Below are positions 1 to 62,899 of a DNA stretch of 62,899 bases, piece after piece (the stretch's first letter is position 1; each line of letters opens with the position of its first letter). The DNA lies in assembly GCF_002252625.1 (NCBI RefSeq), contig NZ_NQKW01000019.1, positions 1 through 62,899 of the forward strand. Direction: 5' to 3'. A program made the position numbers and the translations under genes. Below the pieces are notes generated by a model. That model ran no database searches and was not told the DNA's origin. It was given only the letters and a program-made list of their open reading frames with translations. Source of the DNA: Synechococcus sp. 1G10 (GTDB lineage Bacteria; Cyanobacteriota; Cyanobacteriia; PCC-6307; Cyanobiaceae).

Positions 1-437
1 GCCACGCAGATCCAGGGGCGCATGCCGAGGCGGTAGGAAAGTTCCCACTCGCGGCCCATGTAACAGAAGACGCCGATCAGGAAGTGGAAGACCACCAGCT
101 GGTAGGGACCGCCGTTGTAGAGCCACTCGTCGAGGCTGGCGGCTTCCCAGATCGGGTAGAAGTGCAGGCCGATGGCGTTGCTCGAAGGAACAACAGCGCC
201 GGAAATGATGTTGTTGCCGTAAAGCAGCGAGCCGGCAACGGGCTCACGGATGCCGTCGATGTCGACGGGAGGTGCAGCGATGAAGGCCACGATGAAGCAG
301 ATGGTGGCAGCCAGCAGGGTGGGGATCATCAGCACACCGAACCAGCCCACGTAGAGGCGGTTATTGGTGGAGGTGACCCACTCGCAGAACTGGCTCCAGG
401 CAGACGCGCCCTGGCGCTGCTGAAGGGTGGTGGTCAT
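1..437 (-). CDS. psbA: Photosystem II D1 protein, 5' part (runs off left edge)
   Basis: D1 is the reaction-centre subunit of photosystem II in the thylakoid membrane; it binds P680, pheophytin, QB and most ligands of the Mn cluster. The reverse-strand translation from the ATG at 437 begins [14 protein letters not shown] and continues through the first membrane helix to [11 protein letters not shown], where the window ends (145 full codons of about 360). Residue 130 lies in MGREWE and is Glu, the state typical of high-light D1:2 forms; D1:1 forms carry Gln. The gene points off the window, so its 3' end and any paralogue are not visible. Identity is certain; the isoform call rests on that one residue plus family knowledge. 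Confidence 0.97.
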
Positions 438-735
438 GAGAGCGTGAGTGTGTGCCCCGGAAGGAGCGGGTAGGTAGAACGACAACCCGGATCAGAAATT
501 TCTGTCCGCTCGGCTCGAAAGCCTGTCGCCTGCTGCAATGTAACAGACCATTGCGGGATGTGTGAGGCGCTTAAGGTTTGCTTGCGGCTTCAGCGGGCTG
601 GAGACTCGCGGTTTTGAGTAGGACCCGGATTGGCCCGGCCATGTGTCGCCCTCGCGACATTCCGCTGGGCATCCGTACCGATGCACACCAAGCAGGCTTA
701 AGGTTTTCTTCAGACCGTTCCATCGAGGTGATCCC
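438..735. other. Intergenic region upstream of psbA
   Basis: This stretch should hold the psbA promoter and 5' leader, reading leftward. I could not identify a convincing -35/-10 pair. It contains a perfect 12-bp palindrome (493-504) and a weak CCCG/CGGG hairpin nearer the start codon. The reading frames across it look like noise. Confidence 0.5.
493..504. promoter_or_regulatory. Palindrome upstream of psbA, possible operator
   Basis: CAGAAATTTCTG is a perfect 12-bp palindrome centred about 61 nt upstream of the psbA start codon. The symmetry extends outward (GGA/TCC) if one T is bulged. It could be a regulator site or a leader hairpin. No family is recognised, and chance is possible. Confidence 0.25.
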
Positions 736-873
736 ATGGTCCTGATCTGCTGGGATCTGGGCGGTAACCGCTCCACCGAAACATTGCCCATGAACCAGCT
801 GCGCCGGCGCCGCCACCACCTGGAGAGCCTTGGGGCAGTCATCTACTGGAGCGAGCGTCTGGTCAACGCCTGA
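736..873 (+). CDS. Possible small protein, 45 aa
   Basis: A short open frame starts at an ATG preceded by GAGGTGA at normal Shine-Dalgarno spacing. The product starts MVLICWDLGGNRS, has a basic RRRRHH stretch in the middle, and ends 44 nt before the lipoprotein gene. No domain or membrane segment is evident and I do not recognise a family. The ribosome-binding site is the only positive sign; the frame could be chance. Confidence 0.25.
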   Translation: MVLICWDLGGNRSTETLPMNQLRRRRHHLESLGAVIYWSERLVNA

Positions 874-917
874 CGGTCTTGCTAGTTGTGCGGTGTCCCA
901 TCAGGTCTGCCGCTGAG

Positions 918-1247
918 ATGCCCTTGCGTTCACGCCCCTCAAGGCCACTACTTGCTGGAGGCCTTGCTCTGCTTGCCCTGGGTCTGGCCGGCTGTCCCAG
1001 TTCTCCGTCGAAGGAGAGTCAACGCTTGGAGCAACTGGAGCAACGGCTCCAGCAGATCGAACAGCGCCTGGCGAGTCCGGCGCGCCCCGATCCCGCTGAC
1101 CCCTCCGGCAAGCCCCCGGCCGGTGTGGTCAAGTCGCTGACTTTCCGAATGGACAGCCAGGACGACCGCCTGCGGATCTACTGGGCCGATGGCAGCTCGA
1201 CCGATCTTCCCTGCACCAAGGAGCAGGGGACCTGGGCCTGTGGCTGA
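918..1247 (+). CDS. Small lipoprotein with coiled-coil segment
   Basis: The 109-residue product starts MPLRSRPSR, then a hydrophobic stretch ending in the lipobox LAGC, so it should be lipidated and membrane-anchored. A Gln/Glu/Leu-rich coiled-coil segment (SQRLEQLEQRLQQIEQRL) follows, then a Pro-rich linker and a small C-terminal domain with two cysteines (LPCTKEQGTWACG). An upstream in-frame start would add 13 residues before the basic N-terminus, so the ATG at 918 gives the better signal peptide. I do not recognise the family. The next exported gene lies 40 nt downstream on the same strand. Confidence 0.65.
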   Translation: MPLRSRPSRPLLAGGLALLALGLAGCPSSPSKESQRLEQLEQRLQQIEQRLASPARPDPADPSGKPPAGVVKSLTFRMDSQDDRLRIYWADGSSTDLPCTKEQGTWACG

Positions 1248-1287
1248 TCTGAACACGACCCGCCCCTGAGCCGAGCACAACTGATTC

Positions 1288-1722
1288 ATGGTGGTGGGTA
1301 TGCGTCCACTTCTTGCTCTCACGGCCTGCCTCGCACTCCTGGCGGCCAGACCATCCGTGGCCCAGGACAGCTACGAGCTCTTTCCCTTCACCCGCCAGCG
1401 GGCCACAAATGTGGCCCGCATGTACGCCGAACGACTCAATGGTGGCTTGACGGTCTACCGGCCGGACGCGTGCATGTACAACCGTGGTGGTGGCGCCTGC
1501 CTGGTCAAGGGCGATACCAATGGCTACATCTTCCGCTTTCTGGGAGGGCCTCCGGGCTGGCAGATCCTCGGTCTGGCTCCAACGGCCGAAAGCGAAATCG
1601 AAGTCTCAGCCGATGGCCGCTCCGTTGTGAAGCTGATCTACAACGGAGCCCCCCGGCCTGTAGGGCAGAGCCCCCAGCAGACACCACCGGCTGAACCTGT
1701 CCCGGGCGGGGCGGCCATCTGA
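1288..1722 (+). CDS. Exported hypothetical protein
   Basis: The 144-residue product has a signal peptide (RPLLALTACLALLAARPSVAQ) with a likely cut after Ala-Gln. The mature part has two cysteines around a Gly-rich turn (CMYNRGGGAC) that could form a disulfide, and a Pro/Gln-rich tail. It resembles small conserved periplasmic proteins of picocyanobacteria, but I cannot name a domain. The ATG at 1300 is an equally good start. It is probably co-transcribed with the lipoprotein gene just upstream, and it converges on the aspartoacylase gene. Confidence 0.65.
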   Translation: MVVGMRPLLALTACLALLAARPSVAQDSYELFPFTRQRATNVARMYAERLNGGLTVYRPDACMYNRGGGACLVKGDTNGYIFRFLGGPPGWQILGLAPTAESEIEVSADGRSVVKLIYNGAPRPVGQSPQQTPPAEPVPGGAAI

Positions 1723-1733
1723 GCGCTGGACGC

Positions 1734-2672
1734 TCAACCAGGTGCAGCCATCAGCTGTTTCGCCAGCTGGTGCAGGCCCTCTGCCCAGTCCGATTCGCAT
1801 GGCCAGCGTTCCCGGCTGGTCAGACTGAGGGCGATTCCCTTTTCGCCGTAGGCCGCCTCGTTGATGAATACCGGCCAGAGCGGCCCGGGATCGGCGGACT
1901 CATAGCGAAGGGTTTCACCACCCGCTGTGACGAAGAGGGGATCGCCGGGGAAGATCGCTTGCCAGTCGCGGTGCTGTCGCAGCGGATGCAGGCAAGCGGC
2001 CGGGCGTCCATCGGGGCGGCGCGGTAGATCAAGGCTGCCCAGGTGGCGGTGCACCGTGAGCCCCCGGGGCAGGGCCAGATCACCCCGCCTGGCTGAGGCC
2101 AGGACCATCAGGGCCGCCTCCAGTGCCCGCTGGGTCTGGTGGCAGATCGCGGAGTTGACCACCCCCTGCGGTACCGGACCCACCTCGATCACCAGGCCGC
2201 AGGGCCAGCACTCCAGCAGAAACCCCTGTTGGTTGGCATCGTCCTCATGCAGATAGATCGGCAGGCCAAGCAACGCCTGGATGCCCGCCGCCAGAGCCAG
2301 ATCCGCTGGTCGCCGCCCGTACACCACCAGGGAATTGCCCATGGCGGCTGTTGTGCTGTGCAGATCAAGCACCAGGGCACAGGGCTGGGTTCCGGCCGGC
2401 CCGTGCAGGGCCAGCAGCTCACGGGCCCTCTGCACCTCCCGATCAGCTGGGCCGGGGGCCTCGAGCAGGGCGCTGGTGAACGAGCGGTTCAGGTCGCGAT
2501 CGAGATAGCGACGTCCTGCCGCGAAAGCTGCTGGATTGCCGATCACCAGCTGCAGCCCAAGGCCGGAGCTATCGAGGGCGCCGGGGTGAGCCAGCCAGTG
2601 CTCCAGCAGCCAGGGGGCGTTGCGTTCATTGCCATGGGTGCCGGCCACCACCAGAACCTGTGCCGCGCCCAT
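1734..2672 (-). CDS. Aspartoacylase / succinylglutamate desuccinylase family zinc hydrolase
   Basis: Enzymes of this M14-related family hydrolyse N-acyl amino acids such as N-acetylaspartate with a zinc ion. The 312-residue product shows THGNE at residues 12-16 (His and Glu zinc ligands), DLNR at 60-63, and DLHST with the third zinc-ligand His near 105; an EVGP segment follows further on. The start at 2672 was chosen because AGGAGG sits 7 nt upstream; the longer frame has no such site. Cyanobacterial members are annotated as probable aspartoacylase, but the natural substrate is unproven. The gene diverges from the GST gene, whose start lies about 90 nt away. Confidence 0.85.
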   Translation of the reverse strand: MGAAQVLVVAGTHGNERNAPWLLEHWLAHPGALDSSGLGLQLVIGNPAAFAAGRRYLDRDLNRSFTSALLEAPGPADREVQRARELLALHGPAGTQPCALVLDLHSTTAAMGNSLVVYGRRPADLALAAGIQALLGLPIYLHEDDANQQGFLLECWPCGLVIEVGPVPQGVVNSAICHQTQRALEAALMVLASARRGDLALPRGLTVHRHLGSLDLPRRPDGRPAACLHPLRQHRDWQAIFPGDPLFVTAGGETLRYESADPGPLWPVFINEAAYGEKGIALSLTSRERWPCESDWAEGLHQLAKQLMAAPG

Positions 2673-2763
2673 TGCAACGCCTCCTGCGGAACATATTTGC
2701 CGCCAGCCTGGCGCAGCGGGAGGCCGCTGCGGGCCAGAGTCACAGGCAGCGCTGAACCCTGCC

Positions 2764-3735
2764 ATGGCCGTTCCTCCCCCGCTGGTCGCCGGCGTGCGTG
2801 CCGCCTGGCGCTGCCAGTGGCGCCAGCTGATGAAGGGCCTGGGCCCAGCCGACGCCGCCGGGAACTACCGGCGCCCTGAGAGCGCCTTCGCCGCCACCCC
2901 GGAACTGCCTGCCACGGCCGCCAACGCTGGCGTCCACGGGCTGATCGTGGGACGCAGCTGCCCCTGGGCCCACCGGGCCTGGCTGGTGTGGAGCCTGCGC
3001 CAGCTCGCCGGCAGCCTGGAGCTTGTTGTGGTGGAACCCGATCCCAAGGCAGGCCGCTGGCGCTTCGATACCCCCTATGAGGGGGCCAACGCCCTGGTGG
3101 AGCTCTACAGGCGCAGTGGCGGTGACCCGAAAGCCCGTGCCACGGTGCCCGCCCTCTACGACCGCCCCGGCCGCCGGATCCTTGTGAACGAAAGCGCCCG
3201 GCTGATCGAACTGCTCAACCGCTGGCCCGCCCCACAGGGGGCTCCGGATCTGCTGCCGGAGGAGCAGGCGGAGGCGATCAGCCACTGGCGGCAGCGGCTG
3301 CAGGAGACTGTTAACGATGGGGTCTACCGCTGCGGCTTCGCGCGCACCCAGGCCGCCTACGACCGGGCCGAAGCTGAACTGTTCGCCAGCCTGGAGGCGG
3401 CGGAGACAGCCCTGGAGCAGGGAGGTCCCTGGCTGTGCGGTGAGCGGCTCACCCTGGCGGATGTGGTGCTCTTTCCGACCCTGATCCGCCTGGAGCTGGT
3501 CTATGCCCCCCTGTTCGGCTGCAGCCGCCGGCCGCTCTGGAACTTCCCTGCCCTGATGAGCTGGCGCGCCCGCCTGCATGCCCTCCCCGGGGTGGCTTCC
3601 ACCTGCTTTGACCAGTCATGGCGCCACGACTACTTCGGGGCCCTCTTTCCCCTCCACCCATCAGGGATCGTTCCGGCAGGGGCGGATCTGGCCACACTGG
3701 TGGCAGGCCCAGCTCCCTCGCGACCCCAGCCATGA
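2764..3735 (+). CDS. Glutathione S-transferase, glutathionyl-hydroquinone reductase type
   Basis: The 323-residue cytosolic protein carries CPWAHR at residues 66-71. This is the signature of the Xi-class / ECM4-YqjG group, where the Cys reduces glutathionyl-hydroquinones. A thioredoxin-fold half (about 55-170) is followed by an all-helical half containing WLCGERLTLADVVLFPTL, the N-capping region seen across GSTs. The start is the first ATG after a non-coding-looking stretch. The stop overlaps the DUF2301 start (ATGA), so the two are translationally coupled, and the ABC-F gene follows by a second overlap. Confidence 0.85.
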   Translation: MAVPPPLVAGVRAAWRCQWRQLMKGLGPADAAGNYRRPESAFAATPELPATAANAGVHGLIVGRSCPWAHRAWLVWSLRQLAGSLELVVVEPDPKAGRWRFDTPYEGANALVELYRRSGGDPKARATVPALYDRPGRRILVNESARLIELLNRWPAPQGAPDLLPEEQAEAISHWRQRLQETVNDGVYRCGFARTQAAYDRAEAELFASLEAAETALEQGGPWLCGERLTLADVVLFPTLIRLELVYAPLFGCSRRPLWNFPALMSWRARLHALPGVASTCFDQSWRHDYFGALFPLHPSGIVPAGADLATLVAGPAPSRPQP

Positions 3736-4390
3736 CCGATCAATCCCAGAACGAGGGCAGCCCGGACGATCCAGTGTTCGAGGGCGTCTATGGACCTTTC
3801 ACGATCACGTCCCTCGACCGGCGCGAGGTGCTTGGCTACCGCCTGGCCCTGCTGGGGTTGGCCCTGGCCCAGGCGGGGCTGCTGCTGCAGTGGGCGCTCT
3901 GGGGCAGCCGGGGGCTCTGGCCGTGGCTGGTGCTGATGGCCGTGGGGCTGGGCCTGGCCCTGCGCTGGATTCACATCTACCTGCGGCCGCTGCACCGGGC
4001 CCTCCAGCTGTTCTGGTTGCTGGGCTGTGCCGGCGGGGTGTCCCTGGCCCTGCGCTCGGGTCAGGCCGCCATGCTCGAAACCCTGGCGGCCGACTCCCGC
4101 TGGATCTGGGCTGTGGGGCCGTTCTTCGCGGCCCTGGCGGGGGTGGGCTTCAAGGAATTCTTCTGCTTCCAGCGGCCCGAAGCGATCGGGGTGACCCTCT
4201 TGCTGCCGGTGGCGCTGCTGGGCCGCCTGGTGGGCCTGCTCGATGACCGCACCACCTTCACCCTGTTGGCCATCGAAGCTGGGTTGCTGCTGATCCTGAC
4301 CCTGCGCAAATTCCCGATGCAGGCCGCCGCCGATGTGGGCGACAAGAGCGTCTTTGCTTATCTGGAGAGCCAGAGGCCTCCCTCGCGAGC

Positions 4391-4394
<4 letters not shown>
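3732..4394 (+). CDS. DUF2301 integral membrane protein
   Basis: The 220-residue protein opens with a soluble segment (DPVFEGVYGPFTIT...DRREVLGYRLAL) typical of the cyanobacterial DUF2301 family. Six or so hydrophobic helices follow (for example LALLGLALAQAGLLLQWAL and VTLLLPVALLGRLVGLL). Its function is unknown. It overlaps the GST stop by 4 nt at the start, and its own stop overlaps the GTG start of the ABC-F gene. The three genes therefore form a tightly coupled operon. Confidence 0.8.
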
Positions 4395-6331
<1,937 letters not shown>

Positions 6332-6420
6332 TCAGCTCTGGATCACATTGCCCCCATGGCCCGGGAGGGCCCCCGTATGGTGGACTCGATAAGCCCCGGT
6401 AGCCGAAGGCCGGCCTTCCT

Positions 6421-6639
6421 ATGACTTCCATCGACGAGCACATCCGCAAGGATCAGATCGAAATCGAAACGGCGAAGGCCGTCGGTAACGAGGCGAAAGT
6501 GCGCCACCTCGAAGAAGAGCTCAAGTCGCTCGAGGAATACAAATCGCATCACCCCGAAGACGATCACGATCCCAATTCGCTTGAGGTCTATTGCGATCTC
6601 AACCCCGAAGCTCCCGAGTGCCGGGTCTACGACGACTGA
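6421..6639 (+). CDS. cp12: CP12 Calvin-cycle regulatory protein
   Basis: CP12 is a small, largely disordered protein that binds GAPDH and phosphoribulokinase and shuts down the Calvin cycle in the dark. The 72-residue product has the acidic helical middle and the diagnostic C-terminus LEVYCDLNPEAPECRVYDD, with the redox cysteine pair at 58 and 67. The N-terminal cysteine pair of plant-type CP12 is absent, as in several cyanobacterial forms, so only the GAPDH-side disulfide can form. A rho-independent terminator lies about 50 nt downstream. Confidence 0.93.
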   Translation: MTSIDEHIRKDQIEIETAKAVGNEAKVRHLEEELKSLEEYKSHHPEDDHDPNSLEVYCDLNPEAPECRVYDD

Positions 6640-6689
6640 TCAGCCTTCACGTTCTACTGGTCGCCAGACCTGTTGCCATACGGCCCTCA

Positions 6690-6711
6690 CCCCCCTGAGC
6701 GGGGGTTTTTT
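6690..6711 (+). terminator. Rho-independent terminator of cp12
   Basis: CCCCC-TGAGC-GGGGG forms a GC stem followed directly by TTTTTT. It ends the cp12 transcript; the obgE stop lies about 30 nt further on, on the opposite strand. Confidence 0.85.
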
Positions 6712-6743
6712 CATGGAACCCCACGCTGGCCTCCTAGCATTCA

Positions 6744-7733
6744 CTAGATCCCCAGCTCTTTCCAGACCTCAGCAAGCAGTCCATCGAGGCCCCAGTTGGT
6801 GGCTGCAGAAATCAGCAGCACCTCGCCGCCCCAGAGAGCAGCCAGGGCGGCGCGGGCTGCCTCAAGCTGATCGGGCAGCAAGAGCTCACTTTTGTTGAGG
6901 GCCAGGATCCTGGGGCGTTGATCGAGGCCATGGCCGTAAGCCACCAGCTCCTGCTCCACCACTGCCAGGTCGCTGGTGACATCTGCGCTGGAGGCATCCA
7001 CCAGATGCACCAGCAGGCGGGTGCGCTCGATGTGACGCAGGAAGTCGTGGCCCAGACCGGCTCCCTGGGCAGCGCCGGCGATCAGGCCGGGGATATCCGC
7101 GAAGACGGTGCCATCCCCGCTCGGGCGGCGCACCACCCCCAGGTTAGGCACCAGGGTGGTGAAGGGATAATCGGCGATCTTGGGCTTGGCGGCGGAGAGC
7201 ACGCTGATCAGGGTGCTCTTACCGGCATTGGGCAGGCCGATGATGCCCACCTCAGCCAGCAGCTTGAGCTCCAGTTGGAGCTGGCGCTCCTCACCGTCCT
7301 TGCCTTCGGTGCATTTCTCCGGCGCCCGGTTGCGGTTGCTGAGGTAGTGAGCATTTCCCAGGCCGCCGCGGCCCCCAGCCGCCACCCGCAGCCGGTCGCC
7401 GGGTTCGGTGAGGTCACCGAGCAACTGCTCGCTTTCCTGCAGACGCACCTCGGTGCCGCAGGGTACCCGGATCACAAGGTCGTCGCCGCTGGCACCACTG
7501 CGTCTGTTAGGCCCTCCGCGGCGACCTTCCGGGGCCTCGAACAACCGCTTGTATTTGAAGTCGAGCAGGGTCTGCAGGTTCGGATCGGCCTCGAGCCAGA
7601 CGGTGCCGCCATTGCCGCCATCTCCGCCGGAGGGGCCACCGGCGGGCACATACTTTTCACGTCGGAAAGCGACGATGCCATCTCCGCCACGGCCGCCCTG
7701 GACCGCGATGCGGGCTTGATCAATGAACTGCAA
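6744..7733 (-). CDS. obgE: GTPase Obg
   Basis: Obg is an essential GTPase that binds the 50S subunit and links ribosome assembly to stress and the cell cycle. The 329-residue product starts with the glycine-rich Obg fold ([18 protein letters not shown] and later Gly-rich turns). The G domain has GLPNAGKST at 166-174, DIPG at 213-216 and an NKSE base-recognition motif near 280. It ends after the G domain, so the variable C-terminal OCT domain is absent, as is common in cyanobacteria. The start at 7733 (MQFIDQARI) matches the family. Confidence 0.96.
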
Positions 7734-7800
7734 GGGAAGACCGCAGGGACTGGGCCAGATGGATCACCAACCCTAGGATCGGCCGGTCGGAGGGCTGATC

Positions 7801-9069
7801 TTGGCTGAGGTGCGCTTCCAGAAGGTCAGCAAGACCTTCCCACCCCGGCGGGGGAGTGCGCCGGTGGAGGTGCTGCGGCAGCTGGATCTGACCGTGCACG
7901 ACGGCGAATTCCTGGTGCTGGTGGGTCCCTCGGGCTGCGGCAAGAGCACCCTGCTACGCATCCTGGCGGGTCTCGAAACTCCCAGCAGCGGTGAGATCCG
8001 GGTGGGAGAGCGCGCCGTGAGCGGCTTACGGCCGGCCCAGCGCGATGTGGCGATGGTGTTTCAGAGCTACGCCCTCTACCCCCACCTGAGCGTGTCCGAC
8101 AACATCGGCTTCGGGCTTCGGCGCAGCCGACCCAGAAACACCATCCAGCAGCTGCAGGACGGACTTCACAAGTTCACGCGGCGCCTGCCCGCCGGGCTGC
8201 GGGTCCCTTCCGAGCGGGAGCGGCGGATTGAGGAGCGGATCAAGGCTGTGGCCGAGCAACTGGAACTCACCCCGCTGCTTGAGCGTCTGCCCAAGGAGCT
8301 CTCCGGCGGCCAGAAGCAGCGGGTGGCCCTGGGCCGGGCCATCGCCCGTCAGCCGAAGGTGTTCCTGATGGATGAACCGCTCAGCAACCTCGACGCCAAG
8401 CTCCGCACCGGCACCAGGGCCCAGATCGTGGCGCTGCAGCGGGAGCTGGGCATCACCACCCTCTACGTCACCCATGACCAGGTGGAGGCGATGACCATGG
8501 GCCACCGCATCGCCGTACTGAACCAGGGACGGCTCCAGCAACTGGGAACGCCGATGGAGCTCTACCAGCATCCCGCCAACCTGTTCGTGGCCCAGTTCAT
8601 CGGCAGCCCGCCCATGAACCTCCTGCCTGTGGAGCAGGTTGGAGCCGATCAGGTCCAGCTCGCCGGTCGTCGGTTTCTGGTGGAAGGGGAGATGGCCCTG
8701 GCCCTCGAAGCCCGGGCCGGTGGCGGAGGGGGCGGCAGTCTCACGGCAGGGCTACGGGCGGAGCACTTCAAGCTGGCGCCCGCCACCAACCGCAACCTGG
8801 AGGCGGAAGTCACCCATCTCGAGGCCCTTGGCAACGAACTGCTGATCAGCTGCCGGCTGATCGGTGGCAGCCATCTGATTCAGGTGCGCACGGACCCTGA
8901 CCAGCGCCTGAAGGCAGGTCAGAGGATCCACCTGGAGATCGATCCGCAGGGATGGCGCTTCTTCGAGTCCGACGGCGAGGCCCTGCCCAGGCCGGAGCCC
9001 ATGCCTGTGAAGGGCGGCGCCAAGGGACACCAGGACGAGATGGAGGTGGTGTTGCCGGAACTGGGTTGA
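7801..9069 (+). CDS. ABC transporter ATPase, MalK/UgpC (sugar/osmolyte importer) type
   Basis: This is the cytoplasmic ATPase of a carbohydrate or compatible-solute importer. The 422-residue product has Walker A GPSGCGKST at 42-50, a Q-loop (VFQSYALYP), signature LSGGQKQR, Walker B VFLMDEPLSNLD and the H-loop THDQ. A C-terminal OB-like regulatory domain starts at about residue 240 (IGSPPMNLLPVE). Residues about 105-140 hold an extra charged segment (RRSRPRNTIQQLQDGLHK and on) not found in ordinary MalK. The start is a TTG; a GTG three codons later is possible. No permease genes are adjacent, so this ATPase probably serves transporters encoded elsewhere, as GgtA does. Confidence 0.88.
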   Translation: MAEVRFQKVSKTFPPRRGSAPVEVLRQLDLTVHDGEFLVLVGPSGCGKSTLLRILAGLETPSSGEIRVGERAVSGLRPAQRDVAMVFQSYALYPHLSVSDNIGFGLRRSRPRNTIQQLQDGLHKFTRRLPAGLRVPSERERRIEERIKAVAEQLELTPLLERLPKELSGGQKQRVALGRAIARQPKVFLMDEPLSNLDAKLRTGTRAQIVALQRELGITTLYVTHDQVEAMTMGHRIAVLNQGRLQQLGTPMELYQHPANLFVAQFIGSPPMNLLPVEQVGADQVQLAGRRFLVEGEMALALEARAGGGGGGSLTAGLRAEHFKLAPATNRNLEAEVTHLEALGNELLISCRLIGGSHLIQVRTDPDQRLKAGQRIHLEIDPQGWRFFESDGEALPRPEPMPVKGGAKGHQDEMEVVLPELG

Positions 9070-9078
9070 GGCGACGCC

Positions 9079-11499
9079 TCATTTCGGCCAGATCACGCTG
9101 CAGCCCTGGCCGCCATCGCCACGCTCGGCATCACTGACCCGCTCCACCCAGGGCACGGTGGCCAGCCACTGGCGCAGTCCGCGTTTGAGCTTGCCTGTAC
9201 CGATGCCATGGATCACCCAGAGCGGGCCATTGGCGTTGCGCAGTTGCTCCTCCACAGCGGCTTCCGCCTCATGCACCCGCATCCCGCGCACGTCCACGGT
9301 GTTGCGTTCGCCTCGCACCTGGGGGCCTGAGCCGCCCAGGTGGCGCCCGCTGGCGCGCACCTCGATCACGGGCTGAGCCTGCTCTGGCGGAGCGGGCTTC
9401 TCACCCTGCAGGCTCTCGATGCCGGAGAGATCGACCTGCAGCCGCAGCACGCCGCAGCGCACGCTCAGTTCGCGGCCATCGGCGCTGATCGCCAGCACCT
9501 GGGCCGCCTTGCCCAGGGAAAGCAGGCGAATGCGCTCCCCCACCACCGGCCGCCAGCCGCTGGTGGCCCGGCGCTGGGGCTGGGGCGTGTGCTCCAGCTG
9601 GAGCTGCTTGAGCCGCATGCCCGCCTGGCGCGCTCGCTCGCCATCGCCACCGCCCTGGCGCAGGCGCCGGATGATCCGGCGCACCTCCTGCTGCCCGTCG
9701 CGGATCGAGTGCTCCAGGGCCTGACGCCGCTGCTCCTGGAGTTCCACCGACTGCTCCTGCTGCTGCTGCCAGCGCTGCAGCAACTCCTCATGCAGCAGTT
9801 CGGTGCGCGCCAGCAGGGCCGCCGCCTCCTCTGCCGCCTCCTGCTGACGGCGGCGCTGATCTTCGAGGCCCCGGATCACCTGGTTCAATTCCCCCTCGCC
9901 CCGGGGCACGAGCAGGCTGTTGGCTTCAGCGATCACCTCCGAATCCAGCCCCAGCCGCTTGGCGATCGCCAGGGCGTTGCTGCGGCCGGGGATGCCCCAT
10001 TGCAGGTGATACGTGGGGGAGAGGGTGTCGCTGTCGAAGGCCACCGAGGCGTTCTCGAAGCGGCTGTCGGTGTACTTGAGCGCCTTGAGTTCACCGAAGT
10101 GGGTGGTGGCGATGGTGAGTCGGGCCCGTTCCGCCAGGTGGCGGAGCAGCGCGATCGCCAGGGCCGTGCCTTCGGTGGGATCGGTGCCGGCACCCACCTC
10201 ATCCAGCAGCACCAGAGTGGCTCCCGGCGACGACGGGGGGGCGTCCAGGGCTTCGAGGATGCGGGCGATGCGACGCACGTGGCCGCTGAAGGTGGAAAGG
10301 TTCTGCTGCAACGACTGTTCGTCACCTATATCGGCCAGCACCAGGGAGCACCAGGGCAGTTGGGGAGTGCCGGAGCAGGGCAGGAACAGCCCGGCCCGCG
10401 CCATCAGAGCCACCAGGCCCACACTCTTGAGGGTCACGGTTTTGCCACCGGTGTTCGGGCCGGTGATCGCCACCACCCGCAACTCCTCGCTCACGGACAC
10501 CGTGACGGGCACCACCCTGGCCTCCCCGCCGCGTTGCTCCTGCCAGAGCAGCAGCGGGTGGCGCAGATCACGCAGCAGAACCGGCGCCTGAGGGTCGGCG
10601 GAAAGTTCCGGGCGCACGGCACCCAGCCACCGGCCGTAGCGGGCTCTGGCAAGGGCGACGTCAAGGGCCACCAGCACCCGGTGCAGCTCCTCGAGGGCTG
10701 GCACCTCTTCGGCCACCAGGGCACTGAGGCTGGAGAGCACCCGCCATTCCTCCTGACGCTCCCGTCCTTCCAGCTCCCGGATCTGGTTGCCGAGCGTGAT
10801 CACGGCCTTCGGCTCGATGAACACCGTGCTGCCCGAAGCGGAACTGTCATGCACCAGCCCCGGCAACTGGGAGGCGGCTGTCACCTTCACCGCCAGCACC
10901 GGGCGGCCATTGCGCTCGGAGATCACGCTGTCCTGAAGCAGCCCCCCCTGGCGGCGCATCAACTCCTGGAGGCGATCCCGCCGCTGCTGACGCAGGCCAG
11001 CCAGCTGCTGGCGGACGCCGGCCAGCTCGGGGCTGGCTCGGTCCGCCACCCGGCCGCCCTCCTCCAGGCAGAAGCGCAGGCGCTGCTCCAACTCCGGCAG
11101 GGTGCGCAGATCGCGCATCAGCAGGCCGCAGACGGGGCGCAGCTCTGGAGCCTCGATCTGGCGGCGCAGGCGGCGGGCCACCGCCTGGGTGGAGGCCACC
11201 GCCAGCAGATCTTCGCCTGCGGCCGTGCCTCCCTTGGCGCAGTGGCGCAGGGTGCCGCTGAGATCGGCGGCGCCCAGGAAGCTGAGCCCCCCCTCGATCA
11301 GGCCATCAAGGTCGAGGAGCTCGCTGGTTTCCGCGAGCAGGCGCAGACTCTCGGCGCGATCATCAGCAAGGGGCAGTGAGCGGCAGTGGGCAGCGCCGGC
11401 ACTGGTGCTCGCGAAGCTCGCCAGGTGCTGCCCCAGCCGCTCCCACTCGAGCAGCTCAAGGGCTTCGGCTGCGATCGCCGTCGTGGCGGAGGGGCTCAA
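9079..11499 (-). CDS. mutS2: MutS2, endonuclease-type MutS homologue with Smr domain
   Basis: MutS2 suppresses homologous recombination or rescues collided ribosomes, depending on species; it is not a mismatch-repair protein. The 806-residue product has the MutS core and clamp (1-320) and an ATPase with GPNTGGKT and LLDEVGAGTDP. A long Gln/Glu/Arg coiled coil (about 510-620) and a KOW-like segment follow. The C-terminal Smr nuclease domain has VDVRGMRVHEA and VIHGIGTGKLK. The start is a TTG overlapping the stop of the VOC gene (TTGA), so the pair is coupled. Confidence 0.95.
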   Translation of the reverse strand: MSPSATTAIAAEALELLEWERLGQHLASFASTSAGAAHCRSLPLADDRAESLRLLAETSELLDLDGLIEGGLSFLGAADLSGTLRHCAKGGTAAGEDLLAVASTQAVARRLRRQIEAPELRPVCGLLMRDLRTLPELEQRLRFCLEEGGRVADRASPELAGVRQQLAGLRQQRRDRLQELMRRQGGLLQDSVISERNGRPVLAVKVTAASQLPGLVHDSSASGSTVFIEPKAVITLGNQIRELEGRERQEEWRVLSSLSALVAEEVPALEELHRVLVALDVALARARYGRWLGAVRPELSADPQAPVLLRDLRHPLLLWQEQRGGEARVVPVTVSVSEELRVVAITGPNTGGKTVTLKSVGLVALMARAGLFLPCSGTPQLPWCSLVLADIGDEQSLQQNLSTFSGHVRRIARILEALDAPPSSPGATLVLLDEVGAGTDPTEGTALAIALLRHLAERARLTIATTHFGELKALKYTDSRFENASVAFDSDTLSPTYHLQWGIPGRSNALAIAKRLGLDSEVIAEANSLLVPRGEGELNQVIRGLEDQRRRQQEAAEEAAALLARTELLHEELLQRWQQQQEQSVELQEQRRQALEHSIRDGQQEVRRIIRRLRQGGGDGERARQAGMRLKQLQLEHTPQPQRRATSGWRPVVGERIRLLSLGKAAQVLAISADGRELSVRCGVLRLQVDLSGIESLQGEKPAPPEQAQPVIEVRASGRHLGGSGPQVRGERNTVDVRGMRVHEAEAAVEEQLRNANGPLWVIHGIGTGKLKRGLRQWLATVPWVERVSDAERGDGGQGCSVIWPK

Positions 11500-11930
11500 A
11501 CCGGCTCCTGCCCAGGCGCGGCCTGCCCTCGCGCCTGAAGCGGCATCACCGGTTGGCCGGTGTTGGAGGCGATGCCGGCTGGTGGCTCATAAAGCATCTC
11601 GAGCCAGTTGCCCTCGGAATCCTGCAGATAAAAGGAGGCGGTGCCGTCACGGTGGTCATGAATGGGCCCGACCCGGTGCCCGGAAGCCTCCAGCTGGGCA
11701 TGGACCTGATCCACCCCGGCGCGGTCCTCGAAGTGGAAGGCGAAGTGTGGGCCAGCCTGGCGGTAGCTGGGGGCGAGCAGGGCGATGCCGTCGCCGGATT
11801 CAGGCGACTGGAGATAGGCCCAGTCGTCGGCATCCCAGGTGACACGCAGACCGAGCGCCACGTAAAAAGCCTTGGCCCGGGCCATGTCCTGTACTTGCAC
11901 GGCCACATGGCCCAGTCGCTGCACGGCCAT
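11496..11930 (-). CDS. VOC-superfamily (glyoxalase-like) protein
   Basis: The 144-residue product shows two beta-alpha-beta-beta-beta modules of the vicinal-oxygen-chelate fold: RLGHVAVQVQDMARAKAFY at the N-terminus and FYLQDSEGNWLEMLYEPP near residue 105. His8 and the Glu of LEMLYE fit two metal-ligand positions. Its substrate cannot be read from sequence. The stop overlaps the mutS2 start, so both are made from one message. Confidence 0.8.
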   Translation of the reverse strand: MAVQRLGHVAVQVQDMARAKAFYVALGLRVTWDADDWAYLQSPESGDGIALLAPSYRQAGPHFAFHFEDRAGVDQVHAQLEASGHRVGPIHDHRDGTASFYLQDSEGNWLEMLYEPPAGIASNTGQPVMPLQARGQAAPGQEPV

Positions 11931-12013
11931 GGCCGTTCACTGTCGCTGGTGCCATTCTGATCGGCCGGTGGGCCCGACCGGGGCTGGTCCGGCGTCGCTG
12001 CACGCCGCCGCGC

Positions 12014-13015
12014 TCAGCCTTCCCGCAACCAGCTGGCTGCCTCGCAGGCGTGATACGTGAGGATCAGATCGGCCCCGGCCCGCTTGAAGCAGAGCAGGGT
12101 TTCCAGCACCACAGCCCGCTCATCGATCCACCCCCGCTCGGCGGCCGCCTTGACCATGGAGTACTCACCACTGACGTTGTAGGCGGCGATCGGCAGTTCG
12201 GTTTCGCCGCGCAGGCGGTGGATGATGTCGAGGTAGGCCAGGCCTGGCTTCACCATCAGGATGTCGGCCCCCTCCTGTTCGTCGAGCAGGGCTTCGGTGA
12301 GCGACTCTCGGCCATTGGCCGGATCCATCTGGTAGGTGCTCTTGTCCTTGGGAATGGGCTTGCTGGAGTCGGTGCGCGGGGCGGAATCCAGGGCTTCACG
12401 GAACGGGCCGTAATACGCGGAGGCGTACTTGGCGGTGTAACTGATGATCCCAACGTGCTCGAAACCCTCCTCATCGAGGGCTTCACGGATGGCGCCGACA
12501 CGGCCATCCATCATGTCGCTGGGGCCGATCAGATCAGCGCCTGCCCTGGCCTGGGCCACCGCCTGGCGGCAGAGGATCGCAACGGTGTCGTCGTTGAGCA
12601 CCACGCCTTCAGGGCTGACGATGCCGTCGTGACCGTCGCAGGAGTAGGGGTCAAGGGCAACGTCGGTCATGATCGCCATGCCGGGATGATCCTGCTTGAG
12701 CCGCCTGATCGCACGGGGGATGAGGCCACCCTCGTTGAAGCATTCAGCGCCGTCCTCGGTTTTGAGGCCATCGGCCACCTTGGGGAAGAGCACCACGCAG
12801 CGGATGCCGAGATCCCAGGCACGGCCCACCTCCTCCACCAGCCCGTCCAGGCTCCAGCGCTGAGCCCCGGGCATGGCAGCGATCGGCTCATTGCTGGCCC
12901 CCTCATGCACGAACAGGGGGTAGATGAAATCGGCGGGGCTGAGCTGGAACTCGCGCACCATGGCCCTGAGGGCTGGCGTGCGGCGCAGGCGCCGCGGACG
13001 GTAGGTGAGTTCCAT
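12014..13015 (-). CDS. hemB: Delta-aminolevulinic acid dehydratase (porphobilinogen synthase)
   Basis: HemB condenses two 5-aminolevulinates to porphobilinogen, feeding chlorophyll, haem and bilin synthesis. The 333-residue product has both Schiff-base lysines (ISYTAKYASA and LMVKPGLAY). The metal loop reads ALDPYSCDGHDG; the Asp residues in place of the usual zinc cysteines point to a Mg-dependent plant/cyanobacterial type. The ATG at 13015 (MELTYRPRRLRRTP) was preferred over one 12 codons upstream because it matches the family's N-terminus. Confidence 0.96.
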   Translation of the reverse strand: MELTYRPRRLRRTPALRAMVREFQLSPADFIYPLFVHEGASNEPIAAMPGAQRWSLDGLVEEVGRAWDLGIRCVVLFPKVADGLKTEDGAECFNEGGLIPRAIRRLKQDHPGMAIMTDVALDPYSCDGHDGIVSPEGVVLNDDTVAILCRQAVAQARAGADLIGPSDMMDGRVGAIREALDEEGFEHVGIISYTAKYASAYYGPFREALDSAPRTDSSKPIPKDKSTYQMDPANGRESLTEALLDEQEGADILMVKPGLAYLDIIHRLRGETELPIAAYNVSGEYSMVKAAAERGWIDERAVVLETLLCFKRAGADLILTYHACEAASWLREG

Positions 13016-13093
13016 GCAACCAGAATGGGTATCTCGATCGTAAAGCCCCACAGGCTCAGAATAGTTTAAAAAACAATTTAAGGCAACGGGCTT

Positions 13094-14192
13094 TTAAATT
13101 AGCCAGGCAAGAATGGCAACAGCGAAGAATCCAGCCAGCGCACTTAGCTGATAAGCTTTGTCCACGCCGTTAATCCTTTTCAGTGCGTCACTTTTCTGAT
13201 GGCCATGAGTTGCCGCATATACATTGCTGCCCCACAGGAAGAGCACAAACAACACAAGAATACGCATAGAGACAATCGAGAAAGGTAAGATAGCTAAGGG
13301 ACGGCAATTCGGCCTTGTATGATTGCTGGAGAAAGATCAGAGTCAGCAGGGCGGTAGAAGGAATCGCCAGGCGGATCTCACCCAGCCCCCCATCCAACAG
13401 GGGAGCCAGCAACACAATCAGCATCACGATCAGAAGCGGCAGGATCCAGGTCACGAAACTGGAGAACGGATCGCCCCTCATCACCACCTGAACACTGAGG
13501 CGCGAGTAGTCCAGATCGCCCTGATCCAGCCCCCAGCTTGTCCCGTAGGAGTGGAGCGACGATACAGATCGAATGGACTCGATATCATAACCATTGATCG
13601 ATGCATAACTGCCAACCTTGCTGTTGCCTGAATCGGTATCGGGAACAAGCACAACATTTCCCTGTTGGCGCGCCAATGCGTCAGGAACAACTTCAAGAAC
13701 CAGTGGCAACACCAAGCGTTCAAAAGGTGATCGCCTGAGATCGACATCGGGAATGTAAAGACTCGTGGAAAAACGAAAGCGCTGATAAAAACGATCTCCA
13801 GGCCTGGGCAACGGGGCCGCCGTATCAGGCTGGATCAGGGCCGACGACGAGTTCACCTGATTGGTAATCTCCACCAGCTGAAGCGGGGTGATTCCCTCAG
13901 CCTCCATCAGGTTCTGCACCTGCCTTGGCCATTCCAACCAATAGAAACCCTCAGCATTGAAGATCCTCTGCCGCAAGGACAAGCTGTGAAGGTTCTCGAT
14001 AAACGTGCCGACCTCAATTCCGATTCCGTTCGAGTCGGCAAGTTCTTTCCCAGGATTCACCAACCTGGTTTCTTCATGAACCAGTGCCGTTGGCAAACCT
14101 CGCTCCAGCGGCACAACTGCCTTAACGGCCACCAAAACCCCGATCACCAGGAGCGCCAACCAAAGCCAAAGCCACCGCCGTTGCAGACCCAA
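13094..14192 (-). pseudogene. Pentameric ligand-gated-channel-like protein, frameshifted before TM4
   Basis: The frame from the TTG at 14192 gives an N-terminal hydrophobic segment, then a beta-rich domain of about 200 residues containing YIPDVDLRRSPFERLVLPLV, which is placed like the conserved loop of Cys-loop receptors. Three helices follow: FVTWILPLLIVMLIVLLAPLL, then LAIPSTALLTLIFLQQSY, then LPSLSYLTFLDCLYAYS. The frame then becomes Cys-rich and stops at 13188. The +1 frame continues with LFVLFLWGSNVYAATHG and a fourth hydrophobic stretch, LAGFFAVAILAWLI, to a stop at 13094. The whole fits a pLGIC with extracellular domain plus four TMs, broken in TM3 near 13240-13260. The family call is from remembered patterns; a sequencing error could explain the shift. 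Confidence 0.5.
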
Positions 14193-14253
14193 ACTCTGAC
14201 CAATTTCTCTCGGGAGAAGTCTGCTGGATCAACCGATGGTCCGTTGCGTGGCT

Positions 14254-15243
14254 TCAGAGCCTGGCGGCATTCATCCAGTCACGGCGGGGATCGAGGCTGC
14301 GGGCCTCTCGCAGCTTCTCCAGCAGCTTCCGTTCTGTGTCGCTGAAGAGCTCCGGCAGCTTGAGGGTGAGGCTCAGCAGGAGATCACCCCGCCCATCCTT
14401 GATTGGCCAACCCTTGCCTTTGAGACGCAGACTGCGGCCCAGGGCTACACCGGGAGGTACCTGCACGGTGGCTTCCCCATCGGGGGTGGCCACCCTCACC
14501 TCACCGCCAAGAGCCAGCTCATCAAGGCTGAGAGGCAGGTCGGCGCGGAGCTGATCGCCATCCAGGCGCCAGATCGGGTGGTCCTGGAGCTGAAGATTGA
14601 GGTAGAGATCGCCGCGGCGGCCGGTGCCGGGCTGCAGGTTGCCCTTGCCCTTGAGCCGCAGGCGGCTGCCACTCCGCACCCCGGCCGGAACACGGACCTG
14701 TACCCGCTCCTCGTTGACGGCCAAGGTGCGCTCGCAGCCACGGAAGGCTTCAGCGAAGCTGAGGCTGATGGTGGCTTCCGCATCCAGATTGAGGACGCCG
14801 CTTCGACCTGTCGCTGGCCCGCCGAAACCGCTGGCAAAGCCTCCGGGGAAACCGCCCGAGAACCCGAACCCACCGGGGCCTGCCCCAAAACCGGTATTTC
14901 CCTGGGCCCCGCCGAAGCGGCCGAGCAGGTCGTTGATGAATTCGTCGAAGTTGCCGTAGCGGCCGAAATCCACATCGAAGCCCGGGGCTGCGCCGGCACC
15001 TCCGCCGGCCTGGCTCCAGTACTGGCCGAACTGCTCATAGCGCCGACGCTTGTCGGGGTCGGAGAGCACCTCATAGGCCTCACTGATCTCCTTGAACTTG
15101 GCCTCTGCCGTGGCATCACCGGGGTTCACATCCGGGTGGTACTGGCGGGCCAGCTTGCGAAACGAGCGCTTGACGGCATCGGCATCAGCACTGCGCTCAA
15201 CGCCCAGAACCTTGAAGTAGTCGCGGTAGCCGTTGGCATTCAT
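14254..15243 (-). CDS. dnaJ: DnaJ-type co-chaperone (CbpA-like, no zinc finger)
   Basis: J-domain proteins stimulate DnaK ATP hydrolysis and deliver substrates. The 329-residue product has a J domain (residues 6-72) with the essential HPD in ARQYHPDVNPG. A Gly/Phe-rich linker with FGRYGNFDEFINDLLGRFGG follows. Two C-terminal beta domains come last, with AGVRSGSRLRLKGKG and the related PGVALGRSLRLKGKG. The CxxCxGxG zinc repeats of type I DnaJ are absent, so this is a type II / CbpA-like member. It diverges from the thioredoxin-like gene across a strongly structured intergenic segment. Confidence 0.92.
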   Translation of the reverse strand: MNANGYRDYFKVLGVERSADADAVKRSFRKLARQYHPDVNPGDATAEAKFKEISEAYEVLSDPDKRRRYEQFGQYWSQAGGGAGAAPGFDVDFGRYGNFDEFINDLLGRFGGAQGNTGFGAGPGGFGFSGGFPGGFASGFGGPATGRSGVLNLDAEATISLSFAEAFRGCERTLAVNEERVQVRVPAGVRSGSRLRLKGKGNLQPGTGRRGDLYLNLQLQDHPIWRLDGDQLRADLPLSLDELALGGEVRVATPDGEATVQVPPGVALGRSLRLKGKGWPIKDGRGDLLLSLTLKLPELFSDTERKLLEKLREARSLDPRRDWMNAARL

Positions 15244-15297
15244 CGAGACAAGCCCATCGGTACGCGAGACGTCGCATGAGCTCCAGTGTCCCAGCCA

Positions 15298-15376
15298 AAG
15301 GTTCGAACAGGTGCCCCCCGAAAGGGCGGAAGCCCGAACGCAGCCCTAATCTCGAGGCACCTGAGACTGGAACCTT
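15298..15376 (+). promoter_or_regulatory. Strongly structured leader upstream of the thioredoxin-like gene
   Basis: Two nested perfect inverted repeats are visible: AAGGTTC (15298-15304) with GAACCTT (15370-15376), and CAGGTGCC (15308-15315) with GGCACCTG (15356-15363). They enclose about 40 nt that include the small hairpin GGGC-GGAA-GCCC (15324-15335). The outer 3' arm ends one nucleotide before the ATG at 15378, so the fold would cover the ribosome-binding region. There is no T-run, so this is not a simple terminator. It matches no riboswitch class I can recall. The mirror structure would lie in the dnaJ leader on the other strand. Confidence 0.45.
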
Positions 15377-15377
15377 G

Positions 15378-15854
15378 ATGCCTGATGCCACCCCCGGCCA
15401 CCCCCGGGCTATCCGGCTGCTTTCCCTGGCACTGATGAGCCTGAGCCTGGTCATGGTGGGGGCCTCAGGCAGCGGCCGCAACCAGGCACTCGCCCGTGAG
15501 GGCAGCCCATCGGACAGTGGCAGCCTCGGCGAAGCCGTGAGCCCATCCACGCCGGAGCAGAAGGCTCTGGTGGAACATCTGCGCACACGCGGAGCGATCT
15601 TTTACGGCGCCTGGTGGTGTCCCCACTGTTTCCACCAGAAGAACCTCTTCGGCACTGAGGCGGGCCAGCGCTTGCCCTACGTTGAATGCGACAAGGACCA
15701 GGCCGGGCGAGAACGCTGCCAGGCGGCCAAGATCCGCGCCTTTCCCACCTGGGATCTTGGTGGCGAGCGCCGTGAAGGACTGCTGACCATCGAGGAACTG
15801 GCTGTCTGGAGTGGCTTCAAGACCAAGGCCGGGGGCAGCTCCAGCAGCCGCTGA
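15378..15854 (+). CDS. Exported thioredoxin-like protein
   Basis: The 158-residue product has a basic start and a hydrophobic signal segment (LLSLALMSLSLVMVGAS), then a thioredoxin-like domain with the redox motif WWCPHC and a later ECDKDQAGRERCQAAKIRAFPTW. This resembles the thioredoxin domain fused to VKOR in cyanobacteria, but here it stands alone. It probably works in the periplasm or thylakoid lumen in disulfide formation. The ATG at 15378 was chosen because it begins a normal signal peptide; a longer frame would add a non-signal-like, Pro/Arg-rich stretch. It converges on the cNMP-binding gene with a 5-nt gap. Confidence 0.8.
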   Translation: MPDATPGHPRAIRLLSLALMSLSLVMVGASGSGRNQALAREGSPSDSGSLGEAVSPSTPEQKALVEHLRTRGAIFYGAWWCPHCFHQKNLFGTEAGQRLPYVECDKDQAGRERCQAAKIRAFPTWDLGGERREGLLTIEELAVWSGFKTKAGGSSSSR

Positions 15855-15859
15855 AACGA

Positions 15860-16294
15860 TCAGTTGAAACCGTAAGGAGCGGTGGTGTCCCGCAGCCGCT
15901 GGGCCAGCTCCTTGATTACGGCCTGAACAATCTCGGGGTGATCAGCCATCAAGGCCTGCAAGGTAGCCTGCTCGATGCGATAGAGCGTGGTTGGATCGAT
16001 CGCGCTCACGGATGCCGAGCGTGGTTCCGGATCGAGGGCGGCAAGCTCTCCCACGATTTCGCCATCCTCAAGTTCCACCACGGTCTGCTCACCGATGTGG
16101 ATGCGCACTTTGCCAGCCACGATCACATACATGGAGGTGCCGAGGTCACCCTTGGCAAAAAGCTGCTCACCGGCAGCGAGATGCACTTCTTCCAGAGCTT
16201 CAGCCAACTGGAGCAGCACTTCATCCGGCGTGGCGGCGAAGATACCGACGGTTTGAAGCCTCAGCAGCTTTTCTTGTATGGCCGCGCTGGTCAT
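15860..16294 (-). CDS. Cyclic-nucleotide-binding domain protein (Crp-like sensor domain only)
   Basis: The 144-residue product is a single cNMP-binding beta-roll: GEQLFAKGDLGTSMYVIVAGKVRIH, then a phosphate-binding cassette reading GEIVGELAALDPEPRSASV. Short helices follow. There is no DNA-binding HTH and no membrane segment, so it is not a transcription factor by itself. It may bind cAMP/cGMP and act through a partner. The ATG at 16294 opens the conserved domain cleanly. Confidence 0.85.
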   Translation of the reverse strand: MTSAAIQEKLLRLQTVGIFAATPDEVLLQLAEALEEVHLAAGEQLFAKGDLGTSMYVIVAGKVRIHIGEQTVVELEDGEIVGELAALDPEPRSASVSAIDPTTLYRIEQATLQALMADHPEIVQAVIKELAQRLRDTTAPYGFN

Positions 16295-16377
16295 GGGGTT
16301 GGGGGAATGGCGGCCTGAAGTCTGATCAGACCGTTGGGTGCGGAAGCGATGGCGCTGTCCTGCAATCAATTATGTCG

Positions 16378-16593
16378 TCAAAGTGGGGGCTCATCCAGCT
16401 GGTGCGTGGCTTGGAGGCAGCCGGATTCAGCGAGGGCATGGCGGATGGTGATCAGTAACCGATCAAAACCATCGCTGTCTTCCAATCCCTTCCAGAACCA
16501 CTGGGTTTCAGGATTGCACTGCTCCACCTGCTTCCTCAGATCCGCCGGCAGGGCGGACCAATCGGGAAGGTGGGGCAATTCAGGACGGCTCAT
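16378..16593 (-). CDS. Small conserved-looking protein, 71 aa
   Basis: The product starts MSRPELPHLPDWSALPADL and continues as a Trp-rich amphipathic helix region (VEQCNPETQWFWKGLED), then a second helix. No membrane segment or signal is present. Composition suggests a real soluble small protein, but no family is recognised. It lies between the cNMP-binding gene and the small exported protein of the DUF2092 pair, all on the reverse strand. An upstream start would extend it by 14 residues and overlap the neighbouring gene. Confidence 0.5.
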   Translation of the reverse strand: MSRPELPHLPDWSALPADLRKQVEQCNPETQWFWKGLEDSDGFDRLLITIRHALAESGCLQATHQLDEPPL

Positions 16594-16607
16594 GGCGGGC
16601 CGTTGGT

Positions 16608-16814
16608 TCAGCAGTCGTAGACACCAACGGCACAACGACGCACGGTGCGTCGGGCCACTCCAGCCACGCTGACGGGAGTGAGCGGACGGCCGACGCGGGC
16701 CTGCGCCAACGGCACCAGGGCATTCAGGAGCTGACCCGGGAGCGTTTGCAGAGAGCCTGAGCCAGCAAGGGCAAGGGCAACAAGCAGAGCAGCAGTCTTG
16801 CGGGTGGTGGTCAT
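16608..16814 (-). CDS. Small exported Arg-rich protein
   Basis: The 68-residue product has a clear signal peptide (TRKTAALLVALALAGSGSLQ) and a short mature part ending VARRTVRRCAVGVYDC, with two cysteines and an Arg pattern. Its start overlaps the stop of the DUF2092 gene (ATGA), so the two should be made together and may act together in the periplasm. I do not recognise a named family. Translational coupling and the signal peptide support that it is real. Confidence 0.65.
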   Translation of the reverse strand: MTTTRKTAALLVALALAGSGSLQTLPGQLLNALVPLAQARVGRPLTPVSVAGVARRTVRRCAVGVYDC

Positions 16815-17668
16815 GGAGTTCCTCCTTGAGTGAAGTGACTGGGCAGTTCGCCCATGGACTTGATCGTCTTCAATTCATCCTTACTGATGGCCCTCGCCCC
16901 CTTAGGTGGCACGAAGCTGAAGCTCTGTCCGACTGCCGCGGATCCCGTCTGAAAGTTGCTGATCTGAACACTGTACTGAGGTGAGCCAGGCACCGTCGTA
17001 GAGCTGATCATGTAACGGCAGGGATAGGGACGCTGTCCCTGGGCAATCCAGATCTGGAAATCGACATCCTTTTTGCGGAACGCAAGGTGATCACACTCCA
17101 CACCACCGACCACGCCGCTGCCTAGATCCTTGACATCCGTGACGCCCTCGGTGAGTTCGGCGTAGGCCTTCGGTAGCAGCAAATCAGCTGCGGGGAGGGG
17201 TCTGCGGTACTTGTCCTTGAGCTCATCCACCATGGTTTCGATCGTGCCCTTGAAAGGAACCTGCATGTAAACGTTGGCCTTTTTACCCAGAAGGGTGAAG
17301 GTCGAGCCATCGAAGACCGTTTCAATGTCGGTGAAACCGGTGGAACGGGTGAAACGGACACGACCGGGGCGAGCCAGCGACACCGTTCCGGAGCTGGCCA
17401 ACGTGAGTCGTTGCTGTTCAGTGGTAACGACATCGAGATCGGCGTCGTAACGGAATGACATGGCCTGCTGAGCCGCCATGTAGGTGGTCATCCCCTTGAG
17501 TAACGCCAGGGCTTCAGCCTCTGCCGCACTCGCGCCGGGGAGCCCAACTGCCGCTACCGCGACGGCAAGCAGGCCCGCACCGGCCCCAGCACAGAGGCCA
17601 CGGCCAGGCTGCTTGAACATGCTCAAAAATCTTGTTGACATTCTTGCCGATTGACTCGTTGAGGGCAT
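16811..17668 (-). CDS. DUF2092 exported protein
   Basis: The 285-residue product has an N-terminal signal segment (AGAGAGLLAVAVAAVGLPGASAA) and a beta-rich mature domain with FRYDADLDVVTTEQQRLTLAS, FDGSTFTLLGKKANVYMQV and VECDHLAFRKKDVDFQIWI, typical of DUF2092. That fold resembles LolA/LolB-like lipoprotein-binding domains, so it may bind a hydrophobic ligand, but no function is established. It is the first gene of a two-gene unit with the small Arg-rich exported protein. The ATG at 17668 is used; one nine codons later is possible. Confidence 0.75.
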   Translation of the reverse strand: MPSTSQSARMSTRFLSMFKQPGRGLCAGAGAGLLAVAVAAVGLPGASAAEAEALALLKGMTTYMAAQQAMSFRYDADLDVVTTEQQRLTLASSGTVSLARPGRVRFTRSTGFTDIETVFDGSTFTLLGKKANVYMQVPFKGTIETMVDELKDKYRRPLPAADLLLPKAYAELTEGVTDVKDLGSGVVGGVECDHLAFRKKDVDFQIWIAQGQRPYPCRYMISSTTVPGSPQYSVQISNFQTGSAAVGQSFSFVPPKGARAISKDELKTIKSMGELPSHFTQGGTP

Positions 17669-18121
17669 GATGACCCTGGCCTCAGTGGAACACTGTGAGC
17701 TGAGTCAAGCTCAGCCTAGGCCGCTGGAGCGCCCCGCCCACAAATTGCTGCATTTTGGTGAAATATAGAAAAATTTTCGCGATGAACGAAACCTATTCAT
17801 CACAAACTTATGGGCTGGTCGTTTCTAGTCAGGCCTGCGAACGGCACGTGCCGGCCCGTTGTTGATGGCTAAACAACACCCATTGAAAATCGCAGCATGG
17901 CAGCAAACAACCAAATTCTCAGTACTCCTGCAAATGGCGGAGACCTTGTCAAAGTTGAGACATTCGATGATCGGCCATGCAGGCTTAGTTGCCGTCCTGG
18001 ATTCCTGCGTCATGACTGGGACCATGTCATCAAGTGTCTTCGTTGATGTCTTGAGAGCTTTTACCCAGTCTTCCGTCCTCACTTTCCTGTGATGCTGGTC
18101 AAAAGCCAAGGAGCATCTGCC
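17669..18121. other. 453-bp gene-poor, AT-richer spacer
   Basis: This is the longest clear gap in the window. It is visibly richer in A+T than its surroundings (for example 17755-17800, with runs of A and T) and separates divergent genes, so it probably holds both promoters. It contains the perfect palindrome CGGCACGTGCCG at 17842-17853. Open frames on both strands (94 and 77 codons) overlap each other and look random. A small RNA or a decayed gene is possible; I see no positive sign of either. Confidence 0.4.
17842..17853. repeat. Perfect 12-bp palindrome
   Basis: CGGCACGTGCCG is flanked by AACGG-like and CCGTT-like sequences that could extend a hairpin. It lies in the gap between divergent genes. 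It may be a protein-binding site or a hairpin; no regulator is recognised. Confidence 0.3.
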
Positions 18122-18685
18122 ATGACCATCCGGGCAACCCTTCCGCTCACCCCGTCCATGCTGGCCGTGGCCACCGCGCTGGCGGTTGCACCGTGCAGCA
18201 CGGCACTGGCCTTTGCTCCGGATCCGATCCGCAGTGCCGAATCAGCCGCGCCGCGAGCGATTGCCGCCAAGGCCAGTGTGATGCTCATGAATGCCGACGG
18301 ATCCATGAAGCAGCTACGCAAGGGAAGCAACAACTTCATCTGCCTGCCGGACAACCCGGCGACACCAGGACCGGATCCGATGTGCGCGGACGCCAATGCA
18401 ATGGAATGGGTGATGCAGTGGGTGGGACGGAAGGCACCGAACCAGAACAAGCCGGGCTTCATGTACATGCTCGCCGGTGGTACCGACGCCAGCAACACCG
18501 ATCCATGGGCCAAGACACCCTCCCCTGGTGAAGATTGGGTGCACACAGGCGCCCACGTGATGCTCGTGGGCATCTCCCCCCAGACCCTGGCGGGCTACCC
18601 CAAGGCTCCGCGGCCAGACACCCGAGAGGCTTACGTGATGTGGGCCGGTACTCCCTACGCCCATCTGATGCTGCCGGTGCGCTGA
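18122..18685 (+). CDS. Exported conserved hypothetical protein
   Basis: The 187-residue product has a signal peptide (SMLAVATALAVAPCSTALA). The mature domain is rich in Met, Trp and Gly: NNFICLPDNPATPGPDPMCAD, then GFMYMLAGGTDASNTDPW, then HVMLVG and a closing AYVMWAGTPYAHLMLPV. Proteins with this pattern occur in proteobacteria as uncharacterised exported proteins, so lateral gain is possible. The ATG at 18122 was chosen because the signal peptide starts there. A GC-rich inverted repeat follows the stop. Confidence 0.7.
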   Translation: MTIRATLPLTPSMLAVATALAVAPCSTALAFAPDPIRSAESAAPRAIAAKASVMLMNADGSMKQLRKGSNNFICLPDNPATPGPDPMCADANAMEWVMQWVGRKAPNQNKPGFMYMLAGGTDASNTDPWAKTPSPGEDWVHTGAHVMLVGISPQTLAGYPKAPRPDTREAYVMWAGTPYAHLMLPVR

Positions 18686-18686
18686 T

Positions 18687-18706
18687 CCCCCACCGCAGCG
18701 GTGGGG
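18687..18706 (+). terminator. Possible terminator hairpin
   Basis: CCCCACCGC and GCGGTGGGG form a near-continuous inverted repeat just after the stop of the exported protein. There is no T-run, so it is either a weak terminator or an mRNA-stabilising hairpin. Confidence 0.4.
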
Positions 18707-18913
18707 CCGCTGTATCTCGAATTTCGGCGATGTCAGCAGAGTCTTCTCCGCATGGTCCCGGGCGGGGAGATCACCGGCCGCTCCAGCCGGCACATCGAAA
18801 GGCTCAGCGCCACGTCAGTCGCCTCGACTCGTCGCTGTTGCCTTGAGGCCGGCCGACAATCCCTTGAGTAGACCGGTGCGGGACACCGTGAAGGATCAAG
18901 GGGGCCTATCGCA

Positions 18914-19684
18914 ATGGTGATGCGCCGCCTGGGCATGCTGCTGAAGCTGGTCCTGGTTCTGGTGCCCCTGGCAGCGCTCAAGGTGCTGGCCATGGCCCGG
19001 GGTTGGGAGGTGCTCGCGGCCACACCCCTGTTCGCCGGACTGATCACCTCCAATGTCTTTCTGATCGGCTTCCTGTTCAACGGCGTGCTCACCGACTACA
19101 AAGAAAGTGAGAAGTGTCCCGCCCAGCTCGCCCAGACCCTGTTGAACCTGGTTGCGGAGTTACAGGCGCTGGGCTGGGCACGGCCGGAAGCCGACCCGTC
19201 GGCGGCCCTGGCCACCCTGGCTCAGCTCGGGCCAGGCTTCCTGGGGTGGTTCCATGGCACCTCCTGCGCCAACGACCTGTTCGAGCTGATGGATCGGCTC
19301 AATGCCGATCTGGCTCAGCTCCGCGGCAAATGTGAGTCACCCTTCATGACACGGTTGCTTCAGGAGCTGGCGTCGCTTCGGAGCCAGTTACTGCGCATGG
19401 AGACGATCCGCTCGATTCCCTTTGTCCCCACGGTGTACTGGTTATCAGCAGCCAGCACCGCCGTGTTGTGCGCCGGCCTGGTGCTGACCCGCATGGAGGG
19501 CTGGGCGGAGATCTTCTTCTATCTCGGTGCGATCGCCTTTCTGATGGTATTCATCCTGCTGATGATCTGGGATCTGGACAATCCCTTCGGCCATGGCGAG
19601 TTCTCCTCTTGCGAGAACATCAGCCTGGCGCCCCTGGAGCGGACGCTGGCCAGGATCGTCAACCCCCAGAACCCCGAGGGTTGA
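18914..19684 (+). CDS. Bestrophin-like (DUF4239-type) membrane protein
   Basis: The 256-residue product has two N-terminal helices (LLKLVLVLVPLAALKVLAMA and LFAGLITSNVFLIGFLFNGVL) followed by TDYKESEKCPAQLAQTL, a central cytoplasmic helical domain, and two C-terminal helices (VYWLSAASTAVLCAGLVL and IFFYLGAIAFLMVFILLMIWD). This 2+2 layout and the TDYKESEK segment fit the bestrophin-like DUF4239 group. Ion-channel activity has not been shown for this group as far as I know. The start may be two codons later. Confidence 0.6.
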   Translation: MVMRRLGMLLKLVLVLVPLAALKVLAMARGWEVLAATPLFAGLITSNVFLIGFLFNGVLTDYKESEKCPAQLAQTLLNLVAELQALGWARPEADPSAALATLAQLGPGFLGWFHGTSCANDLFELMDRLNADLAQLRGKCESPFMTRLLQELASLRSQLLRMETIRSIPFVPTVYWLSAASTAVLCAGLVLTRMEGWAEIFFYLGAIAFLMVFILLMIWDLDNPFGHGEFSSCENISLAPLERTLARIVNPQNPEG

Positions 19685-19732
19685 GGGGGCGCGGACCGCG
19701 CTCAGGCAGCATGGTCTCCCGCATCTGGCTCG

Positions 19733-19864
19733 ATGGCTTCACACCGCGGTAATCCCTGGCCAATACTGGCCCTACTGCTCCTGGGACTGGGACTGGCGGT
19801 GCAGGTGTTCCACGGGCAGAAGGGAACCCAGCGCGATCCCCGCCGGGAATTGCGGAAGTTCTGA
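19733..19864 (+). CDS. Possible 43-aa single-pass membrane protein
   Basis: An ATG frame downstream of the bestrophin-like gene encodes MASHRGNPWPILALLLLGLG, then LAVQVFHGQKGTQRDPRREL and a short tail. It has one hydrophobic helix and a basic C-terminal tail, the usual layout of small cyanobacterial membrane proteins. No family is recognised and no strong Shine-Dalgarno site is seen. Confidence 0.4.
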   Translation: MASHRGNPWPILALLLLGLGLAVQVFHGQKGTQRDPRRELRKF

Positions 19865-20034
19865 TCGCTGTGGGCAAGTGCAAACGGCCTTGATCAACCG
19901 AATCTCGCCCCCTTCTTCTTCCGCAGGTTTTCCGCCGAGAGCTGCACCATCTCTGCCGCAAAGCGCTCCAGCGAATCGATCGTGTTCAACAGTGGCCGGC
20001 GGGGCTGAAGGCATGGTTTATTCACCAGTGCGTC

Positions 20035-20235
20035 TTGTTCGACCAGCTGATGAGTGCCCGACACCACCTCTGCCTCTGGCAAGAACAACTGTCCCAACGC
20101 ATGGGAACAACCCGCACGGCCATTTCACGATTAGAGAGCGGAAGAAATCATGAGCCCTGCCTGGGCCTTCTGTGCCGCTATGCCGAGGTCGTCAACTTCG
20201 AGCTGCGGGTGGCCATCGAACTTCTGCCCCACTGA
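20035..20235 (+). CDS. XRE-type HTH protein, probably truncated
   Basis: The 66-residue product contains a recognisable helix-turn-helix (QEQLSQRMGTTRTAISRLE, then SGRNHEPCLGLLCRYAEVVN) close to HigA-like antitoxins. The usual 20-30 residues before the HTH are missing or altered, and WQEQ replaces the common TQEQ. No toxin gene is adjacent. It may be a leftover antitoxin or a solitary regulator. It converges on the tmRNA gene. Confidence 0.5.
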   Translation: MFDQLMSARHHLCLWQEQLSQRMGTTRTAISRLESGRNHEPCLGLLCRYAEVVNFELRVAIELLPH

Positions 20236-20257
20236 GCCTGGCTATCGCCAATGAAAT

Positions 20258-20275
20258 GGGGGCCTTCCAGCCCCC
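20258..20275 (-). terminator. Terminator hairpin after tmRNA
   Basis: Read on the reverse strand, GGGGGC-TGGAAG-GCCCCC is followed by ATTTCATT. It lies just beyond the tmRNA coding piece and could end that transcript. The T-run is weak, and the helix could instead belong to the RNA. Confidence 0.55.
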
Positions 20276-20276
20276 G

Positions 20277-20525
20277 TGAGTCAATTGGGTGATAAGGCTG
20301 ACTTACCCCATCTCCCTAAGGAGTCAGGCGGCCACAGGGGCGGGCTGACGGGAGAAAGCAACGATGTTGTTCGCTGTTACGGATTTGCTCTTACCGAGCA
20401 GGCTTCAGTCACCCTCCTCATACCCCGTCGAAACCATTGCAGCCCCTTGAAGTGGAGCTGAGCGGAATCGAACCGCTGTCCGAAGAACCGGTGTGAGCCA
20501 CCTAGTCCGCCCGAAGACGGACATT
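20277..20525 (-). ncRNA. ssrA: tmRNA, circularly permuted two-piece type
   Basis: tmRNA frees stalled ribosomes and tags their products. On the reverse strand the T-arm (AGCGG-TTCGATT-CCGCT) and the 3' acceptor strand CAGCTCC plus A come first. A 5-nt linker follows, then the 5' acceptor strand GGGGCTG (5' end at 20446) and the coding piece. The acceptor stem pairs over 7 bp with a G-U at position 3, the alanine identity element; CCA is not fully encoded. The tag frame (20324-20374) reads ANNIVAFSRQPAPVAA then TGA. A P2-like helix joins GGTATGAG of the coding piece with CTCACACC of the acceptor piece. The outer ends given are estimates. Confidence 0.93.
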
Positions 20526-20610
20526 TGCATTGTGGCACCTGCGCCTGCCAACGGCCCAACACCGAGCAGGTGGGCATCCCCGAACCGATGCCGAAGGCCA
20601 CCATGGAGCG

Positions 20611-21840
20611 ATGGAAACCCCCCACCCCGATCGGCCCTTAGACGTGATCGCCGTGGTGCCGCCGGGTCTGGAGGAGGCAAGCGCGATCGAGCTGGCGGCC
20701 CTTGGCGCTGAAGCGGTGCAGCCGCTGCGGCGGGCCGTGGCCTGCCGTACGGACCTGGCCGGGTTCTACCGACTGCATCTGCAGGCACGACTGCCCTTCC
20801 GGTTCCTGCGCGAGCTGGCCCGCTTTCCTTGCAGAGGTCGAGAGGATCTCCACGCCGGCGTGCAGCGGTCGGCCGACTGGCAGCACTGGCTGCCCCCGGA
20901 GCGCAGCTTCAAGGTGGAAGCCAGTGGCAGCGCACCAGGCCTCAGCCACAGCCACTACAGCGCCCTGCAGGTGAAGAACGCCCTGGTGGATCTCCAGAGG
21001 CAGCACTGGGGGCAGCGATCCTCCATCGATCTGGACGACCCAGACCTTGTGCTCCACCTTCACCTGGGCACCCCCAGAGGGGGCGGCGGTCCCTGGGGGG
21101 CAGCAGCCGAAGCGGTGCTCAGCCTTGATGGTGGTGGCGCCAGCCTGCACCGCCGCGGCTACAGGGCCGCCATGGGGCTGGCCCCGCTCAAGGAAAACCT
21201 GGCCGCCGGGCTGATCGCCCTCACCGGCTGGGATGGCAGTGTGCCCCTCGCCGACCCCCTCTGCGGCTCCGGCACCCTGCTGATCGAAGCAGCCTGCATG
21301 GCCCTGGGCCGCTCTGCAGGCCTGGAGGGCGGCGGGGCGAACCGGCCAGGCCGCGCCCGGAGTTTCGCCCTGCAGCGCTGGCCGGATTTCGATCCGATCC
21401 TCTGGCAGCAGGAGGTGGAGGCCGCCACAGCCCTGGCCCGCGACGGGCTGGCCGATGGTCGCCCGCTGGCCCCGATCGTGGGTATGGAGGCGGAAGCGGC
21501 TGTGCTGGAGCAGGCCCGCGCCAATGCCGCCGCAGCTGGCGTGGGGCCCTGGCTGGATCTACGCCAGGGCGATTGCCGCAACTTCGAGCCGCCCAGCGGT
21601 GCAGCTGGTCTGCTGGTGTGCAATCCGCCCTACGGCGAGCGGCTCGGCGATGGGGAGGACTTGGAGGCGCTCTACTCCGATCTGGGTCGGATGGCCAAGG
21701 AACGCTGTTCCGGCTGGACCCTCTGGCTGTTGAGCGGGAACCCCGAACTCACTGGTGCATTGCGCATGAAGGCCAGCCGCAGGATCCCGGTGAGCAACGG
21801 CGGCATCGACTGCCGCTGGCTGAAGTACGAGCTTCGCTGA
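20611..21840 (+). CDS. RlmL/YcbY-type rRNA (guanine-N2) methyltransferase
   Basis: Such enzymes methylate a 23S rRNA guanine using SAM. The 409-residue product has a ferredoxin-like and THUMP region (about 1-170) followed by a Rossmann methyltransferase domain. That domain has LADPLCGSGTLLIEAACMA (SAM-binding motif I) and the catalytic CNPPYGERLG (motif IV, NPPY). E. coli RlmL has a second, RlmK-like domain that is absent here. The target guanine is not proven. The ATG at 20611 gives a cytosolic start (METPHPDRPLDVIAVVPPGLE). The tmRNA gene diverges immediately upstream. Confidence 0.85.
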   Translation: METPHPDRPLDVIAVVPPGLEEASAIELAALGAEAVQPLRRAVACRTDLAGFYRLHLQARLPFRFLRELARFPCRGREDLHAGVQRSADWQHWLPPERSFKVEASGSAPGLSHSHYSALQVKNALVDLQRQHWGQRSSIDLDDPDLVLHLHLGTPRGGGGPWGAAAEAVLSLDGGGASLHRRGYRAAMGLAPLKENLAAGLIALTGWDGSVPLADPLCGSGTLLIEAACMALGRSAGLEGGGANRPGRARSFALQRWPDFDPILWQQEVEAATALARDGLADGRPLAPIVGMEAEAAVLEQARANAAAAGVGPWLDLRQGDCRNFEPPSGAAGLLVCNPPYGERLGDGEDLEALYSDLGRMAKERCSGWTLWLLSGNPELTGALRMKASRRIPVSNGGIDCRWLKYELR

Positions 21841-21909
21841 TCCAGCGCGCCGCAGCCACAGCCGCCTTGCCCAACCGCGGATAGCCTTCGCGCAGACGTG
21901 TAGGACCTC

Positions 21910-23556
21910 ATGGACGCCATCTTCCAGGAGCTCAGGGACCTTGTTCTGGAGGCCGAGAGGGACCCGGAACGCGACACCGGCGAAGCAGCGGTTGCCCTGC
22001 TGCGCCAGTGGCTCGACACCCACACCGAGACCCTGCTGAGCAAGAAGGGGATCGGCGATTACAACGGCACGATGATGCAGTGGTTCCACTGGTACACCCC
22101 GGCCGACGGGCAGCACTGGAACCGGCTGCTGGCCGAGGCTCCGGCCTTGGCGAAAGCCGGCATCACCGGGCTCTGGCTGCCGCCGGCCAACAAGGGGATC
22201 GGCGGCGCCAACGACGTGGGCTACGGCACCTACGACCTGTTCGATCTCGGCGAATTCGACCAGAAGGGCACGGTGCGCACCAAGTACGGAACCAAGGGCG
22301 AGTATCTGGCCGGCGTGAAACTCTGCCGGGATCTGGGCATTCAGATCTACGCAGATACCGTGTTCAACCACAAGATGGCAGCGGATTTCGAAGAGGATTT
22401 CGAAGCGATTCCCTTCGACCCCACCAACCGCTACAACCCCCTCGGTGATGCCCGTACGATCCGCTCCTGGACGGGCTTCACCTTTCCGGGCCGCAACAAG
22501 CTGCACTCCAGCATGGACTGGCACTGGTGGCACTTTGATTCCGTGGATTACAACAGCCTGGATCCGGGCTTCAAGGCGATCTGGCGAATGAAGGAGAAGC
22601 AGTTCGAAGGCAACGTGGATCTCGAAAGTGGAAATTACGACTACCTGATGGGCTGTGACCTCGACATCAACCATCCGGAAGTGCGGGGTGAGCTGAAGCA
22701 CTGGGGCGAGTGGATGCTGGATCATGTGGGGGTGGATGGCTTCCGCCTCGATGCGATCAAGCACATCAACAGCGACTTCTTCAGCGACTGGATCCAATAC
22801 CTGGAAAACTACGCCCAGCGCGATCTCTTCATCGTGGGCGAATACTGGACCTATGACATCAATACACTCGGCTGGTACGCCGGCAATACGGCAGGGCGCA
22901 TGTGCATGTTCGATGCACCGCTGCACAACAACTTCCACCGCGCCAGCCGCGCCAGTGGCAAGTTCGACATGCGCACGATCCTCGATGGCACCCTGATGAA
23001 GGAGATGCCGCTGCTGGCCGTCACCCTGGTGGACAACCACGACACCCAGCCGCTGCAGGCGCTGGAATCAGTGGTGGAAAGCTGGTTCAAACCACTTGCC
23101 TACGGCATCATCCTGCTGCGCCGCGAGGGCTATCCCTGCATCTTCCACCCCGATTACTACGGCGCCCATTACAAGGACAAAGGCCGTGACGGCAACGAGT
23201 ACGAAATCTGGCTCGACAGCCACCGCGCCATCCTCGACAAGCTGCTGCTTGCCCGCAAACACTTCGCCTATGGCGATCAGTACGACTACTTCGATCACTA
23301 CAACACGATCGGCTGGACCCGGCTCGGCAGCAAGGACCATCCCCATTCCATGGCCGTGTTGATGAGCGATGGCGGTGCCGGCAGCAAATGGATGGAGGTG
23401 GGCAAGCCCAACACCGTGTTCCGCGACCTCACCGGTGTAATCTCCGAGCCGATCACCAGCAATGGCGATGGCTGGGCGGAATGGCGCTGCAACGGCGGCT
23501 CTGTGTCTGTCTGGGTAGAGGAGTCAGCGCTGGCGGCGCTGGGGGAGACCTTCTGA
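21910..23556 (+). CDS. GH13 alpha-amylase, cytoplasmic type
   Basis: The 548-residue enzyme should hydrolyse alpha-1,4 links in glycogen or dextrins inside the cell; there is no signal peptide. After an N-terminal helical segment, the catalytic barrel carries the GH13 blocks: YADTVFNHK (I), GFRLDAIKHI with the nucleophile Asp (II), FIVGEYW with the acid Glu (III) and LVDNHDTQP (IV). The pattern GTMMQWFHWYTPADGQHW is typical of bacterial AmyS-like, subfamily-5 amylases. The C-terminal beta domain is complete. The gene is monocistronic-looking. Confidence 0.93.
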   Translation: MDAIFQELRDLVLEAERDPERDTGEAAVALLRQWLDTHTETLLSKKGIGDYNGTMMQWFHWYTPADGQHWNRLLAEAPALAKAGITGLWLPPANKGIGGANDVGYGTYDLFDLGEFDQKGTVRTKYGTKGEYLAGVKLCRDLGIQIYADTVFNHKMAADFEEDFEAIPFDPTNRYNPLGDARTIRSWTGFTFPGRNKLHSSMDWHWWHFDSVDYNSLDPGFKAIWRMKEKQFEGNVDLESGNYDYLMGCDLDINHPEVRGELKHWGEWMLDHVGVDGFRLDAIKHINSDFFSDWIQYLENYAQRDLFIVGEYWTYDINTLGWYAGNTAGRMCMFDAPLHNNFHRASRASGKFDMRTILDGTLMKEMPLLAVTLVDNHDTQPLQALESVVESWFKPLAYGIILLRREGYPCIFHPDYYGAHYKDKGRDGNEYEIWLDSHRAILDKLLLARKHFAYGDQYDYFDHYNTIGWTRLGSKDHPHSMAVLMSDGGAGSKWMEVGKPNTVFRDLTGVISEPITSNGDGWAEWRCNGGSVSVWVEESALAALGETF

Positions 23557-23694
23557 GCAAAGGGGCACTGGCTCCAGGATCAAGGGCAGGCAGCTGCAGG
23601 CTGGCAAGCTGAGGATCTACAGGTGGATGTCGTCCTCCTTGGGCACGAAACAGCGTCTGCTTAAGCGGCCTGAAGCGAAGCCACCGAGCACGCC

Positions 23695-24129
23695 CTAGAT
23701 CCGCCTGGTCACCTGCAGGAACAGGGCCCGCGGCACGTTGCCGAGCTTCGTGGCTTCGGACGCTTCGATGGTCGGGATCTTGGCCGTGCGGATCTGCGAC
23801 GGCACCGGCAGGCCTGCTGGGGGCAGGTTGCTCACAAGCACATCAGCTGGCCAGCCACGATTGTCGGCACTGGTGAACATCACCACCCATAGGAATACGT
23901 TGGCTTCGTCGGTAGCGTTACTCGACACGTCCAGCGCCGGGCAAAACTTACGGGTGGGACGATCGATGTAAGGGAACGGCACCTTGATCACGTCGCCTTG
24001 CTCAAAGCTGGCCATAGGTTTCACATCGGCGACGGAATGCCATTCGCTGAATGAGCCGAAGGGATCGGAGGCCTGGAGATGCAGGGCGGCGCGAACCGGC
24101 TGCGGAATGGTGCCCTGGGCTTTCGTCAC
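23695..24129 (-). pseudogene. PemK/MazF-like toxin fused to an internally deleted AbrB-type antitoxin
   Basis: One continuous frame from the GTG at 24129 reads VTKAQGTIPQPVRAALHLQ, the start of a MazE/AbrB antitoxin. It then jumps to SDPFGSFSEWHSVADVKP, which resembles the antitoxin's C-terminal end. It continues straight into MASFEQGDVIKVPFPYIDR, the start of a PemK/MazF RNase (106 residues from the ATG at 24015). Compared with the normal pair, about 35-40 antitoxin residues and its stop are missing. The toxin part keeps the FEQGDVIKVPFP strand and the C-terminal RTAKIPTIEASEA region. It is probably a decayed addiction module; the toxin itself might still be made from the internal ATG. Confidence 0.6.
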
Positions 24130-24169
24130 CTGGCAGCAAGCAGCCTGGGGGTTGGCCTCGCCGTGGCCT

Positions 24170-24951
24170 TCAGCCCTGCGCCTCGACGTCCGGTTCCGGT
24201 GCTGGCTCCCCATCCGGTAACGGAGTAGTGATAGCCCCGTACAGCTCCACCAGCCCCGGCGCCAACGCCTCAGGCACGGGGATCGGCCCCAGGCGCTCCA
24301 GCACCCGAGCCGGTGGATCCGGCGGCAGGGCGTCGGGGATCACCAGGCGCTCGCCGGGGCGAGCCACCAGCCCTTGGGGCCACCAGGGGGGCAACCCCTC
24401 TTCGGATCCTGCGGCCGCGGCGGCCTTCGCGGTCGGCCGCAGCCGTTGCATCAGCGCCTCCCGCTCTCGCCCGCGCCAGGCCAGCAGCTGCCAGGGATCG
24501 TCATCGAGCTGCTGGGCGAACACATGCAGGCTGGCGGCGATGTGCTTGCAGGGCACCTCCCAGTCCGGGCAGCTGCACTCGGCCTCCAGGTCACTCCAGC
24601 TCGCGGGGAACAGATCCACCCCCGCCTGGCGGAAGCCTGCTTCTAGATCCTCTGGCACCTCGCCGGCCAGCAGCTTCGCCGCCCAGCCCAGCCGCTGGCG
24701 GAACACCGCCTCGATCGCCTGCCACCCCTCTTCATCAGGCAGCTCGGTTTCCACGCTCACCTTGTAAGGGGTGCGCCGCGAACCCTGCACCCTGGCTGCC
24801 AGCCGCCCCGGGCCCACCTCCAGGCTCAGCACCTGGCCGCTCCTGGCGTAGCGCCGGCCCCGCTCCATCCGGCCGCCCAGCCCATAGCCCTCGAGCACGT
24901 CGATGAACCGCTGCGACCACCAGCGCCGGGCCGGAGCCTGCTGGCGCGGGC

Positions 24952-24955
<4 letters not shown>
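24170..24955 (-). CDS. SWIM zinc-finger protein
   Basis: The 261-residue product has the SWIM metal motif CSCPDWEVPCKH at residues 127-138 (Cys127, Cys129, Cys136, His138). It is preceded by a beta-rich region (SLEVGPGRLAARVQGSRR) and followed by helices and a Pro-rich tail. SWIM domains bind DNA or protein. Its start overlaps the stop of the SNF2 helicase gene (ATGA), and such SWIM/SNF2 pairs recur in bacteria, suggesting a shared task in chromatin-like remodelling, repair or defence. The role is unproven. Confidence 0.85.
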
Positions 24956-27621
<2,666 letters not shown>

Positions 27622-27636
<15 letters not shown>

Positions 27637-28305
27637 GACCCTGACCCTAGAAGCGATGGCCTCCCCTGGACCCCCGGGGTGACCTTCTGCGGTTCCGCTG
27701 CCGAGCCTGAGCTGGCGCTCACCATCGACGACGGGCCAAGCGGCCTGGGCTCCGACGCGATGCTGGATCTGCTGCGGGAGCTGGGGGTGCCGGCCACCTT
27801 CTTTCTGATCGGGTCCAACCTGCGCCGGAATCCCCAGTTCGCGCGGCGGGCGGTGGCCGAGGGGCAACAGCTGGGGAACCATCTTTGGGTGGATTCGCGC
27901 ACGGCCCTGTTACCGAGACGGCAGTTCCTGCGCCAGTGCGACGGCACCGAGCACCGCATCCGCCGCTGCGCCGCACCGCAGATGCCCGCACTGCACTGGC
28001 TGCGTCCTGGTGGTGGCTGGTTCCATCCGCCGCTGCTGGCCTGGGCGGCGGCACGGAACTACCGCCTGGTGCTGGGATCGATCTTTCCCTGGGACACCTT
28101 TCAGCCGCCGACCTGGTTTCAGCGCTGGTTCATCCTCGCCAACGCCCACCCCGGCGGGATCCTGGTGCTGCATGACACGCCCGAGCTCAACAGGCAGACC
28201 CTCACCACCCTGCGCCAGGTGGTGCCGGAGCTGAAGCGGCAGGGGTATCGCTTCGTGGACCTCGACAGCCTCAGCGGCCCAGCAGGGCCCGGGTGGTCTT
28301 GCTGA
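27622..28305 (+). CDS. Polysaccharide deacetylase family (NodB-like) protein
   Basis: The 227-residue product carries the NodB motif 1 as LALTIDDGPS (metal and catalytic Asp). Motif 2 is GNHLWVDSRT: the first His is present, but the second metal His is replaced by Asp, a variant I associate with other deacetylase subgroups. RPGGGWFHP and GGILVLHDTPE fill motifs 3-5. No signal peptide is clear. The start is uncertain: ATG 27622 overlaps the divergent SNF2 start by 15 nt, and GTG 27679 would avoid that. The 3' end overlaps the convergent DUF1469 gene by 35 nt. Confidence 0.75.
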
Positions 28306-28684
28306 GACCGGCGGTGGTCTGGGGCAGATAGGGGCCCTTGATCAGCTGCCCGCCGATACGCAGCAGCACACCCGCCAGCACCAGATCCCCCAGCAACAGC
28401 AGCAGCACCGCCTGCAGCCACCCCCAGCCAAAGCTCTGGTGCAGCCACAACACCAGGGCGACATGGCCGGCCACAGCGGCCAATAACGTCAGCACACCGC
28501 CTGCCGCCAGCAGAACGCCTCCGCTGATCAGCCGGCGCTTCTCCTGGTCCACCTCCTGCAGGGCGATGCGGACATGCAGGTCCATCACAGACGTCACCAG
28601 GGCCGTGACGCGACCAGCTGCCACCCGGCCCACACCAGCGCCGGCGGAGCGCCTCCTCCGGCGCTCGTCGTCGGCCGAACTCAT
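28271..28684 (-). CDS. DUF1469 / phage-holin-superfamily-III (YqjE-like) membrane protein
   Basis: The 137-residue product has a basic N-terminus, an amphipathic helix (DLHVRIALQEVDQEKRRL) and two membrane helices (GGVLLAAGGVLTLLAAVAGH and LQAVLLLLLGDLVLAGVLL). This is the layout of YqjE/DUF1469 proteins, which are annotated as holin-like but are not phage genes. It overlaps the DUF883 gene by an ATGA junction, matching the yqjD-yqjE order of enterobacteria. Confidence 0.75.
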   Translation of the reverse strand: MSSADDERRRRRSAGAGVGRVAAGRVTALVTSVMDLHVRIALQEVDQEKRRLISGGVLLAAGGVLTLLAAVAGHVALVLWLHQSFGWGWLQAVLLLLLGDLVLAGVLLRIGGQLIKGPYLPQTTAGLSKTTRALLGR

Positions 28685-29097
28685 GAGGAACGCCGGCCCG
28701 GAGCCAGCATCAACCCGACGATCAGGCCCACCGCCGCCGCCACGCCGACCGCCAGCAGGGGCCGCTCGCGCACGGGCTTCTCGATCCGGGGCCTCAGGCT
28801 GGTGTTGAGTTCGTCGAGAAGATTCTCGAGCTGCTCCTCAAGCGGACCGATGCGATCCACCAGATCGCGGGTGCGGTCACCGGCCACATGGACCAGGTCG
28901 AGCAGTTGCTCCTGCACGCCGTGGGCGGTGCGGCCGGTCTGCTCGGCGATCACCGACACCACCTCATCAAGGCTGCCGCGGGTGGCCTCGAGGGTTTCGC
29001 GGGCCACCTGGGGCCATTCACGCTGGATGGTGGGGAGAAGGGCGTCGAAGCGCTCCCGGAAGCGATCCCGATTGATGGTGGGGATTTCAGGTTCCAT
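28681..29097 (-). CDS. DUF883-like (YqjD/ElaB-type) membrane-anchored helical protein
   Basis: The 138-residue product is mostly a long amphipathic helix region (EEVVSVIAEQTGR-like repeats, EQLLDLVHVAGDRTRDLVD). It ends in one C-terminal hydrophobic anchor preceded by RERPLLAVGVAAAVGLIVG, the classic YqjD tail. YqjD-type proteins bind ribosomes at the membrane in stationary phase in E. coli; whether this holds here is unknown. It is coupled to the DUF1469 gene and diverges from smc. Confidence 0.75.
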   Translation of the reverse strand: MEPEIPTINRDRFRERFDALLPTIQREWPQVARETLEATRGSLDEVVSVIAEQTGRTAHGVQEQLLDLVHVAGDRTRDLVDRIGPLEEQLENLLDELNTSLRPRIEKPVRERPLLAVGVAAAVGLIVGLMLAPGRRSS

Positions 29098-29201
29098 GAC
29101 GTGACGATCCTGGGGGGACTGTTGCTCCCACGATAGGTAGGGGCTTGAGATCGTCAGCAGCTCCGCTAGGTTTCAGCTGCTCAGCACTGCACGCGGGCCT
29201 G

Positions 29202-32200
29202 TTGGTTTACATCAATCAGGTCGAACTCGCCCAGTTCAAATCGTTCGGTGGAGCGATGGCGATCCGGCTGGAGCCATCCTTCACGGTGATCACCGGTCCG
29301 AACGGCTCAGGCAAGAGCAACATCCTCGATGCCGTTCTGTTCTGCCTGGGCCTGGCCAGCAGCCGCGGCATGCGCGCAGAGCGACTCCCCGATCTGATCA
29401 ACAGCGCCACGGTTCGCCAGGGCAAAGCTGCCGAAACGGTAGTGAGCGTGCGCTTTGACCTCAGCGACTGGCAGCCCGACCCAGCTGAAGCGGGACTTGA
29501 GCCCCCGGCGGAGGGCCCCTGGATTCAGACCGGGCAGAAGGAATGGACCGTGAGCCGGCGGCTGCGGCTGGCTCCCGGCGGTACCTACAGCAGCAGCTTC
29601 AGCTCCGATGGGGTCCCCTGCAACCTGCAGCAGCTGCAGACCCAGCTGCGCCGGCTGCGGGTGGATCCCGAGGGCAGCAACGTGGTGATGCAGGGGGATG
29701 TGACCCGGATCGTCTCAATGAGTGCCCGCGACCGCCGCGCCCTCATCGATGAACTGGCCGGGGTTGCCCTGTTCGATTCCCGCATCGAGCAGACCCGCGC
29801 CAAGCTCGATGAGGTGCAGGAGCGCCAGGAACGCTGCCGAATCGTCGAGCAGGAGCTGCTGGGGAGCCGCCAGCGGCTGGAGCGCGACTGCGCCAAGGCC
29901 CGCACTTACCAGGAGCTGCGCCTGCGCCAGCAGCTCGGCCGTCTGCAGGAGCAGGTGCTCGCCCATGAGCAGGCTGGCGGCCAGCTGGAGGCCCTGCGCC
30001 GGCGTCAGCAGGCCCTCGAGGCCCAGGAACAGAGCGACCGCACGGCCCTGACCGCTGCCCAGGAAGCCCTGGAGCAGGCCAGCAGTGGGCTCGCCCTTCT
30101 CCAGGCCGAAGTCAAGGCCCTCGGCGAAGACAGCCTGCTGGTGGTGCAGGCGGAGCTGGCCGGCCTGGAGACCAGCGCCCGCGAGCTGCAGCGCCAGGCG
30201 GAGCGACAGCAGCAGCAGGCTGAGGCGCTGCAGGGCCAGCGCCAGGACCTGCAGCGCCAGCGGCTGGACCTGCAGCGTCAGCGGCTGGAGCTCAGCGCCG
30301 ATGAGCAGCACACCGCCGCCCTGGATGCTGCGGCTCAGGCCTGCCTGAGCGCCGAAGGTGCCGTGGAGCTCTCCCGCCGGCGGCTGGGGGAGGTGGCGGG
30401 CCGCTCCGGCACCTGGCTGGAGGAGCAGAAGCGCCGCAGCCAGCGGCGGCAGGAGCTGCAGCAGGCGGTGGCTCCCCTGCTGGCGGAACAGCAGCAGCTC
30501 AGCGAGAGGCTGCGCCAGGCCGAGGAACGCCTGATCGAACTGGAGGCGGAGCTGGCCAGCGGGGACAGCGCCGACCACGACCAGCAGCGGCGCCTGCAGG
30601 AGCTGTTGAGCGAAGCCGAAGCCGTCCAGGCCCTGGTGGACCAGCAACAACGCCAGGCCCAGGACCTGGCCGAAGCCCTCGCCCTGCAGCAACGCACCCG
30701 CACCCGACTGGAGCAGGAGCAGACCCAGCTGGAGCGGGAGATTGCCCGGATCGAAAGCCGCCGCGACACTCTCCAGGAAAGCCGTGGCACCGGCGCCCTG
30801 CGCCTGCTGCTGGAGGCCGGCCTCGGCGGGCTGCATGGTCCTGTGGCCCAGCTCGCCGAGGTGGAGGAGCGCTTCCGGCTGGCCCTGGAGGTGGCCGCCG
30901 GCGGCCGCCTGGCCCAGGTGGTGGTCGACGACGACCGCATCGCTTCAGAGGCGATCGAGCTGCTCAAGAGCCGCCGGGCCGGTCGACTCACCTTTCTGCC
31001 ACTCAACAAGATCCGCGGCGGCGGCAGTGGCGGCAGCAGCAGCGGCAGCGCCGCCCTGGAGCGGGGCGGTGCCGGTGGCCGCTCCGGCGCTGGCGGACTG
31101 GTGGGGCGCGCCGTCGATCTGCTCCGCTTCGAGCCCGTGTACACGGAGGTCTTCCGCCACGTCTTCGGCGACACCCTGGTGTTCGAAGACCTGGCCAGCG
31201 CCCGCCGCGAGCTCGGCCGCTGCCGGGCCGTGACCCTGGAGGGGGAACTGCTGGAGCGCAGCGGGGCCATGACCGGCGGCAGCCTGCAGCAACGCTCCGG
31301 CCAGCTCAGCTTCGGGCGTGCGGGGGAGCAGGACGAGGCGGAGCCCCACCGGCAGCGCCTGCTGGAGCTGGGGGAGAGCCTGGTGGCCTGCCGTCGCCGC
31401 GAGGCCGACCTGGGCCGCCAGCTGGAGCAGCTGCGCCCTGTGCTACAGGAGGGCCAGCAGCGCAGGGCCGCTCTGACGGCGGAGCGGGCCGCGGCAGAGC
31501 GCGCCCTGGGGCCCCAGCTGCAACGGCTGGAGCAGCTCCAGCAACGCTGCAGCCAACACCAGGCCAGCCTGGAGAGCGGCCGCCAGCGCAGCCAGCAGCT
31601 GGAGCAAGAGCTGGCCCCCTTGCTGCTGGAGCTGGCCGGACTGGAAATAGCCGAGGCCGAGGCCCAGGAGTCGGGAGACAGTGCCCGCTGGCAGGGCCTG
31701 CAGCACGACCTGGAGACGGCCGATCAACGGCTGGCCGCCGCCCGCGAGCAGCGTGACATTCTGCTGCTGGCCCAGCGGGAGCGCAGCTTGAGCCTCACCC
31801 GTCTTGGTGATCAACTCGAAGCTCTCACCCTGGAGGAATCGCGGCTGCAGCAGGCCGTGCTCAACCTGGCCGAGGAACACCGCCTGCGCCGCGAGCAGGA
31901 ATGCCAGGGCGAGGAGCGGCGGGCGGAACTGGAGATGCAACAGCAGCAGTTGCAGGAACGCTTCGGCGAACGGCGCCGGGCTCGCGATGCCGCCGAAGCC
32001 CAGGTGGGCCAGCAGCGGCAGGCCGTCCAGCAACGGCAGTGGGAGCTGCAACGGCTGGGGGAGGAGCGTCTGTCGCTCAGCGAGCAGGAGCGGGCCCTGG
32101 CCCTGCGGCTGGAGGCGATGGAACGGACCCTGCCCGATCCTCTCCCCGAGATCCCCGAGGAGCTGCGCTCAGCAGGCCTCGAGGCGCTTCAGCAGGAGTT

Positions 32201-32822
32201 GCAGCGGCTGCAGCAGCGCATGGAAGCCCTCGAGCCGGTGAACATGCTGGCCCTGGAGGAACTGGAGCAGCTGGAGCAGCGTCTGGCCGACCTGGCCGCC
32301 CGGCTGGAGGTTCTCTCCAGCGAAAGGGAGGAGTTGCTGCTGCGCATCGAAACGGTCGCCACGCTGCGCCAGGAGGCGTTCCTCGAGGCCTTCCACGCTG
32401 TGGATGGCCATTTCCGCACAATCTTCGCCGGACTCTCCGAAGGCGAAGGGCACCTGCAGCTGGAGAACGAGACCCAGCCGCTTGAGGGCGGTCTCACCCT
32501 GGTGGCCCACCCCAAGGGCAAGACCGTGCGCCGTCTGGCTTCGATGTCGGGCGGGGAAAAATCTCTCACAGCCCTGAGCTTCCTGTTCGCCCTGCAGCGC
32601 TTCCGTCCCTCCCCCTTCTATGCCCTCGATGAAGTCGACAGCTTTCTCGATGGGGTCAATGTGGAGAGGCTGGCCGCACTGATCGCCAGCCAGGCCGATC
32701 AGGCCCAGTTCCTGGTGGTCAGCCACCGCCGGCCGATGATCGCCGCGGCCACCCGCACGGTGGGGGTGACCCAGGCCCGCGGCGCCCACACCCAGGTGGT
32801 CGGGATGCCCACCGCCGCCTGA
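29202..32822 (+). CDS. smc: Chromosome segregation protein SMC
   Basis: SMC forms a ring-shaped dimer with ScpA/ScpB that compacts and separates chromosomes. The 1206-residue product has an N-terminal head with GPNGSGKSN at 32-40, two long coiled-coil arms rich in Gln/Leu/Arg/Glu, and a hinge near the middle (LEVAAGGRLAQVVVDDDRIA to DLLRFEPVYTEVFRHVFG). The C-terminal head has SMSGGEKSLTAL and FYALDEVDSFLD. The start is taken as TTG 29202 because the product then begins MVYINQVELAQFKSFGG, as in relatives. The hinge carries a Gly/Ser-rich insertion and the N-terminal arm a tandem heptad repeat. Confidence 0.96.
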   Translation: MVYINQVELAQFKSFGGAMAIRLEPSFTVITGPNGSGKSNILDAVLFCLGLASSRGMRAERLPDLINSATVRQGKAAETVVSVRFDLSDWQPDPAEAGLEPPAEGPWIQTGQKEWTVSRRLRLAPGGTYSSSFSSDGVPCNLQQLQTQLRRLRVDPEGSNVVMQGDVTRIVSMSARDRRALIDELAGVALFDSRIEQTRAKLDEVQERQERCRIVEQELLGSRQRLERDCAKARTYQELRLRQQLGRLQEQVLAHEQAGGQLEALRRRQQALEAQEQSDRTALTAAQEALEQASSGLALLQAEVKALGEDSLLVVQAELAGLETSARELQRQAERQQQQAEALQGQRQDLQRQRLDLQRQRLELSADEQHTAALDAAAQACLSAEGAVELSRRRLGEVAGRSGTWLEEQKRRSQRRQELQQAVAPLLAEQQQLSERLRQAEERLIELEAELASGDSADHDQQRRLQELLSEAEAVQALVDQQQRQAQDLAEALALQQRTRTRLEQEQTQLEREIARIESRRDTLQESRGTGALRLLLEAGLGGLHGPVAQLAEVEERFRLALEVAAGGRLAQVVVDDDRIASEAIELLKSRRAGRLTFLPLNKIRGGGSGGSSSGSAALERGGAGGRSGAGGLVGRAVDLLRFEPVYTEVFRHVFGDTLVFEDLASARRELGRCRAVTLEGELLERSGAMTGGSLQQRSGQLSFGRAGEQDEAEPHRQRLLELGESLVACRRREADLGRQLEQLRPVLQEGQQRRAALTAERAAAERALGPQLQRLEQLQQRCSQHQASLESGRQRSQQLEQELAPLLLELAGLEIAEAEAQESGDSARWQGLQHDLETADQRLAAAREQRDILLLAQRERSLSLTRLGDQLEALTLEESRLQQAVLNLAEEHRLRREQECQGEERRAELEMQQQQLQERFGERRRARDAAEAQVGQQRQAVQQRQWELQRLGEERLSLSEQERALALRLEAMERTLPDPLPEIPEELRSAGLEALQQELQRLQQRMEALEPVNMLALEELEQLEQRLADLAARLEVLSSEREELLLRIETVATLRQEAFLEAFHAVDGHFRTIFAGLSEGEGHLQLENETQPLEGGLTLVAHPKGKTVRRLASMSGGEKSLTALSFLFALQRFRPSPFYALDEVDSFLDGVNVERLAALIASQADQAQFLVVSHRRPMIAAATRTVGVTQARGAHTQVVGMPTAA
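30231..30293 (+). repeat. Three 21-nt tandem units inside smc
   Basis: Three in-frame 21-nt units encode the heptads QGQRQDL, QRQRLDL and QRQRLEL in the coiled coil. The last two units are nearly identical in DNA. This suggests recent expansion by slippage in a tract where a heptad insertion is tolerated. Confidence 0.7.
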
Positions 32823-32887
32823 CCCGGTGCGGTGAGCCACAATGACTTGAGCACCCACCCTGCCTACACCCGCCCGGGAACTGGCCT

Positions 32888-33898
32888 TTGACCTCTTCTT
32901 TCCCTCCGTCCGCCGATCCTTCCGGCGGCGCCCCCAGCGACAGGCTCTGGCTGCGCTCCGAGCTGATGGGGACTCAGGTGATCACCCGCGACACCGGCCG
33001 CCGGCTGGGGGTGGTGGGCGAAGTGGTGGTCGATATCGACCGGCGTGAGGTCGTGGCACTCGGCCTGCGCGACAACCCCCTCACCCGCTTCCTGCCGGGC
33101 CTGCCCCGCTGGATGCCACTGGACCGGATACGCCAGGTAGGCGACGTGGTGCTGGTTGACTCCGCCGATTCCCTGGCCGAGGGGTTCAACCCCGACCGTT
33201 ACAGCAAGGTGATCAACTGCCAGGTCATCAGCGAATCGGGCGAACAACTGGGCCGGGTGCTCGGCTTCAGCTTCGACATCGAAACCGGCGAGCTCACCAC
33301 CCTGGTGCTGGGAGCCCTCGGTGTTCCCCTGCTCGGCGAAGGGGTGCTGAGCACCTGGGAACTGAGCGTCGAGGAGATCGTCAGCAGCGGCCCTGATCGG
33401 ATCATCGTCTACGAGGGCGCCGAAGAGAAACTCAAGCAACTGGGCAGCGGCCTGCTCGAGAAACTGGGCATCGGTGGACCCAGCTGGGAGCAGGAGGAAC
33501 GGGATCGCTTCCGCCAGACCATGGTGCCGGTCGAGAACCAGCTGGCCTCCGGTCAGCCCATTGCGCAGGAGCAACGCAGGATCCAGCCCGCCTCCAGCCG
33601 CGCCGTGCAGGTGGAGGAGCAGGAGGAACTGGAATATGTGGAGCTTGAACGCCGCCGGCAGGAACCCCTGCGCCAGCGTCGCTACCTCGACGAGGACGAG
33701 TACGACGACGAGCCGCGCCGCCGCAGCCCCTTGCCCCAGCAGCCCCGCCAGGCATCGTTGCGCCCCAGAGAAGATGAGCGCCAGCCCCTCGATGTGGAGC
33801 CCGAGCCCTACCGGGAGATGCAGGACCCTGAACCGGAGGTGCTGGATACCCCAGTTCGGCCCCGCACGAATGAGGAGCGGTTCAGCGATCCCTGGTGA
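32888..33898 (+). CDS. PRC-barrel domain protein
   Basis: The 336-residue product has two PRC-barrel units, LGVVGEVVVDIDRREVVALGLR and then LGRVLGFSFDIETGELTTLVLG. A charged, disordered-looking C-terminal half rich in Arg, Glu, Pro and Gln follows (RRRQEPLRQRRYLDEDEYDDE). PRC barrels bind RNA or proteins in RimM and photosynthetic reaction-centre H subunits. It starts at a TTG 65 nt after smc on the same strand, so it may share a message. Its role is unknown. Confidence 0.8.
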   Translation: MTSSFPPSADPSGGAPSDRLWLRSELMGTQVITRDTGRRLGVVGEVVVDIDRREVVALGLRDNPLTRFLPGLPRWMPLDRIRQVGDVVLVDSADSLAEGFNPDRYSKVINCQVISESGEQLGRVLGFSFDIETGELTTLVLGALGVPLLGEGVLSTWELSVEEIVSSGPDRIIVYEGAEEKLKQLGSGLLEKLGIGGPSWEQEERDRFRQTMVPVENQLASGQPIAQEQRRIQPASSRAVQVEEQEELEYVELERRRQEPLRQRRYLDEDEYDDEPRRRSPLPQQPRQASLRPREDERQPLDVEPEPYREMQDPEPEVLDTPVRPRTNEERFSDPW

Positions 33899-33937
33899 GT
33901 GAGGCCAGGGATCGGCCAGCCGGCGGCCAGCCAGGCC

Positions 33938-34366
33938 TTACGAGGCCGGGTTGAAGTTCAGAGAAGCCGAGTTGACGCAGTAACGCAGGCCCGTGGGACC
34001 GGGGCCATCGTGAAAGAGGTGACCGAGGTGGGCCTCACACTTGGCACAGCGGATTTCCGTTCGCACCATGCCGTGACTGCGGTCCTCGATGGTGGTGATC
34101 GCCGCGGGATCGAGCCCGTCCCAGAAGCTGGGCCAGCCCGTGCCGGAATCAAACTTGGCATTGGAGCCGAACAGGGGAGACCCGCAGCAGATGCAGTCGT
34201 AGCGGCCCTCCTGCTTGGTGTTCCAGTAAGCGCCTGTGAAGGCCCGCTCGGTCCCACCGCAACGGGCCACCTGGTACTGCTCCGGAGTCAGGCGCTCGCG
34301 CCAGTCGGGATCTGAAGGGGATGGCGAGTCGGCGACCGCGTCGGGGCTGGCCATGGTGCGCAACAT
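33938..34366 (-). CDS. msrB: Peptide-methionine (R)-S-oxide reductase
   Basis: MsrB reduces methionine-R-sulfoxide in proteins, repairing oxidative damage. The 142-residue product has both zinc CxxC pairs (CICCG and [12 protein letters not shown]), the substrate loop GTGWPSFW and the catalytic cysteine in [11 protein letters not shown]. There is no signal peptide, so it is cytosolic. It follows the LpxB-like gene by 15 nt and probably shares its transcript. MLRTMASPD at the start leaves a choice of two ATGs. Confidence 0.95.
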
Positions 34367-34381
34367 TCTGTTGGTGTCAAT

Positions 34382-35665
34382 TTAGGCAGCGGGCAGAAGC
34401 TCCTGCACCATCGCCGCCAGGGCCGCCACAGCCCCGGGCTGCCCCCGCAGACTGCGCAGATCGTCGCGCTGACCCCGCAGCCGCTCGGGGTGGGCCAGCC
34501 ACTCGTTGGCCTCGGCAGCAATCTCCGCCGGCGTGATCGCCCCGACCCGCTCAGGCACCACGGCACGACCTGCCGAGATGTTCGGCCAGGCCAGAAACCC
34601 CCGCTGGCGCATCCGCCAGGCCGTCAGCGCCAGGCCCAGCAACCAGCGCAACAGGGGCAGGCGCGCCACCAGACCGAGCCAGCCGTCCCAGGCCTGCATC
34701 ACCTGCAGATGCTGGGTGGGCACCAGAACGATCATCGGCACCCCGAGGGCCCCCAGCTCGGCGGTGTTCGCCCCCACGGTGGTGAGCGCCAGAGCGCACT
34801 GGCTGAGGGCGGCGTGGGCCGGGTGCTGCTCGAACAGCAGAATGGGCGTGCCGGCACCGCTGATCAGCCAGCGCTGGCCGGAATCCGGCTCCGGCACCAG
34901 CAGCCGCGGCGGCTGGCCGCCGTAATAACGCTGAATCGGGTTACCACTGTCTCCATAGGCCAGCAGATCGGCCACGCTGGTGGTGGGCGCCACCGGCAGA
35001 AGGAACCGACACCCAGGCCGCAGGCGGGCAAGGCGATCGGCTGTCTCGAGCAAAAAGGGAACGCCCACCTGCAACTTGGCCCGCTTGGAGCCGGGCAGCA
35101 GGGCCACCCATTCGCCTTCGGGCAGGGGGGCCACCGCCCGCGCCTCCTCGGAGAGATCGGCCATCAGATCACCCACCACGGTGCAGCGCTGGCGCCAGCG
35201 GGGAGGCAACCGGGTGGCGGCCTCGGGGCCCATGGCAGCAATGCGGTCGTTCCAGCGCGGCCACCGGGCCACCCACTCGGCGTAGGTGAGGTGGCGGTAG
35301 CCAAGGCGAGCCGAAAGCAGCACGGTCCAGAACTGATCACCCCCCAGGAACACCACCACTCCATGGGCCGGCCAGGGCCCATGGCGGCGGGGGCTGAGCA
35401 GGAGCCCCCAGAACCGGCGGGCGGGCACGATGCGGGAGAAGAAGCCAAGCTCGCGAGCCACCCGCGCCTCGGATCCGGTGGCGTTGGGACAGGGCACGAG
35501 CACCAGCTCCAGAGAGCAGGCCGCTCCAGGAACAAGAGGCTGAAGCGCGAGCTGCCTGTGCAGGCGCTGGGCCAGGGGGCGTACCCAGGTGGTGAGCTCG
35601 CCCGGTCCGTTGCACACCAGCACGATCGCTGTGGTGGGCGGGAGGCTCGGGGGCGGCTCTCTCAA
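34382..35665 (-). CDS. Lipid-A-disaccharide-synthase-like protein
   Basis: The 427-residue product resembles the cyanobacterial 'LpxB-related' glycosyltransferase family of unknown acceptor: VLVCNGPGELTTWVRPLAQRL near the start, GGDQFWTVLLSARLGYRHLTY, VALLPGSKRAKLQ in the middle and LTTVGANTAELGALGVPMIVLV, a nucleotide-sugar-binding-like loop. True LpxB makes lipid A; whether this enzyme does so is open. It begins 17 nt after the tRNA-Leu gene on the same strand and runs into msrB. Confidence 0.75.
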   Translation of the reverse strand: MREPPPSLPPTTAIVLVCNGPGELTTWVRPLAQRLHRQLALQPLVPGAACSLELVLVPCPNATGSEARVARELGFFSRIVPARRFWGLLLSPRRHGPWPAHGVVVFLGGDQFWTVLLSARLGYRHLTYAEWVARWPRWNDRIAAMGPEAATRLPPRWRQRCTVVGDLMADLSEEARAVAPLPEGEWVALLPGSKRAKLQVGVPFLLETADRLARLRPGCRFLLPVAPTTSVADLLAYGDSGNPIQRYYGGQPPRLLVPEPDSGQRWLISGAGTPILLFEQHPAHAALSQCALALTTVGANTAELGALGVPMIVLVPTQHLQVMQAWDGWLGLVARLPLLRWLLGLALTAWRMRQRGFLAWPNISAGRAVVPERVGAITPAEIAAEANEWLAHPERLRGQRDDLRSLRGQPGAVAALAAMVQELLPAA

Positions 35666-35682
35666 GTTGTGGGAAAGAAAAA

Positions 35683-35764
35683 TGCGGATGGCGAGACTTG
35701 AACTCGCAAGGCCGAAGCCACACGCCCCTCAAACGTGCGTGTCTACCAATTCCACCACATCCGC
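35683..35764 (-). tRNA. tRNA-Leu (anticodon GAG)
   Basis: On the reverse strand the gene starts GCGGATG and its 3' strand CATCCGC plus A73 closes a perfect 7-bp acceptor stem. The anticodon loop is TTGAGGG, giving GAG, which reads CUC/CUU leucine codons. The 82-nt length with a class II variable arm (TGGCTTCGGCC) and a T-loop GAGTTCAAGTCTC fit tRNA-Leu. CCA is not encoded. Confidence 0.95.
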
Positions 35765-35890
35765 GTGGCCGTCAGGAGTCTGAACTCCCTTCGGCTCGTC
35801 AATATACCCATCACCCGTTCCGGACTCCGCCCCACGGAGGTGCCAAGGGTCAGCGCTGATACAGTCCGCAGCGGCCTGGACCCACCACGG

Positions 35891-37243
<1,353 letters not shown>

Positions 37244-37277
37244 TCCGCTGGCTTTGTTCGGTCACGAAACTCCAGGC

Positions 37278-37604
37278 TCAGCCCAGGGACTGGCTGTGGC
37301 GCAGCACCTGGGTGAGCAATCCCTGCTGACCAACCACCAGCTCCCGCAGCAGGCTGATCAACCCCACCCAGATCACCGGGGTCACATCGACACCGCCGAT
37401 GGCGGGGATCAATCGCCGGCTGAAGCGCAGCAGACCCTCCGTCGGCAAGCCGATCAGCTGCATCGCCCCCCGGTTCAGGTCCACTTGCGGATACCAGGTG
37501 AGCACGATGCGGAACAGGAACAGCAGGGTCCAGGCCGCCAGGGCCAGGGCCAACACGGCATGCAGCAACGGCAGGCCAGACGCCAGCACGGAAACGGCCG
37601 TCAC
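37278..37604 (-). CDS. YggT/Ycf19 family membrane protein
   Basis: The 108-residue product has two membrane helices ([21 protein letters not shown] and [18 protein letters not shown]) around the family core [10 protein letters not shown] and [21 protein letters not shown]. YggT proteins are linked to osmotic response and cell-division or thylakoid structures; the function here is not known. It diverges from psbX. Confidence 0.88.
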
Positions 37605-37681
37605 AAAGCGGTAAGCAGGGGCGGGGCCATCGTAGGAAGTGGGCGCAGCTGCCTAAGATCCCACTCGGATCTCATGGCGCC

Positions 37682-37804
37682 ATGACCCCCTCCCTCTCCA
37701 ACTTCCTGAGCAGCCTCGTCTACGGAGCGATGATCGTTGTGATTCCGATCAGCATCGCCTTGGTTCTGATCAGCCAGAACGACCAAGTTGACCGCAAGCT
37801 TTGA
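37682..37804 (+). CDS. psbX: Photosystem II protein X
   Basis: PsbX is a single-helix subunit at the edge of PSII near cytochrome b559 and the QB site. The 40-residue product starts [20 protein letters not shown] and ends [10 protein letters not shown], the conserved PsbX tail. It is followed 93 nt later by ycf66, the usual picocyanobacterial order. Confidence 0.95.
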
Positions 37805-37860
37805 GTTGACGCTGGTATCGCGGGTCAAGGTCCCTAAACTGGTTTCAACCGTTCACCCCT

Positions 37861-37884
37861 GGCGGACGGGAAAAGTCGTTCGCC
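37861..37884 (+). promoter_or_regulatory. Hairpin between psbX and ycf66
   Basis: GGCGGACG (37861-37868) pairs fully with CGTTCGCC (37877-37884), one pair being G-U, around the loop GGAAAAGT. It ends 13 nt before the ycf66 GTG start. No T-run follows. It could be an attenuator, a processing site or a translational control element. Confidence 0.4.
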
Positions 37885-37897
37885 TGAGGTTTCAGAC

Positions 37898-38845
37898 GTG
37901 GTCAATGCCAGCCTGAACTGGGCCAGCATCGTCGGCATCGTGTTGGCCGTCGGTGGTGCGTTCCTCTATTTCATGAGGAGCTTCAAGCCAGCCCTCGCCC
38001 GCGACTACGACGTCTTCTTCGCTGCGATCGGTCTGCTCTGCGGCGGAATTCTCTTCTTCCAGGGCTGGCGGCTCGATCCGATCCTTCAATTCGGCCAGTT
38101 CCTGCTGGCGGGCACAACGGTCTTTTTCGCATACGAAAGCGTTCGCCTGCGGGGCGTGACCACTGAGCAGGCGCGGCGCTCCTCCTATTTCGACGACGAC
38201 GAACCCTTGCCTGCCAAACCCAGGATGGGCGGCCGCGCCGGCTGGGACGACGACACTGACCGCTTCGAGGAACCCCAGCCCCTGCGGCGACGGATCCGAT
38301 CACCCCTCACCGAAGAACTGGAGGACGATGCCAGCTTCTACCGGCCCCGTCGTGAGGCGGCCAGGCCTGCCATTCCCGAGCGGGCCGCCAGCCGTCGCCC
38401 CCCAACCGACAGCAGCTGGGATGCAGACGAGCCCAGCCCCCGCCGTGAATCTGAGTCCTACGGCAGCCGCAGCGTTGCCCCATCCAGTGCCGCAGCCTCA
38501 GGAGCGGCCTTTGGCTCCCGCCGCCGCGAGCGCGACAGCGGGGTAGAGCCCCGCCGCGGCAGCCGTCCGATGCCCAGCTCCGAGTCCATGCCCCGCTCCA
38601 GCCGCCGACCCGGACCTGCGGGTGCCACTGAACCCTCCAGCCCATCCCCTGGTGTTCCCCAGGGCACACCGATCCGCAGCCGCCCCAGCGCCGCAACCAC
38701 CAACAACCCGATCTCAAGCTCCGCTGCCGGTGCCGGCCCTGCAGCCAGCCCTGCCACCCCCGTGAGCGACGCCGACTACACCCCCCTGCGGCCCGCCCCC
38801 TCCAGCAGCCGCCCTCGGGACAACAGCTCCCGTTTCGACAGCTGA
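37898..38845 (+). CDS. ycf66: Ycf66 family protein
   Basis: The first ~85 residues hold the Ycf66 domain: helices in WASIVGIVLAVGGAFLYFMR, DVFFAAIGLLCGGILFF and ILQFGQFLLAGTTVFFAYES. The rest (to residue 315) is a long low-complexity tail rich in Arg, Pro, Ser and Asp that is likely disordered. Ycf66 is found across cyanobacteria and some plastids, with unknown function. The start is a GTG. The stop TGA overlaps the frame of the next lipoprotein gene. Confidence 0.9.
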   Translation: MVNASLNWASIVGIVLAVGGAFLYFMRSFKPALARDYDVFFAAIGLLCGGILFFQGWRLDPILQFGQFLLAGTTVFFAYESVRLRGVTTEQARRSSYFDDDEPLPAKPRMGGRAGWDDDTDRFEEPQPLRRRIRSPLTEELEDDASFYRPRREAARPAIPERAASRRPPTDSSWDADEPSPRRESESYGSRSVAPSSAAASGAAFGSRRRERDSGVEPRRGSRPMPSSESMPRSSRRPGPAGATEPSSPSPGVPQGTPIRSRPSAATTNNPISSSAAGAGPAASPATPVSDADYTPLRPAPSSSRPRDNSSRFDS

Positions 38846-38880
38846 TCACAACACCGAGGACCGCCTCCCTGGCGGCGATC

Positions 38881-39411
38881 GTGGCGGCAGCCCTGGCAAC
38901 TTTTCTAGGTGCTTGCTCACTTCCCTGGTCCGGCCGTTCCCGTCCGGCTCCATCGCCTGGCTGGCAATCGAACCTCAGCCGTCAGGATCCAGCCCTGAGT
39001 GGTGACGGCCGCCTCCTGGCCAGCGTGATCGAACGCCAGGGCCGATCGACTGTGCTGCTTCAGGAGCGCATCAGTGGAAGGGTGCTGCCTCTGCGCCACC
39101 TCAGCCGCTGGCAGCCCCACAGCTCCCCTTCCCTCAGCTGGAGGGGCCGTTATCTGGCCCTGATCGTGCAGCGGGGTGACCGGCGCCTGGCGGTGATTGA
39201 AGACCGCCTCACCAATCGGCTTGTGCCTTTGCCCCTGCCGGGCGGACTGGAGCCGGTGAGGCTGAGCCTGGCACCCGACGGCCAGCGCCTGGCGCTTCAA
39301 CTGGTGGCCGCTGGTCGCTGGCAAGTGGAGCTGTTCGATCTGGGCGGGATCCTTGAGATCGACCCGCCGGCTGGAGAGGTGCTGCGCACTCCAGCTGTGG
39401 CGCCACCGTGA
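38881..39411 (+). CDS. Lipoprotein with TolB-like repeats (first of a pair)
   Basis: The product has a hydrophobic start with a lipobox (LATFLGAC) and a beta-rich mature domain containing DPALSGDGRLLASVIERQGR, then RLSLAPDGQRLALQLVAAGRW, the repeat style of TolB/beta-propeller proteins. GTG 38881 gives 176 residues. The frame is open upstream to the ycf66 stop and could begin at a CTG at 38842, which would supply a charged n-region. The stop overlaps the start of its paralogue-like neighbour. Confidence 0.7.
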   Translation: MAAALATFLGACSLPWSGRSRPAPSPGWQSNLSRQDPALSGDGRLLASVIERQGRSTVLLQERISGRVLPLRHLSRWQPHSSPSLSWRGRYLALIVQRGDRRLAVIEDRLTNRLVPLPLPGGLEPVRLSLAPDGQRLALQLVAAGRWQVELFDLGGILEIDPPAGEVLRTPAVAPP

Positions 39412-39932
39412 CACCCCTGGAGCGCCATGACCATGACATCGCCAAGGCCATCAGGCTGGTGCAGCTGGGCCTGGCCCTCATGGCCGTCAGCCTGCTCGGA
39501 GCCTGTGTATCCACGCCCATGCGCCCCCTGGCCGCCATCAACCAACAGCTGGAGCAGAGTGGCGGCAACCGCGACCCTTCCCTGGGCGGTCGCTGGCTGG
39601 CCCTGATCAGAGGCCGCGACGGGCGCGAGCGGATTGAACTGGTGGACCTGGATCAGAACCGGCCCGTACCCCTGCCGGGCCTGAACCGCCCTGATGCCCA
39701 GCCCCTGAACGTCAGTGTCGATGCCGCAGGGGAGCGCATGGCCCTGATCCGCCAGCGCGACGGCCGCACCGAACTGGCGCTCTATCGACGCAGCAGGGAA
39801 AATCTGCAGCCGCTGCCTCTGGAGCCGCCAGGGGTGCCCAGGCAGGTGAAGCTCAGCGCCGATGGGCGCGTGCTGGCCGTTCAGGTCAGCCGCGGCGGCC
39901 TCTGGCAGGTGGACCTGATTGAGCTGCCCTGA
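39408..39932 (+). CDS. Lipoprotein with TolB-like repeats (second of a pair)
   Basis: The 174-residue product starts at a GTG overlapping the previous stop. It has a lipobox (AVSLLGAC) and WLALIRGRDGRERIELVDLD, then NVSVDAAGERMALIRQRDGR and VKLSADGRVLAVQVSRGGLWQV. The last resembles the end of the first lipoprotein (LALQLVAAGRWQVELF), so the two may be diverged duplicates. They could act together at the outer membrane; no function is known. Confidence 0.75.
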   Translation: MTPLERHDHDIAKAIRLVQLGLALMAVSLLGACVSTPMRPLAAINQQLEQSGGNRDPSLGGRWLALIRGRDGRERIELVDLDQNRPVPLPGLNRPDAQPLNVSVDAAGERMALIRQRDGRTELALYRRSRENLQPLPLEPPGVPRQVKLSADGRVLAVQVSRGGLWQVDLIELP

Positions 39933-39935
39933 AGA

Positions 39936-40136
39936 TCAGGGCACCAGGCCCGCCCAGTGCAGGAAGGTGTCGCGGCTGAGGGCCTCGATCAGCAGCACGG
40001 CAGCAAAGCCGAGCATCGCGAAGCGGCCGTTGACCCGCTCCGCATAGCCACTCCAGCCGAACGCCGGAACGTCAGAGGTGGTGGCACTGGTGGTTGGGGT
40101 TGCCTCAGGTTCAGTAGGAGGAGCTGGGGAAGGCAT
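39936..40136 (-). CDS. hli: High-light-inducible (HLIP/Ohp) protein
   Basis: Hlips are one-helix relatives of plant LHC proteins that bind chlorophyll and carotenoid and protect PSII assembly under light stress. The 66-residue product has the chlorophyll-binding core GYAERVNGRFAMLGFAAVLLIE (ExxNGR...MLGF). Its ATG lies directly against the ABC transporter stop with no gap, implying translational coupling. Confidence 0.95.
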   Translation of the reverse strand: MPSPAPPTEPEATPTTSATTSDVPAFGWSGYAERVNGRFAMLGFAAVLLIEALSRDTFLHWAGLVP

Positions 40137-42164
40137 TCAGGTCTCACGGTTGCGGCCAAAGTCATAGCCGTCGGTTGGCAGCAGCCGCCAGCCACCCTGG
40201 CCGTCGAGCTCAAGCACGGTGTCATGGAAGGCCACCAGGGTGGGCCTGTGACCCACACTCACAAAAGCCATCTCCCGCTCCACAAGCAATTCATAAAGGG
40301 CCTTCTCGGTGTTCACATCAAGAGCGCTGGTGGCCTCATCGAGGACCACGAAGCGGGGGGAGTTGAGCAGCAGCCTGGCAAAGGCGAGGCGCTGCTGCTC
40401 GCCGAGCGAGAGCAACCGGGGCCAGTCCTGCTTGATGTCCAGATCGGGGTAGCGCCCCACCAGTTCGGGCAGGCGCACCTCCTCGAGCACGTGGCGCAGC
40501 TGTTCGTCGCTGAATCGATCGGCGGGCTGGGGGTAGCAGAGCTGCTCCCTGAGGCTGCCCAGCAGCATGTAGGGCTTCTGGGGAATGAACATCAGCTCGC
40601 CCACAGGCGGGCGCTGCACATGGCCCGCGGCCGCAGGCCAGAGCCCACTCACCAGCCTCAGGAAGGAGGTCTTGCCGCAACCCGAAGGCCCGACCACCAG
40701 CAGCCTTTGGTTGGCGGTCACCTCCAGGCTGAGATCGCTCACCAGCAGACGGTTGGTGCGGGGCGGCACCAGATCCACGTGGCTCACAAGGATCGATTCG
40801 GGCCGCACCGCGCCGGCCCCGGCGCCCATGGCGCCACCAGCTGAGGCCTGCTCGGCGGCCACGAACTCGGCCATCTCTTCACTGATCGCCTCCACCTTTC
40901 CCTGGAAGCCCTCGAGGCGGCTGATGGAGGCGGAGAAGGCGGCCAGACGATCGATGTTGTTGACGATGTAGCTGACCGAGAACAGCACCTGGGAGAAGGC
41001 GATGCTGGCCTGGCCGAAGACACCGAAGTCGACCTGCTTGGCGAAGTAGATCGGCGCAATCACCAACCAGGGAAGAAAGCGGGAGAAGTAGTCGTAGGAA
41101 CGCTGGATGACGCTGATCAGCGCCTCCCAGATGATCAGCCGGTTGTAGTTGACGATCACCCCGTCAAGGCGGCGTTCGCCCTCCTTCTGCTCCTGGCGCT
41201 CGCCCTGGTAGAAGGCGATCGATTCGGCATTGTCACGGATGTGAACCAGGCCGTAGCGGAAATCCGCCTCCAGTTTCAGCTGCTGATAGTTCAGATTCAC
41301 CAGCTTGCGGCTGGCGAACACGATCAGAGCCGTGCCGCCCACCGAATAGCCCAGCAGCCACAGGGCCAGCGTCTGGTTGATGCTCCAGAGAACGATGATG
41401 AAGCTGAAGAAAGTAAGCAGGGCAGAGATGATCTCCACCGTCACGCTCAAGCTGGTGGCGGTGAAGCTGGCTGCGTCCTGGGAGATCCGCTGGTCAGGGT
41501 TATCGATCTCCTCAACGCTTTCATCGTTGGGGTTGAGAACGTAGTAGGCCCGGTTGGTGAGGTAGCGGCCCAGCATGCGTCCGCTGAGCCACTCCCGCCA
41601 CAGCAAACCGAGCTTGGGAATCAGATAGCTCTGGATGGCGCGGATCGGCAGGGCCAGCACCAGGCAGAAGGCGTAGATCGCGACGATCTTCCAGAACTCC
41701 TCCTCCTTGTAGCCCACCAAGGCGTTTTCGATGTTCCGGGCGATGAAGCTGATGCCCACGTTGATGCCGTTGATCACCAGGATCAGCAGGGCGATCACAC
41801 CGAGCAGCAACCAGGGCAGCCAGCGCCCCTGACGCAGCTTGGCCCGCAGGCTGATGAAGGCGGCAAGCCCAGCGGCAAACAGCACCATCACCACGATGCC
41901 GATCGGCCCGCTCCAGACCGCGGCCACCTGCTCGGGCACCCCGGGCAGGAAGCGATTGCGCAGCTCGGGGATCCAGGCACCGGCCGCAGCGACCACACCG
42001 GTGAGCAGCAGCAGGGTGAAGCCCACCACCACCGCCAGCAGGGCCACCACCAGAAGCAGGAACTGGCCGTTGCCACCGCCGCCTTCGTCAAGAGGCAGGA
42101 AGTAGGGCTGGGCCAGGCGCTGCAGCTTGGCCAACTGCTCGCGAAGGGCCTTGAGGGGTCGCAT
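40137..42164 (-). CDS. ABC transporter, fused permease-ATPase (ABCD/SbmA-like)
   Basis: The 675-residue product has a membrane region of six or more helices (to about residue 360), including FSFIIVLWSINQTLALWLLGY. The ATPase domain has Walker A GPSGCGKTS, signature LSLGEQQRLAF and Walker B VVLDEATSALD. The EEIDNPDQRISQD segment in the cytoplasmic loop is typical of the ABCD / YddA / SbmA group. The substrate is unknown; relatives move fatty acyl or peptide-like molecules. hli follows without a gap, a pairing seen in picocyanobacteria. Confidence 0.88.
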   Translation of the reverse strand: MRPLKALREQLAKLQRLAQPYFLPLDEGGGGNGQFLLLVVALLAVVVGFTLLLLTGVVAAAGAWIPELRNRFLPGVPEQVAAVWSGPIGIVVMVLFAAGLAAFISLRAKLRQGRWLPWLLLGVIALLILVINGINVGISFIARNIENALVGYKEEEFWKIVAIYAFCLVLALPIRAIQSYLIPKLGLLWREWLSGRMLGRYLTNRAYYVLNPNDESVEEIDNPDQRISQDAASFTATSLSVTVEIISALLTFFSFIIVLWSINQTLALWLLGYSVGGTALIVFASRKLVNLNYQQLKLEADFRYGLVHIRDNAESIAFYQGERQEQKEGERRLDGVIVNYNRLIIWEALISVIQRSYDYFSRFLPWLVIAPIYFAKQVDFGVFGQASIAFSQVLFSVSYIVNNIDRLAAFSASISRLEGFQGKVEAISEEMAEFVAAEQASAGGAMGAGAGAVRPESILVSHVDLVPPRTNRLLVSDLSLEVTANQRLLVVGPSGCGKTSFLRLVSGLWPAAAGHVQRPPVGELMFIPQKPYMLLGSLREQLCYPQPADRFSDEQLRHVLEEVRLPELVGRYPDLDIKQDWPRLLSLGEQQRLAFARLLLNSPRFVVLDEATSALDVNTEKALYELLVEREMAFVSVGHRPTLVAFHDTVLELDGQGGWRLLPTDGYDFGRNRET

Positions 42165-42204
42165 GAATGGTTACAAGTCGGCTCATTGTCGCCGCTGGCG
42201 GGCG

Positions 42205-42549
42205 TCAGCCGGGGGGCCAGAGCAGGGGCCGGCCTCCGATCACATGCACATGCAGGTGAAAGACCGTCTGTCCGGCTTCAGCGCCGTTGTTGATCACGGT
42301 GCGCCAGCCGACAAGACCCTCCTGCTTCGCCACCTGAGCCGCCACCAGCAGAAGATGGCCCAGCAGGGCCTGATGGCGCGGCTCGGCGTCGGTGAGGTTC
42401 ACCAGGGGCTCGCGCGGAATCACGAGCACATGCACCGGTGCCTGGGGCTGGATGTCGCGGAAGGCCAGGCACAGCTCATCGGCATGAACCTGATCACAGG
42501 GGATGTCACCGCGCAGGATGCGCGCAAAGATCGTCTCGCTCTCGGCCAT
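42205..42549 (-). CDS. HIT-family nucleotide-binding protein
   Basis: The 114-residue product carries the histidine triad HLHVHVIGG, with the nucleophilic His in the middle, and a start FARILRGDIPCDQVHADE typical of Hint/PKCI hydrolases that cleave AMP-N bonds. The ATG at 42549 opens the conserved domain; the longer frame adds a Pro-rich stretch. It is cytosolic and lies 40 nt upstream of the ABC transporter gene on the same strand. Confidence 0.92.
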   Translation of the reverse strand: MAESETIFARILRGDIPCDQVHADELCLAFRDIQPQAPVHVLVIPREPLVNLTDAEPRHQALLGHLLLVAAQVAKQEGLVGWRTVINNGAEAGQTVFHLHVHVIGGRPLLWPPG

Positions 42550-42607
42550 GGCGCCTCCGCCGGAACCCGGCAACGGATGAGGATGAGACAGGCAGGGCAC
42601 TCACTGG

Positions 42608-44221
42608 GTGTCCGATGCCCCAATGCCGATGTTGGCACGCTGCAGCAGCGCCGCCCTCCAGGGACTGGAAGGCCGAGAGGTTGCGGTGGAGGTGGACATC
42701 GCCCCAGGTCTGCCCGGGCTCCAGATCGTTGGTCTGGCGGAAGCGACTGTGCGCGACGCCCGTGAGCGGGTGCGAGCCGCCCTGCGCAACAGCGGCTTTC
42801 GCGTGCCCCTCACCCGGGTGATCGTGAGCCTGGCCCCGGCGGATCTGCGCAAGGAGGGGCCGGCTTTCGATCTGCCGATCGCCCTGGGGCTGCTGCTGGC
42901 CTCTGGCCAGCTTCCGCCCGAGCGAATGAAGGGGATCTGGAGCGCCGGAGAGCTGGGTCTCGACGGCAGCCTGCGGCCCGTGCGAGGGGTGATGGCCCTG
43001 GCCCTGGCCGCCAGGCGTGGCGGGGCTAGGGCCCTGGTGGTGCCCAAGGCCAATGGCGGCGAGGCGGCGCTGGTGACGGAGCTGGCGGTGTGGCCGGCGA
43101 ATGATCTGGCGCAGCTGATGGGCTGGCTGGCCGATCCACGGGGCATACCGGTCCCGGTGCCCGCCCTGGCCCAGCCGGCCTCAGGCCAACCAGACCTCGC
43201 CGAGGTGATCGGTCAGGCCCACGGCCGGCGGGCCCTGGAGATCGCCGCGGCCGGTGGCCACCACCTGCTGCTGGTGGGTCCACCGGGCAGCGGCAAAACG
43301 ATGCTGGCTCGACGCCTGGCGGGTCTGCTGCCGCCCCTGCCACGCCAGGAGGCTCTCGAGCTCACCCAGCTCTATTCGGTGGCAGGACTGCTGCCTGAGG
43401 GTGGCGCCCTGATGGGCTCAAGGCCCTTCCGCGCGCCCCACCACAGCTGCACGGCCACGGCCCTGGTGGGCGGCGGCGCCATGCCAAGACCGGGGGAGCT
43501 GTCGCTGGCCCACCACGGCGTGCTCTTCCTCGATGAACTGGCGGAGTTTCGCCGCGAGGTGCTCGAGCAGCTGCGCCAACCCCTGGAGGAGGGAGAGGTG
43601 TGGATAAGCCGCTCAAGGCAGCAGAGCCGCTTCCCCTGCCGCGCAACCCTGGTGGCAGCCACCAACCCCTGTCCCTGCGGCTGGTTCGGCGATCCTGAGC
43701 GGACCTGTGTCTGCGGCGAGGCTCAGCAGCGGCGCTACTGGTCACGGCTCTCAGGCCCTCTGCTCGATCGCCTCGATCTGCAGGTGGTGATGGGCAGGCT
43801 GGAGCCCGCCGCCCTGACACGCAGCTACGGCTTGGAGGCAGAGCGGGCGGCCGGGAGGGGGAAGCGGCCCGAGAACTCTGCTGTGGTGGCAGCGCGGGTA
43901 CTGAAAGCACGACAGAGGATGGTCCGTCGCAATCCTGATGGCAGGGCCAATGGCCAATTGACGGGCAGATGCCTCAGGAGCGTGGTGCAGCTCGGTGAAG
44001 GGTCCCTGCAGCTATGGCAGCAGGCGATCACCCGTCGGGGTCTGAGTGCACGGGCTGGAGAACGCCTGCTGCGGGTGGCCCTCACCTTGGCGGATCTGGA
44101 GGACACCCAGGCAGTGAGCGCTCAGCACCTGGGCGAAGCGCTGTCGTACCGATCGTTCGACCAGATCGGCAACGACTCGTCGCTGACAACGGCTGGAAGG
44201 GCTGAAGCCGAGTGCAAATGA
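42608..44221 (+). CDS. YifB/ComM-type Mg-chelatase-like AAA+ protein
   Basis: ComM-type AAA+ helicases promote branch migration during natural transformation in other bacteria. The 537-residue product has an N-terminal LON-like domain (VEVDIAPGLPGLQIVGLAEATV), Walker A GPPGSGKT, Walker B HHGVLFLDELAEF, and a zinc-like region PCPCGWFGDPERTCVC, then the C-terminal helical domain. The start may be ATG 42623 or 42629 (MLARC) rather than the GTG used here. Confidence 0.93.
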   Translation: MSDAPMPMLARCSSAALQGLEGREVAVEVDIAPGLPGLQIVGLAEATVRDARERVRAALRNSGFRVPLTRVIVSLAPADLRKEGPAFDLPIALGLLLASGQLPPERMKGIWSAGELGLDGSLRPVRGVMALALAARRGGARALVVPKANGGEAALVTELAVWPANDLAQLMGWLADPRGIPVPVPALAQPASGQPDLAEVIGQAHGRRALEIAAAGGHHLLLVGPPGSGKTMLARRLAGLLPPLPRQEALELTQLYSVAGLLPEGGALMGSRPFRAPHHSCTATALVGGGAMPRPGELSLAHHGVLFLDELAEFRREVLEQLRQPLEEGEVWISRSRQQSRFPCRATLVAATNPCPCGWFGDPERTCVCGEAQQRRYWSRLSGPLLDRLDLQVVMGRLEPAALTRSYGLEAERAAGRGKRPENSAVVAARVLKARQRMVRRNPDGRANGQLTGRCLRSVVQLGEGSLQLWQQAITRRGLSARAGERLLRVALTLADLEDTQAVSAQHLGEALSYRSFDQIGNDSSLTTAGRAEAECK

Positions 44222-44302
44222 GAGCACACGGTCAGAGGAAGATTCGGAACTGATCAGCTTTCGGGACTGATTCAGCTCTTGCCGAGCACCGTTTGAAGGT
44301 GA

Positions 44303-44473
44303 TCAGCGACGACGACGGCGCTGCTGGGCCTTGCGCTTGTACTTCTCGGTGGGTGTCTCATGGTGACGCAGGCGCTTGAGGTCGGCGAAGATGCCGGCTT
44401 TGGACACCTGCCGCTTGAAGCGGCGCAGGGCCGATTCGATGCCTTCGTTTTCGCCGACGGTGACCTGGGTCAT
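44303..44473 (-). CDS. rpsU: 30S ribosomal protein S21
   Basis: bS21 binds near the anti-Shine-Dalgarno end of 16S rRNA and aids initiation. The 56-residue product starts [20 protein letters not shown] and has the family core [19 protein letters not shown], then [17 protein letters not shown]. Its length is normal. Confidence 0.96.
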
Positions 44474-44531
44474 GAACCACGCAGTGGGGCAAGTTGAACG
44501 TCAATGTAGCAATCGGCTCAGCGGGTCCCAA

Positions 44532-45299
44532 TCACGGCTGGGCCTTGATGCTGGGGATGGGCATCGGTGAAGGGGCAACCGGGGTCACAGGGGCCCCAGG
44601 CGCGACGGAAGCAGGAGGATTGGTTGCTGAAGCACCAACGACAGGCGGAATGGTTGCGGGAGCCTGGCTGGAGGGAGTGGTGAGGGCTGGGGCCTGAGCC
44701 TCGGGTAAGGAGGTCTCCTGGCCGGGCCAGGTGTCTCGGTAGATGTAGACGTGGCCGAGTGCGCGGTTGCCGTAGTGGCGGCGCATGAGCTTCCAGCCCG
44801 GTTCGGGAACGAACTGCAGAAAGCCATCGCTGTGACCCTGGGTGCGGGCCACCACCACCTCGGGACCCGCCTGGTTGCGGCCCGGTGCCGCCAGCAGGAT
44901 GTTGTCGCTGCCCTGCCGCACCACGCTCAGCCTGTACACAGTGGCCAGATCGCTGCCACCCACCCGCAGGGAGTAGCCGTTGGCATCCATGTAGCGGGAG
45001 CAGATTCCGGTGAAATCAAAGCTGCCCAGCAGGGGCTCCACCCGGGCCGGGAACGAGCCGCTGGTGGAAAAACAGGGGCGGCGATCGCTCACCTGCTCGT
45101 AGATGTTCAGCTGGGCGCGCACACCATCACCGATCGGTGCCGCCACCAGCACGAACTTCGACTGATCCAGATCACGGGCACTGAAGAGAGCCCCCTGGGC
45201 CGCAACGGGTCCAACAGCCGCGAGGCCCAGCAATACCGGCAGGGTCGGCACCAGCGCGCTGAGCGATCGCAGGAGGAGCGGCAATGGTGCGACGCGCAT
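44532..45299 (-). CDS. DUF3747 exported protein
   Basis: The 255-residue product has a signal peptide (LLRSLSALVPTLPVLLGLAAVGPVAAQ), then the cyanobacterial DUF3747 domain (FSARDLDQSKFVLVAAPIG, YEQVSDRRPCF, GSFDFTGICSRYMDANGYSLR). It ends in a Pro/Ala/Thr-rich tail after about residue 190. It is probably an outer-membrane or periplasmic protein of unknown role. The ATG at 45299 was preferred to a TTG five codons upstream. Confidence 0.8.
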   Translation of the reverse strand: MRVAPLPLLLRSLSALVPTLPVLLGLAAVGPVAAQGALFSARDLDQSKFVLVAAPIGDGVRAQLNIYEQVSDRRPCFSTSGSFPARVEPLLGSFDFTGICSRYMDANGYSLRVGGSDLATVYRLSVVRQGSDNILLAAPGRNQAGPEVVVARTQGHSDGFLQFVPEPGWKLMRRHYGNRALGHVYIYRDTWPGQETSLPEAQAPALTTPSSQAPATIPPVVGASATNPPASVAPGAPVTPVAPSPMPIPSIKAQP

Positions 45300-45359
45300 C
45301 GGCGGACGAGGCAAGGTGAGCCCGATCGTAGAAGTGAGATCCAGCGGCGCCAGGGGGGA

Positions 45360-45557
45360 TCAGCTGGCCTTGTTGAGACGAATTGCGACCAGCAGGCTGA
45401 TCACCGTGCCCGGCAGGCAGGCCGCCAGGATCAGCCGTGTGGTGAGTACGCCCAGGTCCGGGTCGCCGTAGGAAAGCTCGAAAACGGAACCGGTGGCGGC
45501 GATGCCAAGCAGGCAGGCCAGTCCGAGAAAGACCCCGGCGAGGGGTTGCATCGGCAT
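45360..45557 (-). CDS. Small two-helix membrane protein
   Basis: The 65-residue product has two hydrophobic helices (LAGVFLGLACLLGIAATGSVF and LILAACLPGTVISLLVAIRL) joined by a short polar loop (ELSYGDPDLGVLTTR). It lies 6 nt downstream of def on the same strand and is probably co-transcribed. Such proteins are conserved beside def in related picocyanobacteria as far as I recall; no function is known. Confidence 0.7.
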   Translation of the reverse strand: MPMQPLAGVFLGLACLLGIAATGSVFELSYGDPDLGVLTTRLILAACLPGTVISLLVAIRLNKAS

Positions 45558-45563
45558 GGGGGA

Positions 45564-46169
45564 TCAGCGCTGGGAGTGGACATCATCACGGTGGAACCCG
45601 TGATCCTTGAGCTCCTCGTTGAGGCTGAGCTCATCGCTGACCAGATCGACGAAAAGCACACCTTTGAGGTGGTCCATCTCGTGCAGGATGCAGCGGGCGA
45701 GCAGGCCATCGGCCTTGATGCGGCGAGGACGGCCCTGCTCATCGCGATAACTCACCTCCGCCTCGCTCGGACGCACCACAGAGAGGTACACACCGGGGAT
45801 GCTCAGACAGCCTTCCTCATAGGTAGTGAGCGCTGCGCTGGTGGTGTTGATTTCCGGGTTCACCAGCACCATCGGCGGCGTGGCCGCATTCTCCGGATCG
45901 AGGTCGATCACCAGCAGTTGTTTGTGGACGCCCACCTGAGGAGCGGCCAGGCCGATGCCGTGGGCGCTGTACATGCTGCGCAGCATGTCGCGGGCCAGCT
46001 CGCGCACCGCTTCATCCACCTTGCTGATGCGCTTTGCGGGTTGGCGCAAAACCTGATCACCAAGTTTGTGGATCGTCAGCGGTGGGGCGTCCAGCACCTG
46101 CTTGGGAACCTGGACCGTGCGGCTGGTCTGCTCCGCCTGGCGGGCCATTTTGGCGAAGCTGCTGGCCAA
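45564..46169 (-). CDS. def: Peptide deformylase
   Basis: Def removes the formyl group from nascent protein N-termini using a metal ion. All three motifs are present: HGIGLAAPQVG (I), EEGCLSIP with the metal Cys (II) and CILHEMDHL with the two metal His and catalytic Glu (III). A TTG at 46169 gives the N-terminus MASSFAKMARQAEQTSRTV, close to relatives; the ATG at 46148 would shorten it by seven residues. The S9 peptidase gene diverges about 40 nt away. Confidence 0.95.
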   Translation of the reverse strand: MASSFAKMARQAEQTSRTVQVPKQVLDAPPLTIHKLGDQVLRQPAKRISKVDEAVRELARDMLRSMYSAHGIGLAAPQVGVHKQLLVIDLDPENAATPPMVLVNPEINTTSAALTTYEEGCLSIPGVYLSVVRPSEAEVSYRDEQGRPRRIKADGLLARCILHEMDHLKGVLFVDLVSDELSLNEELKDHGFHRDDVHSQR

Positions 46170-46209
46170 AGCGTCACCTGAAACGATGGTGTGATTGTAG
46201 GAGCCGCTG

Positions 46210-48153
46210 GTGGGGCACGGTTCAAGCCAGGGTTCAGGCGCCAACCCGGGCCGCCCCCTGCCGGCAAGGGCTGTGGTGGGTCGCACACCACGGATCAAGG
46301 AGCCCCAGTTACACCGAGGCCGGCTGTTCTGGCTGGAGCAACGCCCCACCGAGCAGGGACGAACCACCTTGATGCTGAGGCCCTCGCCGGAAGCTGAGGC
46401 CATCGAGCTCACCCCCGGCGAGTGGAACCTGCGCAGCCGCGTCCATGAGTACGGCGGCGGGGTGGTGGCCGTGGACCGGGGGCCCGCTGGGCCTGACACG
46501 GGCGAACTGGTGGTGGTGGTGAACGATCGCGATCGCTGCCTCTGGCGGCTGGAGACCGACCAGCCGCAAGGGGCGCCCAGGCGGCTCACCGAGCCGGGGG
46601 AGCGGGCCTTTGCCGATGGGCTGATCGATGGACGGCGGAGGCGCTGGATCGGAGTGATGGAGGCCGGTGGGCTCGATCAGCTGGTGGCCGTGCCGCTGGA
46701 GGGGGGTGAACCGCAGCTGCTGCGCCAGGCCCTCGACTTCTGCGGCTATGCCGCGCTCAGCTCCGATGGCTCCCAGCTGGCCTGGGTGGAATGGCAGCAG
46801 CCGCACATGCCCTGGGACCGCAGCCAGTTATGGCTGGCGGACGTGGAGCCCGGGGGAGGACTGGGCCCTGCTCGTCTGATCGCCGGCTCAGGCGCACCAG
46901 GGCAGCCGGTGGCCTGTTCGGTCTTCCAGCCCCTCTGGCTGCCGAACGGGGATCTGGTGGTGGCCAACGACCGGTATGGCTGGTGGAACCTGGAGCGGCT
47001 GGAGGCCGACGGCTCGGGGCCATGGCAGCGGCTGTTGCCGATGGAAGCGGAGTTCGCCATGCCCCAGTGGGTGTATGGGATGCGCACCACTGCCTGGGAT
47101 GGCCAGCAGCTGGTGGCTGCCGCCTGCGTGCAGGGCCGCTGGCAGCTGGGCCGCGTGCTGCTCAATGACCCAGTTCCAGGCGGCTCGAAGGATGGGGCCC
47201 TGGCGCGCTGGGAGCCGATCCCCTGTCCATTCGATGATCTTGAGGCGCTCTGGGCCGAGAACGGCCAGCTGGTGGCAGTGGCCGCCAACGGCAGCACCGA
47301 GGCCGGCCTGCTCAGCCTGGATCTGAACAGCTACCGCTGGAGGCACCAGCCGGCGGCGCCGGGCCAGGCAGCGGTGAGCGGCAGCCCGGCTGAGGCGCTC
47401 TGGTTCGATGGCTACGGCGGCCGCCCCACCCATGCCTGGTATCACCCGCCCCAGAGGGGGGGAAACGCCAACGCGCCGCTGCTGGTGAAGGGTCACAGCG
47501 GACCCACGGGCATGGCCCACACCGGCCTCAACCCAGCGATCCAGTACTGGACCAGCCGGGGCTGGGGCGTGGTGGATGTGAACTACGGCGGCTCCACGGG
47601 TTTCGGGCGGGCGTATCGCGAACGGCTCGATGGGCTCTGGGGTGTGGTGGATGTGGCCGACTGCGACGCGGCGGCCCGCGCCCTGGTGGCGGCGGGCCGG
47701 GCCAGCCCAGAGCGGATCGCGATCGAGGGGGGGAGCGCCGGCGGGTTCACCGTGCTGGCCGCCCTCTGCTTCAGCGATGTGTTCCGTGTGGGTGCCTGCC
47801 GCTACGCCGTGGCCGACCTCGCCGGCCTGGCCAGCAGCAGCCACCGCTTCGAGGCCCGCTACCTCGATGGTCTGGTGGGACCATGGCCAGCGGAGCGGTC
47901 CACATATGAGGCTCGCTCACCCTTAAGCCATGCCGATCGGATCCGCTGCCCGGTGATCTTCTTTCAGGGACTCCAGGACCAGGTGGTGCCCCCGGAGCAG
48001 ACCGAGAGGATCGTCGCGGCGCTCTCCGCCAACGGGATTCCGGTGGAGCTGCATCGATTTGCCGCTGAAGGGCATGGATTCCGCAGCGGCGCCGTGCAGA
48101 TTGAGGTGTTGGAGTCAACGGAAGCCTTCTTCCGGAAACACCTCGCCCTCTGA
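46210..48153 (+). CDS. S9 prolyl-oligopeptidase-family peptidase
   Basis: The 647-residue product has an N-terminal beta-propeller (residues about 30-390) and a C-terminal alpha/beta-hydrolase domain. The nucleophile elbow is IEGGSAGGF, and the catalytic His lies in AEGHGFRSGAV; the Asp is expected near FQGLQDQVVPPEQ. There is no signal peptide, so it is cytosolic, cleaving peptides or acyl-aminoacyl groups. The GTG start at 46210 is uncertain. The stop overlaps the symporter start by 1 nt. Confidence 0.92.
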   Translation: MGHGSSQGSGANPGRPLPARAVVGRTPRIKEPQLHRGRLFWLEQRPTEQGRTTLMLRPSPEAEAIELTPGEWNLRSRVHEYGGGVVAVDRGPAGPDTGELVVVVNDRDRCLWRLETDQPQGAPRRLTEPGERAFADGLIDGRRRRWIGVMEAGGLDQLVAVPLEGGEPQLLRQALDFCGYAALSSDGSQLAWVEWQQPHMPWDRSQLWLADVEPGGGLGPARLIAGSGAPGQPVACSVFQPLWLPNGDLVVANDRYGWWNLERLEADGSGPWQRLLPMEAEFAMPQWVYGMRTTAWDGQQLVAAACVQGRWQLGRVLLNDPVPGGSKDGALARWEPIPCPFDDLEALWAENGQLVAVAANGSTEAGLLSLDLNSYRWRHQPAAPGQAAVSGSPAEALWFDGYGGRPTHAWYHPPQRGGNANAPLLVKGHSGPTGMAHTGLNPAIQYWTSRGWGVVDVNYGGSTGFGRAYRERLDGLWGVVDVADCDAAARALVAAGRASPERIAIEGGSAGGFTVLAALCFSDVFRVGACRYAVADLAGLASSSHRFEARYLDGLVGPWPAERSTYEARSPLSHADRIRCPVIFFQGLQDQVVPPEQTERIVAALSANGIPVELHRFAAEGHGFRSGAVQIEVLESTEAFFRKHLAL

Positions 48154-49580
48154 TGCCCTTCTTACCCGTCAGCATCAGAATTCTGGTGGAAGCCGTCGAG
48201 ACCCCAGCCGTGGCGCTGGTGGCTCTGGGCCTGGTGCTGGTGGTGGGCCGCAGCCTGGGCCACGTGCTCGGGCTGCGCCACTGGGGCATCCCGGAAGCTC
48301 TCCTGGCCGGCGTGCTGGGCCTGCTGGTGGCACCGGCGGGACTGGTGCCCCTGCTCAGCCAACCCGTGATCGAAATCTGGGAGCAGCTGCCGATGGTGCT
48401 GCTCACCCTGGTGTTCGGCACGCTGCTGCTCGCCAAGCCCCTGCCCAGGCTGGCCGGGCTCTGGCGGCCGCTGTCAGCCCAGGTGCTGCTGGCCCTCACT
48501 CTTGCCTTCGGCCAGTACATGGTGGGAGGCCTGGTGGTGCTGCTGGTGCTCCAGCCATGGCTGGGAGTCCATCCCCTCATGGCCTGCCTGATCGAAGTGG
48601 CCTACGAGGGTGGGCACGGCTCGGCTGCCGCGATGGGCGCCAGTTACGCCAGCCTGGGCTTCGAAGGCGGTGAGGCCCTGGGTCTGGCCATGGCCACGGT
48701 GGGGTTGCTCATCTCCACGGTGGTGGGGGGACTGGTGGTGCTGCTGGCCCGCAGCCGGGGCTGGCTGATGGGGGGCTCCACGATCGCCTCAGGGGTGGCG
48801 CCCCCCCCCGAAGCAGAACCCGGTGCAAGCTCCGATCAGGGGAACATCGCGCCAGCCCAGGCCATGTTGCCGCTGCCACCACCACCGGAGCTGAGATTTT
48901 CGGCCCTGGCCGTGAACCTGGCCCTGACGGGGATCGCCGTGGCGATCGGCGTGGTGGCTCTGGCTGCCCTTCGCCTCGTCTCCGACCACGTGGGCGGTGG
49001 ACTGGCGCTGGTGGTCGATGTGTTCCCGGTGTTTCCCCTGGCCCTGGTGGGATCGCTGCTGGTGCGCTGGCTGCTGGAGCGTTTCGGCAAGGACCACTGG
49101 GTTTCGACCCGGGTGCAGAACCGCCTGGCAACTGTGTCGGCTGATCTGCTGATCGCGGCGGCAACGGCCTGCCTGGATCTGTCCCTGCTGGCCCACGACT
49201 GGAAGTCACTGACGACGCTGGCCGTGGCAGGGCTGGCCTGGAATCTGGGGGTCGTGCTGCTGCTGGGTCCGCGGATCCTGCCCTCGGCCTGGTTCGAGCG
49301 GGGGATCCTCGAATTCGGCCAGGCCACCGGAGTGGCGGCCAGCGGCCTGCTGCTGCTGCGCATGGCTGATCCTCTGGATCAGAGCGAGGCTTTGCAGCCT
49401 TTTTCGATCAAGCAACTGCTGCTGCAACCGTTCGTGGCCGGCGGCTTGATCACCGTGGTGGCGCCGCTGGCGGTGAGCAGCTGGGGCCTGCCGGCCTGGA
49501 CCGGGCTCTGCCTGGTCCTGGTGCTGATCTGGGTCGGCCTAGGGCTGGGGCTGATGGCCGGCTCCCGAAGCGCCAGCTGA
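48153..49580 (+). CDS. GltS-like sodium/glutamate symporter
   Basis: The 475-residue membrane protein has about ten to twelve helices in two halves, split by a Pro-rich cytoplasmic loop (around residues 205-250). The Gly-rich segment VAYEGGHGSAAAMGASYASLGF matches the GltS pore loop, and the second half has LEFGQATGVAASGLLLLRMAD. GltS imports glutamate with Na+; the substrate here is inferred. It overlaps the S9 peptidase stop (TGATG), so peptide breakdown and amino-acid transport may be linked. Confidence 0.8.
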   Translation: MPFLPVSIRILVEAVETPAVALVALGLVLVVGRSLGHVLGLRHWGIPEALLAGVLGLLVAPAGLVPLLSQPVIEIWEQLPMVLLTLVFGTLLLAKPLPRLAGLWRPLSAQVLLALTLAFGQYMVGGLVVLLVLQPWLGVHPLMACLIEVAYEGGHGSAAAMGASYASLGFEGGEALGLAMATVGLLISTVVGGLVVLLARSRGWLMGGSTIASGVAPPPEAEPGASSDQGNIAPAQAMLPLPPPPELRFSALAVNLALTGIAVAIGVVALAALRLVSDHVGGGLALVVDVFPVFPLALVGSLLVRWLLERFGKDHWVSTRVQNRLATVSADLLIAAATACLDLSLLAHDWKSLTTLAVAGLAWNLGVVLLLGPRILPSAWFERGILEFGQATGVAASGLLLLRMADPLDQSEALQPFSIKQLLLQPFVAGGLITVVAPLAVSSWGLPAWTGLCLVLVLIWVGLGLGLMAGSRSAS

Positions 49581-49585
49581 GGCCC

Positions 49586-51670
49586 TCAGCGCACCATCGC
49601 CGCCACGTTGCCCCCATCAACTGTGAGCACCGCGCCGGTGGTGCGCTGCAGCAGGGCCAGGGCCACGAAGGCCTCGGCCACATCACTGGCCCGCACCTCT
49701 TCGCCCAGCAGGTTGCCGGCCATGTAGGCCTCCTCGCTGACGCCCCTGGCGGCCGACCGCTCCTGGATCATGGCCTCATCAAGCAGGCCGGAGCGGATGC
49801 GATCGGCATTGATGGCATTGGCGCGCACCCCTTCGTTGCCACCCTCGAGGGCGTACTGGCGCATCAGGGCCAGCAGGGCCGCTTTGGCGATGCCGTAGGC
49901 GCCGAAGCCGGGGCCGGGGTTGAGCGCCTGCTTGCTGACGTTGAAGAGCAGCTGACCACCCATGCCCTGGGCTCGGAAGATGGCCATCGCCGCCTGGGCG
50001 ACACTCTGGTGGGCGAAGAGGTTGAGCTCGAAGCTGGCGCGCAGGTCGGCGTCGCTGAGCTCGGCGATGGCACCACTCCAGGCCGCACCGGCATTGCTGA
50101 CCACGATGTCGAGGCCACCGAAGTGGGCCGCGACCGCCGCCAGCGCCTGACGCACCGCCTGGGGATCGGTGAGATCACAGGCCAGACCCAGGGCGCGGCG
50201 CCCGCAGGCGGCGGCCACCGCCTCCGCCTGCTCCCCCTGGCGATCCAGCACCGCCACATCGGCGCCGCGCTGGGCGAAGGCGCGTGCGGTGGCCTCGCCG
50301 ATGGCGCCGGCCCCGCCGGTCACCAGCACCACCTGGCGGGCCAGGGGCTTCTCGGCTGCCTTGCCGAGCTTGGCCTGCTCCAGGCTCCAGTACTCCATGT
50401 CGAAGGTGTCGGCCTCGTTCACCGGCTCGAAACGGCCGACGGCCTCGGCAGCCAGCAGGGTCTGCGCCCAGGCTTCGGCCACGTCGGCCACCACGGCCGC
50501 TTCAGCGGCCGATCTGCCGATGCCGACGAGCCCCAGGCCGGGGATCGCCACCAGTCGCGGCAGCGGATCGAGCGGTTTCTTCTGGCCTCCGGCGCGGGCG
50601 TTCTGGCGCGCGAAATAGCTGCTGTAGTCGGCCCCATAGGCCGCGAGCGCCGCCTCGATCGCGGCCCCCGCGCCAGCCCCGAGCCCGGCCGGCAGCACCA
50701 GCGGCCGGGCCTTGGTGCGGATCACGTGGTCGGGGGTCGCGACACCACGGCTGGCCCAGTCACTGAGACGGGGATCGTCGGTCACGGCGCGGGTGAGCGG
50801 CGTGTCACGCAGCGCCAGCAGCCAGCGGCCTGGTGCCCCCTCCGCCTCGGCGGCCCGGCTGAGCCCCCCGCGCAGCAGCGGCAGCACAGCCGCCGCGCCA
50901 CCCGCGGGCTCCGGCACGGACGGCGGCAGGCTGAAGCCCCCGGCGCCCCGCGCCTGCTCGATGCGCTGCTCGGCCTGCCTCACCAGCGCAATCATCCGCT
51001 GGTAGCTCTGCTTCGCAGTGGCGCCGAAGGAGAAGAGGCCGTGCTTGAGCAGCACCATCCCCTCCAGCTCCACACCAGCGGAGCGGGCCCGGTCTGCGGC
51101 CTGCTCGTAGGCGCTGGCCGCGGCCAGGGCCAGATCGAAGCCAGGCATCACATACGGCACCAGCGCCACCCGCTCGCCATACACCGCCTGACACAGCTCG
51201 GCGGCGTCCGGCTGATCGGCCAGAGCCAGCAGGGCGATCGAATGGGTGTGGTCAACGAACCTGTGGGGCAGGAAGGCATGCAGGAGAGCCTCCACCGAAG
51301 GGTTGGGGGCCGCCGGATCGATCAGGTTGCAGCGCTGGGCCGCCACCATCTCCTCGTCGCTGAGGGCCGGCAGGACCCGCAGGGCCTGCAGCGGCTCGAG
51401 GCGCACCGCCGGGTGGCCGGGGGGCTCGATCGTGGCCAGATCCCAGCCGGAACCCTTCACGCACAGCACTGGGATCGTCTCGCCCAGGAGGCCCGTGACG
51501 GTGGTCTTGACGGACGTATTGCCGCCGCCATGCAGCACCAGGGCAGGGTCGGCGCCGAGCAGCCGGGCCGAATAGGTGCGCAGGGCCAGATCCTCCCCCA
51601 CGCCCTCGGCGGCGTAGCGCGTCACCGCCGCCGCGGCCTCGGCGTCCGACCAGCGATCGAGCACGGACAT
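49586..51670 (-). CDS. Bifunctional class II aldolase / short-chain dehydrogenase (RhaD-type)
   Basis: The 694-residue protein joins an N-terminal class II aldolase domain (LHGGGNTSVK, then HRFVDHTHSIALLAL with metal His) to a C-terminal SDR domain. The SDR part has the NAD motif VLVTGGAGAIGEATARAF, NAGAAWSG and the catalytic YGIAK. Such fusions convert rhamnulose-1-phosphate to lactate in sugar catabolism; whether rhamnose is the substrate here is unknown. It diverges from a quinone-oxidoreductase-like gene 112 nt away. Confidence 0.88.
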   Translation of the reverse strand: MSVLDRWSDAEAAAAVTRYAAEGVGEDLALRTYSARLLGADPALVLHGGGNTSVKTTVTGLLGETIPVLCVKGSGWDLATIEPPGHPAVRLEPLQALRVLPALSDEEMVAAQRCNLIDPAAPNPSVEALLHAFLPHRFVDHTHSIALLALADQPDAAELCQAVYGERVALVPYVMPGFDLALAAASAYEQAADRARSAGVELEGMVLLKHGLFSFGATAKQSYQRMIALVRQAEQRIEQARGAGGFSLPPSVPEPAGGAAAVLPLLRGGLSRAAEAEGAPGRWLLALRDTPLTRAVTDDPRLSDWASRGVATPDHVIRTKARPLVLPAGLGAGAGAAIEAALAAYGADYSSYFARQNARAGGQKKPLDPLPRLVAIPGLGLVGIGRSAAEAAVVADVAEAWAQTLLAAEAVGRFEPVNEADTFDMEYWSLEQAKLGKAAEKPLARQVVLVTGGAGAIGEATARAFAQRGADVAVLDRQGEQAEAVAAACGRRALGLACDLTDPQAVRQALAAVAAHFGGLDIVVSNAGAAWSGAIAELSDADLRASFELNLFAHQSVAQAAMAIFRAQGMGGQLLFNVSKQALNPGPGFGAYGIAKAALLALMRQYALEGGNEGVRANAINADRIRSGLLDEAMIQERSAARGVSEEAYMAGNLLGEEVRASDVAEAFVALALLQRTTGAVLTVDGGNVAAMVR

Positions 51671-51782
51671 GGCAAGCGGTGGAGGGCGACCAAGAGGTTA
51701 CGGAGGCTGCCGCCGCCGGCCGGGGCGGGGGGCGTAGCGTCAACTTCGCGCCGTCAGGCCCGGAGGCCTTCGAGCTGAGCCG

Positions 51783-52802
51783 ATGAGAGCCGTCGCCGCC
51801 ATCCGATCCCTGCCCAGCAACGATCCCGCCTGCCTGATCGATCTGGAACTGCCGCTGCCGGTGCCCGGCGAGCACGACCTGCTCGTGCGGGTGGCGGCGG
51901 TGAGCGTGAACCCGATCGACACCAAGGTGCGGGCGTCACTGCCCGCCGGCGGCAACCCTGAACCGCGCGTGCTCGGCTGGGATGCCGCCGGCGTTGTGGA
52001 GGCCGTGGGTCCGGCGGTGCGCCGCTTCCGGGCCGGTGATGCGGTGATCTTCGCCGGAGCCCTGAACCGGCCCGGCACCAATTCCGAATTCACGCTGGTC
52101 GACGAGCGGATCACGGGCCGCAAGCCGCGCTCCTTCTCCTTCACCGAGGCGGCAGCCCTGCCGCTCACGGGCCTGGCGGCCTGGGAGGCGCTGTTCGAGC
52201 GGCTGGGGCTGGATCCCGACGGCGGCGACGCTGGCCGCTCACTGCTGCTGATCGGCGGAGCCGGTGGGGTGGGCTCGATCGCCATCCAGCTGGCCAGGCA
52301 GGCCGGCCTCACCGTGATCGCCACCGCCTCGCGACCCGAGAGTCAGGCCTGGGTGCGCGAACTTGGGGCCGACTTCGTGATCGACCACAACGCCGCGCTG
52401 CCGCCGCAGCTGGCAGAGCTTGGCCTGCCGCAGGTGGATGCGATCGCCAACCTCCACGACACCGCTGCCTACTGGGACGCCATGGCCGAGGTGATCCGGC
52501 CGCAGGGGGCGATCACGGCACTGGTGAGCTGCAACCAGCCCGTGAATCTCGACCAACTGAAGAACAAGAGCGTGCGCTTCGCCTGGGAATTCATGTTCAC
52601 CCGCTCGCTCTACGGGACGCCCGATCTGGCGGAGCAGGGCACGATCCTGGAGGCCATCGCCACGCTGGCGGACAGCGGCAAGCTGCGCAGCACACTGACC
52701 TCCGTGCTCAGGCCGATCGATGCCGCCAACCTGAGGCGGGCCCACGCCCAGCTCGAAACCGGATCCACCATCGGCAAGCTGGTGGTATCGAATGAAAGCT
52801 GA
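51783..52802 (+). CDS. Zinc-less alcohol dehydrogenase / quinone oxidoreductase family
   Basis: The 339-residue MDR enzyme has a GroES-like half (VSVNPIDTKVRASLP, LGWDAAGVVEAVGPAV) and a Rossmann half with LLIGGAGGVGSIAIQLARQAG. It lacks the zinc-binding cysteines of classical ADHs, so it probably reduces quinones or enones with NADPH; ZADH-type members are called AdhP-like or QorA. Its start ATG is 112 nt from the divergent aldolase gene, and corA follows closely. Confidence 0.85.
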   Translation: MRAVAAIRSLPSNDPACLIDLELPLPVPGEHDLLVRVAAVSVNPIDTKVRASLPAGGNPEPRVLGWDAAGVVEAVGPAVRRFRAGDAVIFAGALNRPGTNSEFTLVDERITGRKPRSFSFTEAAALPLTGLAAWEALFERLGLDPDGGDAGRSLLLIGGAGGVGSIAIQLARQAGLTVIATASRPESQAWVRELGADFVIDHNAALPPQLAELGLPQVDAIANLHDTAAYWDAMAEVIRPQGAITALVSCNQPVNLDQLKNKSVRFAWEFMFTRSLYGTPDLAEQGTILEAIATLADSGKLRSTLTSVLRPIDAANLRRAHAQLETGSTIGKLVVSNES

Positions 52803-52818
52803 ACCCGGAGAACACGCC

Positions 52819-53955
52819 ATGCCCGGTTCCTCGCGAAAACGTTCGAACCAAGTGGGAGCTCAGAAGCGCAAAGTGCGAGGCGAGAGCATCGCGAAGGCGA
52901 TCAGGCAAGCCTCCGGGAAGGCCGGGATGGCCCCTGGCACGATGGTGTTCATCGGCGAGCAGAAGCTCGCCAGACCGCGGATCGAGATCTTCGACTTCAA
53001 CGCCGAGGCGGTGAGAGAACTCCCGGATGTCGGGCTGCAGGACTGCTTCGACCTCAACATCGATGAGAGCAGCGTGGTCTGGATCAACGTGAACGGCGTT
53101 CACGACATCGGCGTGATCCAGGCGATCGGGGAGCACTTCGGCCTGCATCCAATGACGCTGGAAGATCTCGTGAACACGGCACAACGCCCCAAGCTCGAAG
53201 ATTTCCCTGACTATCTCTTCATCGTGCTCAAGATGATGGAGTTCAGCGAGGCAAGCCAGACGATCGCCACCGAACACGTGAGCATGATTCTCGGCAACAA
53301 CTATCTGCTCACCTTCCTGGAGGACGAGGGGGACGTGTTCGATTCCGTGCGGGAGCGCTTGCGCGCCGCCAAGGGGCGGGTGCGCCTGATGAAGGCCGAC
53401 TATCTCGCGTTTGCCCTCATGGATACGATCGTGGATCATTACTTCCTGGCGATCGAGCGCGTTGGCGATCGCATTGAAGAGATCGACGACCGGATCCTGG
53501 AAGACCCGCAGAAAGGCGACATGAATGAGATTCACCATCTCAAGCGCGGCATCCTGGGCCTGCGCAAGGCCGCCTGGCCGTGCCGAGAAGTGCTGGGAGC
53601 GATCGAGAAGAGTGAATCAACGGTTCTTCGGCCCGCCACGAAGGTGTTCTGGCGCGATCTCTACGATCACAGCATCCAGGTGATCGACATGGTGGAAACC
53701 TACCGCGACATTCTCGGCAGCATGCACGACACCTACCTCTCCAGCATCAGCAACCGGATGAACGAGGTGATGAAGACCCTAACGATCATGTCATCGATCT
53801 TCATTCCGCTCACATTCATCGCCGGTGTCTACGGCATGAACTTCGAGAACATGCCGGAGCTGAAGTGGCCGCTCGGATACCACGCCACCCTGGCCGTGAT
53901 GCTGCTGATCGGGTTGGTCCTGGTGGGGTATTTCAAACGTCGTAAGTGGCTCTGA
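52819..53955 (+). CDS. corA: Magnesium/cobalt transporter CorA
   Basis: CorA is a pentameric Mg2+ channel. The 378-residue product has the cytoplasmic funnel (for example VVWINVNGVHDIGVIQAIGE and TLEDLVNTAQRPKLEDF), a long helix, and two C-terminal helices. The signature YGMNFENMPE follows the first helix (IFIPLTFIAGV). The ATG at 52819 was chosen for its GGAG site upstream; an earlier ATG at 52792 overlaps the preceding gene. Confidence 0.95.
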   Translation: MPGSSRKRSNQVGAQKRKVRGESIAKAIRQASGKAGMAPGTMVFIGEQKLARPRIEIFDFNAEAVRELPDVGLQDCFDLNIDESSVVWINVNGVHDIGVIQAIGEHFGLHPMTLEDLVNTAQRPKLEDFPDYLFIVLKMMEFSEASQTIATEHVSMILGNNYLLTFLEDEGDVFDSVRERLRAAKGRVRLMKADYLAFALMDTIVDHYFLAIERVGDRIEEIDDRILEDPQKGDMNEIHHLKRGILGLRKAAWPCREVLGAIEKSESTVLRPATKVFWRDLYDHSIQVIDMVETYRDILGSMHDTYLSSISNRMNEVMKTLTIMSSIFIPLTFIAGVYGMNFENMPELKWPLGYHATLAVMLLIGLVLVGYFKRRKWL

Positions 53956-54099
53956 GGGCATAGCGTTGCGCCCTGGCTCAGCCGGCGGCCTTCAGGCGCT
54001 CACAACCTGGGGCGGCGCCAACGACCGCGACTAACAGCTGTACCTGAAGCCCTGCGCGGCGAGGAAGGGTTGGTGGGCCTGAACAAATGCGCCTAAACC

Positions 54100-55284
54100 C
54101 TATCGATCGGCCTCCAGACCCATGGCCGCCTGAGCTGGCACCCCGCTCGGAACGGATGTGGTGGGTGGGGGGACAACCTCGCCGTAGAGCTCTCGCAGCC
54201 CTTTCTCGCTGGCCGGGCCCACGCCCCGCTCGGTGATCAGGGCCGTCACCAGCCGTGCCGGGGTGACATCGAAGGCGGGGTTGAAGCCCTCGCTGCCCTG
54301 AGGCGGGAGCTGGACCGTGACGAGCTCACCTGCGGAGGCTCCGGCAGAGGACAGCCCCTGGATGTGGGTCACCTCCTCGGAGGAGCGGGCCTCGATCGGG
54401 ATCTCGGCCACGCCATCGGCGAGGCTCCAGTCGATGGTGGAGGCAGGCAGGGCCACGTAGAAGGGCACGCCGTTATCGAAGGCGGCGAGGGCCTTGAGAT
54501 AGGTGCCGATCTTGTTGCACACATCACCCGTCCGGGTGGTGCGGTCGGTGCCCACGATCACCGCATCCACGAGGCCGTGCTGCATCAGGTGGCCGCCGGC
54601 GTTGTCGACAATCACGGTGTGGGGCACCCCCTCGCGGCCGAGCTCGAAGGCCGTGAGGTTGGCGCCCTGGTTGCGGGGGCGCGTTTCATCGACCCACACA
54701 TGGATGGCCAGGCCGGCCCTGTGGGCCTTGTAGATCGGTGCAAGGGCAGTGCCCCAGTCGACGGTGGCCAGCCAGCCGGCGTTGCAGTGGGTGAGCACTC
54801 TTAAAGGCTCCTGCTGCCGCTCGGGAGGCCGCGCTGCCGCCAGCTGCTGGAAGAGCGCCAGACCGTGATCGCCGATCGCCTCGCACATGGCCACATCGGC
54901 ATCGGCGATGGCGGCTGCCTCCAGCGCAGCGGCAGCGGCCCGCTCGGCCGGCGGCAGCGGCGCCACCCGATCGCGTACCCGCTCCAGCGCCCAGCGCAGG
55001 TTGATGGCGGTGGGGCGGGTGGCATTGAGCTGCTCAAAGGCGGCAGCTAGCGAGGCATCGCCTGGATCCGCCTGCAGGGCAAGCTTCAGCCCGTAGGCGC
55101 CGGTGACTCCGATCAGGGGAGCGCCGCGCACCACCATGGTGGAAATCGCTTCGGCGGCCTGATCAAGCGTGGCGAGCGAGCGTGTGCAGAAGCGGTGGGG
55201 GAGCTGGGTCTGATCAATCACCCCCACCGAGCGGCCACCCTCCTCCAGCCAGATTGTGCGCCAGGCCTTGCCGTCGATGTTCAT
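54100..55284 (-). CDS. mtnA: Methylthioribose-1-phosphate isomerase
   Basis: MtnA converts methylthioribose-1-phosphate to methylthioribulose-1-phosphate in methionine salvage. The 394-residue product has MVVRGAPLIGVTGAYG, the catalytic Cys region LTHCNAGWLATVDWGTAL and the Asp region VGTDRTTRTGDVCNKIGTY. The ATG at 55284 (MNIDGKAWRTIWL) fits relatives; the upstream frame is not coding-like. No other salvage gene is visible nearby. Confidence 0.93.
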   Translation of the reverse strand: MNIDGKAWRTIWLEEGGRSVGVIDQTQLPHRFCTRSLATLDQAAEAISTMVVRGAPLIGVTGAYGLKLALQADPGDASLAAAFEQLNATRPTAINLRWALERVRDRVAPLPPAERAAAAALEAAAIADADVAMCEAIGDHGLALFQQLAAARPPERQQEPLRVLTHCNAGWLATVDWGTALAPIYKAHRAGLAIHVWVDETRPRNQGANLTAFELGREGVPHTVIVDNAGGHLMQHGLVDAVIVGTDRTTRTGDVCNKIGTYLKALAAFDNGVPFYVALPASTIDWSLADGVAEIPIEARSSEEVTHIQGLSSAGASAGELVTVQLPPQGSEGFNPAFDVTPARLVTALITERGVGPASEKGLRELYGEVVPPPTTSVPSGVPAQAAMGLEADR

Positions 55285-55436
55285 CGGATGCCATGTGCCA
55301 CCAGAAGCCGACTCATGCTGACAAACAGTCCGCCAGCGCCCTGGTGAGCCCGGCCCAGCGGGAGAGTGGACAACAGCTGGGACCAAAGGGTCTCAAAACT
55401 CCGCTTAGGCTGGTCCTGCACCTGGCCAGACGAGCG

Positions 55437-55808
55437 ATGTCGATCAATCCCGTCACCTGGTTCGAGCTGAATGTGCACGACATCGAACGTGCCAAGGCGT
55501 TTTACGCCGCGGTTTTCAGGGTGGAATTCGAGGATATGTCGAACGAGGAGATGGACTACTGGTGCTTTCCGATGGACGACAAACAGATGGGCGCCGGTGG
55601 CGCGCTGATGCGCATGGCCGGCTGCGAGCCCGGCAAGGGCGGAACGATGGTTTACTTCAGCTGCGACAACTGCGCCGTGGAAGAAGGGCGCGTGGTGCCG
55701 GCTGGCGGCCAGGTGTGCCGCCCGAAAATGGCCATCGGCGAATTCGGTTTCATCTCCGTGGTGCTCGACACCGAGGGGAATCCGATCGGGCTCCATTCAA
55801 TGAGTTGA
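55437..55808 (+). CDS. VOC-superfamily protein (PhnB/3-DMU-9-MT-like)
   Basis: The 123-residue product has two glyoxalase-fold modules (TWFELNVHDIERAKAFYAAVF and FISVVLDTEGNPIGLHSM) and a Cys pair FSCDNCAVEEG. It resembles the group often annotated as glyoxalase/bleomycin-resistance family proteins; no substrate is known. The chosen ATG begins MSINPVTWFELN, the usual start of this subgroup. It lies between the convergent KefB and divergent mtnA. Confidence 0.85.
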   Translation: MSINPVTWFELNVHDIERAKAFYAAVFRVEFEDMSNEEMDYWCFPMDDKQMGAGGALMRMAGCEPGKGGTMVYFSCDNCAVEEGRVVPAGGQVCRPKMAIGEFGFISVVLDTEGNPIGLHSMS

Positions 55809-55825
55809 TCCCGTGTGTCGCTTCT

Positions 55826-57793
55826 TCAGCGCACGCTGGCTGGATCCCACGCCTCTGGACCGATCACGAAAAGGATGTCGCCCGCGAGCAGGCTGGTGTG
55901 GCCGTGGGGATGGGTGATGGGTTCTCCGGCGCGGGTGATCGCCAGAATCGTGACATTGTGGTCGGCTCGAAGGCCGCAGCTGGCGATGGTGTGGCCCACC
56001 AGCGGTGACTGTTGGCCCAGACGGAGGGAGTGGGTGGTGAGGTGGGGGACGGCCACGCGCAGGTCGCTCACCACCGTTGACTCCGGGGAGAGGCTGCGGG
56101 CCATCTGGCGCCAGTCGCCGCGCACCTCACCGATCAGTCGCTTGATGTCGTCTCGGGGCACGAGCATCCGCGCCAGCACGCGGGAGAACACCTCGATCGA
56201 CACCTCTAGTTCATCGGCGATCACCTCGTCGCCTCCCAGGGTCAGCAGGGTTTCCACCTCGCGCAGATAGCGGCTGCGCACAAGGATGAAGGCGTCAGGA
56301 GCAAAGCGGCGCGCCAGTTCCACGATGCGCCGGGCACCTGCTGGATCATCGATCACCACCACGATGGCGCGGGCCTGATCGGCATGCACCAGACTCAGGA
56401 TCGGCTCCTGGCTGGCATCGCCGTAATGAATCGGCTCGCCAGCGCTTAGGGCGTCGCGCACGATCGCGGCGTTCACATCCAGCACGGCATAGGGGATGTC
56501 GCAGCGCCGGGCCGTGCGAGCCAGGTTGGCACCGGTGACGCCGAAGCCCACGATCAGGATGTGGCCGCTGAGGCCATCGTTGCTGCCTGAGCTGACTGGC
56601 ACCAGGCGTCGGCGCTCCAGCCGCCGTAGAGGGGTGGTGGCCACCCAGGCGGCCAGCCTTGGACCACCGGCCACCAGCGCTGGGGTGAGCATCATGCTGA
56701 GCACGGCCACATCGAGCACGGCCTGGAAGATGTCGGGCCCGAGCAGGCCTGTGCTCACTCCCGCCTTGGTGGCCACCAGGGAGAATTCACCCACCTGGGC
56801 GAGCGCCAGGCCGGTGAGCACCGAGCCGCCCAGGGGCAGGCCCACCACCAGAGCCGAACCAGCGGCCACCAGGGGTTTGACCAGCACCACCCCCAGTGTG
56901 AGGAGCAGCAGATCAAGCGGGTGGGAGAGCATGAACTGGATGTCGAGCAGCATGCCGATCGACACGAAGAACAGGCTCATCAACACATCGCGAAATGGCA
57001 GCATCACCGCCACCGCCTGATGGGAATACTCGGACTCCGAGAGAATGAAACCGGCCAGAAAGGCACCCAGCGCCAGGGACAATCCCAGCGACTGGGTCAT
57101 CACCGCGATGCCGACGCAAAGGCTGAACACACCGAGAAGAAATGCTTCCGAACTGCGGGTGCGGGTGATGCGCTCCAGCAGCCAGGGCACGATCCAGCGC
57201 CAGGCCAGCCAAGCCACGAGGGCCACAAGGGCAATCCTCCCCAGCAAGGCTGAGATCGCCCCTGCTCCCGACGAAGCCCCGACCCCCGCGAGCAGGGGAG
57301 CCATCAGCATCACGGGTACTACACCCACGTCCTGATAGATCAGGATCGCCAGAGTGGTGCGCCCATGCGGTGTTTCCAACTCGGCACGCTCCTGCAGCAT
57401 GCGCAACACGATGGCCGTGCTGGAGAGCGCCACCACGAATCCCACATAAACCCCCTGGCCGGGTGAGAGCCCCAGCCCCGTGCAGATCGCCCCCACGAGG
57501 GCTGCAGTTCCAAAGAATTGCAAGGATCCGCCGATCAGAAAGTGACGTCTCAGACGCGCCACATCAGCCAGGGAGATCTCCAGCCCGATCACAAACAGCA
57601 GCAGAACAACGCCGATCTCGGCCAGCAGTTCGATCTCGTGCACGTTCTGCACCAGCCGGAACAGATCCGGTCCGGCCAGAACACCAGCCACCAGCAGGCC
57701 GATCGAACTGGGAATGCTGAAGCGGTGACAAAGCACCACCGCCACGGCCGACATCGTGAAGATCACGACAATGTCGATCAGGAGGGATGTCAT
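55826..57793 (-). CDS. Monovalent cation:proton antiporter, CPA2 (KefB-type) with RCK domains
   Basis: The 655-residue protein has a CPA2 membrane domain of about 12 helices (to about residue 390) including LLAEIGVVLLLFVIGLE and LGLSLALGAFLAGFILSESEY. A TrkA-N/RCK-N domain (HILIVGFGVTGANLARTA) and a TrkA-C domain at the C-terminus follow. It likely exports K+ or Na+ in exchange for H+. The start at 57793 follows the previous stop by 1 nt (TGA-c-ATG), supporting coupling to the upstream small gene. Confidence 0.92.
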   Translation of the reverse strand: MTSLLIDIVVIFTMSAVAVVLCHRFSIPSSIGLLVAGVLAGPDLFRLVQNVHEIELLAEIGVVLLLFVIGLEISLADVARLRRHFLIGGSLQFFGTAALVGAICTGLGLSPGQGVYVGFVVALSSTAIVLRMLQERAELETPHGRTTLAILIYQDVGVVPVMLMAPLLAGVGASSGAGAISALLGRIALVALVAWLAWRWIVPWLLERITRTRSSEAFLLGVFSLCVGIAVMTQSLGLSLALGAFLAGFILSESEYSHQAVAVMLPFRDVLMSLFFVSIGMLLDIQFMLSHPLDLLLLTLGVVLVKPLVAAGSALVVGLPLGGSVLTGLALAQVGEFSLVATKAGVSTGLLGPDIFQAVLDVAVLSMMLTPALVAGGPRLAAWVATTPLRRLERRRLVPVSSGSNDGLSGHILIVGFGVTGANLARTARRCDIPYAVLDVNAAIVRDALSAGEPIHYGDASQEPILSLVHADQARAIVVVIDDPAGARRIVELARRFAPDAFILVRSRYLREVETLLTLGGDEVIADELEVSIEVFSRVLARMLVPRDDIKRLIGEVRGDWRQMARSLSPESTVVSDLRVAVPHLTTHSLRLGQQSPLVGHTIASCGLRADHNVTILAITRAGEPITHPHGHTSLLAGDILFVIGPEAWDPASVR

Positions 57794-57794
57794 G

Positions 57795-58202
57795 TCACTG
57801 CCACTGGCGGCCATCGGTACTGCGGTAAGTTCCCCCACCCTGGTTGCCGCCGCCGGCCCCCAGGGCCTGCATCAGCAGATACACCTCCAGAGTGTCTCCC
57901 TTGCGCTCGATGCTCTGCTCGAAGCAGAAAGCAAGGGGATAGAAGTCGGGCTTGAGCACCAGCTCCCTGCGGAGACTGCGGCGGGTGACCTCAAGCTTGT
58001 ATAGCTTGCAATCCTGCAGCAGAAACGCCAGCTCCTCGCCGTTGAGGGTGGTCTGGAACACGCGGCCGCCCTTCTGGGCCACCTCCTGCTGCAGCCGCTC
58101 CAGCCGCCGGGCGGGTGAGTTCCAGACGTGCAGCGCTGTCATCAGCACCAGGACAAGGCCGCCCACCAGGACCAGGGCAGGGAGGGGCCTGAATGCAGCC
58201 AT
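57795..58202 (-). CDS. Small membrane-anchored protein upstream of the antiporter
   Basis: The 135-residue product has one N-terminal helix (PALVLVGGLVLVLMTALHVW), then a soluble domain with FQTTLNGEELAFLLQDCKLYKLEV and FCFEQSIERKGDTLEVYLL. A Gly/Gln-rich tail ends it. No family is recognised. Its stop is separated from the antiporter start by a single base, so it could be a partner or regulator of the antiporter. Confidence 0.6.
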   Translation of the reverse strand: MAAFRPLPALVLVGGLVLVLMTALHVWNSPARRLERLQQEVAQKGGRVFQTTLNGEELAFLLQDCKLYKLEVTRRSLRRELVLKPDFYPLAFCFEQSIERKGDTLEVYLLMQALGAGGGNQGGGTYRSTDGRQWQ

Positions 58203-58338
58203 GGGCGAAGCCCGGGCGACGTTACAGGTTACCGGGGCTCAGGTGGGAGCCCTGGGACGATCACTGTCTGGTGTCCGAAGAACGTGCTGACGGCAAGACG
58301 GGTCCGGACTTGCGGGTCACGTCGTCTGGATGGAAGGG

Positions 58339-58882
58339 TCAGTCAGCGCCTGGCCGCCGCTGAAACAGGATTGCACCTCCCAAAGCCATAAGCCCACTGT
58401 TTCGGAGCGCACTACCGATCGTCTGAAGGATGTCTGGAGAGGGAATGAGCGCCAGCAGCAGATTCAGGGAGAGACCCGATGCAAAGAGCAGCAGGGCCCA
58501 CCGGGGCCGCCAGCCCGCAAGCAGTGCCGACCAGACGAACAGGAAGCCTCCGATCACCATGACGGCACCGTGGAGCGTGTACAAGGTGCCCAGACGAGAC
58601 CACAAGGCCTCGTAGGTGGGAATTCCCTCAGCGATGGCATACAGAGTTGTATGGGCGAAGTAGGTGAAAGCAACTCCATAGAGACCTGCACCGATGAGGC
58701 CAAGCAGGTTCTGCCGCGGTTCATACACGGCGTAGAGACCGAGAAGCAACCAGGGCATCGGCAGGAAGGCGACGTAGTTGAGCCAGAGTTGCGCTGTCGA
58801 GAAAGTGCAACGCTGGTGCGACAAGCGCGGCGATGCCCACGGCCATGGCCAGGTGCGACCGGGGTGGTTCTCGATGGTTCAT
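58339..58882 (-). pseudogene. Four-helix membrane protein with an apparent 2-nt frameshift
   Basis: From the ATG at 58882 the frame reads MNHREPPRSHLAMAVGIAAL, then VAPALHFLDSA. The rest of the protein is in another frame and starts as a match to that phrase: AQLWLNYVAFLPMPWLLLGL. It continues with three more helices (GAGLYGVAFTYFAHTTLYAIA, GAVMVIGGFLFVWSALL, SALRNSGLMALGGAILF) to 58339. Restoring 2 nt (a GC) near 58791-58796 would join the two as ALHFLDSAQLWLNYVAF. It may be a real decay or a sequencing/assembly slip in a GCGC tract. It lies 12 nt after the next membrane gene. Confidence 0.6.
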
Positions 58883-58894
58883 CGTCGCAATGGA

Positions 58895-59320
58895 TCAGGC
58901 CAGGTGCTCCTGTCTGGCGAAGGCCTGATGCCTGGGAAGACGAAGCCTTGGCATGGCAGCGAAGACGAGGAGCATAGCCATGTAGACCGAGCCTGAGACT
59001 TGATCTCGGCTGCTGATGTACTGCGCGATGGACCGTTCCTGAAGGATCATGGCGAGGGTCAACTCTGCTGCAATGACGAGGACCAGGGCCAGGCCGCCAG
59101 TGATCAGCGTGCGGATCGGTGAGCAGATTTCAGGAAAGCGGCGAAGAATGTGCCCAGCTGCCAAGTAAATGACCACAGCCATGATCGGCATCTCCGCAAG
59201 TTCCGCCCATCGTTCACCGATGCGCGGGACAACGAGGGGGACCCTGAACAGGCCGAGCAGGAACCCGGCGCCCAGAACGATGACGCAATACGCGAAACCA
59301 GCTTGGATGACTTTTGACAT
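58895..59320 (-). CDS. Conserved four-helix membrane protein
   Basis: The 141-residue product has four helices (FAYCVIVLGAGFLLGLFRVPL, EMPIMAVVIYLAAGHILR, LITGGLALVLVIAAELTLAM, VYMAMLLVFAAMPRL). The pattern VPRIGERWAELAEMPIM recurs in proteobacterial and other membrane proteins of unknown role. The ATG at 59320 (MSKVIQAGF) is preferred to one 5 codons upstream. The frameshifted membrane protein follows on the same strand. Confidence 0.65.
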   Translation of the reverse strand: MSKVIQAGFAYCVIVLGAGFLLGLFRVPLVVPRIGERWAELAEMPIMAVVIYLAAGHILRRFPEICSPIRTLITGGLALVLVIAAELTLAMILQERSIAQYISSRDQVSGSVYMAMLLVFAAMPRLRLPRHQAFARQEHLA

Positions 59321-59597
59321 GGCTGCGTAGGGCAAGGATGCTGGATTGACAGAAAACCCATGCTCCCATCATCTGACGTCTGAACTCAGCCGCGCCAATA
59401 AGAGGCTCGGTTGGAATCAATGGACAGGACACTTCACCTCGACTCCATGAGCGCACTCAAAGGCGCCAGCTCCATGTCCACGAGAGTGACCAACTCGTCA
59501 ACGAACTGCCTGCTGAACGCAGGCGGCTGCAAAAAACGCGAAGACGTGATCCTTCGGGGCTTCAGACTGCACAACAAGCTCAGCCACCCCAAGGGCC
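59321..59597. other. Spacer between the membrane-protein pair and the SIMPL gene
   Basis: This 277-bp region between divergent genes probably holds their promoters. Short frames on both strands do not look coding, and I see no RNA gene or repeat. Confidence 0.4.
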
Positions 59598-60341
59598 ATG
59601 GGTCCACTCTCCCCGCTCGTGAACACCCTGCGCCGCACGCCACCGCTGGTTTTCGCCATGGCGGTACTGGCCACGGGTCTGGTGGTGGCCAGCAGTGTGC
59701 TTGTGAAGGGGATCCGCCGCGGCAACGACACCATCACCGTGACCGGTTCCAGCACCGAGCGCATCACCAGCGACTTCGTGGACTGGACCGTGGAAGTGGC
59801 CCGGAGCGCACCGACCCTGCAGGCCTCCTATCAGGAGCTGCAGCCGGAGGTACAGCGCACCATCGCCTTCCTGCGGCAGCAGGGCATCGCCGCAGATGCC
59901 ATCAGCCGCAACCCGATCAAGTCCGAAAAGTCAGACGTGCGCGACTCACGCACCGGTGTGCTGCAATCCACCACCTTCACCACCCGCCAGCAGATCCGCA
60001 TCAGCAGCCCTGAGGTGGAGAAGGTGGCCGCGGTGGCCCAGCAGATCGGTGAGCTCGTGGGCCAGGGGGTGCCGCTCACCATCAACGATCCGGCCTACAC
60101 CAGGCTCTCCGAAAAGCGGGTGGACATGCTCGCCAAAGCCACCCGCGATGCCCGGCAACGCGCCCGCGAGATCGCGCGCCAGGCCGGCTCCCGCATCGGC
60201 GTGATCACCCAGGCCGACACCGGCTCGTTCCAGATCACCGTGCCCAATTCCACCGAGATGAGCAGCTACGGCTCCTATGACACCACCACGATTGAGAAAG
60301 ACATCACCGCCGTGATGGGTGTGACTTTCCGGGTGGAATGA
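59598..60341 (+). CDS. SIMPL-domain (DUF541) exported protein
   Basis: The 247-residue product has an N-terminal hydrophobic segment (LVFAMAVLATGLVVASSVLV) and a DUF541/SIMPL domain. That domain has the conserved TITVTGSSTERITSDFVDWTV start and ARQRAREIARQAGSRIGVI. SIMPL proteins are periplasmic or surface proteins of varied roles (oxidative stress, adhesion). The family is clear; the function is not. Confidence 0.88.
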   Translation: MGPLSPLVNTLRRTPPLVFAMAVLATGLVVASSVLVKGIRRGNDTITVTGSSTERITSDFVDWTVEVARSAPTLQASYQELQPEVQRTIAFLRQQGIAADAISRNPIKSEKSDVRDSRTGVLQSTTFTTRQQIRISSPEVEKVAAVAQQIGELVGQGVPLTINDPAYTRLSEKRVDMLAKATRDARQRAREIARQAGSRIGVITQADTGSFQITVPNSTEMSSYGSYDTTTIEKDITAVMGVTFRVE

Positions 60342-60377
60342 GTCGGGTGGAGTGAGGGGCCGGCCCAGAGTCAGGCG

Positions 60378-61010
60378 TCACCTCGCCCCGATGGCGACAA
60401 CGGCCTGCAGGAGTTCTGTCGCCCGTAGAATGATGGGTGCGGCCATCGGTTCTCGCTGCATGACGTTCATCGGACCTTCGCCAAAGTACAGACCATCGGA
60501 GACAAGGAAGGTCAGGCGGATGTTGTCGCGTTCCGGTGGCGCCCGCCTTGCCTCCTTCCAGGGACCGATGGCGTTGACGACAGGTTGGGACATCGCGAAG
60601 AGGCCCTGAACCAGGCGCGCCATCGCTGGAGCGTCGTCGAGCACCGATATCCTGCCGCTCTGATTGACGTAGCGAACGCCTCCATCGGAATAAGCCGCCA
60701 GCGTATCCAGGCCTCCAGCAAGAGGGACTTCGATGATCACGCCGAACAGTTGTCTGGAAGACACTGACTCACCGAGATGGCGCAATTTCTGATAGGCCAG
60801 GTACCGGATCCGCCCGTCCTGGCTCTCATCAGCCGCCAGGGTCCGAAGCGCCTGGAGATCCGGCAGAGCCGACGCCAGAGTGGCTTGCCACGGTGCTGGC
60901 TCCTCACCTGAACGTGCCAGGAAGGCTGAGGCGTCGTCGCAGAACAACAGGTTGTAGATCGTGTTAGCCGCCTCGGAGGGATAAGGGAAATACGGGGGGT
61001 GAGGAGGCAT
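60378..61010 (-). CDS. Conserved hypothetical protein, possibly a lipoprotein with altered start
   Basis: The 210-residue product from the ATG at 61010 starts MPPHPPYFPYPSEAANTIYN and has several cohesive segments (RIRYLAYQKLRHLGESV, QLFGVIIEVPLAGGLDTLAAYSD, MARLVQGLFAMSQPVVNAIGPW) that look like a real folded protein. I recall similar hypotheticals in proteobacteria. The frame is open upstream and reads LACLTLTSCKSSPPAAI, a plausible lipobox, but it has no start codon before a stop; either a frameshift or a sequencing error may have removed the signal peptide start. No domain is named. Confidence 0.55.
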   Translation of the reverse strand: MPPHPPYFPYPSEAANTIYNLLFCDDASAFLARSGEEPAPWQATLASALPDLQALRTLAADESQDGRIRYLAYQKLRHLGESVSSRQLFGVIIEVPLAGGLDTLAAYSDGGVRYVNQSGRISVLDDAPAMARLVQGLFAMSQPVVNAIGPWKEARRAPPERDNIRLTFLVSDGLYFGEGPMNVMQREPMAAPIILRATELLQAVVAIGAR

Positions 61011-61150
61011 GATCGCCGCTGGCGGGGAGCTTTTGCAGGATGTGAGTGTGAGGCAGGCGAGAGGGGCAGGAGTTCAGCCATGGGGAAAGGCCCATGGGAT
61101 GGCGATGCAACCCTTGGCATGGCCGCCGGAGAGCAGAAACCTGAAACGGC

Positions 61151-61732
61151 TCAAGCCGTTGGCTCGGGTGAATGCCGCAGACACTCACCCTGTGGCTGCA
61201 TCAGGCAGCGTTGCCGAAGCCTCTCAAAATAAATGTCCTGGAGGATATACATCCTCCTCACATCCTGGTAGCGGCCACCACTGAAGAACTCCTTGACGAA
61301 ATAGCCCTCTTCGGTAAAGCCACAGCTTTCATAAAGGCGAATCGCTCTTTGGTTCTCGATGGCAACCAGGAGATAGACCTTGTGGAGGTTCATGATGCTG
61401 AAAGCATAGTCCAGCGCTCTGCCGATGAGATCCCTGGCAAAGCCCTTCCCTTGATGAACAGGGTCAATGATAATCTGGAATTCAGCCCGGCGGTGGATGT
61501 AATCGATCTCAATGAGCTCAACCAGTCCGACAAGCTGCTGCTGGGTGTCTTCAGCAATGAATCGACGCTCGGCGTTATCGTGAATATGTCTGTTGTAGAG
61601 CTCTTCAAGTTCATCAAAAGATTCATAGGGCTCTTCGAACCAGTAGGACATGATTTGTCGATTATTGTTCAGGCGATGAACAAAGCGCAGATCCTTGCGT
61701 TCAAGCGCGCGAAGCGAAAGATCACTGCTCAT
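61151..61732 (-). CDS. speG: SpeG-like spermidine N1-acetyltransferase (GNAT)
   Basis: SpeG acetylates spermidine and spermine from acetyl-CoA. The 193-residue product keeps the family phrases MSYWFEEPYESFDELEELYN, RHIHDNAERRFI, LVELIEIDYIHRRAEFQIII, the acetyl-CoA loop QGKGFA and CGFTEEGYFVKEFF, closely matching enterobacterial SpeG. Its base composition is visibly less GC-rich than its neighbours, and it sits near an IS1595 transposase, so lateral gain is likely. The substrate is inferred from the strong family resemblance. Confidence 0.9.
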   Translation of the reverse strand: MSSDLSLRALERKDLRFVHRLNNNRQIMSYWFEEPYESFDELEELYNRHIHDNAERRFIAEDTQQQLVGLVELIEIDYIHRRAEFQIIIDPVHQGKGFARDLIGRALDYAFSIMNLHKVYLLVAIENQRAIRLYESCGFTEEGYFVKEFFSGGRYQDVRRMYILQDIYFERLRQRCLMQPQGECLRHSPEPTA

Positions 61733-61772
61733 GGCGACAATCTGTCCTGGATGGAAGAGTCATACCAGTGGC

Positions 61773-62129
61773 TCACTCCGCAGTGCGCACAGGATCGCGG
61801 CAAAAGCCGCTGCTGCTGATCGGCCCGGCAGGCAGGTAACCCCAGGCTGGGTCGGAACTGAAGCTGTACATCTGCCGACCGGCGCGTTCCACCTTGAACA
61901 ACGTCCAGCTGTTGCGCTCGCAGCTGAGGCCGATCACCGCCCGGCCATCAGCCAGGGGCACCTCCACGTGCCGGATGCCGTCATACACGTAGAGCAGGCG
62001 TGCCTTGGCATGCTCCAGCAGCGCCGTCAGGGGCTGACCCTGGGCCTGGGGCTGGGCAGTTGCAGCAAGCGGCAGGCACAGCACAATCGCCAGCGACACC
62101 AGCTTCGCCACGCCAAGACCACAAGCCAT
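61773..62129 (-). CDS. Small exported hypothetical protein
   Basis: The 118-residue product has a signal peptide (GLGVAKLVSLAIVLCLPLAATAQ) and a mature domain with LLYVYDGIRHVEVPLADGRA, then two cysteines (LSCERN and GFCRDP) that may pair. No family is recognised. The ATG at 62129 was chosen because the signal peptide begins there. It lies between speG and the transposase on the same strand. Confidence 0.65.
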   Translation of the reverse strand: MACGLGVAKLVSLAIVLCLPLAATAQPQAQGQPLTALLEHAKARLLYVYDGIRHVEVPLADGRAVIGLSCERNSWTLFKVERAGRQMYSFSSDPAWGYLPAGPISSSGFCRDPVRTAE

Positions 62130-62284
62130 GGGAAAAGGATCCGCTTTCCACCAGCCTGCCAGTCCTGTGGCCGCAAGCGAACCCCGCCATGCCAAACGAC
62201 ATCCCGACGCCGGGGCAATGACTAGGTGGCCGACCAACAGCATGGATCATGGTCAACCGATGAACGACCAATCCTGGGATCGGG

Positions 62285-62305
62285 GGGTGAGTAAGGGACT
62301 CACCC
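62285..62305. repeat. Hairpin-forming inverted repeat near the IS element
   Basis: GGGTGAGT (62285-62292) and ACTCACCC (62298-62305) form a perfect 8-bp inverted repeat around AAGGG. There is no T-run. It lies between the exported gene and the transposase stop and might be a structural signal or part of an IS flank. Confidence 0.3.
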
Positions 62306-62385
62306 GCTCGATCGAGCCTGTGCGCAACTCGTGCCGTAGCCCTCGCCTAGCTCCTACACCAGTCGAGGCTCTTCAGCTGACTTGA

Positions 62386-62899
62386 TTAGGTAGCAAACTC
62401 CGCACTCCTCAGGAGTCGTTCCGGCCGTGCGGTGCAACTGCATATGGCATGAGCCACACGCTCGGTCAGTGCTGCCAGATTGAACCGCCGATTGAAGCGG
62501 TAGCTGAATGCGCCCAGGTAACGGTTGGCGTACTTCTCAAAGCGCAGGGCATGGAAGCTGCCGCTGAAGCTGGTTTTCAAGTTGCTGAGTACCGTGTTGA
62601 TCCAACGGAATTCTGGTAGTTCATTGGGATGGCGACCCTTTACGACCACAGGTTGATGGAGGCAACCGACTTCTGTCACGGCGCGGAAGCAGGCCAGCCC
62701 ATCAGAGATCACTTCACAACCTATCGCCAATGAATCCTGGGCCCAGTCAGCAATAGCGGCAAAGGAGAACGTGGCCACAGTGGCAAGCTTCACGTGCCGG
62801 GGCAGGGCTGATTCAAAGTGTGTCACAGGCGCTCTGGCCTGAGCCGCACCCATGGGTTTTGGTCGGTGGGAGTGCTCCCTCCTTGTGCCCGAAACCTCC
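62386..62899 (-). mobile_element. IS1595-family (ISXO2-like) transposase, C-terminal part, runs off right edge
   Basis: The reverse-strand frame is open from the right edge (starting EVSGTRREHSHRPK) to a stop at 62386. It carries the DDE-type core of ISXO2/IS1595 transposases: AIADWAQDSL, VISDGLACFRAVTEVGC (catalytic Asp), then LPEFRWINTVLSNLKTSF and RFEKYANRYLGAFSYRFNRR. The N-terminal part and one end of the element are outside the window, and I could not locate the inverted repeats. The frame looks intact as far as visible. Confidence 0.9.

Follow-up and report, generated by a model that had tools for sequence, protein, structure and literature searches.

A probable pseudogene of a pentameric ligand-gated ion channel between dnaJ and hemB in the picocyanobacterium Synechococcus sp. 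1G10

The window analyzed here comprises the whole stretch of 62,899 nucleotides of contig NZ_NQKW01000019.1 (assembly GCF_002252625.1) from Synechococcus sp. 1G10. On its minus strand, a gene related to pentameric ligand-gated ion channels (pLGICs) is located with dnaJ on one side and hemB on the other; the features of this locus are compiled in Table 1. The frame-0 ORF encodes an N-terminal hydrophobic helix, the extracellular beta domain of a pLGIC, M1, M2, and the first half of M3. It ends with 22 residues that are read in the shifted frame, followed by a TGA codon at 13190-13188. The N-terminal helix is probably a signal peptide or a signal anchor. The missing end of the channel is stranded in frame +1, within a 57-residue ORF whose ATG is formed out of frame from the TAT-G of M3 codons. 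For hemB, the ATG at 13015 is the likely start, and the corresponding ORF is open from a GTG at 13051. A promoter scan returned 0 hits, and the number of terminator-like sites was 3, compared to a shuffle mean of 1.6. In an Rfam scan of the window with gathering scores, tmRNA and tRNA were the only matches. A permuted cyanobacterial tmRNA, as expected for this group, lies at 20259-20538.

Table 1. Features of the dnaJ-hemB locus, given in window positions.
Feature	Positions	Strand	Details and basis
dnaJ-like gene, upstream neighbor	14254-15243	-	PF00226, PF01556
Frame-0 ORF	13188-14192	-	334 aa, TTG start
N-terminal hydrophobic helix	14115-14189	-	residues 2-26 of AlphaFold2 model
Beta6-beta7 "Pro loop" DLRRSPFERLVLPL, Cys-less counterpart of the Cys loop	13701-13742	-	aligned to GLIC LDFRRYPFDSQTL
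M1 helix, residues 242-265	13398-13469	-	window AlphaFold2 model
M2 pore helix with acidic -2', R0', P4', L9'	13314-13382	-	M2 of J7-Johnson model (269-291), transferred by alignment
M3, initial part FLDCLYAYS, up to the lesion	13257-13283	-	alignment to relatives, J7-Johnson model
Frame +1 ORF, 57 aa, holding the stranded tail	13094-13267	-	ORF list, alignment
Lesion point	13255-13256	-	14 bases of four intact relatives absent; exact place alignment-dependent
M3, second half VLFVLFLWGSN, in frame +1	13223-13255	-	alignment to relatives
M4 region, ending with LSALAGFFAVAILAWLI, in frame +1	13097-13204	-	extent from J7-Johnson model; TAA stop at 13094-13096
hemB (delta-aminolevulinic acid dehydratase), downstream neighbor	12014-13015	-	PF00490

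The family relationship was assessed by means of sequence and profile searches. Applying phmmer to the PDB, residues 57-307 of the window protein matched a chain of GLIC, the proton-gated pLGIC of Gloeobacter violaceus, with an E-value of 8e-5. A profile of seven intact relatives gave ELIC as best match (E 6e-15), and GLIC entries from 4.3e-13. The frame +1 tail alone, at 13097-13258, matched a 48-row family profile with an E-value of 1.7e-11 at positions 294-347 of 348, i.e. at the C-terminal end of the profile. AlphaFold2 modeled the truncated window protein with a mean pLDDT of 86.0. The model consists of a helix (residues 2-26), a beta-rich domain with strands between residues 41 and 240, and three C-terminal helices at 242-265, 268-295 (corresponding to M2), and 304-327; for the final two blocks, which cover residues 321-334, the scores are 59 and 55. 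For the intact relative from Synechococcus sp. J7-Johnson, a mean pLDDT of 91.8 was obtained. Its model contains the beta-rich domain and helices at 240-263, 269-291, 302-330, and 333-367. With Foldseek, the top matches of this model were GLIC entries (E 3.0e-20). VIA-align superposed it on GLIC with a Z-score of 23.2 and an rmsd of 3.2 over 286 aligned residues at 20% identity, and on the ELIC, sTeLIC, and 6v4a entries with Z-scores of 22.3 to 23.0. Note that the fold searches were performed with the J7-Johnson model; the membership of the window gene is based on its own sequence match and on its modeled extracellular domain and three helices. These family matches, which are beyond chance, and the predicted folds support the assignment of the window gene to the pLGIC (Cys-loop/Pro-loop) superfamily, as the initial annotation had proposed.

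With respect to the features of the superfamily, an extracellular beta-sandwich followed by membrane helices was found, together with a match to solved pLGICs. Four transmembrane helices in one frame are present in the J7-Johnson protein and absent from the window, where half of M3 and the whole of M4 fall into another frame; the window gene is therefore classified as a disrupted pLGIC gene and not as a working member. The N-terminal hydrophobic segment, the beta-rich domain, and the DLRRSPFERLVLPL loop that had been recognized in the reverse-strand protein were all recovered in the ORF and the AlphaFold2 model. Of the helices described there as laid out like TM1-TM3, M1 and M2 were confirmed in frame 0 together with the beginning of M3; the rest of M3 is in frame +1. 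One element of the initial annotation has to be redrawn, as two segments of frame +1 had been taken for the fourth helix. According to the alignment, LAGFFAVAILAWLI belongs to M4, but LFVLFLWGSNVY is the second half of M3.

The intact relative and GLIC have in common the fold of the extracellular domain and of M1-M4, and both the Cys-less Pro loop and the acidic -2' pore residue of GLIC also occur in the picocyanobacterial clade. No cysteines flank DLRRSPFERLVLPL in the window protein, as would be required for an animal Cys-loop receptor; flanking cysteines are described as absent from bacterial forms (PMC4795631). The identity to GLIC is about 20%, and the window protein has an E in place of D122 and a G at the position of the pre-M1 arginine R192. 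ELIC and GLIC retain counterparts of D122 and R192, whereas the window lacks both. Furthermore, the picocyanobacterial channel contains P4' in M2, the J7-Johnson model possesses an extra N-terminal helix that is partly comparable to a signal peptide, and the window copy is truncated. The entry 6v4a, which we take to be DeCLIC, is an N-terminally extended bacterial pLGIC whose fold matches that of the intact relative.

A close relative of the window gene is that of J7-Johnson (L015; contig C9 of genome G001), which is 92% identical over the shared frame, occupies the same site between dnaJ and hemB, and is open over 380 codons and intact through M4. This copy, together with those of Tobar12-5m-g, Aphanothece cf. 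minutissima CCALA 015, and G002, was aligned with the window. All four relatives carry 14 bases between window positions 13256 and 13255, and each of them consists of a single open frame that needs no shift. In the window these bases are missing from M3, which moves the frame by one. The comparison with related genomes, which had been recommended as a check for an intact copy, thus yielded single-frame, M4-complete genes, and the suspicion that the window gene is broken was borne out, with the lesion at about 13256/13255 falling inside the suspected stretch 13240-13260. In the 93 other family sequences, which had been selected for open frames, the M3 span P295..W323 invariably comprises 29 residues (93/93), and the profile match extends at least to position 360 of 369, whereas that of the window ends at 315. 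Depending on the assumed ancestor, the lesion junction permits 1-3 bases of microhomology. Judging from the alignment, slippage is therefore a plausible cause of the deletion.

The hemB locus was viewed in 30 chosen genomes, namely nine genomes of the genus returned by the searches and others that were picked partly for having channels. A channel is located between dnaJ and hemB in eight of the 30 (G000, the genome of the window, G001, G239, G119, G078, G136, G013, and G092). In 19 genomes dnaJ and hemB occur together without a channel match, and in two (G017 and G016) no dnaJ match was found within reach of hemB. Three of the eight channels at this site are broken, each by a different lesion: besides that of the window, the copy of G119 has lost its N-terminal part and shows a frame change, and that of G013 contains a TAG codon, frame changes, and a missing stretch. 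In one of the 30 genomes, G004, the slot between dnaJ and hemB is occupied by a DDE transposase gene (L081:2852-3886); a decayed channel hidden in this gap was considered and rejected, as tblastn detected none. G002 harbors its intact channel elsewhere (C4), plus broken pieces of a second copy at C17 (L084, about 3616-4129). In the genome of the window, a second copy of the clade was found neither with the protein query at an E-value of 1 nor with the 48-row profile at 1e-10. Pfam models detected no channel in this genome; as they also missed the window gene itself, they say little about other copies.

The age of the break was addressed by means of substitution patterns. Compared to J7-Johnson, the part of the gene preceding the lesion has a dN/dS of 0.17 at a dS of 0.205, and the tail following it has a dN/dS of 0.16 at a dS of 0.80. 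Since both ratios are well below 1, either the gene was broken recently or it is still under some constraint. At synonymous sites, the tail has diverged four times as much as the pre-lesion part (p 1.4e-4), which neutral decay fails to explain; recombination may have replaced the 3' end. In a comparison with G001, the 100-base blocks of 13000-13299 contain 13-22 differences each, versus 0-8 in most other blocks of 11400-15900; further raised blocks are found at 14000-14199 (10-11) and 15300-15699 (11-23). Two patches, at window positions 13000-13350 and 15300-15699, are 10-23% divergent from G001.

Polarization of the tail changes with Tobar12 as outgroup assigned 7 synonymous and 10 non-synonymous changes to the window branch, versus 9 and 2 to the J7 branch (Fisher p 0.054). 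For the pre-lesion part, nucleotide polarization gave 18 synonymous and 14 non-synonymous changes for the window, versus 14 and 9 for J7, and hence no clear excess. When amino-acid changes were polarized by means of four relatives, the raw counts were 15 for the window and 5 for J7, with 3 undecided. After removal of uncertain rows, namely two of the window that result from the altered frame and two of J7 that precede the start, 13 pre-lesion changes remained for the window versus 3 for J7 (p 0.021); the removal of two more N-terminal rows (3 and 6) left 11 versus 3 (p 0.057). The changes of the window include L136R and E267G (J7 numbering), at sites that are identical in J7 and four other close relatives. 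A FastTree calculation for the core yielded branch lengths of 0.11 for the window and 0.02 for J7, which were given no weight because the polarized counts are milder. The signals of constraint are weak, and we read the substitution pattern as that of an apparently recent break with mild relaxation.

Taken together, we consider it highly probable, at roughly 85%, that the window gene is a disrupted gene, i.e. a recent pseudogene, of a picocyanobacterial pLGIC. Judging from fold and pore residues, the intact relatives would be homopentameric and probably cation-selective channels, having a ligand domain outside the cytoplasm and a pore lined by M2. In the lineage of the window, the deletion of 14 bases within M3 has shifted the frame, and the translated subunit would end soon after the damaged M3, without an M4. 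According to a review (PMC6110938), glycine receptor subunits that lack TM4 form no pentamers and are non-functional, and by analogy the window subunit should fail to assemble into a functional pentamer. The same review describes the oscillator allele of the glycine receptor alpha1 subunit, in which M4 is likewise removed by a small frame-breaking lesion; this receptor is eukaryotic and its lesion lies in the M3-M4 loop, whereas that of the window is inside M3.

Four other explanations were weighed against this one. The gap could be an artefact of assembly or sequencing that conceals an intact gene in the real genome, as the sequence stems from a single draft genome of 84 contigs. We regard this as unlikely, given that the gap is situated inside an otherwise ordinary aligned contig and that there are radical substitutions farther upstream on the window branch as well; in addition, a clean 14-base gap is atypical of base-calling errors. 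It is very improbable that the 57-residue ORF is translated separately and supplies the end of M3 and M4 in trans. This ORF does have an ATG and two hydrophobic stretches, and co-expressed halves of a split glycine receptor alpha1 subunit are reported to restore pentamers (PMC6110938). However, the same out-of-frame ATG exists in three of the four intact relatives, where it has no such role, no Shine-Dalgarno-like stretch was seen by eye upstream of it, and in the window M3 itself is split, whereas in the glycine receptor work only the M3-M4 loop was.

A programmed +1 ribosomal frameshift, which the initial annotation had offered as an alternative to a broken gene, would join the two frames to a four-helix channel or regulate the amount made. 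Both frames are still recognizable and the dN/dS of the tail is low, but four intact relatives possess the 14 extra bases in one open frame and none has the arrangement of the window. Because the length of M3 is constant in the other sequences, the M3 obtained by ribosomal shifting would still lack five residues and would not be a normal one. As, moreover, no known slippery sequence was seen by eye, we hardly give credence to this explanation. Finally, a functional channel without M4, or a ligand-binding subunit that alters assembly, would agree with the modeled beta domain and three helices and with the pre-lesion dN/dS, but is highly improbable in view of the low scores of model residues 321-334, the loss of glycine receptor pentamers upon removal of M4 (PMC6110938), the nearly complete profile matches of the 93 other sequences, and L136R, by which a leucine shared by J7 and four other close relatives is replaced with an arginine.

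For a census, 94 distinct sequences were collected, including that of the window, each of which has an open frame that spans 270 or more profile positions. They originate from the best 30 loci of the family profile search, 60 further regions among its stronger listed matches, and loci obtained before. Note that all of them were found with queries from the clade of the window, that many are close relatives, and that one (L004) belongs to another family. The proline that tips the loop between beta6 and beta7 (P120 in GLIC), whose importance is taken from Table 1 of PMC4795631, occurs in 94/94 sequences and is embedded in SPFE in the window. The aromatic residue of beta9 (W160) is present in 93/94, with a Y in the window, and the prolines of M1 (P204) and of the M2-M3 segment (P247) are invariant (94/94 each), also in the window. 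In the pore, an acidic residue at -2' as well as R0', P4', and L9' are each found in 93 of the 94 sequences; by analogy with GLIC, the acidic -2' suggests cation selectivity.

The residues of the coupling salt bridge show a different picture. Position 122 of GLIC is occupied by D in 10/94 and by E in 18/94 sequences, and position 192 by R in 3/94. If an acid at 122 and an R or K within one place of 192 are counted, 56 of the 94 sequences have neither; both are found in 15, the acid alone in 13, and the base alone in 10. The window contains E at 122, G at 192, and R one place earlier, and thus does not possess the D122-R192 bridge in its usual form. Across 561 pLGICs, D and R of this bridge are reported to be conserved to 93% and 94%, respectively (PMC4795631). 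As these values fall short of universality, sequences without D or R may already be contained in that set; the bridge is highly conserved in pLGICs but not defining for them. Two other cyanobacterial pLGICs (L008 and L009) have kept the counterparts of D122 and R192.

The occurrence of such a channel in a picocyanobacterium had been regarded as unusual, an expectation that did not survive the survey. With the seven-row profile at an E-value of 1e-5, a match was found in 124 of 400 genomes of the GTDB family and in 18 of 59 genera, a count that includes broken and distant copies. The 48-row profile at 1e-10 matched 39 of 291 genomes across the class. Moreover, Synechococcus pLGICs were published as early as 2004 (PMC549065), and a study from 2016 lists those of Synechococcus and also of Prochlorococcus (PMC4795631). 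Pfam models detect few of these genes: in the 400 family genomes, PF02931 (the ligand-binding domain) exceeded its curated cut-off in 9, and PF02932 (the membrane region) gave matches in 40 at an E-value of 0.001 and in 3 above the cut-off. At curated cut-offs, Pfam assigned no family to the window protein and no pLGIC family to that of J7-Johnson; NCBIfam returned only weak LGIC_1/TIGR00860 matches for the window and intact proteins, and proteins of the L006/L007 type gave sub-threshold matches to PF02932. Given the fold match of the intact relative, the failure of Pfam reflects a limit of the models. Our literature searches retrieved no paper that joins ligand-gated ion channels with picocyanobacteria by name and, for the period since 2014, no survey of bacterial pLGIC homologs across cyanobacterial genomes.

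The neighborhood of the channels was then compared between clades. Neighbor counts were based on tblastn with flanks of up to 1.5 kb; greedy ORF calling, which in GC-rich neighborhoods missed several channels and created antisense ORFs, was used only to spot recurrent neighbors. Among the best-scoring 30 loci of the family profile search, the six that belong to the clade of the window have no binding-protein match. In 22 of the other 24, which represent sister clades, a gene for a protein resembling periplasmic binding proteins divergently adjoins the channel (E 1e-91 or better), the two exceptions being G287 and G077. All seven of these proteins that were submitted to Pfam were assigned to Peripla_BP_6. 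Among more distant relatives, no such neighbor was found at 12 loci (G046, G060, and others); the G231 locus and the second channels of G284 and G074 likewise had none. A search for the binding protein in 13 chosen genomes gave 12 matches in nine genomes. Ten of these matches directly adjoin a channel, and the remaining two are beside no channel among the matches listed; the protein is absent from G077, G287, G000, and G001.

Head-to-head pairs are seen among L022-L047 and L166-L181, for example at G094:C1:1559437-1561891. In L009:909-2843 (G052:C289), a single ORF encodes a type-I periplasmic binding domain (PF13458, Peripla_BP_6; E 3e-16) and, behind it, a pLGIC-like part. The region L166 (G253:C2:1029000-1048000) contains three pLGIC genes within about 12 kb together with genes of the Peripla_BP_6 type and Peripla_BP_5 genes, and related arrangements exist in G105 and G344. 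Fusions with PBP-I domains in alpha-proteobacteria have been described, as well as operons with PBP-II genes, and the partner proteins were proposed to concentrate or sense the ligands of the channels (PMC549065). In its main text, PMC4795631 uses none of the words operon, periplasmic, and fused, and within the searches made, the cyanobacterial pair of channel and binding protein was not found in the literature. Gene order and co-occurrence suggest a partnership of the two proteins in the sister clades.

A wider interpretation is offered tentatively, as we consider it possible but somewhat doubtful as a whole. The window gene would be a decaying member of a large picocyanobacterial subfamily that is largely missed by Pfam and mostly lacks the otherwise nearly universal salt bridge by which the extracellular domain is coupled to the membrane part. 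Sister channels would be gated through or together with the head-to-head type-I binding protein, so that the two genes would jointly encode a chemosensory channel of abundant photosynthetic plankton, and the copies between dnaJ and hemB would be partnerless and in the course of being lost.

As a broken gene, the window copy is ordinary; of greater interest is the poorly annotated family to which it leads. To our knowledge, the natural role of prokaryotic pLGICs is unsettled. A role as chemotaxis receptors has been proposed (PMC549065), and the recurrent pair of channel and periplasmic binding protein in picocyanobacteria makes the question of the ligand directly testable. Furthermore, a clade that is mostly devoid of the D122-R192 bridge provides a test of whether this bridge is necessary for gating.
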